Part shown: one piece after another, positions 1 through 32,055 of the stretch | Layout of the letters: every line of letters begins with the position of its first letter | Position numbering within the stretch: position 1 is the first letter of the stretch | Program-made: the position numbers and the translations under genes | The notes under the pieces: model-generated | What the model saw: the letters and a program-made list of their open reading frames with translations, nothing else | Databases searched by the model: none | Told to the model about the DNA's origin: nothing | NCBI GenBank assembly: GCA_009699505.1 | Contig: WLOB01000008.1 | Location: forward strand, 1-32,055 | Reading direction: 5' to 3' | DNA: 32,055 nucleotides | Origin: Actinomycetota bacterium | Lineage (GTDB): Bacteria; Actinomycetota; Thermoleophilia; Solirubrobacterales; Solirubrobacteraceae

Positions 1-58
1 CGTCGCACGTGCGACGGGCGACCGGCCGGGGGCGCCGACGTCGGGCCAGGAGGACGTC

Positions 59-1594
59 ATGACCCAGACCACCGTGCAGTCCCCGCAGACCGAGGCGTCC
101 GTGCGCCTCGAGCACCTGAGCAAGACCTTCCCCGGGCAGCGCGCGCTCGACGACGTGTCGCTCGAGATCCGCCGCGGCGAGATCCACGCGCTCGTCGGGC
201 AGAACGGCTCGGGCAAGTCGACGCTGATCAAGGTCCTCTCGGGCTTCCACCAGCCCGACGACGGCGCCTCCGCCTGGCTCTCCGGGGAGGCCGTCGACCT
301 CGGCGGCCTCTCCGAGCAGCAGCTCGCGTCGATGCGGTTCATCCACCAGGACCTCGCGCTCGTCCCGACGCTCACGGTCCAGGAGAACCTGCACCTCGGC
401 AGCAGCGGCCGCGGCCTGCTCGCGCCGTTCGACCGCCGCAGGGAGCGGGCCGAGGTCCGCGAGCTGCTGAAGACCTTCGACCTCGAGGTCGACCCCGACG
501 CGATCGTCGGCGAGCTGTCCCCGTTCGAGAAGGCGGCCGTCGCGATCGTCCGCGCCCTCGGCGGCGCCTCCGACGACATCGCGCTCCTCGTCCTCGACGA
601 GCCCACCGCGGCCCTCGGCGCGACGGAGACCGAGCAGCTCTTCCGGACCCTGCGCCACATCAACGGCCTGGGCGTGTCGATCCTCTACGTCTCGCACTTC
701 CTCGGCGAGGTCCTGCAGATCGCGGACCGCATCAGCGTCCTGCGCAACGGCCGCAACGTCTGCGTGCTGGAGGCCGAGGGCACGACGGAGCAGCAGCTCA
801 TCGCCCGCATCGTCGGCTCCGACGTCGAGAAGGCGACGCCGCCGACGCCCCCCGGTGCCGACCGCGACGTGCTGCTGCAGGTCGACGGCCTCCGCGCCCC
901 CGGGGTCCTCGACGCCTCCTTCGACGTCGCCGCCGGCGAGGTCGTCGGACTGACCGGCCTCATGGGCTCCGGCTACGAGAAGGTCGCCGAGTGCCTCGCC
1001 GGCGCCCGGCCGTTCGACGGCGGCGCCGTCGTCGTCCAGGGCGTCCGCTTCACGCGCCTGGATCCCGCGACCGCCGTCGGCGCCGGCATGGCGGCGATGC
1101 CCGCCGACCGCCGCGGGCTCGGCCTGATCCCGACGTTCACCGTCGCGGAGAACCTCGTCCTGCCCGACGTCGGGCGCAACTTCCGGCGCGGCCGGATCGA
1201 CCGGCGTGCCGAGGAGGCTGAGGTCCGTCGCTGGCTCGAGGTCTGCGACGTCCAGCCGCCCGACCCCGAGCGCCGGATCGACCAGCTCAGCGGCGGCAAC
1301 CAGCAGAAGGTGATGCTCGCCAAGGCGCTGCGCCTGGACCCGAAGGTCCTCGTGCTCGCCGAGCCGACGCAGGCGGTCGACATCGGCGCCGCGGCGTCCA
1401 TCCGCCGGCTCATCACCGAGCTGGCCGAGCGGGGCCACGCGATCGTCGTGGCCTCCTCGGACCCGGAGGAGCTCGAGGAGCTCTGCCACCGCGTCCTCGT
1501 CACCCGACGGGGACGGATCGCCTGCGAGCTGCGCGGCGACGACATCAGCGAGGACCGCCTCGTGTTCGAGTGCCAGTTCGAAGGAGCCCAGTGA
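59..1594 (+). CDS. Sugar-type (CUT2, RbsA/MglA-like) ABC transporter ATP-binding protein, two nucleotide-binding domains
   Basis: Walker A GQNGSGKSTLIK, Walker B LLVLDEPTAAL, second-domain signature LSGGNQQKVMLAKAL; AGGAGG RBS at 48-53 with ATG at 59. Confidence 0.95.
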   Translation: MTQTTVQSPQTEASVRLEHLSKTFPGQRALDDVSLEIRRGEIHALVGQNGSGKSTLIKVLSGFHQPDDGASAWLSGEAVDLGGLSEQQLASMRFIHQDLALVPTLTVQENLHLGSSGRGLLAPFDRRRERAEVRELLKTFDLEVDPDAIVGELSPFEKAAVAIVRALGGASDDIALLVLDEPTAALGATETEQLFRTLRHINGLGVSILYVSHFLGEVLQIADRISVLRNGRNVCVLEAEGTTEQQLIARIVGSDVEKATPPTPPGADRDVLLQVDGLRAPGVLDASFDVAAGEVVGLTGLMGSGYEKVAECLAGARPFDGGAVVVQGVRFTRLDPATAVGAGMAAMPADRRGLGLIPTFTVAENLVLPDVGRNFRRGRIDRRAEEAEVRRWLEVCDVQPPDPERRIDQLSGGNQQKVMLAKALRLDPKVLVLAEPTQAVDIGAAASIRRLITELAERGHAIVVASSDPEELEELCHRVLVTRRGRIACELRGDDISEDRLVFECQFEGAQ

Positions 1595-2700
1595 TGCCCC
1601 AGCAGACCAACGCCGCCGCCACCGCCCCGGTGTCGGCCGGCAGCCCCCGCCGCGCACCGGACCTCGGCGGCCTCCTGGCCCGGGTCGGCCCGTCCCTCTC
1701 GCCGCGGAGGATCAGCGGCGTCTACCTGCTGATCCTCCTGATCGTCTTCTACTCGCTCGCGACGTCGACGTTCTTCAGCACGACCACGCTGCGGACCATC
1801 GCGACCGAGCAGGCGATCACCGCCATCGTTGCGATGGGCCTGACGATCGCGCTGGCCGCCGGCGTCTTCGACCTGTCGATCGCGGGCACGATGGGGCTCG
1901 CGAACATCGTCGCGGCGAAGCTCATGGCCGACGGCGGGATGTCCCCGGCACTCGCGATCCTCCTCACGCTCCTCGTCGGCGCGGGCATCGGGGTGATCAA
2001 CGGCCTGCTCGTGACGAAGGCCCGGATCGATCCGTTCATCGCGACGCTGGGTACCAACTCGATCCTGCTCGCGGCGATCTTCGTCGTCTCGAACAACCAG
2101 AACATCCTCGGCATCCCCGCCGGGTTCCAGAAGATCGCGGGCAACCAGGTCGCGGGCATCCCGCTGCCGGTCTTCTACGTCCTCGGCCTGTCGCTGCTGC
2201 TCTGGTACGTCATGGCCTGCACGCCGCTGGGGCGCCGCCTCTACGCGACGGGCGGGGGTCGCGAGGTCGCGCGCCTGGCCGGCGTCCCGACGACGCGGTA
2301 CGTCATCGGCGCCTTCGTCTGCTCCGCCACGATCGCGTCGCTCGCCGGCGTCCTGGTCGTCGCCACCATCGGCACGGGCTCGACCGAGGTCGGCGCGTCC
2401 TACCTGCTGCCCGCCTTCGCCGCCGGGTTCCTCGGGGCGACCCAGTTCAAGCCCGGCCGGTTCAACATCTGGGGCACCGTCCTGGCGGTCTACCTCCTGG
2501 CCACCGGTGTGAAGGGCCTCGTCCTCATGGGCGCGGACGTCTGGGTGCCGGACCTCTTCAACGGCGCCGCGCTGATCCTGGCCGTCGGGCTCTCCGGCAT
2601 CCAGCGGCGCGCGAAGGTCACGGAGGTCGCCCCGGAGGCGAACGAGCCGGCGACGCTCGACGACACCGTCGGCCCGTCGACCGCGGGGGCGACCCGATGA
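1594..2700 (+). CDS. CUT2-type ABC transporter permease (RbsC-like)
   Basis: Multi-TM protein with AMGLTIALAAGVFDLSIAGTMGLANIVAAKLMA...GAGIGVINGLLVTKARIDPFIATLGT, typical of BPD_transp_2. ATG at 1594 overlaps the upstream TGA; AAGGAG RBS at 1581. The tracked start at 1570 is too far upstream. Confidence 0.93.
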   Translation: MPQQTNAAATAPVSAGSPRRAPDLGGLLARVGPSLSPRRISGVYLLILLIVFYSLATSTFFSTTTLRTIATEQAITAIVAMGLTIALAAGVFDLSIAGTMGLANIVAAKLMADGGMSPALAILLTLLVGAGIGVINGLLVTKARIDPFIATLGTNSILLAAIFVVSNNQNILGIPAGFQKIAGNQVAGIPLPVFYVLGLSLLLWYVMACTPLGRRLYATGGGREVARLAGVPTTRYVIGAFVCSATIASLAGVLVVATIGTGSTEVGASYLLPAFAAGFLGATQFKPGRFNIWGTVLAVYLLATGVKGLVLMGADVWVPDLFNGAALILAVGLSGIQRRAKVTEVAPEANEPATLDDTVGPSTAGATR

Positions 2701-3197
2701 GCGACGACGACCTGCTCCTCCGCGTCGCCGCGCTCGAGGACCGCGAGGCGGTCCGCGCCCTGCTGCTCCGCTACGCCCGGGCGCTGGACTCCCACGACTG
2801 GCCGCTCCTGCGGACCGTCTTCCTCCCCGACGCGGTCGCGGACTACGGCGCGCTCGAGGGCCGCAACGACGGCGTCGAGGAGATCATCGCGGCCTGCCAC
2901 CGCGCGCTCGTGGGCCTCGACAGCAGCCAGCACCTCGTCGGCAACGTCGAGGTGGAGGTCGACGGCGACGCCGCCACGGCGTCGTGCTACCTGCACGCCC
3001 AGCACTACCTCGTCAGCCCGAGCGGGGTGAACACGTTCGTCGTCGGCGGCACCTACCGCGACCGGATCGTGCGCACGCCGGACGGGTGGCGCATCGCGCA
3101 CCGGGCGCTGGCGACGACCTGGACCGACGGCAACGCGGCGATCTTCGCGCAGGGCCTGGAGCGCCTGCGCGAGCGGGGGGAGGAGTTCCCCCCGTGA
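2697..3197 (+). CDS. SnoaL-like / NTF2-fold protein
   Basis: ALEDREAVRALLLRYARALDSHDWPLLRTVFLPDAVADYG...DGWRIAHRAL pattern typical of SnoaL_4; 4-bp ATGA overlap with the permease. Confidence 0.85.
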   Translation: MSDDDLLLRVAALEDREAVRALLLRYARALDSHDWPLLRTVFLPDAVADYGALEGRNDGVEEIIAACHRALVGLDSSQHLVGNVEVEVDGDAATASCYLHAQHYLVSPSGVNTFVVGGTYRDRIVRTPDGWRIAHRALATTWTDGNAAIFAQGLERLRERGEEFPP

Positions 3198-3949
3198 TCA
3201 AGGTCTACGCGCTCCTGCCCAAGCGGCCGGACATCACCGCCGAGGCGTTCCACGAGCACTGGGCCACGACGCACCGCGAGCACGCGCTGCGGATCACCCG
3301 CCTGCGCCGCTACGTCCAGGCCCACCGGCTCGAGCAGGACGTCCCGGGACTCCGGACCGCCCCGTACGAGGGCATCCCCGAGGTCTGGTACGACAGCCTC
3401 GAGTCCGCCGTCGGGCAGGACGACGACCCCGACTACACCGAGCACGCGCAGAAGGACGAGCCGTCGTTCGTCGACATGGCCGGCATCGCCTGGGTCATGA
3501 CGGACGAGGCGCTCCTGCGCGACGACCTGCTGCTGGAGCAGGACACGCCGGTCCACAAGCTGCTGCTCCTCGCGGTCCGGCCCGCGGGGCAGGACCCCGC
3601 CGCGTTCGCCGCCGCCTGGCGCGCCGCGGCCGAGGACGTCGTCGCCACGACCGGCGTCCGGCGGGCCGCCGTCGCCACCGTGCTCCCCGACGCCTACGCG
3701 TCGGGCGATCCCGCCTACGACGGGGTCCTCGAGCTCTGGTGGCCCGACGAGGCCGCCCACGCCGACGCCTGGGCCGCCCACGGCGAGGACGTCGTGGCGC
3801 GCCTGACCGCCGTCGCCGACGCCGAGCGCCTCCGCGCCGCCGCGGTGCACGAGCTCCGCGTCATCTGGCCGGGACCCGCGCGCGACGCCGTCGCCGCGCC
3901 GGCCGCACCGAACTTCACCACGCACGACGAACGACTCGAAGGGAACTAG
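3194..3949 (+). CDS. EthD-domain-like protein, apparently two tandem dimeric alpha/beta-barrel units
   Basis: VIKVYALLPKRPDITAEAFHEHWATTHREHALRI is EthD-like; a second unit begins at VHKLLLLAVRPAGQDPAAFAAAWRAAAEDVV. GTG start at 3194 overlaps the SnoaL-like stop by 4 bp; the tracked ORF start at 2984 is too long. Confidence 0.8.
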   Translation: MIKVYALLPKRPDITAEAFHEHWATTHREHALRITRLRRYVQAHRLEQDVPGLRTAPYEGIPEVWYDSLESAVGQDDDPDYTEHAQKDEPSFVDMAGIAWVMTDEALLRDDLLLEQDTPVHKLLLLAVRPAGQDPAAFAAAWRAAAEDVVATTGVRRAAVATVLPDAYASGDPAYDGVLELWWPDEAAHADAWAAHGEDVVARLTAVADAERLRAAAVHELRVIWPGPARDAVAAPAAPNFTTHDERLEGN

Positions 3950-3954
3950 CCACC

Positions 3955-4776
3955 ATGGGCAAGCTCGAAGGCAAGGTCGCATTCATCACCGGGGCCGCCC
4001 GGGGCCAGGGCGCCTCGCACGCCCGGTTCCTGGCGCGCGAGGGCGCGAAGATCATCGCGGTCGACATCCTCGACTCGATCCCGGACTTCTACGCCACCGC
4101 GACCCAGGAGGAGCTCGACGGGCTCGTCCAGGAGATCAAGGACCTGGGCTCCGACGCGATCGGCCTGAAGGTCGACGTCCGCGAGTTCGCGCAGGTCAAG
4201 GACGCGGTCGACAAGGGCCTCGAGCACTTCGGTCGCATCGACGTCCTCTGCAACAACGCCGGGATGATCCGCGTCGACGCGATCGACGAGATGAGCGACC
4301 ACTCGCTCGACGTCGTGATCGACATCTGCCTGAAGGGCGTCTTCAACGGCGTCCGCGCCGTCGCGCAGCACATGAAGCAGCGCGGCAGCGGCTCCATCAT
4401 CAACACCTCGTCGGCCGGCGGCATCAAGGCGCTCCCGTACGTGTCGCACTACGCGGCCGCCAAGGGCGGCGTCGTCCTGGCCACGAAGAGCTGGGCCAAC
4501 GAGCTCGCCGAGTGGAACATCAACGTCAACGCGGTCGCGCCGGGCACGATCCTCTCGGGCATGATCACCGGCCTCGCCGGCCAGGCCGGCCAGGATCCCG
4601 ACGAGGCGTTCGAGGACTACAACGCCAACACCCTCTTCGCCGGCAACAAGCCGGGCGACAAGGGCCGCGTCGAGGTGGAGGACATCTCGAAGGTCGTCCT
4701 GTTCCTCGCGACGGACGACGCCCGGACCATCACCGGTCAGACGATCGCGATCGACGCGGGCTGGACCGCCTCCTGA
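3955..4776 (+). CDS. SDR family oxidoreductase, mycofactocin-coupled subfamily type
   Basis: GKVAFITGAARGQGASHARFLAREGAKIIAVD, an insert before the NNAG motif (FYATATQEELDGLVQEIKDLG), CNNAGM, YAAAKGG; ATG at 3955, 5 bp after the upstream stop. Confidence 0.88.
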   Translation: MGKLEGKVAFITGAARGQGASHARFLAREGAKIIAVDILDSIPDFYATATQEELDGLVQEIKDLGSDAIGLKVDVREFAQVKDAVDKGLEHFGRIDVLCNNAGMIRVDAIDEMSDHSLDVVIDICLKGVFNGVRAVAQHMKQRGSGSIINTSSAGGIKALPYVSHYAAAKGGVVLATKSWANELAEWNINVNAVAPGTILSGMITGLAGQAGQDPDEAFEDYNANTLFAGNKPGDKGRVEVEDISKVVLFLATDDARTITGQTIAIDAGWTAS

Positions 4777-4790
4777 CGGACGGTCGCCGA

Positions 4791-4810
4791 CCGGCGGGAC
4801 GACCCGCCGG
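4791..4810 (+). terminator. Perfect 8-bp GC hairpin after the ABC/SDR operon, possible terminator
   Basis: CCGGCGGG-ACGA-CCCGCCGG, 14 nt past the SDR stop; no T-tract. Confidence 0.45.
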
Positions 4811-4946
4811 CCGGCCCGGGGACGGGAGCGGGCGGGGGCGACGGACGTCCGCCGCCTCCCCCGTCGCCACCGCCGCCGGCAGCCTCCTCGCCGCACGGCC
4901 GTCGAGGCCCCCCGGAGCGCCGCCGGCGACCCGCCGCCGGCGACGC

Positions 4947-4975
4947 TTGACAGCGACTCCACGGCTGTCTAAATT
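4947..4975 (+). promoter_or_regulatory. Sigma70-like promoter for the acyl-CoA dehydrogenase operon, overlapped by a possible operator
   Basis: TTGACA (4947-4952), 17-bp spacer, TAAATT (4970-4975) in a local AT-rich patch. GACAGC-N9-GCTGTC inverted repeat (4949-4969) covers the -35 and spacer. Confidence 0.6.
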
Positions 4976-5052
4976 AATGATCATAGTTATCCCGTTCCAC
5001 GCCTGACGAACCGTCCCTCCGGTCCCGTCGCCTCTACCCCGGACACCCACGC

Positions 5053-6258
5053 ATGCTCTCCACCCCCAGGCAGCCCGGCCACCCCACGGGCACCGACGCC
5101 GAGGACACCGACGACCGCCGCGCGATCGTGCGGATGGCCGCCGAGTTCGCGGCGTCCGAGATCGCCCCGCAGGTCGCCGCGTACGATCGCGCGGAGCAGA
5201 TCCCGCGCGAGCTGCTCGACAAGATGGGCGCCCTCGGCTTCTTCGGCGGCGTCATCAGCGAGGAGGACGGCGGGCTCGGTCTGGACTACGTGACGTTCGC
5301 CGAGCTCATCGAGGAGGTCTCGAAGACCTGCCAGATCCTCGGCACGTTCGTGTCCATGCCCTCCGGCCTGGTCGGCGCGAGCATCGAGGCGTTCGGCACC
5401 GCGGAGCAGAAGGAGCGGTGGCTCAAGCCGCTGGCCCAGGGACGGATCTTCGGCGCCGCCGGCGTCACCGAGCCGGGCTCGGGCAGCGACGTCGCCGGCA
5501 TGACGACGACCTACCGCAAGGAGGGCGACGACTTCGTCATCAACGGCGCGAAGGCCTGGATCTCCAACCTCGACGTGGCGGAGTTCTTCGTCACCTTCGC
5601 CTCCCGCGACCGCTCGGCCCGCCACGGCGGCGTGACCGCCTTCATCATCCCGCGCGACACGCCCGGCCTGATCCTGTCGCCGTACAAGGACAAGCTCGGC
5701 TTCCGCCCGATCTGCACCGGCGACGTCGTCTTCGACGAGCTCCGCCTGCCGGCCGACGCGCTGCTCGGCGAGGAGGGCGGGGGCTTCAAGGTCGCGATGA
5801 CCGCCGTGGAGCGCGGTCGCCTCGGCGTCGCCGCCCGCGCGGTCGGCGTGACGCAGGCCTGCCTCGAGGACACCGTCGCCTACGCGAAGGAGCGCGCCGC
5901 CTTCGGCCGCCCGATCGCCGAGTTCCAGATCGTCCAGTCGAAGGTCACGGACATGGCGGTCGGCGCCACGACCTCGCGCCTGCTCGTCCGCGAGTGCGCC
6001 GAGGCGCTGCAGGAGGGCCGGCGCGCCCGTCAGCTCACGAGCATGGCGAAGATGTACGCGTCGGACGTGGCGCAGAAGAGCGCGACCGACGCGTTCCAGG
6101 TCTTCGGCGCCGCCGGCGTCTCGCCCGAGCACCGCGTCGGCCGGATGTACCGCGACGCGAAGGTCCTGCAGATCGTCGAGGGCAGCAACGACCTGCACCG
6201 GGCGCTGATCGGCGAGATCGAGCTCGGCCTCCGCGCCGACGGGGAGCGCCGGGCATGA
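5053..6258 (+). CDS. Acyl-CoA dehydrogenase
   Basis: AAGVTEPGSGSDVAGMTTTYRKEGDDFVINGAKAWISN, KERAAFGRPIAEFQIVQSKV, VEGSNDLHRALIG. Confidence 0.93.
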   Translation: MLSTPRQPGHPTGTDAEDTDDRRAIVRMAAEFAASEIAPQVAAYDRAEQIPRELLDKMGALGFFGGVISEEDGGLGLDYVTFAELIEEVSKTCQILGTFVSMPSGLVGASIEAFGTAEQKERWLKPLAQGRIFGAAGVTEPGSGSDVAGMTTTYRKEGDDFVINGAKAWISNLDVAEFFVTFASRDRSARHGGVTAFIIPRDTPGLILSPYKDKLGFRPICTGDVVFDELRLPADALLGEEGGGFKVAMTAVERGRLGVAARAVGVTQACLEDTVAYAKERAAFGRPIAEFQIVQSKVTDMAVGATTSRLLVRECAEALQEGRRARQLTSMAKMYASDVAQKSATDAFQVFGAAGVSPEHRVGRMYRDAKVLQIVEGSNDLHRALIGEIELGLRADGERRA

Positions 6259-7124
6259 AGGTCGCGGTCCTCGGCGCGGGGATCATGGGCAACGGCATCG
6301 CGCAGCTGGCCGTGATGGCCGGCGACGAGGCCGTGGCCTACGACGTCGCCCGGCCCCAGCTGGACCGGGCCGGGGCGGCCGTCGGGACGAGCCTCGCCCG
6401 CTTCGTGAGGTCCGGGAAGCGGACGCAGGAGCAGGCCGATGCCGACCGCGCGCGCCTGACCTTCACCACCGACCTCGCCGAGGCGGTCGCCGGGGCGGAC
6501 GTCGTCATCGAGGCCGCGCCGGAGATCCTCGACCTCAAGCAGGACCTGTGGCGGCAGGTCGTGCAGCACGCCCCCGCGGAGGCGCTGCTCGGCACGAACA
6601 CCTCGCAGCTGTCGATCACCTCGATCGCCGCGGCGCTGGGCGACGACGCCCACCGCCTCGTCGGCGTCCACTTCTTCAACCCGCCCGTGATGATGCGCCT
6701 CGTCGAGGTCATCGCCGGGCTGCAGACCGACCCGGCGCAGGTCGACCGGGCGAAGGCGTTCGGCGAGCACGTCGGCAAGCAGGTCGTCGTCTGCCGCAAG
6801 GACAGCCCCGGCTTCATCACGAGCCGTGCCTACGCGATCCTGCGCCTCGAGTGCGTGCGGATGCTCGAGGAGGGCGTCGCCACCGCGGAGGACATCGACA
6901 CCGCGCTGAAGCTCGGGTTCAACTTCCCGATGGGGCCGCTCGAGCTCGGCGACATGAACGGGATCGACACGTACGTGCACGCGATCTCGGGGCTCGAGCA
7001 GGCGCACGGCGACCGCTTCCGGCCGACGGTCGGGCTGCGCAACATGGTCGCCGCCGGCCGCCTGGGCCGGAAGTCCGGCGCGGGGTTCTACGACTACGAC
7101 GAGGAAGGCGCCAGGCGCGTCTGA
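6255..7124 (+). CDS. 3-hydroxyacyl-CoA dehydrogenase family protein
   Basis: MKVAVLGAGIMGNGIAQLAVMAGDEAVAYD, NTSQLSITSIAAAL, GVHFFNPPVMMRLVEVI, KDSPGFITSRAYAILRLEC, NFPMGPLELGDMNGID. ATG overlaps the upstream TGA by 4 bp. Confidence 0.92.
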   Translation: MKVAVLGAGIMGNGIAQLAVMAGDEAVAYDVARPQLDRAGAAVGTSLARFVRSGKRTQEQADADRARLTFTTDLAEAVAGADVVIEAAPEILDLKQDLWRQVVQHAPAEALLGTNTSQLSITSIAAALGDDAHRLVGVHFFNPPVMMRLVEVIAGLQTDPAQVDRAKAFGEHVGKQVVVCRKDSPGFITSRAYAILRLECVRMLEEGVATAEDIDTALKLGFNFPMGPLELGDMNGIDTYVHAISGLEQAHGDRFRPTVGLRNMVAAGRLGRKSGAGFYDYDEEGARRV

Positions 7125-7206
7125 CCGGGTGCGCCGTCGCCGCCGCGCGTCGGCCACCGGGACCACGGCCGCGCCCACCCGCGCAGCCGACCACGAGGAG
7201 GAGCAC

Positions 7207-8349
7207 ATGAGCACCACCGAGAGCGCCCCGGCCACGGCCGGGGACACGGGCCGGCTGACCGGCATCATCGACAGCGACGTCCACCCGAACTTCCAGAACG
7301 GGCTCCAGGACCTCCACGACTACATGCCGGCCGCCTGGCGCAAGAAGCTCGGCATCGGCGGCGGGGCGAGCTGGTCGAGCCGCTTCGCGGCCTCGTCCTA
7401 CGTGCTGCCGCTGGACTACCTCTACATCAACTCCGCCGGGGCCTACCGCGACGACGCGATCCGCGACGGCCAGGCGCCGGCGACCGACGCGCGCTTCACC
7501 GCCGAGCAGCTCTTCGACGGCCACGGCATCGACATCGGCGTGCTGATCGCCGGGCACCTCTTCGGGATCGGGGCGTTCCCGGACCCCGACGTCGCCGCGA
7601 CCGTCGCCTCGGCCTACAACGAGTGGATGTGCGAGCGGTGGCTGCAGGTCGACCCGCGCTACCGCGGCGCCATGGTCGTCGCCCCGCAGGACCCGGCGCT
7701 GGCGGTCAAGGAGATCGAGCGGATGCAGGGCCGGCCCGGGATCGTCTCGATCTTCCTGCCGCTCCACGACATCCTCCACGGCGAGCGGCACTACTACCCG
7801 ATCTACGAGGCCGCGCAGAAGCACGGCCTGCCGATCACGGTGCACCCCAGCGGCACCGAGAACGTGTTCGCCCGCGCGCCGCGGATGGCGGGGACGCCGA
7901 CGTACTACATCGAGTGGCACACGGCCCTCAGCCAGATCCACCAGTCCAACGTCCTCAGCCTCGTCTGCCACGGCGTCTTCGAGCGCTTCCCGGAGCTCAT
8001 GTACGTGATCGCCGAGGGCGGCTTCGCCTGGGCGGCCGAGATCATGTGGAAGCTCGACCGGGACCAGAAGGGCCTCGGCGACGAGGTCCCGTGGCTCAAG
8101 CTCGCACCGAGCGACTACATCCGGCGCAACGTGCGGTTCACGACGCAGCCGATGGTCGAGCCGGCGAAGAAGGAGCACCTGCCCGTGCTCCTCGACATGG
8201 TCTGCGCCGAGGAGACCCTGATCTTCTCGAGCGACTACCCGCACTGGGACTTCGACGAGCCGCGTCGCGCCCTGGCCGGCGTCCCGAAGGACCTGCTGCG
8301 GAAGATCTGCGTCGACAACCCGCGCGCCCTGTACGGCGGGCGACTCTAG
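7207..8349 (+). CDS. Amidohydrolase-2 (ACMSD-like) family protein
   Basis: IIDSDVHPNF metal-binding start, ITVHPSGTEN, YVIAEGGFAWAAEIMWKLDRD, LIFSSDYPHWDFD; GAGGAGG RBS upstream of ATG 7207. Confidence 0.85.
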   Translation: MSTTESAPATAGDTGRLTGIIDSDVHPNFQNGLQDLHDYMPAAWRKKLGIGGGASWSSRFAASSYVLPLDYLYINSAGAYRDDAIRDGQAPATDARFTAEQLFDGHGIDIGVLIAGHLFGIGAFPDPDVAATVASAYNEWMCERWLQVDPRYRGAMVVAPQDPALAVKEIERMQGRPGIVSIFLPLHDILHGERHYYPIYEAAQKHGLPITVHPSGTENVFARAPRMAGTPTYYIEWHTALSQIHQSNVLSLVCHGVFERFPELMYVIAEGGFAWAAEIMWKLDRDQKGLGDEVPWLKLAPSDYIRRNVRFTTQPMVEPAKKEHLPVLLDMVCAEETLIFSSDYPHWDFDEPRRALAGVPKDLLRKICVDNPRALYGGRL

Positions 8350-8358
8350 GGGGACGGG

Positions 8359-8805
8359 ATGCGCACGAGCACGAGCACCACCGCGGCCGGCGCCGGGCCG
8401 GCCGGTGCCGCCGGGGGGACCGGCGGCCGGGCACGGCGGGCCCCCACCCGCGTCGTCGTCGACCGCCTCGAGGCGGTCCCGCCCGGCACGACCAGGATCG
8501 TCGAGGTCGGCGGCCGGTCGATCGGCGTCATCAACGACGGCGGGCGGCTGCACGCCCTGCGCAACGTGTGCCCGCACCACGGGGCGCCGCTGTGCGACGG
8601 CCGCGTCCAGGGGTTCATGCGGCCCTCCGCGCCGCACGTCTACGAGTACACGGGCGAGGACGCGGAGGACCGCGTGCTGCTCTGCCCGTGGCACGGCTAC
8701 AAGTTCCGGCTCTCGGACGGGCGGTCGCTCGCCGACCCGGAGACCTCGCGGGTGCGGACCTACCGCGTCGAGGTCGAGGACGGGGACGTCGTCCTCTACG
8801 TCTGA
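8359..8805 (+). CDS. Rieske [2Fe-2S] protein with a long spacer between ligand motifs
   Basis: NVCPHHGAPLC...LLCPWHGYKFRLSDGRSLADPETSRVRTYRVEVEDGDVVLYV; the two Rieske ligand pairs CxH and CxxH are present. Confidence 0.85.
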   Translation: MRTSTSTTAAGAGPAGAAGGTGGRARRAPTRVVVDRLEAVPPGTTRIVEVGGRSIGVINDGGRLHALRNVCPHHGAPLCDGRVQGFMRPSAPHVYEYTGEDAEDRVLLCPWHGYKFRLSDGRSLADPETSRVRTYRVEVEDGDVVLYV

Positions 8806-8814
8806 GGAACCCGG

Positions 8815-8832
8815 CGGGGCTCTGGGGCCCCG
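8815..8832. terminator. Weak hairpin between convergent genes
   Basis: CGGGGC-TCTGGG-GCCCCG, 10 nt after the Rieske stop; no T-tract. Confidence 0.25.
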
Positions 8833-8871
8833 TCCGACTGCGGCTCCGGGCGACGTCGCCGACCGGGGCCC

Positions 8872-9204
8872 TCAGCCCGAGCGGCCGTCGTCGCGGTCGC
8901 ACGCCGATTGCGTGTCGCCGGGCTCGCCGGTGCCGCCCACCGCGACGTGGGCGTCCCCGAGGGGCAGGCCGAGGGTCCCGGCGACGGACCGCACCGGCGC
9001 CAGCGCGTGCGTGCGCCGCCCCGCGGCGTCGTCGGCGGGGACGTCGACCCGGTAGACCGCCCGGCCGTCGCGCGGGGCGACCCGGACGGTCGAGACCGCC
9101 GGGTGCTCCAGCAGCGCGTCGGCCACGGCGCCCGCCGCGGCCGCGCCGGCAGGGCCGAGGTCGACGGCGACGGTGGCGACGACGATCCCCGTCCCGCCCG
9201 GCAC
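8872..9204 (-). CDS. Small hypothetical protein (about 110 aa)
   Basis: In-frame GTG 3 nt after the SDR stop; product VPGGTGIVVATVAVDLGPAGAAAAGAVADALLEHPAVSTVRVAPRDGRAVYRVDVPADD... looks more protein-like than neighbouring antisense frames. Weak RBS. Confidence 0.45.
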   Translation of the reverse strand: MPGGTGIVVATVAVDLGPAGAAAAGAVADALLEHPAVSTVRVAPRDGRAVYRVDVPADDAAGRRTHALAPVRSVAGTLGLPLGDAHVAVGGTGEPGDTQSACDRDDGRSG

Positions 9205-9206
9205 GC

Positions 9207-9959
9207 TCAGAGCTTCGACGACTCGCCGCCGTCGGCGACGAGCACCGAGCCGGTCACGAAGTCCGACGCGCCCGACGCGAGCAGGCAGACGAGCGGTCCG
9301 ATCTCGGCGGGGTCGCCCATGCGCCCGGCGGGGATCTTGCGCAGGCGGCGCGTCAGGATCTCGTCGGACTCCAGCACGGCGGACTGCGCGTCGGTCGCGT
9401 AGGCACCGGGGGCGATCGCGTTGACCTGGATCCCCTTGCCGGCCCACTCGCCGGCGAGCGCCTTCGTGAACTGCAGCACCGCGCCCTTCGACGACGAGTA
9501 CGCGACGAGCGTCGGCTTGCCGAGGATGCCCGACGTCGAGGCGATGTTGATGACCTTGCCCGAGCCCTGGGCGAGGAAGTGCCTCCCGGCGGCGCGGGCG
9601 AGCGTGACCGGGGCGAAGACGTTGACCTCGAAGACCTCCTGCCACACGTCGTCGTCCAGGTCGACGAAGCGCCCGGCCGGGGCGATGCCCGCGTTGTTGA
9701 CGACGACGTCCAGGCGGCCGAAGCGCTCCACGGCGAGGTCGGCCAGCGCAGCGACCTGCGCGCGGTCGCGCATGTCGCACGTCGCGGCCACCACGGCGCC
9801 GTCGGGCGCCTCGGCGGCGACCTCGTCGAGCGCGGCGGTCGTCCGCGCGACCGCCAGGACCTTGGCGCCCTCGGCCGCCAGGGCGAGCACCGCCGCCCGG
9901 CCGAGCCCGCGGCTGGCGCCGGTCACGATCGCGACGCGGCCCTCCAGGCCGAGGTTCAC
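9207..9959 (-). CDS. SDR family oxidoreductase (FabG-like)
   Basis: LEGRVAIVTGASRGLGRAAVLALAAEGAKVLAVART, VVNNAGIAPAG, YSSSKGAVLQFTKALAGEWAGKGIQVNAIAPG. GTG start overlaps the upstream gene stop (GTGA). Confidence 0.92.
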   Translation of the reverse strand: MNLGLEGRVAIVTGASRGLGRAAVLALAAEGAKVLAVARTTAALDEVAAEAPDGAVVAATCDMRDRAQVAALADLAVERFGRLDVVVNNAGIAPAGRFVDLDDDVWQEVFEVNVFAPVTLARAAGRHFLAQGSGKVINIASTSGILGKPTLVAYSSSKGAVLQFTKALAGEWAGKGIQVNAIAPGAYATDAQSAVLESDEILTRRLRKIPAGRMGDPAEIGPLVCLLASGASDFVTGSVLVADGGESSKL

Positions 9960-11113
9960 CGCACCGCCTCCGTGCCCGTCTCGCGCAGGACGTCCTGGAC
10001 GACCTCGCGGGCGATGCCCAGCCGCAGGACCTGCGACCCGCCCTCGTAGATCCGCATCGGCCGCGCCTGACGGGTCAGCCGCTCGATCTTCGAGTCGCGC
10101 AGGAGGCCCCAGCGGCCCATGACCTGGACGGCGCGGTCGACGACCTTGCCGGCGGTCTCGCTCGCCAGGAGCTTGGCGGCGGAGGAGTGGTGCAGCGCGG
10201 CGGCCGGGTCCTCGCGGGCCAGGGACGCGGCGCGGTAGGTCAGGAGGCGCGCGGCCTCGAGCTCGGCCCACGAGTCGGCGAGCATCTCGGCGATCGCGCC
10301 CTGGCGGGCCAGCGGCCGGCCGAACTGCTCGCGCGTGCCGGCGTGCCGGGCGGCCTCGCGCAGCGCGGCCTCGCCGAGCCCGAGCGACGCGCCCGCGACG
10401 GAGACGCGGAACATCGCCAGCGTCGCGAGGACGTAGGAGAACCCGTCGCCGCGGACGCCGATCACGGCGCTCGCCGGGACCGGCACGTCCTCGAACGTCA
10501 GGTCGCCGAGGATGTGCGGCGCCGCGATCTCGGGGGTCGGCGTGACCGAGAGCCCCGGGCTGTCGGCGGGCACGAGGACCATCGTGTGCCCGCCGCCGTC
10601 GCGGGCCAGCACGCTGTAGAAGCCGGCGGCACCCCCGTTGGAGATGAACGCCTTCTCCCCGCGCAGCACGAAGTCCTCGCCCTGGGGGACGAGCTCCGTG
10701 GTGATGTTCTTGAGGTCGGAGCCCGCGACCGGCTCGGTCAGGCCGAGGGCCGCGAGGACCTCGCCGGTGGCCACGCGCGGCAGCCAGTCCTCCCGCTGCT
10801 CGACGCTGCCGGCCTGCGTGATCGCGTACGAGCCGATGCCCTGCAGCGCGAAGAGCGAGTCCAGGTGCGACGAGGTGCCCATCAGGACCTCGCGGACCAC
10901 CGCGATCGCGAGCGGGTCGAGGCGCTCGAAGCGCCCGCCGTGGGACTCCGGCACGAGCAGCTCGCAGAGGCGACTGGCGCGCAGCGCGGCGGCGACCCCG
11001 TCGTGCAGGGTGCTCATGCCGTCGGCCTCGACGGCCATCGGCTCGACGGCCCGGGCGACGGCGCGGGCCTCCTCCTGGAGCTCGACGTAGAGGGGGGAGA
11101 GTGCGAAGTCCAT
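9956..11113 (-). CDS. Acyl-CoA dehydrogenase
   Basis: MDFALSPLYVELQEEARAVARAVEP, ALGLTEPVAGSDLKNITT, RGEKAFISNGGAAGFYSV, GTREQFGRPLARQGAIAEMLAD, RIYEGGSQVLRLGIARE. AGGAG RBS before ATG 11113. Confidence 0.93.
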   Translation of the reverse strand: MDFALSPLYVELQEEARAVARAVEPMAVEADGMSTLHDGVAAALRASRLCELLVPESHGGRFERLDPLAIAVVREVLMGTSSHLDSLFALQGIGSYAITQAGSVEQREDWLPRVATGEVLAALGLTEPVAGSDLKNITTELVPQGEDFVLRGEKAFISNGGAAGFYSVLARDGGGHTMVLVPADSPGLSVTPTPEIAAPHILGDLTFEDVPVPASAVIGVRGDGFSYVLATLAMFRVSVAGASLGLGEAALREAARHAGTREQFGRPLARQGAIAEMLADSWAELEAARLLTYRAASLAREDPAAALHHSSAAKLLASETAGKVVDRAVQVMGRWGLLRDSKIERLTRQARPMRIYEGGSQVLRLGIAREVVQDVLRETGTEAVR

Positions 11114-11121
11114 GGGAGCTC

Positions 11122-12291
11122 CTAGAGCCGTTCGATGAGGGTCGCGGTGCCGAGCCCCCCGCCGCAGCACATGGTGACGAGGCCGTAGCGGCCGTCGACG
11201 TCCTCGAGCTCGTGCAGCAGGGTGGTCAGCAGGCGTGCGCCGGTGGCGCCGAGGGGGTGGCCGAGCGCGATCGCCCCGCCGCGCGGGTTGACGACCGCGG
11301 GGTCGGCGGGGTGCTCGCGCAGCCAGGCGCCGACGACGGAGGCGAAGGCCTCGTTGATCTCGATCGCGTCGAGGTCGCCGACCTCCAGCCCGTTGCGCGC
11401 GAGGATCTTCGCGGTGGCGGGGATGGGGCCGGTGAGCATGGTGACCGGGTCGACGCCGAGGACGACCTGGTCGACGATCCGGGCGCGCGGGGCGACGCCG
11501 AGCGCGTCGGCACGCTCACGGGCCATGAGCAGCAGGGCGGCGGCCCCGTCGGAGATCTGCGACGAGTTGCCGGCGGTCACGCGGCCGTCCTCGCGGAAGA
11601 CGGTGCGCAGGGCGCCGAGGCCGTCGGTCGTGGTCGACGGGCGGATGCCCTGGTCGCGATCCACCGTGCCCTCGGGGGTCTCGACGGGGACGATCTCGCG
11701 GGCGAAGTGCCCGCCCTCGGTCGCGGCCTGCGCCCGTTGATGCGAGCGCAGCGCGATGGCGTCCATCTCGGCGCGGTCGATGCCCCACCGGTCGGCGATG
11801 AGCTCGGCGCCCTCGCCCTGCGGCACCAGGTCGTAGCGCTCGGTGAGCTCGGGCGGGAACCCGCGGCCCCACTGCTGCTGGGCGCTCTCGTTCACGCCGA
11901 AGCCGACGCGTCCCATGTGCTCGACGCCCCCGGCGACGACGACGTCGTCCATGCCGGTCGCGATCTGCAGCGCGCCGAAGTGCACGGCCTGCTGGCCGGA
12001 CCCGCAGCGGATGTCGACGGTCGTCGCACCCGTCGACTCCGGCAGGCCCTTGGCGAGCCAGGCGTTGCGCGTGATGCCCGTCGACTGCTCGCCGGTCTGG
12101 TAGACACAGCCGGCGATCGCGTTGTCCACGAGCTCCGGGTCGACCCCGGTGCGCTCGAGCAGCCCGACGTACGCGCGGCCGAGCAGGTCGGCGGGGTGGA
12201 TCTCGCGCAGCGCGCCCTTCTCGCGGTGGCCGCGGCCGACCGGCGTGCGGACGGCGCCGACGATCACGGTCTCCCGACCCTGCAGGCTCAT
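11122..12291 (-). CDS. Thiolase (acetyl-CoA acetyltransferase family)
   Basis: ETVIVGAVRTPVGR, CGSGQQAVHFGALQIATGMDDVVVAGGVEHMGR, NEAFASVVGAWLRE, NPRGGAIALGHPLGATGARLLTTLLHEL, TMCCGGGLGTATLIERL. Confidence 0.95.
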   Translation of the reverse strand: MSLQGRETVIVGAVRTPVGRGHREKGALREIHPADLLGRAYVGLLERTGVDPELVDNAIAGCVYQTGEQSTGITRNAWLAKGLPESTGATTVDIRCGSGQQAVHFGALQIATGMDDVVVAGGVEHMGRVGFGVNESAQQQWGRGFPPELTERYDLVPQGEGAELIADRWGIDRAEMDAIALRSHQRAQAATEGGHFAREIVPVETPEGTVDRDQGIRPSTTTDGLGALRTVFREDGRVTAGNSSQISDGAAALLLMARERADALGVAPRARIVDQVVLGVDPVTMLTGPIPATAKILARNGLEVGDLDAIEINEAFASVVGAWLREHPADPAVVNPRGGAIALGHPLGATGARLLTTLLHELEDVDGRYGLVTMCCGGGLGTATLIERL

Positions 12292-13094
12292 GCGGTCTCC
12301 GTGGTGGTCTGCAGCCCGATCAGGCGGGCGAGGTTGTCGCCGAGGATGGCGTCGGTGTCCTCGTCGGAGAACCCGAGCGCCCGGATCGACGCGATCTCCG
12401 TGGCGGGGTCGGCCATCGGCCAGTCCGTGGCGAAGACGACCCGCTCGGGGCCGTGGGACGCGATCGCGGCCCGGACCCGCGCGGGGTCGAGGCTCGCGAT
12501 GCCCGGCGGCCACGAGGTGTCGAGGTGGACGTCGAGCCCGTTGACGAACTCGAGCGCCTCCTCGAACGCGTGGTAGCCGCCGAGGTGCGCGGCGATGACG
12601 TCGAGTCGTGGGAAGGCGCGGGCGATGTCGCGGATCATCGCCGGGGTCGCCAGCGCGCCGCGCGGGTCGCCGGGATGCTCCGGGCCGACGTGGAAGACCG
12701 CGGCGAACTCGCCCTCGAGCGCGGCGAGGACGTCGTAGAGCCGCCGGTCGTCCAGCGCGAAGCCCTGGAAGAGCGGATGCACCTTGACGCCGCGGAGCCC
12801 GTTCTCGCGGAGGCTCGCGACGTTGTCCTCGGGGCTGCGGGCCGGGTGCACGCTGCCGAAGCCGATGAACCGCTCCGGGTCCAGCGAGCCCACGAAGCGG
12901 TTGGCGGTCTCGAGGCGCTCGGGCGTGTCGGCGACCGCGAGGCAGACGGACCGGTCGACGCCGGCGGCGCGCATCGTCTCCGTCGCCGAGGCGACCGTCC
13001 CGTCGCCGAAGCGCCGCAGGCCGTCGCCGGGCGAGCCGAGCGCCCGCCTCGCGATCTTGTCGGGCCAGACGTGGACGTGCCCGTCGATGATCAC
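12288..13094 (-). CDS. Amidohydrolase-2 family metal-dependent hydrolase
   Basis: MIIDGHVHVWPDKIARRALG; GVKVHPLFQGFALDD; VIAAHLGGY; RVVFATDWPMADPATEI. 4-bp overlap with the thiolase. Confidence 0.85.
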   Translation of the reverse strand: MIIDGHVHVWPDKIARRALGSPGDGLRRFGDGTVASATETMRAAGVDRSVCLAVADTPERLETANRFVGSLDPERFIGFGSVHPARSPEDNVASLRENGLRGVKVHPLFQGFALDDRRLYDVLAALEGEFAAVFHVGPEHPGDPRGALATPAMIRDIARAFPRLDVIAAHLGGYHAFEEALEFVNGLDVHLDTSWPPGIASLDPARVRAAIASHGPERVVFATDWPMADPATEIASIRALGFSDEDTDAILGDNLARLIGLQTTTETA

Positions 13095-13134
13095 GGCAGC
13101 CTCATGGGGGTCCGGAGCGGGAGCATCTTTCGAG

Positions 13135-13147
13135 TATAAGGATTATA
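13135..13147. promoter_or_regulatory. AT-rich palindrome in the amidohydrolase/gntR divergent region (candidate operator)
   Basis: TATAA-GGA-TTATA inside CGAGTATAAGGATTATATCTCG. Confidence 0.4.
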
Positions 13148-13204
13148 TCTCGGTGGGGGAGATTGTTTCGCGGCGCGCGCCGGGCCTGCGGCTATCCTCG
13201 CCGG

Positions 13205-13981
13205 ATGCCCGCGGCTCCCAACACCACCGGCTCGGCCCGCGGGCGGGGAACCCTGCGCCCGCGCAAGACCGCGGCGCTGCTCGCCCAGCGCATCGTCGGC
13301 GAGATCACGGACCGCGGCCTCGAGCCCGGGACGCCGCTCCCGTCCGAGAAGGAGATGCTCGAGGAGTACGCGGTCGCCCGCGGCACGCTCCGCGAGTCCC
13401 TGCGCTTCCTCGAGATGCAGGGCGTCCTGACGATCCGCACGGGCCCCGGGGGCGGGCCGGTCGTCAACCGCCCCGGGTCCCGCCACCTGGCCAGCACCAT
13501 CGCGATGATGCTGCAGCTCGAGCAGGTCGCGTTCCGGTCGATCGTCGAGGCGCGCGTCGTGCTGGAGCCCGAGCTCGCCCGGCGGGCGGCGACGAACGCC
13601 ACGCCCGAGCAGCTCGAGCGGCTCCGCGCGTCGTGCGACCGGATGCGCGAGCGGATCGACGACCCCGACGTGTTCATCGAGGAGAACGACACGTTCCACG
13701 GGCTCGTCGCCGAGGCCGCCGGCAACCCCGTGTTCTCCATGGTCATCACGTCGCTGACGTGGATCTGCGACGGCACCCCGCTGGGCGTGGAGTACTCCGA
13801 GGCCGCCCGCGTCGCGGTCTCGAAGGAGCACGCCCGGATCCTCCGGGCGGTCGAGGCGGGCGATCCCGAGCGCGCCGGTGCCGCCATGGCCGTCCACATC
13901 GGCGACTTCGCCGCGTACCTCGAGGCGAAGTACCCCCGGGTCCTCGACGCGACGCTGCGCTGGGACCAGGTCGACCTGTAG
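13205..13981 (+). CDS. FadR/GntR family transcriptional regulator
   Basis: RKTAALLAQRIVGEITDRGLEPGTPLPSEKEMLEEYAVARGTLRESLRFLEMQGVLTIRTGPGGGPVV wHTH, then an FCD-like domain (RSIVEARVVLEPELARRAA...ENDTFHGLVAEAAGNPVF). Confidence 0.92.
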   Translation: MPAAPNTTGSARGRGTLRPRKTAALLAQRIVGEITDRGLEPGTPLPSEKEMLEEYAVARGTLRESLRFLEMQGVLTIRTGPGGGPVVNRPGSRHLASTIAMMLQLEQVAFRSIVEARVVLEPELARRAATNATPEQLERLRASCDRMRERIDDPDVFIEENDTFHGLVAEAAGNPVFSMVITSLTWICDGTPLGVEYSEAARVAVSKEHARILRAVEAGDPERAGAAMAVHIGDFAAYLEAKYPRVLDATLRWDQVDL

Positions 13982-13998
13982 GTCGCGCCGGGGCGACC
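13981..13998. terminator. Hairpin between convergent gntR and enoyl-CoA hydratase genes
   Basis: GGTCGC-GCCGGG-GCGACC begins at the last base of the gntR stop and lies 4 bp from the opposite-strand stop at 14002. Confidence 0.35.
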
Positions 13999-14001
13999 GG
14001 C

Positions 14002-14793
14002 TCAGCGGTGCGACCAGGAGGGGTCCCGCTTCTCGACGAACGCGGTCAGCCCCTCGCGGGCGTCGGAGGACGCGAAGGTCATCGCGAACGCGCGACGCTC
14101 GCCGTCGATCCCCGCCTGCAGCGGGGTCTCGAACGCGGCGAGCACCGCCTCCTTGCCCAGGCGCTCGGCGACGGCGGGCCTGCCGGCGATCCGGCGGGCG
14201 ACCTTGGCGGCGAGCGCGCGCCAGGCGTCGGGCGCCGCGACCCGGGAGACGAGGCCGGCGCGCTCCGCCTCCGCGGCGTCGAGCAGGCGCCCGGTGAGGA
14301 CCATGTCCATCGCCTTCGCCTTGCCGATCGCACGCGGCAGCATCTGCGTGCCGCCGGCGCCGGGGATCAGGCCGAGCTGCGTCTCCGGCAGCCCGAACCG
14401 CGCGGTCTCGGACGCCACGACGACGTCGGACAGCATCGCCAGCTCGCACCCGCCACCCAGGCACAGCCCGGACACCGCGGCGACCGTCGGCGTGCGCGTG
14501 CGGCGCAGCGCGGCCCACAGCTGCGCGCGGTCGCCGTCGTAGATCCCGAGCGCGTCGCGCTCGAGCAGCGCACGGATGTCGGCGCCCGAGGCGAAGACGT
14601 CGTCCGAGCCCTCGAGCACCACGGCGCGGACGTCGTCGCTCGCGTCGGCCGCCCGGAGGTGGTCGACGAGCGCCGTCAGGACCTCGTCGGTCAGGGCGTT
14701 GCGCGTCGTGGGGTCGTCGAGGGTCAGCGTCAGGACCCCGTCGGCGGTCACCGCCTCGACGGGGGAGGCGGTCGGCGGCGGATTCGCGGTCAT
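14002..14793 (-). CDS. Enoyl-CoA hydratase/isomerase family protein
   Basis: DGVLTLTLDDPTTRNALTDEVLTALVDHL, GSDDVFASGADIRALLE, PTVAAVSGLCLGGGCELAMLSDVVVAS, RFGLPETQLGLIPGAGGTQMLPRAIG. Confidence 0.94.
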   Translation of the reverse strand: MTANPPPTASPVEAVTADGVLTLTLDDPTTRNALTDEVLTALVDHLRAADASDDVRAVVLEGSDDVFASGADIRALLERDALGIYDGDRAQLWAALRRTRTPTVAAVSGLCLGGGCELAMLSDVVVASETARFGLPETQLGLIPGAGGTQMLPRAIGKAKAMDMVLTGRLLDAAEAERAGLVSRVAAPDAWRALAAKVARRIAGRPAVAERLGKEAVLAAFETPLQAGIDGERRAFAMTFASSDAREGLTAFVEKRDPSWSHR

Positions 14794-14976
14794 GCTGATA
14801 ACCGTAGTACTGAATAGCCGCGAGCGGGAATTCCGTGCCGCCCGCCGGCGCCCGGGAGTCCTTCGAGCGCCGGGGCCGTCCCGCGGGCCGGCGCCGACTC
14901 GCGGGCCGGCTCCGTTCCGCGGGCCCGCGCCGACCCGTGCGGGCCGTCGCCCGCCCGCGGACGCGGTCGCCGGCCC

Positions 14977-16347
14977 TCAGGCCACGACGCGGATGAGCTT
15001 CTTGTTCACGAACTCGTCCGCGCCGAAGCGGCCGAGCTCGCGTCCGAAGCCGGAGTTCTTCACGCCGCCGAAGGGCAGCTCGGCGCTCTCGGCGCCGACG
15101 GCGTTGACGAAGACCATGCCGGCCTCGATGCGGTCGGCGACGCGGAGCGCCTGGTCGGGGTCCGTCGTGAAGACGTACGAGCCGAGGCCGTAGTCCGTGT
15201 CGTTGGCCAGGGCGATCGCCTCGTCCTCCGAGCCCACCTTGTAGACGGAGGCCACGGGGCCGAAGAGCTCCTCGCGGTACGCGTCGTTCTCCGGCGTGAT
15301 GTCCGTGAGGACGGTCGGGCCATAGAAGTTGCCGTCGCGCTCGCCGCCGGTGCGCAGGGTCGCGCCCTGGTCCGTGGCGCGCTTGACCTGCTCCTCGAGC
15401 CGGTCGGTCGCGGCGGTCGACGAGAGGGGGCCGAGGGTCGTGTCGGCGGAGGACGCCGGGCCCGGCTGGATCTGCGAGATCGCGGCGGTGAGCTTCTCGA
15501 CGAACGGCTCGTAGAGCTCGTCGATGACGATGAAGCGCTTCGCGGCGTTGCAGGCCTGGCCGCCGTTCTCCATGCGTCCGTCCACGGCGGCCTCGACGAC
15601 GGCGTCGAGGTCGTCGGCGGCGAGGAGGATGAACGGGTCCGAGCCGCCGAGCTCGAGCACGACCTTCTTCAGGTTGCGCCCGGCGATCTCGGCCACCGCG
15701 GCGCCCGCGCGCTCCGAGCCGGTGAGCGAGACGCCCTGCACGCGGCGGTCGCCGATCGTGCGCTCGATCTGCTCGTTCGTCGCGTAGACGTTGATGTAGG
15801 CGTCGGCCGGCAGCCCGGCGTCCTGGAAGAGCTGCTCGATCGCCGCCGCGGACTCCGGGCACTGCGGCGCGTGCTTCAGCAGGATCGTGTTGCCCAGCAG
15901 CAGGTTCGGGCCGGCGAAGCGGGCCACCTGGTAGTAGGGGTAGTTCCACGGCATGATCCCGAGCAGCACGCCGAGGGAGGAGCGGCGGATGAACGCCGAG
16001 CCCTCGCCGTCGAGCAGCTCGATCGGCTCGTCGGCCAGGAACTGCGCGGCGCGGTCGGCGTAGTAGCCGTAGATCTCGGCGCTGAAGTCGACCTCGCCGA
16101 GGGCCTGCTCGACGGGCTTGCCCATCTCGCGGCCGATGATCGCGGCGAGCTCGTCCCGGCGCTCCGTGTGCAGCTCGCCCACGCGGCGGATCACCGCGGC
16201 GCGGTCCTCCACCGACGTGCCCCGGCCCCAGCCGGGGTGGGCGGCGTGCGCCCGGCCGACCGCGGCGTCGAGGTCCGCGTCGCTGATCGTCGGATAGGTC
16301 CTGATCGTCTCGCCCGTCGCCGGGTCGACCACCGCGTACTCCGCCAT
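14977..16347 (-). CDS. NAD(P)-dependent aldehyde dehydrogenase (succinate-semialdehyde dehydrogenase-like)
   Basis: GVLLGIMPWNYPYYQVARFAGPNLLLGNTILLKHA, VSLTGSERAGAAVAEIAGRNLKKVVLELGGSDPFIL, GGQACNAAKRFIV, LPFGGVKNSGFGRELG. Confidence 0.95.
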   Translation of the reverse strand: MAEYAVVDPATGETIRTYPTISDADLDAAVGRAHAAHPGWGRGTSVEDRAAVIRRVGELHTERRDELAAIIGREMGKPVEQALGEVDFSAEIYGYYADRAAQFLADEPIELLDGEGSAFIRRSSLGVLLGIMPWNYPYYQVARFAGPNLLLGNTILLKHAPQCPESAAAIEQLFQDAGLPADAYINVYATNEQIERTIGDRRVQGVSLTGSERAGAAVAEIAGRNLKKVVLELGGSDPFILLAADDLDAVVEAAVDGRMENGGQACNAAKRFIVIDELYEPFVEKLTAAISQIQPGPASSADTTLGPLSSTAATDRLEEQVKRATDQGATLRTGGERDGNFYGPTVLTDITPENDAYREELFGPVASVYKVGSEDEAIALANDTDYGLGSYVFTTDPDQALRVADRIEAGMVFVNAVGAESAELPFGGVKNSGFGRELGRFGADEFVNKKLIRVVA

Positions 16348-16367
16348 ACCGCTCCCCCTGAGTGAAC

Positions 16368-16381
16368 TGATGTCGCCATCA
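16368..16381. promoter_or_regulatory. Inverted repeat upstream of the ALDH gene (candidate operator)
   Basis: TGATG-TCGC-CATCA, about 20 nt upstream of the ALDH start (minus strand). Confidence 0.3.
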
Positions 16382-16449
16382 AAGCAGCCCCGACGGGCGG
16401 GGTGCGACGGATGGCGCCGCACCTGCCGCCCTGCCGCGCCGGTGCCCCC

Positions 16450-17355
16450 TCAGCGCCCCCGCGGTGCCGGCACGCGCACGGTCGTCGTGACCGGTCCGCG
16501 CTTCGAGCCCGTCGTGGTCGCCGTGATCCGGACGGTGCCGCCGCGCGTCTGCAGGCGCTTGCGGGCCTTCGCGGTGAGGGTCGGGCGCACGACCTTCGAG
16601 CGGCCGCGGGTGATCGTCACGCGCCGGGCGGTGGCGGCCTTCGCGCCGGCGACCGTGGTGCGGACCACGACGGGGCAGACCGCGTCCGAGACGGCGGGGC
16701 AGGTCAGCTCGACGCGCACGGACCGGCGGTCGCGGGCGGGGACCGCGTCGAAGATCCGGGCGCGCAGGACGGACGGGGCGGCCGCCGGCCTCGCGGCGGG
16801 CGTGGCGACGGCGGGGAGGGCGATCAGGTCCGCGACCTGGGACGGGATCTGCACGCCGCGCTCGCTCAGCACGCCGGCGGTGACGTCCAGGAGCGTCTCG
16901 AGGACGAAGCCGACGGGCGCGGGGACGCCGTCGCGCACGCTGTCGGCGGCGTTCTGCAGGAGCGCGACGAGCTGCGGGGAGGTGAGGGACGTGACGGCCG
17001 CGAGGGCGCGGTTCAGCGCGGCGCCGCTCAGGACCTCGCCGATCTGGACGCCGGTGAGCTGCGTCAGGAGCTGCCCGAGCTGGCTGTCGGTCAGCCCCGC
17101 GACGACCTTCGTCAGGTCGGCGCTCGCGAGCCCGACGACGAGCGGGTTGATCGCCTCGGTGAGCTGCGCGACGAGCGCGAGGATCGCCGTGACGGGCGTG
17201 ACCGGGTCGGCGGGCTGGACGTCGCGGGTGGTGGCGGGGGCGGCCTGGGCGGTGGCGACCATCGCGGCGCTGCCGGAGACGGCGACGGCGCCGGCGGTGA
17301 GGACGGACACGGCCAGCGTGCGGCGGCCGTGGGAGGACCTGCGGGGGTGGTGCAT
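16450..17355 (-). CDS. Secreted hypothetical protein with signal peptide
   Basis: MHHPRRSSHGRRTLAVSVLTAGAVAVSGSAAMVATAQAAPA signal peptide; helical repeat-like middle; beta-rich basic C-terminus (RRVTITRGRSKVVRPTLTAKARKRLQTRGGTVRITATT). Confidence 0.75.
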   Translation of the reverse strand: MHHPRRSSHGRRTLAVSVLTAGAVAVSGSAAMVATAQAAPATTRDVQPADPVTPVTAILALVAQLTEAINPLVVGLASADLTKVVAGLTDSQLGQLLTQLTGVQIGEVLSGAALNRALAAVTSLTSPQLVALLQNAADSVRDGVPAPVGFVLETLLDVTAGVLSERGVQIPSQVADLIALPAVATPAARPAAAPSVLRARIFDAVPARDRRSVRVELTCPAVSDAVCPVVVRTTVAGAKAATARRVTITRGRSKVVRPTLTAKARKRLQTRGGTVRITATTTGSKRGPVTTTVRVPAPRGR

Positions 17356-17559
17356 CGCGCTCCTGGGGGACGGGCGGGGGGGACGGACGCGGCCGCGGAC
17401 GCGACCGGCGATCCCCCTGAACGGTAGGGCCTGCGGAGGAGCGGCGGAGCCGCGGGTGGACGGACGTCGAGCGGTCCGCCTCGCGGGACCCCGACCGCGG
17501 CGCGCCGCCGGGGTGGCCCGGAACGGCCCCGGCCGTCCGAGGCCGACGCGGCGTCCCGC

Positions 17560-19137
17560 TCAGTCGGCCGGGGCCACGGCGACCATGACCTCGGTCGCCT
17601 CGGAGCGGCCGCGGAGCTGCTCGGACGCGTGTGAGGTCCACTGCCGCGCCTCCTCCGGGTCGGCGCGGGCGACGAGGCGGCCCGACGCGGCCAGGAGGCC
17701 CGGCACCTTCTTCGCGACCTCGGTCAGGCGCGCGGCCTCGTTCACCGGGTCGCCGATCACCGTGTACTCGTAGCGGTGCTCCGCGCCGATGTTCCCGGCG
17801 ACCGCCTCGCCGCCGGACACGCCGATGCCCGCGCGGGTCTCCGGGACCTCGTCGGCCAGGCGCCGGGCGAGCTCGCGACCGGCGCGCAGCGCGTCCGTCG
17901 GCGCGTCGGGCCGGTCGACGGGCGCCCCGAAGACGACGAGGGCGGCGTCGCCCTCGAACTTGTTGACCCACCCGCCGTGGGCCTCGACGACGTCGATGAC
18001 GACGGCGAAGAAGCGGTTGAGCAGCTCGACGACCTCCGTCGGCGGGCGGCTCGAGGCGAGCTCCGTCGAGCCGATGAGGTCGACGAACAGCGCGCAGACG
18101 TCGCGGACCTCGCCGCCGAGCTGCAGCTCGCCCTGCTCCAGGGCGGACCGGGCGACCTCCTCGCCCACGTGCCGGCCGAACAGGTCGCGGACGTGCTCGC
18201 GGTCGCGCAGGCCTTCGACCATGCGGTTGAAGCCGTCCTGCAGCAGGCCGATGTCCGTGCCGTCGTAGACCTTGACGCGGGTGTCGAGCCGGCCGTGGCG
18301 GACCCGCTCGAACGACGTGCGCAGCGTGCGCAGCGGCACCGCGACCGCGCGGGCGGCGAGGAACTCCGCGACGAGGCCGACGAGGAGCGCGATCGAGCCG
18401 AGGACGACCATCGCGATCGCCAGCTGCTGCGCGTCGGAGCGCGGCGAGACGAGGTCGATCAGCCCGATCAGCACGATGCCCAGGACGGCGCTGCCCGTGG
18501 CGGACGCCCAGGTGAGCAGCTGCCGCAGGGTCACGCCGGGCAGCACCGTCCGGGTGAGCTGCCGCGCCGCCAGGGCGTAGGCGGCGGTCCGGCGCATGAC
18601 GCGCTCGCTGATCAGGTACGCGACCGCGGTCATCGTGATCCCGGTGAACAGCACGGTCACGCCGACCGCCACCGCCAGGCGCCCGGAGTACCGCGCGTTG
18701 AAGAGCGTGAACACGACGAGCGCCGCGAGCCAGAAGAGCGCGACGAAGCCCGTGACCTGCAGCGGGGCGCGCAGGACGCCGCGCTGCTCCGCGGCGGTCG
18801 GGTCGCGTCCGGCCCGCAGCCACTCCCACCGCGACCGGGTCGTCCGGACCGACCAGAGGATCACGGACAGGACCATCACCAGCAGGAAGACGCCGAGCAC
18901 GACGACGTTCGGGATCACCGGGTTGTCGCCGTCCGGCGCGCTCGCGCCCGGGATGACGAGCCAGCAGAGGATCACCACGACGGCCGCGGCGCCGAGGTTC
19001 GTCGCCACGAGGACGAGGGCCAGCAGCGCGTTGGACCCCGCGACCTGGGCGCTGCGGCGGCGCTGCTTCCCGCGTGATCGCTCGGGGTCCGGCGCCCCTG
19101 CCGCGCGACCCGCGTCTCGTGCAGGGTGGCGCGCCAT
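17560..19137 (-). CDS. Membrane class III adenylate/guanylate cyclase with HAMP domain
   Basis: Several N-terminal TM segments; HAMP-like PLRTLRTSFERVRHGRLDTRVKVYDGTDIGLLQDGFNRMVEGLRDRE; cyclase motifs CALFVDLIGSTELA, NKFEGDAALVVFGAP, YTVIGDPVNEAARL. Confidence 0.92.
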   Translation of the reverse strand: MARHPARDAGRAAGAPDPERSRGKQRRRSAQVAGSNALLALVLVATNLGAAAVVVILCWLVIPGASAPDGDNPVIPNVVVLGVFLLVMVLSVILWSVRTTRSRWEWLRAGRDPTAAEQRGVLRAPLQVTGFVALFWLAALVVFTLFNARYSGRLAVAVGVTVLFTGITMTAVAYLISERVMRRTAAYALAARQLTRTVLPGVTLRQLLTWASATGSAVLGIVLIGLIDLVSPRSDAQQLAIAMVVLGSIALLVGLVAEFLAARAVAVPLRTLRTSFERVRHGRLDTRVKVYDGTDIGLLQDGFNRMVEGLRDREHVRDLFGRHVGEEVARSALEQGELQLGGEVRDVCALFVDLIGSTELASSRPPTEVVELLNRFFAVVIDVVEAHGGWVNKFEGDAALVVFGAPVDRPDAPTDALRAGRELARRLADEVPETRAGIGVSGGEAVAGNIGAEHRYEYTVIGDPVNEAARLTEVAKKVPGLLAASGRLVARADPEEARQWTSHASEQLRGRSEATEVMVAVAPAD

Positions 19138-19390
19138 GCGGCGACCCTACCCGGGGCAGGACGGCCGTGGCGGACGGCGCGCCGGCCGGCCACCCCGCCC
19201 GCCCGGCGCCCGGCCTGCCCGCCCGCCCGGCGCGTGGGCCCGGGCGGTCCCCGCGTCGACCCACGTGTCAGGCTGTGGCGCACGGGACGACCCCGGGAGC
19301 GCCGTCGGGCGCCCCGTGCGGGCCGTCGCGTCCGACGTCATGCCAGGACCCCACGACCACCCGCGCCGGGCCGCCTGAGGCCCCGCGTCG

Positions 19391-20215
19391 ATGCCCGCGT
19401 TCCTCACCCGCCCCCGCCGCCTCCTGCCCCGGGGCCTGCTCGACCTGCTCGTGCAGTTCGCGATCGTCTTCGTGATCTACGAGACGTACCGCCTGACCCG
19501 TGGCCTGATCGACGACCCGCTGTCGGCCCGCGTCGCGTTCCGCAACGCGGAGTGGATCATCGACGCGGAGCGCGCGCTGCGGATCGACGTCGAGGACGAG
19601 GTCCAGCGGTTCGCCGAGAGCGTCGGTGGCCTGTCGAGCGTGTCGTCGTTCCTCTACATCAACGTCCAGACCACGGTGACGTTCGCCGTCATGGCGTACA
19701 TCTACGTGCGCTTCACGTCGTCGTTCGGCTTCGTCCGCAACGCGTTCGTCGCGACCTGGGCGATCGCGCTCGTCGGCTTCGTGCTGCTGCCGACCGCGCC
19801 CCCGCGGCTGATCCCGGAGCTCGGCCTGCGCGACAGCGTCTCGATCTTCACGGGCGTGGACCCCAGCGACCGGCAGCTGCAGCGCTTCTACAACCCCTAC
19901 GCGGCGATGCCGTCGCTGCACTGCGGCATCGCGACGCTCGTCGGCGGGTCGCTGGCGCTGCTGTCGCGGACCCGCGCGGCCCGGATCGCGTGGTCGCTCT
20001 ACCCCGTCATGGTGATCTTCGTCGTGATGGCGACGGGCAACCACTACCTGCTCGACGCGGTCGCGGGCGTCCTCGTCGCCCTGGCGGGCGCCGGCGTCGC
20101 CTGGGGCTGCGGGCGTCTCCGTCCGGACGCGTGGGCGCTCCACCGCGGACCCGGTGCGACCGCGACCGCGACCGCGGGACCCGGTCCGGAGCGGCCCGCC
20201 GGACCGCCCGCGTAG
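19391..20215 (+). CDS. PAP2-type (inositolphosphotransferase/Aur1-like) membrane protein
   Basis: Multi-TM; YNPYAAMPSLHCGIATLVGGSLALL and GNHYLLDAVAGVLVAL match PAP2 motifs. Confidence 0.85.
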   Translation: MPAFLTRPRRLLPRGLLDLLVQFAIVFVIYETYRLTRGLIDDPLSARVAFRNAEWIIDAERALRIDVEDEVQRFAESVGGLSSVSSFLYINVQTTVTFAVMAYIYVRFTSSFGFVRNAFVATWAIALVGFVLLPTAPPRLIPELGLRDSVSIFTGVDPSDRQLQRFYNPYAAMPSLHCGIATLVGGSLALLSRTRAARIAWSLYPVMVIFVVMATGNHYLLDAVAGVLVALAGAGVAWGCGRLRPDAWALHRGPGATATATAGPGPERPAGPPA

Positions 20216-20331
20216 GCGGCCGCGACGCCCGTCGCGGGCGTCGTCCGTCGCCTCCCGGGACCTCCCGCGGGACCCGTCCGCGCGCGGCCCGGGAGGCACC
20301 CGACGTTTCCGCAGGGCCCGGAGGTGGCACC

Positions 20332-21603
20332 ATGCTGCGGGTGTGTCCAACCGGTGAACAAGGAACGGACGCCGCGAGCGGGTCCCGGGCGGTCGAGCCC
20401 CACGGGCCCTCCGGCGCCCCCGCCTCGACGGAGCTCCTGACGGGCAGGGCGGTGATCGCGGCCCCGCTGATCGGCGTCCTGACCCTGATCGCGGCCCTCC
20501 TCGCGACGAACCACGTCGGCGTCTCCTTCCGCGACACGAACCACGTCGCCGCGAAGTACGTCGTCCTCGTCGGCACCGCCCTGATCGTGCTCGTCGCCCT
20601 CGACGTCGCGATCCGCGCGGCCGCCGGCACCGGCAGCCGCCGGCCCACGCGCGAGGCGATGCGCGCCGTCCGCCGGGAGCGCTGGGGGCCGTTCCGGGGG
20701 CTCGCCGCCTTCGCGGGCCTCCTGGGCTTCTACCTCGCCTACCTGTCGTACGGGAACATCAAGAGCGTCGTGCCGCTCCTGCGGCCCGGGGTCAACTACG
20801 ACCGGGAGCTGCAGGACCTCGACGAGCTGCTCTTCTTCGGCGCGGACCCCACCGACCTGGCCCACAGCCTGCTCGGGGCCGGCTTCCAGACGCACGTGAT
20901 GTCGGTGTTCTACGTCGCGTTCATCGTCTTCCTGCCGCTCTCGCTGGCGCTGTCGCTCGTCTTCGCGAAGAACCTGCGGGGCGGGCTCTTCATCGCCACC
21001 GCGCTCTCGGCCAACTGGCTCATCGGCGCCGCGACCTACGTCGCCGTCCCGGCGCTCGGGCCGATCTACGCGTTCCCGGAGGTCTTCGCCCACCTGCCCG
21101 ACACCGCGGTGACGACGCTGCAGGGCGGGCTGCTCGACGACCGGGTGGCGTTCCTCGCGAACCCGAAGGACCCCGCGACGGGCCAGGCGATCGCAGCGTT
21201 CGTGTCCCTGCACACGTCGATGACCGTGACGGCGGCGCTGGCGGCCCACCTGCTCGGGCTGGGGCGCCGGCTCCGGATCGCCCTGTGGGTCGTCGTCGTC
21301 GTCACCCTGATCGACACGATCTACCTCGGCTGGCACTACGTCGTGGACGACATCGGCGGCATCGCGGTCGCCGTCTCGGCGCTCGTGGTCGCCCGGGTGC
21401 TGACGGGCATCGACCTGCGGGGCGCCCGCCGTGCCGCGGGCGAGGCCACCGCCCACCGGTCCGCGGTGGCGCCGGGCCCCTCCGAAGCACCGGACCGGAC
21501 GGAGGCGCCGGGCCCGCAGGACGCCGCGGAGGCGCCGGCGCACCCGGACCGCGCGGACGCCGAGCCGGTCGGCGTCGTCCCGCCGGGGCGCGGCTCGGGC
21601 TGA
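20332..21603 (+). CDS. PAP2 superfamily membrane protein with disordered C-terminal tail
   Basis: Multi-TM; FVSLHTSMTVTAALAAHLLGL and GWHYVVDDIGGIAVAV; GGAGGTGGCACCATG gives RBS plus start at 20332, so the tracked start at 19126 is rejected. Confidence 0.85.
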   Translation: MLRVCPTGEQGTDAASGSRAVEPHGPSGAPASTELLTGRAVIAAPLIGVLTLIAALLATNHVGVSFRDTNHVAAKYVVLVGTALIVLVALDVAIRAAAGTGSRRPTREAMRAVRRERWGPFRGLAAFAGLLGFYLAYLSYGNIKSVVPLLRPGVNYDRELQDLDELLFFGADPTDLAHSLLGAGFQTHVMSVFYVAFIVFLPLSLALSLVFAKNLRGGLFIATALSANWLIGAATYVAVPALGPIYAFPEVFAHLPDTAVTTLQGGLLDDRVAFLANPKDPATGQAIAAFVSLHTSMTVTAALAAHLLGLGRRLRIALWVVVVVTLIDTIYLGWHYVVDDIGGIAVAVSALVVARVLTGIDLRGARRAAGEATAHRSAVAPGPSEAPDRTEAPGPQDAAEAPAHPDRADAEPVGVVPPGRGSG

Positions 21604-21756
21604 TCCTTCCCGGCGTGCTCCGGGCGGCGGGCGGCCTCCGGGGTGCGGCGTCCGGCGTCGGGCGTGCGGCGACCCGGACACCGCGCGCGTCACGGCGCCG
21701 CGAGGCCACGGCCGTCCCCCGGACCCCCGGTGGCCGGCTCGTACGGGCCGCGCGGA

Positions 21757-23457
21757 TCAGGACGCGACGTCGGCCCGGCGGTCGCCCGCGGCGGACCGCG
21801 GCGCGACCGCTGGCGGCTCCCGGTCGGCGACCGGCGGGCGCTCGGCCACCGGGACGGCTGCGGGCAGGTCGCCCGCCCAGGGCAGTCGCAGGCTCGACGG
21901 CAGGACCGCCCCGCGGCCGAGGCGGCGCTCGACGGCGACGAGCACCGCGAAGGCCATGGGTCCGAGCTCGCGCAGGGACTGGTGGCGGTTCTGGCGGGAG
22001 CCGAGGTCGACCTCGGCCAGCGCGTCGAGGCCGACGAGCTCGAGGGCGTCGATCAGCGTGGCGATCTCGACGCCGTAGCCGACGGGGAACGGCAGGCGGA
22101 CCAGCAGGGAGCGCCGCGCGGCGAACTCGCCCGCGAGCGGCTGCCGGAAGCCCGCCAGCAGCGGGTGGTGGTGGTTCAGGAGCGGACGGGCGGTCAGCTC
22201 GGTGACGCGCCCGCCGTCGTGCGGCGAGAGCGTCCCGTCGTCCTCGCGGCGGTGCCGCGCGAAGCAGCCGCGGACCATCGCGACGGCGTCGTCCGTCAGG
22301 AGCGGGCCGAGGACCCCGGCGAGGTGCGCCGGTGTCGGGTCCTCCGTGTCGCCGTCGAGGAACGCGACGACGTCGCAGTCCGTGGCCTGCAGCGCCCGCC
22401 ACATCGCGTCGCCCTTGCCGCGGCACGGGCCCGCGCCCGGCACGAGGTCGTCCTGCTGCAGCACGCGGGCGCCGTGGGCCGCGGCGACGGCGGCCGTGCC
22501 GTCCGCCGAGGCGGCGTCCACCACGAGCACCTCGTCGACGACCCCGGCGTCCCGGAGCGGACCGACGGTCCGGGAGAGGACGCCGCCGATCGTGCCGGCG
22601 ACCTCCTTCGCGGGGACGACCACCGCGACGCGGAGGCCCCGGCGGGTCGCGGCCGCCGCCAGGCGCGGGACGTCGAACTCGTCGTGGACGTAGCGCCGCT
22701 CGGCCCGCCAGGACTCGAGGGCCAGGTCGACCGCCAGCCCGCGGGCCGCCCGGCCGGTCGTCCGGGGGCTCGTGTGCACGACGGCGGCGGCGGTGCGGTG
22801 GACGGCGAGCCCCGCGCCGCGGACGGCGTCGAGGAGCGCCTCGTCCTCGAGGGCCGGCGGCGTGGGCATGCCGCCGCACGCCTCGTAGGCGTCCGCCGTG
22901 ATCGCGAGGTTCGCGGCGGAGAAGTGGTGGTGCGGGGCGCCGGGGCCGTCGACGTCGCGGACCGCCGCGAGGCGCACGACGGCCGCGGAGGCGCGCCGGC
23001 GTGCCGCCTCCGGACCCAGGCCGCGGGCGGGGTCGATCCGCACGTCGCCCGCGACGACGTCGTGGCCGTCGTCCGCGGCCCGCAGCAGCGCGGCGAGCCA
23101 GCCCGGCGTCGGGCGCGTGTCGGCGTCCGTGCTGACCACGAGGCCGCCGCGCGCGGGCGGCAGCGCCGCGTCGCGTCGCAGCCAGGTGCAGGCGGCGTCC
23201 ATCCCGACCCGGCGCGCCCAGCCGACGCCCGAGCCGGGACCCGTCACGACGCGGACCGGGACGCCGCGCCGCGCCGCCCCGACGGCCCGGCCGCGGGCCA
23301 CGGCCGCCGTCCGGTCGGTCGAGCCGTCGTCGACGAGCAGGACGCCGAAGCAGCGGCCGACCTCGTCGACCTGGTCGACGAGCGCGTCCAGGGTCGGGCC
23401 GATCAGGGCCTCCTCGTCCCGGGCGGGGACGACGACGACGGCGCGCAGCCGGCTCAT
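21757..23457 (-). CDS. Fusion of an N-terminal GT2 glycosyltransferase and a C-terminal GpgS-like (glucosyl-3-phosphoglycerate synthase, GT81) domain
   Basis: N-domain: VVVPARDEEALIGPTLDALVDQ, LLVDDGSTDRTAA, VVSTDADTRPTPGWL, HHFSAANLAITADAYEACGGMP. C-domain: VAVVVPAKEVAGTIG, GKGDAMWRALQATDCDVVAFLDGD, GGRVTELTARPLLN, QPLAGEFAARRSLLVRLPFPVGYGVEIATLIDALELVGLDALAEVDLGSRQNRHQSLRELG. ATG 23457 overlaps the methyltransferase stop. Confidence 0.9.
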   Translation of the reverse strand: MSRLRAVVVVPARDEEALIGPTLDALVDQVDEVGRCFGVLLVDDGSTDRTAAVARGRAVGAARRGVPVRVVTGPGSGVGWARRVGMDAACTWLRRDAALPPARGGLVVSTDADTRPTPGWLAALLRAADDGHDVVAGDVRIDPARGLGPEAARRRASAAVVRLAAVRDVDGPGAPHHHFSAANLAITADAYEACGGMPTPPALEDEALLDAVRGAGLAVHRTAAAVVHTSPRTTGRAARGLAVDLALESWRAERRYVHDEFDVPRLAAAATRRGLRVAVVVPAKEVAGTIGGVLSRTVGPLRDAGVVDEVLVVDAASADGTAAVAAAHGARVLQQDDLVPGAGPCRGKGDAMWRALQATDCDVVAFLDGDTEDPTPAHLAGVLGPLLTDDAVAMVRGCFARHRREDDGTLSPHDGGRVTELTARPLLNHHHPLLAGFRQPLAGEFAARRSLLVRLPFPVGYGVEIATLIDALELVGLDALAEVDLGSRQNRHQSLRELGPMAFAVLVAVERRLGRGAVLPSSLRLPWAGDLPAAVPVAERPPVADREPPAVAPRSAAGDRRADVAS

Positions 23458-24047
23458 CGCTCGAAGGCGTCGAGCAGGTAGCCCCGCTCGTGGTCGGCGG
23501 CGGGCAGGGGGACGGCGCGCAGGCCCGTGGACCGCAGGGCGTCGTGGGTCGCGGCGGCGCTCCGGGCGAGGTCGTCGGCGCGCCCGGTCCAGTGGACGGC
23601 GACGAGGCGGCCGCCGTCCGTCAGGAGCTCCGGCAGGAGGCGCAGGGCGCGGTCGAAGGCCGCGTCGGGCAGGTAGTAGAGGATCTCCGACGCGACGACC
23701 ACGTCGTACCGGCCGTCCGCCGGGAGGTCGTCGGGCACGCTGCCCTCGAGGATCTTGACGTGCGCGCTGCCGGAGAGGCGCTCCCGGGCGATCGCCACGG
23801 CGGTGGGGGAGAAGTCGATCGTGGTCAGCCGGGCGCACCGGGGGGCGAGCTCGGCGGAGAGGACGCCGGTGGCCGCGCCGAGCTCGAGGACCGCGCCCAG
23901 CCCGTCCGGCCCGCAGGCCTCGACGGTGCGGGCCCGCTTCTCCTGCTCGTAGGCCGAGGAGCGGTAGTCCCACGGGTCGGCGTCCTCGCGGAACTTCGCG
24001 TCGAAGTGCCGGGCGTCCGCGGGCACCGGGCGGTCCGCGGCGCTCAC
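23454..24047 (-). CDS. NodS-like class I SAM-dependent methyltransferase
   Basis: HFDAKFREDADPWDYRSSAYEQEKRARTVEAC (N-terminal DPW...YE...K pattern of the NodS family), VLELGAATGVLSAELAPRCARLTTIDFSPTAVAIARERL, YDVVVASEILYYLP. 4-bp overlaps on both sides. Confidence 0.88.
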   Translation of the reverse strand: MSAADRPVPADARHFDAKFREDADPWDYRSSAYEQEKRARTVEACGPDGLGAVLELGAATGVLSAELAPRCARLTTIDFSPTAVAIARERLSGSAHVKILEGSVPDDLPADGRYDVVVASEILYYLPDAAFDRALRLLPELLTDGGRLVAVHWTGRADDLARSAAATHDALRSTGLRAVPLPAADHERGYLLDAFER

Positions 24048-25054
24048 CGGCCCTCCTCGCGGAGCGCGTGGCCGACCCGCACGGCGGCGGGCGTCAGCCG
24101 GTGCTGGAGGAGCAGCAGGTCGAGCTCGGCGCGCGCCCGGGCGACGTCATCGTCGACCGCCATCGGGTGCGAGCCCGTCAGCTCGGCGCACGCGCGCAGC
24201 GCCTCGCGGCAGCGCTCCGTGACCTCGAGCCGGGCCAGCAGGATCGTCCGCGGGGCGGACGCCGGGTCCTGCTCGAGCACGTGGACGGCGTGGTCGAGCC
24301 ACAGGTCGACGGACGCCCGGGCGGCGTGGGCGCGGGCCAGGAGCGCGGCCTCGGCGTCGGAGACCGGGCGGGCCCGGACGGCGGCCGTGGTGCCGTCGAC
24401 GACGTGGTCCAGCGCGCCCGCCCACGTGACGGCGGTGCGCAGCGCGTCGCCGCCGAACCACGGCTCGGTCAGGAGGGCGCTGCGGCCGTCGTCCGCCGAC
24501 CGGAGCGTCGCCAGCACGGGGGCGCGGTCCAGGCGGACGCGGTGGCTCGCGCTCGAGCGCAGCACGTCGCCGCGCCACCAGCCGCGGTCGACGACGGCGC
24601 GGTCGGGGTCGGCGACGTCGAGGAGGACGCAGACGGACTCCGCGGGCCGGTCCTCGCGGCGGACGAGGACGAGCGCGCGCCGCACGAGCCCGGCGCCCGA
24701 GCAGAAGACCTTCGTGCCCGACACGGTGGCCCCGCCGGCGTCGATCGACGCCGGCTCGCCCTCGTCACCGCGCGGGTCGGCGCCCCACACGCCGTGCGGG
24801 ACGGTCCCCGAGGCGGCGGCGGCCCGGTCCTCCCCGGCGACGTCCTCGGGCCGGTGGCGCAGCAGGCGCTCCAGGGCGTTGCGGTGCCCGTCGAGGACCC
24901 GTCCCAGGCCGAGGTCGCCGGCGGCGACGGCGCGCAGCGCACGGTGCTCGGCCGCGCGGGTGGCGAAGGCGTCGCCCGCCGCGAGGCCGGCGAGGACGAC
25001 CGCGTCCCAGCCCGGGACGACGGCGGCACCGGGGGCGTCGTGGAGCGTGCTCAT
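24044..25054 (-). CDS. Divergent acyl-CoA dehydrogenase-like protein
   Basis: GVWGADPRGDEGEPASIDAGGATVSGTKVFCSGAGLVRRALVLVRR resembles the ACAD middle domain; helical C-terminus; no recognisable YEG(T/G)xQ-like terminal motif. Overlaps the deacetylase stop by 4 bp. Confidence 0.7.
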   Translation of the reverse strand: MSTLHDAPGAAVVPGWDAVVLAGLAAGDAFATRAAEHRALRAVAAGDLGLGRVLDGHRNALERLLRHRPEDVAGEDRAAAASGTVPHGVWGADPRGDEGEPASIDAGGATVSGTKVFCSGAGLVRRALVLVRREDRPAESVCVLLDVADPDRAVVDRGWWRGDVLRSSASHRVRLDRAPVLATLRSADDGRSALLTEPWFGGDALRTAVTWAGALDHVVDGTTAAVRARPVSDAEAALLARAHAARASVDLWLDHAVHVLEQDPASAPRTILLARLEVTERCREALRACAELTGSHPMAVDDDVARARAELDLLLLQHRLTPAAVRVGHALREEGR

Positions 25055-25668
25055 CGGGCGGCCACCACCGGGGCGGTCGGGTGGTGCGCGCCGGCCGGGT
25101 CCGGCAGGGCGGTCAGGGCGAGGTCGCGCCGCGCCGCCCACGCCGCGGCGAGGGGGACGAGCGCGACGGTCCCGGCGCAGTCCGCGCGGGTGGCCCCGGG
25201 TCCCAGGCCGTCGTGGGCGAGCACGATGCCGCCGTCCGGGGCGTCCCGCGCGATCCGGTCGAGCCCGTCGGCGGGCGGGTCGCCGCGCCAGTCGTGCGTG
25301 TCGGCGTCCCAGCCGACGAGGGAGAGGCCGAGCTCGTCGGCCACGGTCCACGTCGCCTCCGTGGTCCGTCCCCACGGCGTCCGCCACCAGGACGGGGAGG
25401 CGCCCGCGCCGGCCAGCGCGTCCAGCGCCCGTGTGCAGTCGTCTCGGAGCTCGGCGAGGGTCAGGCGGTCGTGGCGGACGTGCCGGTGCGCGTGCAGCTC
25501 GACGCGGTGGCCGGCGGCCAGGGCGTCCCGGACGATGCCGGGGTGCCGCGCCACCGACGGCCCGAGGACGAAGAACGTGGCGGTCGCGCCGGCCGCGGCC
25601 AGGGCGTCGAGGACGGCGGGCGTCGACCCGGGGGAGGGCCCGTCGTCGAAGGTCAGGTGCAGAGCCAT
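25051..25668 (-). CDS. Cytoplasmic polysaccharide deacetylase (CE4, NodB homology domain)
   Basis: HLTFDDGPSPGSTPAVLDAL, ATFFVLG, VELHAHRHVRHDRLT, WWRTPWGRTT, GWDADTHDW, IVLAHDG; no signal peptide ahead of the catalytic motif. Confidence 0.88.
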   Translation of the reverse strand: MALHLTFDDGPSPGSTPAVLDALAAAGATATFFVLGPSVARHPGIVRDALAAGHRVELHAHRHVRHDRLTLAELRDDCTRALDALAGAGASPSWWRTPWGRTTEATWTVADELGLSLVGWDADTHDWRGDPPADGLDRIARDAPDGGIVLAHDGLGPGATRADCAGTVALVPLAAAWAARRDLALTALPDPAGAHHPTAPVVAAR

Positions 25669-25796
25669 GCGAGGCGCGCCCCCTACCCACGTCGTCGCCG
25701 GACACTCGCCGCCCGCGGCGCGCGGGGCGTCGCCGGCCGCTCGCCGTCGCGGGACCCACCGGCCGTCACGGGACCACCGGGCACCTCCGACCTGGC

Positions 25797-25834
25797 CCGG
25801 TTCGGCCCCGGGCGCGTCCGGTCGGGCGAACCGG
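25797..25834. promoter_or_regulatory. Spaced inverted repeat upstream of the deacetylase/GT operon
   Basis: CCGGTTCG-N22-CGAACCGG in the divergent region between the operon and the sensor kinase gene. Confidence 0.4.
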
Positions 25835-26020
25835 TCGTTCTCCTCTTGTCACCTCTCCGTCTCCGGCAGGGCGGTCGCGGTGGCACGAGGCGGGCGCCTC
25901 ACCCCCGAGAGCGCGCCCCGCCACGTCCTCGAGCCAGCAGATGACGCCTCCCCACTGGTGCTCGGGTCCTGCCTCGCGGGGAGGCCGGAAGGTCCAGCAG
26001 TGCTCGAGCGCCCCGACCAC

Positions 26021-27565
26021 GTGAGCGACGCCGCGACGGACGGCACGGGCCGCCGTCCGTCCAGCCACGGCGGTGCGGTCCCGGAGACGGGGTACGGTGC
26101 CGACCACGAGCGTCCCGGCGGGGACGCGCCGACGTCGACCACGCGACGGGACCGTCGCGGTCGACCGTCGAAGGCGCAGCGCGTGCTCGAGACCCTCCTC
26201 CCCACCGACCCCGTCGAGCCCGTCGACGCCGCCCCGGCCGCCGGCCCCGTGCTCGGTGGTCCGCCGGTGGATCCGCTCGACCACGCCTACGGGCGCCGCC
26301 GCGCCCGGATCTTCCGTGGCGCCGTGCTGGTGATCGCGGTGGTGCTGGTGATCGCGGCCGCCCCGTCGGACGCCTTCACCCCGCTGGCGGAGGCGCTCGC
26401 CGCGGTCTCGGCCATCAGCGCCGCCGCCTGGGTCGTCGGTCGTCGCCGCTCCCCCGGCACGCCGTTCCTCGGGCCGACCGTCACGGTCGCCGACGTCGCG
26501 CTGGTCACCGCGATCGTCGCGGCGAGCGGCGGCGCGGACTCGCCCGTGCGCTGGCTCCTGGCGTGCACGCCGCTGCTCTGGGCGTTCACGCGGCCGAAGG
26601 ACCTGCGGCTCGTGATCGTCAGCGGCGCCGCCGGGTACGTCGCGGCCTCGATGCCCGAGCTGCTCACGCCGACCGCGGACCTGCGGCGGACGATGGCCGG
26701 GTTCTTCGTGGCGTACACGGGCGCGGCCGCGGCGGCGGTCCTCATGAGCGCGCAGCGCCGCACGCAGCACTCGCTGCTCTGGCGGATGCGGCGGATGCGG
26801 ACGGAGCTCCACGGCCAGCACCTGGCGCGCGAGCGGCGGCACGTCGAGGACCTCGTCGGCCGCCTGCACGACGGGTCGCTGCAGCTCGTCGCGACGGTCG
26901 GGCAGGACCTCGACGACCATCTCGCGGGCACCGACGTCGACCTCGTGCGCTCCCGCCGGCTGCTGCGGGAGGCGATGGTCGAGATGCGCACGATGAACGC
27001 CTCGCGCTTCGACGGGGTCGTCGGCGAGGCGGACCTCGCCGCCGCGCTGCGCAAGCTCGCCACGCGCGTGGAGCGCCGGGGCGGGCCGCACGTCGTGATC
27101 TCGGTGGGCCGGGGCGTGGCCGGACGCCACGACGGGGTCCTCCAGGCGGCGACGCGCGAGCTGCTCGCCAACGCGGTGAAGCACGCCCGTGCGAGCGAGG
27201 TCGGGATCGACGTCGCCTGCGACGCGGTCGGCCGCGTCGTGCTGACCGTCACGGACGACGGCGTGGGGATCGCGCCGCGCGCCCGCCGCGAGGCCGAGGC
27301 CGCCGGCCACACCGGGCTGCGCCACCTCGAGCGGCGCGTCGCGGCGCTCGGCGGGGACGTGCGCATCCTGACCGGGCCCGCCGGCACGACGACCCGGATC
27401 CGGCTCCCCGGCGAGGGCCCCGGCTCCGGGGACCCCGGGGCCCCGACCGCCGGCGAGCGGGAGATCGTCGCCGAGCCGGACGCCGCACCCACGGAGCGCC
27501 GTCCCCTGGCCGGCCGCGTGGCGCACACTTCCAGGACCGCAGGAACGAGCAGGAGCGACCGATGA
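26021..27565 (+). CDS. Membrane sensor histidine kinase, NarL/HisKA_3-like (start uncertain)
   Basis: Multi-TM N-terminus; RHVEDLVGRLHDGSLQLVATVGQDL; ATRELLANAVKHARASEVGIDVACDAVGRVVLTVTDDGVGIAP HATPase; TGLRHLERRVAALGGDVRI. In-frame GTGs at 26000, 26021 and 26183 are all possible starts. Confidence 0.82.
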   Translation: MSDAATDGTGRRPSSHGGAVPETGYGADHERPGGDAPTSTTRRDRRGRPSKAQRVLETLLPTDPVEPVDAAPAAGPVLGGPPVDPLDHAYGRRRARIFRGAVLVIAVVLVIAAAPSDAFTPLAEALAAVSAISAAAWVVGRRRSPGTPFLGPTVTVADVALVTAIVAASGGADSPVRWLLACTPLLWAFTRPKDLRLVIVSGAAGYVAASMPELLTPTADLRRTMAGFFVAYTGAAAAAVLMSAQRRTQHSLLWRMRRMRTELHGQHLARERRHVEDLVGRLHDGSLQLVATVGQDLDDHLAGTDVDLVRSRRLLREAMVEMRTMNASRFDGVVGEADLAAALRKLATRVERRGGPHVVISVGRGVAGRHDGVLQAATRELLANAVKHARASEVGIDVACDAVGRVVLTVTDDGVGIAPRARREAEAAGHTGLRHLERRVAALGGDVRILTGPAGTTTRIRLPGEGPGSGDPGAPTAGEREIVAEPDAAPTERRPLAGRVAHTSRTAGTSRSDR

Positions 27566-28857
27566 CGTGGAGGCCGCCCACGGGCGACGCAGAGGGACCG
27601 GGCACGGGGGCGGGCGAGGACCGGGAGACCCGGGCCTCGGCGTCCGACGTCACGAGCCGGATCGCGCAGGTCCTCGCCGCGGCCGAGCAGGAGGTCCGGG
27701 AGATCGCCGCGTCCGACGCGGCGGAGGCCGACGACCTGCGCGCCCGCGAGGAGGCGTTGCAGGAGCGGATCCTCGAGCTGGACGCGCGCGGGGCCGCGCT
27801 CGACGAGCGCTCGACCGAGCTGACCCGGCGCGAGGCGGCGCTCGACGCCCGGGCCTCGCTGCTCACCGACATCACCGCGGAGCTGCTGAACACCGCCCTG
27901 GGCGCGCAGGCGGCGGCCCGCCGGCTCGAGGCGCTGAAGGTGGCGACGTCGCCGACCGGGGGCCCGCCGCACCTCGACGACGCGCCGCCGTCGTCCCCCG
28001 TGAGCCTCGTGCCCGAGCCGGTGCGGGGGCCCGTCCGGGTGCCCGTCACGTTCGCCGAAGCCTCGACGGTCGATGCGACCGGCACCGAGAACCGGGACCG
28101 GGCCGGTGCCGGGGACCGGGACGCGGCCGACGACGGGCCCGCGGACGGGCCGTGGGCCGCGCAGGAGCCGTGGTCCGCGGACGGTCCGACCTTCGTGGAC
28201 GAGCAGCCGGAGGGGGACCGCCCCGCGGCCGCCCGTGGCCTCTCGGCCGTCGACGAGCGCTCGTCCGGTGGCGAGCGGCCCCCCGCCGACGCCCGCCCGG
28301 ACGCGTCGTCGGCGTTCCCGGACGACGGCACCGCGGACGAGCCGTCGGCCGACAGCGCGTCGTCGGCGGCCGGGCCGGACGGGCCGCCGGCCCTCCGGTC
28401 CACGGACGGTCCCGACCCGGAGCGCCGCCCCGGGTCGTCCGTGCCCGGTCCGCCGTCCGGTCCGTCGTCCTCCGTGCCCCCGTCGTCCGCCGCGGGCGCC
28501 CGGCCGTGGACCACGCCCGCCGGTGCGTCCGAGCGCGAGATCGGGCGTCGCTCGTCGCCCCGCACCCGCCGGGCCTGGGAGGCCGAGCGGCCGTCCGACC
28601 GCCCCGGCCGCGACACCGCCGCGGCCGGCCCCGACGCCGCCCCGACGGTGCGCGACGCCCCCGAGGCGTACGACCGCGCCCGGCTCGTCGCGCTGACCAT
28701 GGCGGCGGAGGGCCACGGCCGCGACGCCGTCGAGGCGCACCTCCGCGACGAGCTCGGGATCGCGGGCCACGCGGCCCTCATCGAGTACGTCTTCGGCGGA
28801 TCGACCCCGTCGTCCGTCGTCCCGGCGTGGCCGCCGCGGCGGCGCGGCGGCCGCTGA
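27562..28857 (+). CDS. Coiled-coil protein with long disordered linker and short helical C-terminal domain
   Basis: SRIAQVLAAAEQEVREIAASDAAEADDLRAREEALQERILELDARGAALDERSTELTRREAALDARASLL coiled coil; Pro/Ser/Asp-rich linker; C-terminal YDRARLVALTMAAEGHGRDAVEAHLRDELGIAGHAALIEYVF. ATGA overlap with the kinase. Confidence 0.8.
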   Translation: MTWRPPTGDAEGPGTGAGEDRETRASASDVTSRIAQVLAAAEQEVREIAASDAAEADDLRAREEALQERILELDARGAALDERSTELTRREAALDARASLLTDITAELLNTALGAQAAARRLEALKVATSPTGGPPHLDDAPPSSPVSLVPEPVRGPVRVPVTFAEASTVDATGTENRDRAGAGDRDAADDGPADGPWAAQEPWSADGPTFVDEQPEGDRPAAARGLSAVDERSSGGERPPADARPDASSAFPDDGTADEPSADSASSAAGPDGPPALRSTDGPDPERRPGSSVPGPPSGPSSSVPPSSAAGARPWTTPAGASEREIGRRSSPRTRRAWEAERPSDRPGRDTAAAGPDAAPTVRDAPEAYDRARLVALTMAAEGHGRDAVEAHLRDELGIAGHAALIEYVFGGSTPSSVVPAWPPRRRGGR

Positions 28858-29018
28858 GCGACCGACCCGCGGCTCGCTCAGCCCCCCGTGGGGCCGCGCG
28901 CCGACCGCGGAGGGCCGGCGTCCCGCCGTGGCGGAACCCGCGGCCCCCGGCTCGCCGTAAGGTCGGCCCCGTCGCCGCGGGCTCCGCCGCGCGCCGGGCC
29001 GGACCCGCCGCGGCAGGC

Positions 29019-30308
29019 TCAGCCGTGCGGCGAGTCGGGACCGCCGCGGCGCGCGACGACGGCGACCACGAAGAGCATCAGGGCGACGGCGGCGAGCGCC
29101 ACGACGATGCCGCGGACGGGGTGGCTCTCGCTCAGCTGCGACGCGGACACCGGGGCCAGGCTGCTCCGGTCGCGACGCGCCTCGTCGGCGAGGCGGTCGG
29201 CGGCCGGATCGACCGGCGCGGTCGGGAAGACCGCGGACATGCGGACCCCGGAGGACCGGGAGCCCGTGAAGCCGCCGGCGCCGCCCGTGCCCGTGGCGCC
29301 CCAGGGGTCCCCGGCGCAGCGCACCGGGGCGGCGCCGGACCCGCGGGTCCCGGTCACGCCGTTCGCGGGCGTCCAGGCGGGGAACGGGTCCGTCGCGTAG
29401 CCGTCGGTCGTGGGGCGGGCGGCGGCCCCGCGCGACCGCGGGACGGCGGACCCGGCACCGGCGCCGTAGCCGTCCTGGGTGGGTCCGGCGGCACTGCCGC
29501 CGGTGCCGTCGCCGCCGGGACGGGCCGCGCCGCCGGAGCCGTCGACGGCGGGGTCGGACGCGGAGCCGCCGGTACCGGACGAGGCGCCGGAGCCGCTCGC
29601 GCCGGGGCCGGACGCCGTGCCGGAGCCGGACCCGGCGGACGCGCCGTAGCCGTCGCCGGTCGGATCGGTCACCGCGCCGGCGCCGTCGGCGTCGGGCCCG
29701 GTCGAGGCGCCGTAGCCGTCCTCGGTCGGGCCGGCGGGGCGGCCGTCCGAGCCGCTCGCAGAGGAGGAGGAGCCGCCAGAGCCGGCCGAGGAGGCCGCGC
29801 CGCCGGCGGAGGACGAGCCGCCGCCGGTCGAGGAGGACGAGGGGGTGCCCGAGCCGCCCGCGGGGGAGCCGGTGCCGGCCGTGCCGGCCGCGCCCGAGCC
29901 GCCGTAGCCGTCGGAGGTGGGGTCGGACGCGCCGGCGCCGTAGCCGTCCGCGCCGGAGGAGCCCGCGCCGTCGGCGGCGCTGCTCGCGGGGGCGCGGGGG
30001 TCGAGGCCCGCGCCGTAGCCGTCGGCGGTCGGGTCGAGGGGGTCGGCGGTGCCGTTGCCGTCGGCGGTCGGGTCCGCGGACGCGCCGTAGCCCGAGGCGG
30101 TCGGGCCGGCGGGGAGGCGGGCCGCGGCGGTCGCCGCGAAGGACCCGGCGGGGGCGCAGGGCATCGCTGCGACCCGCGTGACGACGTCCTTCGTGACGCC
30201 GCCCGTGACGACGGCCCCCAGGGCGCCGAGCGCCGACAGCAGGCCGAGCACGACGAGGACGACCACGACCCCTCCACGGCGCCGGGCGCCGAGCGCCCGG
30301 GAACTCAT
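29019..30308 (-). CDS. Repeat-rich protein with N- and C-terminal hydrophobic segments
   Basis: Predicted TM at both ends (GVVVVLVVLGLLSALGALGAVVTGG; GIVVALAAVALMLFVVAVVARR) flanking degenerate PTxDGYGA(S/G) repeats. Confidence 0.75.
   Translation of the reverse strand: MSSRALGARRRGGVVVVLVVLGLLSALGALGAVVTGGVTKDVVTRVAAMPCAPAGSFAATAAARLPAGPTASGYGASADPTADGNGTADPLDPTADGYGAGLDPRAPASSAADGAGSSGADGYGAGASDPTSDGYGGSGAAGTAGTGSPAGGSGTPSSSSTGGGSSSAGGAASSAGSGGSSSSASGSDGRPAGPTEDGYGASTGPDADGAGAVTDPTGDGYGASAGSGSGTASGPGASGSGASSGTGGSASDPAVDGSGGAARPGGDGTGGSAAGPTQDGYGAGAGSAVPRSRGAAARPTTDGYATDPFPAWTPANGVTGTRGSGAAPVRCAGDPWGATGTGGAGGFTGSRSSGVRMSAVFPTAPVDPAADRLADEARRDRSSLAPVSASQLSESHPVRGIVVALAAVALMLFVVAVVARRGGPDSPHG
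29398..30090 (-). repeat. Degenerate PTxDGYGA-coding repeats (recurrent GCCGTAGCCGTC on + strand)
   Basis: GCCGTAGCCGTC recurs near 29463, 29643, 29709, 29911, 29938 and 30013, with a diverged copy near 30090. Confidence 0.75.
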
Positions 30309-30465
30309 CCCCGGGCCGTCGCGGTGCGCTGGTGCGAGAGGAAGGCCACATGCTCATCATCGGCTCCGGACCGCCCCGCCACCATCGTCCGAGCGGGGGA
30401 ACGGGGGGATGAGCGCCGACCCACCCGCGTGGTGCCGCCGGCGGCGGACCTGCCGGCGGCGCGGG

Positions 30466-31110
30466 TCACTCGATGATCCGCCGCCGGAGCGCCGCCGCGA
30501 CCGCCGCGGCGCGCTCGGACACGTCGAGCTTGTCGTAGACGTTCTGGGTGTGGGTCTTCACGGTCGCGGTGCCGATCTGCAGCTCCGCGGCGATCTCGGG
30601 ACCCGAGAGGCCCTCGGCCATCATCTTGAGGACCTCGCGCTCGCGCGGCGACAGCACGGGCGTGTCGTCCTGCACCCGGCCCCGGACCTCGAGGGTCAGC
30701 GCGGCCTGCGCCTCGGGGGTCAGGATCGTGCCGCCCCGCGCGACCGACACGATCGCGTCCCCGATCGACCGCCGGTCGGCGTCCTTCGAGAGGAACCCGT
30801 CCACCCCGGCCTGCACGGCGGCGTACACCGAGGCCGAGGCCGTGTCGCCCGAGAGGATGAGGACGCGCGTGCGCAGGTGGTCCCGGCGGATCGCGTGGAG
30901 CACGTCGGCGCCCGTCATCTCCGGCAGGCGGTAGTCCAGGAGGAGCACGTCGGGCAGGAGCTCCGTGACGAGCCGCAGCGCCTCGGCCCCGTCCGCGGCG
31001 GACGCGACGACGTCGATGTCGCTCCGTTGGCGCAGCGCGGCCACCATGCCCTCGAGGAAGACGGGGTGGTCGTCGGCCACGACGACCGTGATGGGGGACG
31101 AGGTCGACAC
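30466..31110 (-). CDS. NarL/LuxR-family response regulator
   Basis: ITVVVADDHPVFLEGMVAALRQ, DVLLLDYRLPEMTGADVL, FLSKDADRRSI; HTH LSPREREVLKMMAEGLSGPEIAAELQIGTATVKTHTQNVYDKLDVSERAAAVAAALRR. Confidence 0.95.
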   Translation of the reverse strand: MSTSSPITVVVADDHPVFLEGMVAALRQRSDIDVVASAADGAEALRLVTELLPDVLLLDYRLPEMTGADVLHAIRRDHLRTRVLILSGDTASASVYAAVQAGVDGFLSKDADRRSIGDAIVSVARGGTILTPEAQAALTLEVRGRVQDDTPVLSPREREVLKMMAEGLSGPEIAAELQIGTATVKTHTQNVYDKLDVSERAAAVAAALRRRIIE

Positions 31111-31339
31111 TCACCTACGCTACCCGTACGCGGGTCGTGGGGCGCACGATCGACGACCAGGGGAGCCCCTTCGGCCCCCGACGGCCGGGTGTCCATCCCC
31201 GTCCAGGCCGGACCCGCCGGTCAACCCGACCGTCCACCGGTCGGCGTGGGCCGACCGGGGTGGGACCTCGATGGGCATCGCGCCCCGCGGACCGCGGGGG
31301 ACCGACGGCCTCTCGGGGCGCCACGCCGCCCCGGTCCCC

Positions 31340-32038
31340 CTACGGCTGCGTGGGCGAGAACCGGCGCGCCGAGCGCTCGGCGATCCGGCGGGCGACGAGG
31401 TCGGGATCGACCGTCCGGCCGGCCCGCACCAGGCGGAGCACGTCGCGGAGGACCGGCTCGCGCGGGTTGAGCGCCACCGCCCGCCCGATCTGGCGCACCG
31501 CGGCGTCGCGCTCGCCGGCCGTGGCCGCCGCGATGCCGAGCTCCGTGCGGGCGACCCAGTCGTCCGGGGCACGGCGGAGCGCGTCCTCCAGGCCGGACCG
31601 GGCGCCCGCCGCGTCGCCGAGGCGCCGGGCCAGGACCGCCCGGCGGCGGACGACGTCGCCGTCGAACGGGTTCCACGTCGCGGCGCGGTCGAGCGCCCGG
31701 GCGGCGGTGCCCGGGTCGGGGGCGACCTCCGCCTGCCGGCCGGCGCGCGAGGAGACGCCGAGGCTCGCGAACGCCAGGGTGCAGAGCAGGGCCGCGACGG
31801 CGATCCCGGCAATGCGGGGCACCCGGGAGCCTGCGGGCGCGGCGGCCCGGTCGGCGAGGCCCGCCGCGACGCCGCGGGGCGCGGCCGACGGTCCGGCCGT
31901 CGTCCCGGCGGGCGCGCCCCAGGCGTCCGGGGTCGACCCGAGCGGCGCGGCGGTCGGTCCCGTCGAGGCCCCGGCCGGCGCGGCCCACGGGTCCTCGGTC
32001 GACCCGAGCGGCACGGACGACGGTCCCGCCGTGGCCCC
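31340..32038 (-). CDS. 5'-truncated TPR-containing membrane protein with Pro/Ala-rich repeated region
   Basis: TM IAGIAVAALLCTLAFASLGVSS, TPR-like ALDRAATWNPFDGDVVRRRAVLARRLGDAAGARSGLEDALRRAPDDWVARTELGIAAATAGERDAAVRQIGRAVALNP; preceded by GSTxDxWxAPAG repeats. The tracked MLFRSG N-terminus is encoded by adapter. Confidence 0.75.
   Translation of the reverse strand, partial: GATAGPSSVPLGSTEDPWAAPAGASTGPTAAPLGSTPDAWGAPAGTTAGPSAAPRGVAAGLADRAAAPAGSRVPRIAGIAVAALLCTLAFASLGVSSRAGRQAEVAPDPGTAARALDRAATWNPFDGDVVRRRAVLARRLGDAAGARSGLEDALRRAPDDWVARTELGIAAATAGERDAAVRQIGRAVALNPREPVLRDVLRLVRAGRTVDPDLVARRIAERSARRFSPTQP
31911..32038. repeat. 66-bp tandem repeat (22-aa unit), almost two copies, cut by the contig end
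   Basis: GGTCGACCCGAGCGGC at 31931-31946 and again at 31997-32012 (offset 66); protein units GASTGPTAAPLGSTPDAWGAPA and GATAGPSSVPLGSTEDPWAAPA. Confidence 0.75.
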
Positions 32039-32055
32039 AGATCGGAAGAGCACAC
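32039..32055 (+). other. Illumina TruSeq adapter read-through (non-biological)
   Basis: AGATCGGAAGAGCACAC is identical to the first 17 nt of the TruSeq adapter AGATCGGAAGAGCACACGTCTGAACTCCAGTCA and sits exactly at the end of the sequence. Confidence 0.97.

What the first reader, a model, noticed from the sequence alone, without database searches (positions are those of the whole stretch)
21757..25668. Four-gene overlapping operon with Nod-factor-like chemistry: CE4/NodB-like deacetylase, ACAD-like, NodS-like methyltransferase, GT2-GpgS fusion
Seen: four minus-strand ORFs (25668-25051, 25054-24044, 24047-23454, 23457-21757), every junction a 4-bp ATGA overlap, implying coupled translation. Established: in rhizobia NodC (GT2) makes chitooligosaccharide, NodB (CE4) deacetylates its non-reducing end and NodS N-methylates the freed amine. 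From memory, related clusters elsewhere combine GT2, a NodS-like methyltransferase, an ACAD-like protein and a PIG-L deacetylase. Inference: this version uses a CE4 deacetylase and adds a GpgS-like domain, suggesting an intracellular deacetylated, methylated and oxidised glycan or glycosyl-glycerate. The product is unknown.
Basis: partly seen in the sequence, partly recalled or inferred. Interest (0 to 1): 0.85.

Follow-up and report, generated by a model that had tools for sequence, protein, structure and literature searches.

The report
Uncharacterised amino-sugar glycoside operon in Patulibacter
Four tightly coupled genes, conserved across soil actinobacteria, look like an intracellular assembly line that attaches an amino sugar, strips its acetyl group, methylates and oxidises it, and ties this to glucosylglycerate synthesis; the product is unknown and is probably a stress-protective small molecule.

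Summary
The operon is real. Four minus-strand genes (CE4, ACAD-like, NodS-like, GT2-GpgS) overlap by 4 bp at each junction; one junction is GTGA, not ATGA. The genome is a 75%-complete MAG of the genus of Patulibacter minatonensis. The same order recurs in about 41 loci of Thermoleophilia and Rubrobacteraceae, usually (28 of 41) with a fifth gene, a pyridine-nucleotide FAD oxidoreductase. PIG-L and CE4 were never found together, so one deacetylase replaced the other. The GpgS domain passes the curated GpgS cutoff, and GpgS joined the cluster at least twice (GT2 fusion; separate upstream gene). The ACAD-like protein has lost the dehydrogenase glutamate (an invariant Gln stands there) and is nearest to flavin monooxygenases and amino-sugar nitrososynthases. 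Best reading: a cytoplasmic pathway to a small N-methylated, probably N-oxidised amino-sugar glycoside connected to glucosylglycerate, likely a stress solute. Nod-factor membership fails; only the logic is shared. Product and substrates are untested. No paper on its function was found; in A. baumannii the PIG-L version falls together with trehalose genes.

The parts
25051..25668 (-). CE4 (NodB-like) polysaccharide deacetylase, 205 aa, no signal peptide; motifs TFDDG (6-10), H59xxxH63, RTPWG (96-100), DADTHDW (121-127), LAHDG (150-154)
   Evidence: motifs conserved in 18 orthologues and located
24044..25054 (-). ACAD-fold flavoprotein, 336 aa, resembling group D flavin monooxygenases / nitrososynthases; the catalytic Glu of acyl-CoA dehydrogenases is Gln317
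23454..24047 (-). NodS-like SAM-dependent methyltransferase, 197 aa, GTG start
21757..23457 (-). fused glycosyltransferase, 566 aa: GT2 domain (about residues 1-240) plus GpgS/GT81 domain (about 245-545)
22734..23457 (-). GT2 domain; DxD motif TDADT (residues 110-114) and ALEDE motif (202-206)
21820..22725 (-). GpgS domain; GKGDAMW (347-353), LDGDTED (367-373), GRVTEL (416-421), GYGVEI (460-465), RQNRHQ (488-493), matching the donor/acceptor/metal residues of M. tuberculosis GpgS
   Evidence: residue roles from PMC2581804
25051..25054 (-). 4-bp stop/start overlap CE4/ACAD (ATGA)
24044..24047 (-). 4-bp stop/start overlap ACAD/NodS-like (GTGA)
23454..23457 (-). 4-bp stop/start overlap NodS-like/GT2-GpgS (ATGA)

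Best explanation
A cytoplasmic biosynthetic operon for a small amino-sugar glycoside. Proposed route: the GT2 domain attaches an N-acetylhexosamine to an acceptor; the CE4 enzyme (PIG-L in sister clusters) removes the acetyl group; the NodS-like enzyme N-methylates the freed amine; the ACAD-fold flavoprotein oxidises it (most likely N-oxygenation), with reduced flavin supplied in most relatives by the FAD oxidoreductase encoded beside it and in Patulibacter by another reductase. The GpgS domain makes glucosyl-3-phosphoglycerate, which a HAD phosphatase turns into glucosylglycerate, the likely acceptor or co-product. The product probably accumulates as a stress (desiccation, osmotic, oxidative) protectant. 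Shown: gene anatomy, conservation, intact CE4/GT2/GpgS motifs, deacetylase replacement, double recruitment of GpgS, linkage to a HAD phosphatase, loss of the dehydrogenase base. Inferred: substrates, order of steps, N- rather than O-methylation, N-oxygenation, physiological role.
For: Conserved coupled operon in about 41 loci. Non-homologous deacetylases with the same chemistry (CE4 or PIG-L) alternate next to homologous GT2, ACAD and NodS proteins: no PIG-L in 44 CE4 loci, no CE4 in six PIG-L loci, and a PIG-L version in the same class, L106; CE4-type ACADs form one clade of 46, support 99. GpgS passes its equivalog cutoff, is fused to GT2 in about 20 loci, and in four loci (three genomes) is a separate gene directly upstream of CE4, from a different GpgS clade (support 98). 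In P. minatonensis a HAD-IIB phosphatase overlaps the GT2-GpgS gene by 4 bp; in G002 it overlaps the unfused gpgS by 4 bp; in the window's own genome it stands beside a second NodS-like gene. Within the genus, cluster and GpgS occur together (3 genomes) or are both absent (5). ACAD-like: profile matches in the PDB are headed by MsuC, DszC, KijD3 and ORF36, above true ACADs; model pLDDT 89.5 with top Foldseek hits KijD3 and DnmZ; catalytic Glu is Gln in all aligned members. Stress context of the PIG-L version: next to otsAB and catalase in Acinetobacter, Mn-catalase and a universal stress protein in Roseivivax, catalase in Sphingobium; ACICU_02432-02435 is listed as one operon falling 31- to 62-fold together with otsAB (PMC5660220).
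Against: No substrate, product or phenotype is known. Some Rubrobacteraceae carry the cluster with GT2 alone or with a fused GpgS domain whose DxD motif is lost, so GpgS activity is not needed everywhere. Most of the order's GpgS genes occur without the cluster. The N-oxygenase reading rests on weak similarity (E about 1e-11, 13-21% identity, TM 0.6-0.75), and true ACADs reach similar TM-scores. The histidine active-site residue of DszC is Arg here. The companion reductase is of the ferredoxin-reductase type, not the usual HpaC type.
Confidence: 0.45

Rival explanations
1. A glucosylglycerate-primed methylated oligosaccharide or lipopolysaccharide, like mycobacterial MGLP, in which GpgS makes the primer and the other enzymes decorate an intracellular glycan.
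For: GpgS starts MGLP synthesis and MGLP is an intracellular methylated glycan (PMC2581804); GpgS is joined to the cluster twice.
Against: No chain-extending alpha-glucosyltransferase, branching enzyme or acyltransferase lies in the operon or recurs beside it; MGLP needs O-methylation, and neither a deacetylase nor an ACAD-like flavoprotein; PIG-L versions of the cluster lack GpgS.
Confidence: 0.15
2. A glycolipid or modified lipid head group: the GT2 acts on a lipid acceptor and the ACAD-like protein acts on its acyl chain.
For: The ACAD fold usually handles acyl-CoA; two PAP2 genes lie just downstream on the other strand; glucosylglycerate can be a lipid head group (stated for Nocardia in PMC2581804).
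Against: No membrane segments in the four proteins, no acyltransferase in the operon, the dehydrogenase base is lost, and the PAP2 genes do not recur beside the cluster in relatives.
Confidence: 0.15
3. A low-molecular-weight redox cofactor akin to mycothiol or bacillithiol, where a GT and a deacetylase make a glucosaminide to which further groups are added.
For: A GT paired with PIG-L is the logic of MshA/MshB and BshA/BshB (established knowledge); stress-gene surroundings in PIG-L clusters.
Against: No cysteine ligase or acetyltransferase in the cluster; N-methylation would block the amine on which a thiol group is built.
Confidence: 0.1
4. A true Nod-factor-type lipochitooligosaccharide pathway.
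For: NodB-like and NodS-like proteins beside a GT2.
Against: Scores far below the NodB and NodS equivalog cutoffs, no NodC match, no NodA acyltransferase in the neighbourhood, extra flavoenzyme and GpgS, and hosts are free-living soil actinobacteria.
Confidence: 0.02

Closest known systems
GT2 / ACAD-related / PIG-L (LmbE) / NodS-like methyltransferase cluster (e.g. ACICU_02432-02435 in Acinetobacter baumannii; Roseivivax, Sphingobium, Bradyrhizobium, Kitasatospora, Deinococcus loci)
   Same: Homologous GT2, ACAD-like and NodS-like proteins in one cluster with a GlcNAc-type de-N-acetylase; no function found in the papers searched
   Different: Here the deacetylase is CE4 instead of PIG-L, gene order is CE4-ACAD-NodS-GT2, GpgS is added, and relatives add a FAD oxidoreductase
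Nod-factor core enzymes NodC-NodB-NodS
   Same: Order of chemistry: GT2, CE4 de-N-acetylation, N-methylation; NodS is the top Pfam family of the methyltransferase, NodB the top NCBIfam model of the deacetylase
   Different: Below the curated NodB and NodS cutoffs, no NodC or NodA, plus a flavoprotein and GpgS
Glucosyl-3-phosphoglycerate synthase (GpgS, GT81) with its phosphatase; mannosyl-3-phosphoglycerate synthase of Rubrobacter (PDB 3f1y)
   Same: C-terminal domain passes the GpgS equivalog, keeps metal, donor and acceptor motifs, and is coupled to a HAD-IIB phosphatase in relatives
   Different: Fused to a GT2 domain inside an amino-sugar operon
Flavin-dependent amino-sugar N-oxygenases (nitrososynthases KijD3, ORF36, DnmZ) and group D monooxygenases DszC/MsuC
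   Same: Same fold; nearest solved relatives by profile and by structure
   Different: Only 13-21% identity; no dTDP-sugar pathway nearby; DszC active-site His92 is Arg52 here
Mycobacterial methylglucose lipopolysaccharide (MGLP) initiation
   Same: GpgS primes an intracellular methylated glycan (PMC2581804)
   Different: No elongation or O-methylation genes here; deacetylase and flavoprotein are foreign to MGLP

Membership tests
CE4 polysaccharide deacetylase (PF01522) | Pfam score above gathering cutoff | tested here: met
   91.2 bits against 23.1
CE4 polysaccharide deacetylase (PF01522) | five catalytic motifs: TFDDG, HxxxH, RxPxG, DxxDW, LxH | tested here: met
   all present and conserved in orthologues
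NodB | NCBIfam TIGR04243 equivalog cutoff | tested here: not met
   106.6 bits against 240
NodS | NCBIfam NF041650 equivalog cutoff | tested here: not met
   72.3 bits against 300
NodS domain family (PF05401) | Pfam score above gathering cutoff | tested here: met
   71 bits against 24
Nod-factor pathway | NodC chitin-oligosaccharide synthase and NodA acyltransferase | tested here: not met
   no NodC model among matches of the GT2 domain; no other gene in the operon, and no conserved acyltransferase beside relatives
GpgS (glucosyl-3-phosphoglycerate synthase) | NCBIfam NF010496 equivalog cutoff | tested here: met
   342 bits against 262; only such gene in the held part of the genome
GpgS (glucosyl-3-phosphoglycerate synthase) | metal, donor and acceptor motifs (DxD, GKG Lys, RVT, Glu of YGxE, RxxxH loop) | tested here: met
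   against residue roles in PMC2581804
GpgS (glucosyl-3-phosphoglycerate synthase) | uses NDP-glucose and 3-phosphoglycerate | not testable with these tools
   needs an enzyme assay; the best PDB match is a mannosyl-3-phosphoglycerate synthase
Acyl-CoA dehydrogenase | Pfam N, M and C domains above cutoff | tested here: not met
   only the middle domain, 18.4 bits against 33.3; true ACADs of the same window score 68-156 bits
Acyl-CoA dehydrogenase | catalytic Glu in the (V/Y)EG motif | tested here: not met
   Gln317, invariant in 36 orthologues and Gln also in PIG-L-type relatives
Group D flavin monooxygenase / nitrososynthase | closest solved relatives by profile and by fold | tested here: inconclusive
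   top matches MsuC, DszC, KijD3, ORF36 and KijD3, DnmZ, but remote and with the DszC His92 position changed
GT2/ACAD/NodS/PIG-L cluster | homologous GT2, ACAD and NodS proteins encoded together | tested here: met
   profiles of the window families find all three in Roseivivax, Sphingobium, Bradyrhizobium, Kitasatospora and Nostoc loci and L106
GT2/ACAD/NodS/PIG-L cluster | PIG-L deacetylase | tested here: not met
   no PIG-L in 44 CE4 loci; replaced by CE4

The most novel reading that the evidence does not exclude
A new class of natural product: a glucosylglycerate-linked, N-methylated and N-oxygenated (hydroxylamine, nitrone or nitroso) glucosaminide made as a general stress solute or antioxidant, with a widespread sister pathway in Acinetobacter, Deinococcus and alphaproteobacteria, and with a dedicated amino-sugar N-oxygenase outside antibiotic biosynthesis.
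Probability: 0.2. Interest if true: 0.85.

Novelty: new variant of a known kind. Interest (0 to 1): 0.62.

Why it matters
The same core cluster (GT2, ACAD-like, NodS-like, GlcNAc-type deacetylase) lies in stress-gene neighbourhoods of very different bacteria, yet no function was found for it in the papers searched. The actinobacterial version gives two independent clues to the chemistry that the common version does not: replacement of PIG-L by CE4 fixes the role of that gene as amino-sugar de-N-acetylation, and double recruitment of GpgS points to glucosylglycerate as acceptor or partner. That turns an anonymous cluster into a directly testable pathway, with a cultured host (Patulibacter minatonensis) and a tractable laboratory host for the sister form (Deinococcus radiodurans).

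Tried and rejected
Chance or misannotated ORFs: rejected by codon scores, domains and conservation. Nod-factor pathway proper: rejected by equivalog cutoffs. Ordinary acyl-CoA dehydrogenase: rejected by loss of the catalytic Glu and weak Pfam scores. ACAD query alone by phmmer against the PDB: no match at E below 1; a profile was needed. tblastn of the fused protein and of the ACAD in plasmids: few matches; the methyltransferase query opened the PIG-L clusters. The aspartyl-tRNA synthetase-like gene upstream of the operon in many Rubrobacteraceae (cluster c6) was considered as a pathway member and dropped: it is housekeeping synteny of one family (reading from the sequence). Literature: ten searches found no paper on the function of the cluster; one lists the A. 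baumannii operon in an expression table (PMC5660220).
Full report
WHAT IS THERE. Four minus-strand ORFs lie at 25668-25051 (205 aa), 25054-24044 (336 aa), 24047-23454 (197 aa) and 23457-21757 (566 aa). Each junction is a 4-bp overlap: ATGA, GTGA, ATGA; the methyltransferase starts at GTG, a small correction to the finding. All four are coding by codon usage. None has an evident signal peptide or membrane segment. The window is contig 512 of a 4.37-Mb assembly, 75% complete.

DOMAINS. CE4: PF01522 91 bits, five catalytic motifs intact and conserved. Methyltransferase: NodS PF05401 71 bits; the best PDB match is 4isc, then NodS itself. Last gene: N-terminal GT2 with TDADT and ALEDE motifs, C-terminal GpgS at 342 bits over a curated cutoff of 262, PDB best match 3f1y, a mannosyl-3-phosphoglycerate synthase of the GpgS type. 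The residues that bind metal, donor and acceptor in M. tuberculosis GpgS (PMC2581804) have counterparts (GKG, LDGDTED, GRVTEL, GYGVEI, RQNRHQ). The second ORF shows only a sub-threshold ACAD middle domain.

CONSERVATION. A scan of named genomes with the ACAD profile returned 38 loci, all in Thermoleophilia-type groups (Patulibacter, Conexibacter, Paraconexibacter, Solirubrobacter, unnamed MAGs) and Rubrobacteraceae. With loci of unnamed relatives, 41 were mapped: CE4 lies directly upstream of ACAD in 40, NodS downstream in nearly all where the contig reaches, then in 28 an FAD/NAD oxidoreductase (Pyr_redox_2, ferredoxin-reductase type), then GT2. Many junctions are 4-bp overlaps. Patulibacter lacks the oxidoreductase in the operon. 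The distribution is patchy: 14 of 249 genomes of the class, 10 of 107 genera; in the genus, three genomes have the cluster and five do not. A Rubrobacter indicoceani plasmid carries it too, which suggests mobility.

THE DEACETYLASE HAS BEEN SWAPPED. Annotated loci in Roseivivax, Sphingobium, Bradyrhizobium, Kitasatospora, Deinococcus radiodurans and Acinetobacter johnsonii contain an acyl-CoA dehydrogenase family protein, a PIG-L deacetylase and a methyltransferase, mostly with a GT2. Profiles of the window families recognise their ACAD, methyltransferase and, where present, GT2 proteins at E below 1e-30 (Acinetobacter not included there). No PIG-L occurs in 44 CE4 loci, and no CE4 in the six PIG-L loci tested. 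One genome of the window's own class (L106) has the PIG-L form. CE4-type ACADs form one clade, 46 of 46, SH-aLRT 99 (some PIG-L rows are long branches). Two unrelated enzymes that both remove acetyl groups from GlcNAc-type sugars (established for CE4 and PIG-L) therefore fill the same slot. This is the strongest evidence on chemistry: the pathway contains an N-acetylated amino sugar that is deacetylated. Methylation of the freed amine then follows by analogy with NodS and is an inference.

GpgS WAS RECRUITED TWICE. In about 20 loci GpgS is the C-terminal domain of the GT2 protein. In L055, L056, L060 and L068 it is a separate gene overlapping or abutting the start of CE4. The tree puts the separate genes in a different, well-supported GpgS clade (98) from the fused ones. 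In G002, of the same genus, GT2 is unfused and gpgS lies elsewhere, followed with a 4-bp overlap by a HAD-IIB phosphatase; in P. minatonensis the same phosphatase overlaps the fused gene by 4 bp; in the window's genome it stands on contig 503 beside a second NodS-like gene (150 bits to the window's) and close to a sigma-70-family sigma factor. So the step from glucosyl-3-phosphoglycerate to glucosylglycerate is tied to the pathway. Against a universal need: several Rubrobacteraceae have GT2 alone, and in L066, L074, L075 and L090 the fused GpgS domain has lost its DxD and other motifs.

THE ACAD-LIKE PROTEIN. A 36-member profile finds MsuC, DszC/TdsC, KijD3, ORF36 nitrososynthase and DnmZ in the PDB before ordinary acyl-CoA dehydrogenases (E about 1e-11 to 5e-7 against 2.5e-6). 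The AlphaFold model (pLDDT 89.5) is headed by KijD3, DnmZ, ColB1 and ORF36 in Foldseek, but true ACADs reach similar TM-scores. Aligned with two genuine ACADs of the same window, the catalytic Glu of the (V/Y)EG motif is Gln317, invariant in the family and in the PIG-L-type relatives. Dehydrogenation of an acyl-CoA is therefore unlikely. Group D monooxygenases have this fold and include N-hydroxylating enzymes that take reduced flavin from a reductase often encoded beside them (PMC6165268); the neighbouring FAD oxidoreductase of most relatives could play that part, though it is not of the usual reductase type. Amino-sugar N-oxygenation is the most likely chemistry, at moderate confidence.

ROLE. 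The PIG-L form sits beside trehalose synthesis genes and catalase in Acinetobacter, Mn-catalase and a universal stress protein in Roseivivax, catalase in Sphingobium, and Ku/LigD in Bradyrhizobium. In A. baumannii the operon ACICU_02432-02435 (glycosyltransferase, methyltransferase, LmbE, ACAD-related) falls 31- to 62-fold together with otsAB in colistin-dependent mutants (PMC5660220). Glucosylglycerate itself is a known stress solute (PMC2581804). A stress-protective soluble glycoside is the best reading. This is inference from context, not a phenotype.

VERDICT. It is not a Nod-factor system. It is a new variant, with a swapped deacetylase and a recruited GpgS, of a widespread cluster for which no function was found.

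Noticed in passing
L103 (own genome, contig 503) 5774-7172: A second NodS-like methyltransferase, directly before the HAD-IIB phosphatase that in P. minatonensis is coupled to GT2-GpgS; a sigma-70-family sigma factor gene lies close by.
   Followed up: partly
L066, L074, L075, L090: GT2-GpgS fusions in Rubrobacteraceae-type loci whose GpgS domain has lost the DxD and other catalytic motifs (pseudo-enzyme domain).
   Followed up: partly
L055 8948-10312 and L060 2834-4171: NodS-like methyltransferase and GT2 called as one fused gene; both loci belong to one Patulibacter MAG, which thus holds two copies of the cluster.
   Followed up: no
L048 7695-9209, L078, L084: In Solirubrobacter loci a reversed gene (an M28-family peptidase in L048) is inserted between ACAD and NodS-like genes.
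   Followed up: no
window 19391-20215 and 20452-21603: Two PAP2_3-family genes on the plus strand converge on the operon; not conserved beside it in relatives.
   Followed up: partly
L092 1175-3514 (Deinococcus radiodurans): The ACAD-like protein carries an N-terminal extension of about 425 residues without any Pfam match.
   Followed up: no
L093 (Rubrobacter indicoceani plasmid, CE4 at 4948-5820 to GT2 at 8763-9599): The five-gene CE4 version lies on a 170-kb plasmid, followed by a 546-aa protein without Pfam match.
   Followed up: no
L057: The only mapped locus without CE4 before ACAD; two paralogous genes of about 585 aa stand there instead.
   Followed up: no

What the first reader, a model, noticed from the sequence alone, without database searches (positions are those of the whole stretch)
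21757..23457. GT2 glycosyltransferase fused to a GpgS-like domain in one polypeptide
Seen: two complete nucleotide-sugar-transferase-like domains in one ORF. The C-terminal half carries GGRVTEL.ARPLL, QPL.GE.AARR, LPF..GYGVEI.TLID and GLDA.A.VDLG.R..R.QSL.ELG, matching what I recall of mycobacterial GpgS (Rv1208). Established: GpgS starts glucosylglycerate/methylglucose lipopolysaccharide synthesis and is usually stand-alone. Notable departures: the N-terminal motif reads PAKEV rather than PALNE, and the metal motif is DGD rather than DSD. This may mean altered donor/acceptor specificity and channelling between the two active sites.
Basis: partly seen in the sequence, partly recalled or inferred. 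Interest (0 to 1): 0.78.

Follow-up and report, generated by a model that had tools for sequence, protein, structure and literature searches.

The report
Two sugar transferases fused in one
A Patulibacter-like soil bacterium joins two sugar-attaching enzymes, one of them the enzyme that starts glucosylglycerate synthesis, into a single protein, and the same pair travels with an undescribed set of sugar-modifying genes across a whole branch of Actinomycetota, which points to an unknown glucosylglycerate-linked product.

Summary
One 566-aa minus-strand ORF (21757-23457) encodes an N-terminal GT2 domain and a C-terminal GT81 glycosyl-3-phosphoglycerate synthase (GpgS equivalog, 342 bits against a cutoff of 262). 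It is not an assembly error: the isolate Patulibacter minatonensis DSM 18081 has the same fusion at 71% identity, and 29 distinct fused loci were collected. The fused GpgS domains lie in one well-supported clade, suggesting one fusion followed by repeated loss of the N-domain. The 'departures' (PAKEV, DGD) are ordinary: they match the Rubrobacter xylanophilus MpgS/GpgS subtype.

The unnoticed part is the operon: NodB-like deacetylase, acyl-CoA-dehydrogenase-fold flavoprotein (closest folds DnmZ/KijD3), NodS-like methyltransferase, and usually an NAD(P)H-FAD reductase, conserved in Thermoleophilia and Rubrobacteria. In other lineages an unfused GpgS of a different clade lies directly upstream of the same operon. 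All 26 of 399 Thermoleophilia genomes with the cluster carry a GT81 enzyme (149/399 overall). I infer that GpgS supplies a glucosyl(phospho)glycerate to this pathway, whose product is probably an N-modified amino-sugar glycoside (unproven). In some Rubrobacteria the fused GpgS has lost its catalytic residues. New variant of a known kind.

The parts
21757..23457 (-). Whole fused gene, GT2 domain + GT81 GpgS/MpgS-like domain, 566 aa
22738..23457 (-). N-terminal GT2 (GT-A fold) domain, residues 1-240; PARDE, DAD (111-113), LEDE (203-206) invariant or nearly so in 24 relatives
   Evidence: Pfam PF00535 E 1.6e-25; alignment A2
21868..22716 (-). C-terminal GT81 domain, residues 248-530; K-D-E triad, DxD, GGRVT acceptor loop, PLAGE, YGVE, Met269 kept
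   Evidence: NF010496 342 bits; RxMpgS phmmer E 2e-72; residue table; Foldseek 3o3p E 1.8e-28
22696..22737 (-). Junction: predicted continuous helix, residues 241-254, shared by the end of the GT2 domain and the N-terminal helix of GpgS; no separate linker
   Evidence: DSSP of the model, pLDDT 83-95 there; match to Mh GpgS begins at residue 242
23454..24047 (-). NodS-like SAM methyltransferase, 197 aa, overlaps the fused gene by ATGA
   Evidence: PF05401 NodS 71 bits, cutoff 24; NF041650 72 bits, below its cutoff of 300; alignment A5
24044..25054 (-). Acyl-CoA-dehydrogenase-fold flavoprotein, 336 aa, probably a flavin monooxygenase/N-oxygenase rather than a dehydrogenase
   Evidence: profile best PDB DszC E 3e-8, DnmZ 0.0075; model pLDDT 90.0, Foldseek best DnmZ/KijD3 2.7e-11/7.2e-11
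25051..25668 (-). NodB-like CE4 deacetylase, 205 aa; TFDDGP, HxxxH, WRxPWG and VLxHD motifs invariant in 8 orthologues
   Evidence: PF01522 E 6e-26, TIGR04243 NodB 106.6 bits, below its cutoff of 240; alignment A4

Best explanation
The gene encodes a bifunctional enzyme. Its C-terminal domain is a catalytically competent GT81 glycosyl-3-phosphoglycerate synthase of the Rubrobacter MpgS/GpgS subtype, which would transfer glucose (possibly mannose) from a nucleotide sugar to 3-phosphoglycerate. Its N-terminal domain is a second, soluble GT-A glycosyltransferase (GT2) acting in the same pathway. SHOWN by sequence: the fusion is real, both domains keep their catalytic motifs, the gene ends a conserved NodB/ACAD-fold/NodS operon, and GpgS is tied to that operon by fusion, by adjacency and by co-occurrence. 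INFERRED (about 0.3): glucosyl(phospho)glycerate, or its dephosphorylated form, is the acceptor or primer to which the GT2 domain adds an N-acetylated sugar. The NodB-like enzyme then frees the amine, and the ACAD-fold flavoprotein (with its reductase in most lineages) and the NodS-like methyltransferase oxidise and N-methylate it, giving a small cytosolic N-modified glycoside. The fusion, with no linker and a shared helix, holds the two transferases in fixed geometry on the GpgS dimer.
For: Equivalog-level GpgS match and RxMpgS as nearest structure by sequence and by fold. All Mt GpgS catalytic and acceptor residues listed in PMC2581804 (K114, D134, D136, G184-T187, L209, Y229, E232, M269) are present here and in 25 of 29 fusions in all. 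The fused GpgS form one clade with 10 stand-alone ones, support 99/98. One of these, G369/L110, still has an in-frame GT2 remnant. NodB-ACAD-MT-(FAD reductase)-GT2 is conserved in about 40 loci. An unfused GpgS of a different clade lies 60-130 nt upstream of NodB in L038, L039, L043, L052 and L058. All 26 Thermoleophilia genomes with a strong cluster match have a GT81 gene, against 149 of 399 overall (Fisher 1.7e-12, 4e-6 by genus). 25 of 26 further genomes checked have a match to RxMpgS (one of them only weak). The ACAD-fold model is nearest to the amino-sugar N-oxygenases DnmZ/KijD3.
Against: No activity or metabolite has been measured. Donor and acceptor of the GT2 domain are unknown, with no close solved relative (ArnC E 1e-4). 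No GpgP phosphatase was seen conserved in the cluster (not searched genome-wide). Several Rubrobacteria keep the operon with a degenerate or missing fused GpgS, relying at most on a stand-alone MpgS, so physical fusion is not essential. The reductase has no clear orthologue in Patulibacter. Co-occurrence counts are not corrected for phylogeny beyond the genus level.
Confidence: 0.62

Rival explanations
1. The C-domain is simply the housekeeping GpgS (compatible solute or polysaccharide primer). Its fusion to a GT2 of an unrelated operon gives co-expression only, with no shared pathway.
For: In Patulibacter and several other genomes the fused copy is the only strong GpgS match. The two functions come apart in G002, L062/G394 and G369, where GpgS and the cluster are on different contigs.
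Against: GpgS of a different clade sits upstream of the same operon in other lineages. Seven genomes hold a fused GpgS beside a stand-alone one (G188, G350, G315, G331, G122, G152, G161), so the fused copy is not merely the housekeeping gene. Co-occurrence is 26 of 26.
Confidence: 0.22
2. The C-domain has changed acceptor or donor so far that it no longer makes GPG/MPG, and the fusion makes a different glycoside.
For: Glu54 to Val, Ser81 to Ala and Arg101 to Gln relative to Mt GpgS, at donor-nucleotide positions.
Against: The substitutions at 54 and 81 are those of RxMpgS, and the acceptor loop GGRVT and PLxGE are unchanged.
Confidence: 0.12
3. The C-domain is on the way to becoming a pseudoenzyme that only scaffolds the GT2 domain or dimer.
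For: This has happened in Rubrobacteraceae (L050, L059, L060, L077, G624): Lys114, DxD and GGRVT lost but the domain retained.
Against: In the window and in 24 other fusions every catalytic residue is kept.
Confidence: 0.03
4. Artefact: frameshift or misassembly joining two genes.
For: The source is a fragmented assembly (533 contigs).
Against: Same fusion in isolate and complete genomes, continuous GC3.
Confidence: 0.01

Closest known systems
Rubrobacter xylanophilus MpgS/GpgS (GT81; PDB 3f1y, 3kia, 3o3p)
   Same: Nearest solved structure by sequence (E 2e-72) and fold (1.8e-28); same residue type at the positions where Mt GpgS differs, except position 101
   Different: Stand-alone enzyme; Glu rather than Gln at position 101; its close orthologues are the stand-alone copies of Rubrobacteria that also own the operon
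Mycobacterial GpgS (Rv1208, GT81)
   Same: GT81 fold, K-D-E network, DxD, GGRVT, PLxGE, YGVE
   Different: Stand-alone; Glu54, Ser81, Arg101 and His258 differ; used for methylglucose lipopolysaccharide; about 37-40% identical
Tandem GT-A glycosyltransferases such as chondroitin polymerase K4CP (2z86, 2z87)
   Same: Two GT-A domains in one polypeptide; Foldseek aligns the whole length
   Different: About 15% identity; a processive polymerase; no GT81 domain
Rhizobial NodB/NodS/NodC Nod-factor synthesis
   Same: Combination of GT2, CE4 deacetylase and NodS-like methyltransferase
   Different: NodB and NodS scores far below equivalog cutoffs; no NodA seen; adds an ACAD-fold flavoprotein, an FAD reductase and GpgS; the GT2 domain is short and shows no membrane part
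Amino-sugar N-oxygenases DnmZ/KijD3 (ACAD fold)
   Same: Nearest folds to the operon's ACAD-like protein
   Different: Shorter (336 against about 400 aa), about 18-22% identity; function untested
Bifunctional MpgS/MpgP fusions (recalled from literature, not tested here)
   Same: A glycosyl-phosphoglycerate synthase fused to a second enzyme
   Different: Partner there is the phosphatase; here a second glycosyltransferase

Membership tests
GT81 glucosyl-/mannosyl-3-phosphoglycerate synthase | Equivalog HMM NF010496 above cutoff | tested here: met
   342.1 against 262 bits, residues 248-518
GT81 glucosyl-/mannosyl-3-phosphoglycerate synthase | DxD metal motif and Asp134-Lys114-Glu232 network | tested here: met
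   K, D-G-D and E at the equivalent positions
GT81 glucosyl-/mannosyl-3-phosphoglycerate synthase | 3-PGA carboxylate site GGRVT (Val186, Thr187) and PLxGE loop | tested here: met
   GGRVT, PLAGE
GT81 glucosyl-/mannosyl-3-phosphoglycerate synthase | Metal-site His258 in the beta8-alpha9 loop | tested here: inconclusive
   Asn at 258 and His at 260, exactly as in RxMpgS
GT81 glucosyl-/mannosyl-3-phosphoglycerate synthase | GT81 GT-A fold | tested here: met
   Foldseek 3o3p 1.8e-28, TMt 0.81
GT81 glucosyl-/mannosyl-3-phosphoglycerate synthase | Nucleotide sugar + 3-PGA activity, homodimer | not testable with these tools
   needs protein
GT2 glycosyltransferase (N-domain) | PF00535 match, GT-A fold, DxD | tested here: met
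   E 1.6e-25; DAD 111-113 invariant in 24 rows
NodB chitooligosaccharide deacetylase | CE4 motifs | tested here: met
   TFDDGP, HxxxH, WRxPWG, VLxHD
NodB chitooligosaccharide deacetylase | TIGR04243 equivalog cutoff | tested here: not met
   106.6 against 240 bits
NodS N-methyltransferase | NF041650 equivalog cutoff | tested here: not met
   72.3 against 300 bits
Sugar nitrososynthase (DnmZ/KijD3) | ACAD fold, nearest to these enzymes | tested here: inconclusive
   best Foldseek hits, but 22% identity and other flavoproteins score alike
Acyl-CoA dehydrogenase | Pfam ACAD domains above cutoff | tested here: not met
   only the middle domain, 18.4 against 33.3 bits

The most novel reading that the evidence does not exclude
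An undescribed actinobacterial pathway makes an N-oxidised and/or N-methylated amino-sugar glycoside built on glucosyl- (or mannosyl-) glycerate, with the fused GT2-GpgS protein doing two successive glycosylations on one scaffold.
Probability: 0.27. Interest if true: 0.72.

Novelty: new variant of a known kind. Interest (0 to 1): 0.5.

Why it matters
Glucosylglycerate is known as a compatible solute and as the primer of mycobacterial methylglucose lipopolysaccharide. A conserved operon that repeatedly captures GpgS, by fusion in one clade and by adjacency in another, suggests a third use for it in Thermoleophilia and Rubrobacteria, stress-tolerant and poorly studied soil bacteria. It gives a small set of enzymes that can be reconstituted to find the product. 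The Rubrobacteria in which the fused GpgS domain has lost its catalytic residues yet is retained give a natural test of catalytic against structural roles.

Tried and rejected
Altered specificity from PAKEV/DGD as a peculiarity of this protein: rejected, shared with RxMpgS and neighbours. Misassembly or frameshift: rejected. A single fusion clade made only of fused genes: rejected, AU p 8e-7, because stand-alone genes nest inside it. One common origin of fused and operon-upstream GpgS: disfavoured, AU p 0.032, a test made after seeing the tree, so only suggestive. A search of plasmids gave only Rubrobacter indicoceani for the ACAD-like protein and nothing for the GT2 domain. Full-text searches found no paper describing the fusion or the gene set (open-licence papers only).

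Full report
OBSERVATION. The ORF is real: minus strand 21757-23457, 566 aa, ATG start overlapping the upstream stop. Pfam finds GT2 in the N-terminal half. NCBIfam finds glucosyl-3-phosphoglycerate synthase (NF010496) in the C-terminal half at 342 bits, above the curated 262. GC by codon position is the same through the junction. AlphaFold2 models two confident GT-A domains (pLDDT 89.3, pTM 0.86), and Foldseek places the C-domain on R. xylanophilus MpgS (1.8e-28) and mycobacterial GpgS. The full-length match among the best 50 is to the tandem transferase K4CP, at about 15% identity.

THE 'DEPARTURES'. Residue roles were taken from the Mt GpgS structure paper (PMC2581804) and mapped by alignment. 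Lys114, Asp134, Asp136, Gly184-Thr187, Leu209, Gly211, Glu212, Tyr229, Glu232 and Met269 are all kept. The window differs from Mt at 52, 54, 81, 101, 112, 210, 258, 260 and 261. It has the RxMpgS residue at 54, 81, 210, 258, 260 and 261, a basic residue like RxMpgS at 52 (Lys against Arg), and departs from both at 101 (Gln here, Glu in RxMpgS, Arg in Mt) and 112. PMC2581804 names Gln66 of Rhodothermus MgS as guanine-binding at the Arg101 position and Ser210 as part of discrimination against mannose. The window has Gln101 and Ala210, so use of GDP-sugars or mannose is plausible, but this is inference. X in DxD is G, A, S or T across relatives.

HOW COMMON. In 399 Thermoleophilia genomes, 149 have a match at 1e-20. 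Seventeen have a full-length fusion and three more are cut by contig ends. A phylum sample adds the Rubrobacteraceae forms. With the ACAD-like profile as bait, 42 loci were found in the genome collection, all Actinomycetota: Patulibacter, Conexibacter, Paraconexibacter, Solirubrobacter, Rubrobacteraceae and others.

THE OPERON. Upstream of the fused gene, with overlapping or abutting ends, lie a NodB-like CE4 deacetylase (25051-25668), an ACAD-fold protein (24044-25054) and a NodS-like methyltransferase (23454-24047). In most other loci an NAD(P)H/FAD oxidoreductase (Pyr_redox_2) lies between the methyltransferase and the GT2, as annotated on a Rubrobacter indicoceani plasmid. Patulibacter has no close orthologue of it (best 32-40%). 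CE4 motifs are invariant. The ACAD-like protein fails the Pfam ACAD cutoff, has DszC and DnmZ as sequence relatives and DnmZ/KijD3 as the closest folds, so it is more likely a flavin monooxygenase or amino-sugar N-oxygenase than a dehydrogenase (inference).

EVOLUTION. A tree of 58 GT81 domains puts all 29 fused ones and 10 stand-alone ones in a starred clade. Without the four degenerate rows the clade (25 + 10) has support 99/98, and 'fused rows only' is rejected. The simplest reading is one fusion followed by repeated loss or separation. G369 (L110) still carries an in-frame piece of the GT2 domain before its GpgS, and G002, in the window's own genus, has the two halves on separate contigs. 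Six GpgS genes of cluster-bearing genomes fall in another group; in five of them the gene is directly upstream of NodB (L038, L039, L043, L052, L058), which suggests a second, independent association (AU p 0.032, post hoc). In Rubrobacteraceae (L050, L059, L060, L077, G624) the fused GpgS domain has lost Lys114, DxD and GGRVT yet is kept at full length. Most of these genomes hold a stand-alone MpgS 75-81% identical to RxMpgS (in G624 in two pieces); G779 (L059) shows no other copy.

CO-OCCURRENCE. All 26 Thermoleophilia genomes with a strong ACAD-cluster match have a GT81 gene (Fisher 1.7e-12; 4e-6 counting 14 genera). With two weak matches included it is 27 of 28. Of 26 further genomes, chosen because their locus had no intact fused GpgS, 25 match RxMpgS; for G015, which has no cluster, that match is only a weak GT hit, and G781 has none.

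MECHANISM. Shown: the fusion, intact catalytic residues, the conserved operon, the genetic link. Inferred: the C-domain makes GPG (or MPG); the GT2 domain elongates it or a derivative with an N-acetylated sugar; NodB-like deacetylation exposes an amine; the ACAD-fold and NodS-like enzymes modify it. Order, donor and product are not established. The junction is a predicted continuous helix without a linker, which fits a rigid pairing. Channelling is neither shown nor excluded.

VERDICT. A real, recurrent two-domain architecture inside an undescribed gene set. The family membership of each domain is ordinary; the combination and the operon are the news.

Noticed in passing
L050:12301-13965, L059:7275-8936, L060:12721-14409, L077:12701-14374, L134:8290-9920: Rubrobacteraceae fusions keep a full-length GpgS domain that lacks Lys114, DxD and GGRVT: a retained pseudoenzyme domain, usually beside a stand-alone MpgS in the same genome.
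   Followed up: partly
L035:6820-8148: G015 has an orphan fused gene with a shortened, degenerate GpgS part, no ACAD-like gene in the genome and no NodB/MT within the 15 kb read, and only a weak GT hit elsewhere: apparent decay after loss of the operon.
   Followed up: partly
L110:9800-11300: G369 carries an in-frame, internally shortened GT2 remnant in front of an intact GpgS: a fossil of the fusion.
   Followed up: yes
L079:12874-17525: The operon (without GpgS) lies on a 170-kb plasmid of Rubrobacter indicoceani, so it may move horizontally.
   Followed up: no
G624:C1:982083-982908: The stand-alone MpgS of this Rubrobacteraceae genome matches in two pieces with different open frames, possibly a frameshift.
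   Followed up: no
window 29019-30308, minus strand: Predicted exported low-complexity protein with many repeats of the kind PTxDGYG; no Pfam match.
   Followed up: no
window 17560-19137, minus strand: Membrane protein with HAMP and class III nucleotide cyclase domains.
   Followed up: no
window 7129-8805, plus strand: Amidohydrolase (PF04909) followed by a Rieske ferredoxin, with acyl-CoA dehydrogenase and thiolase-like genes nearby: looks like an aromatic-degradation locus.
   Followed up: no
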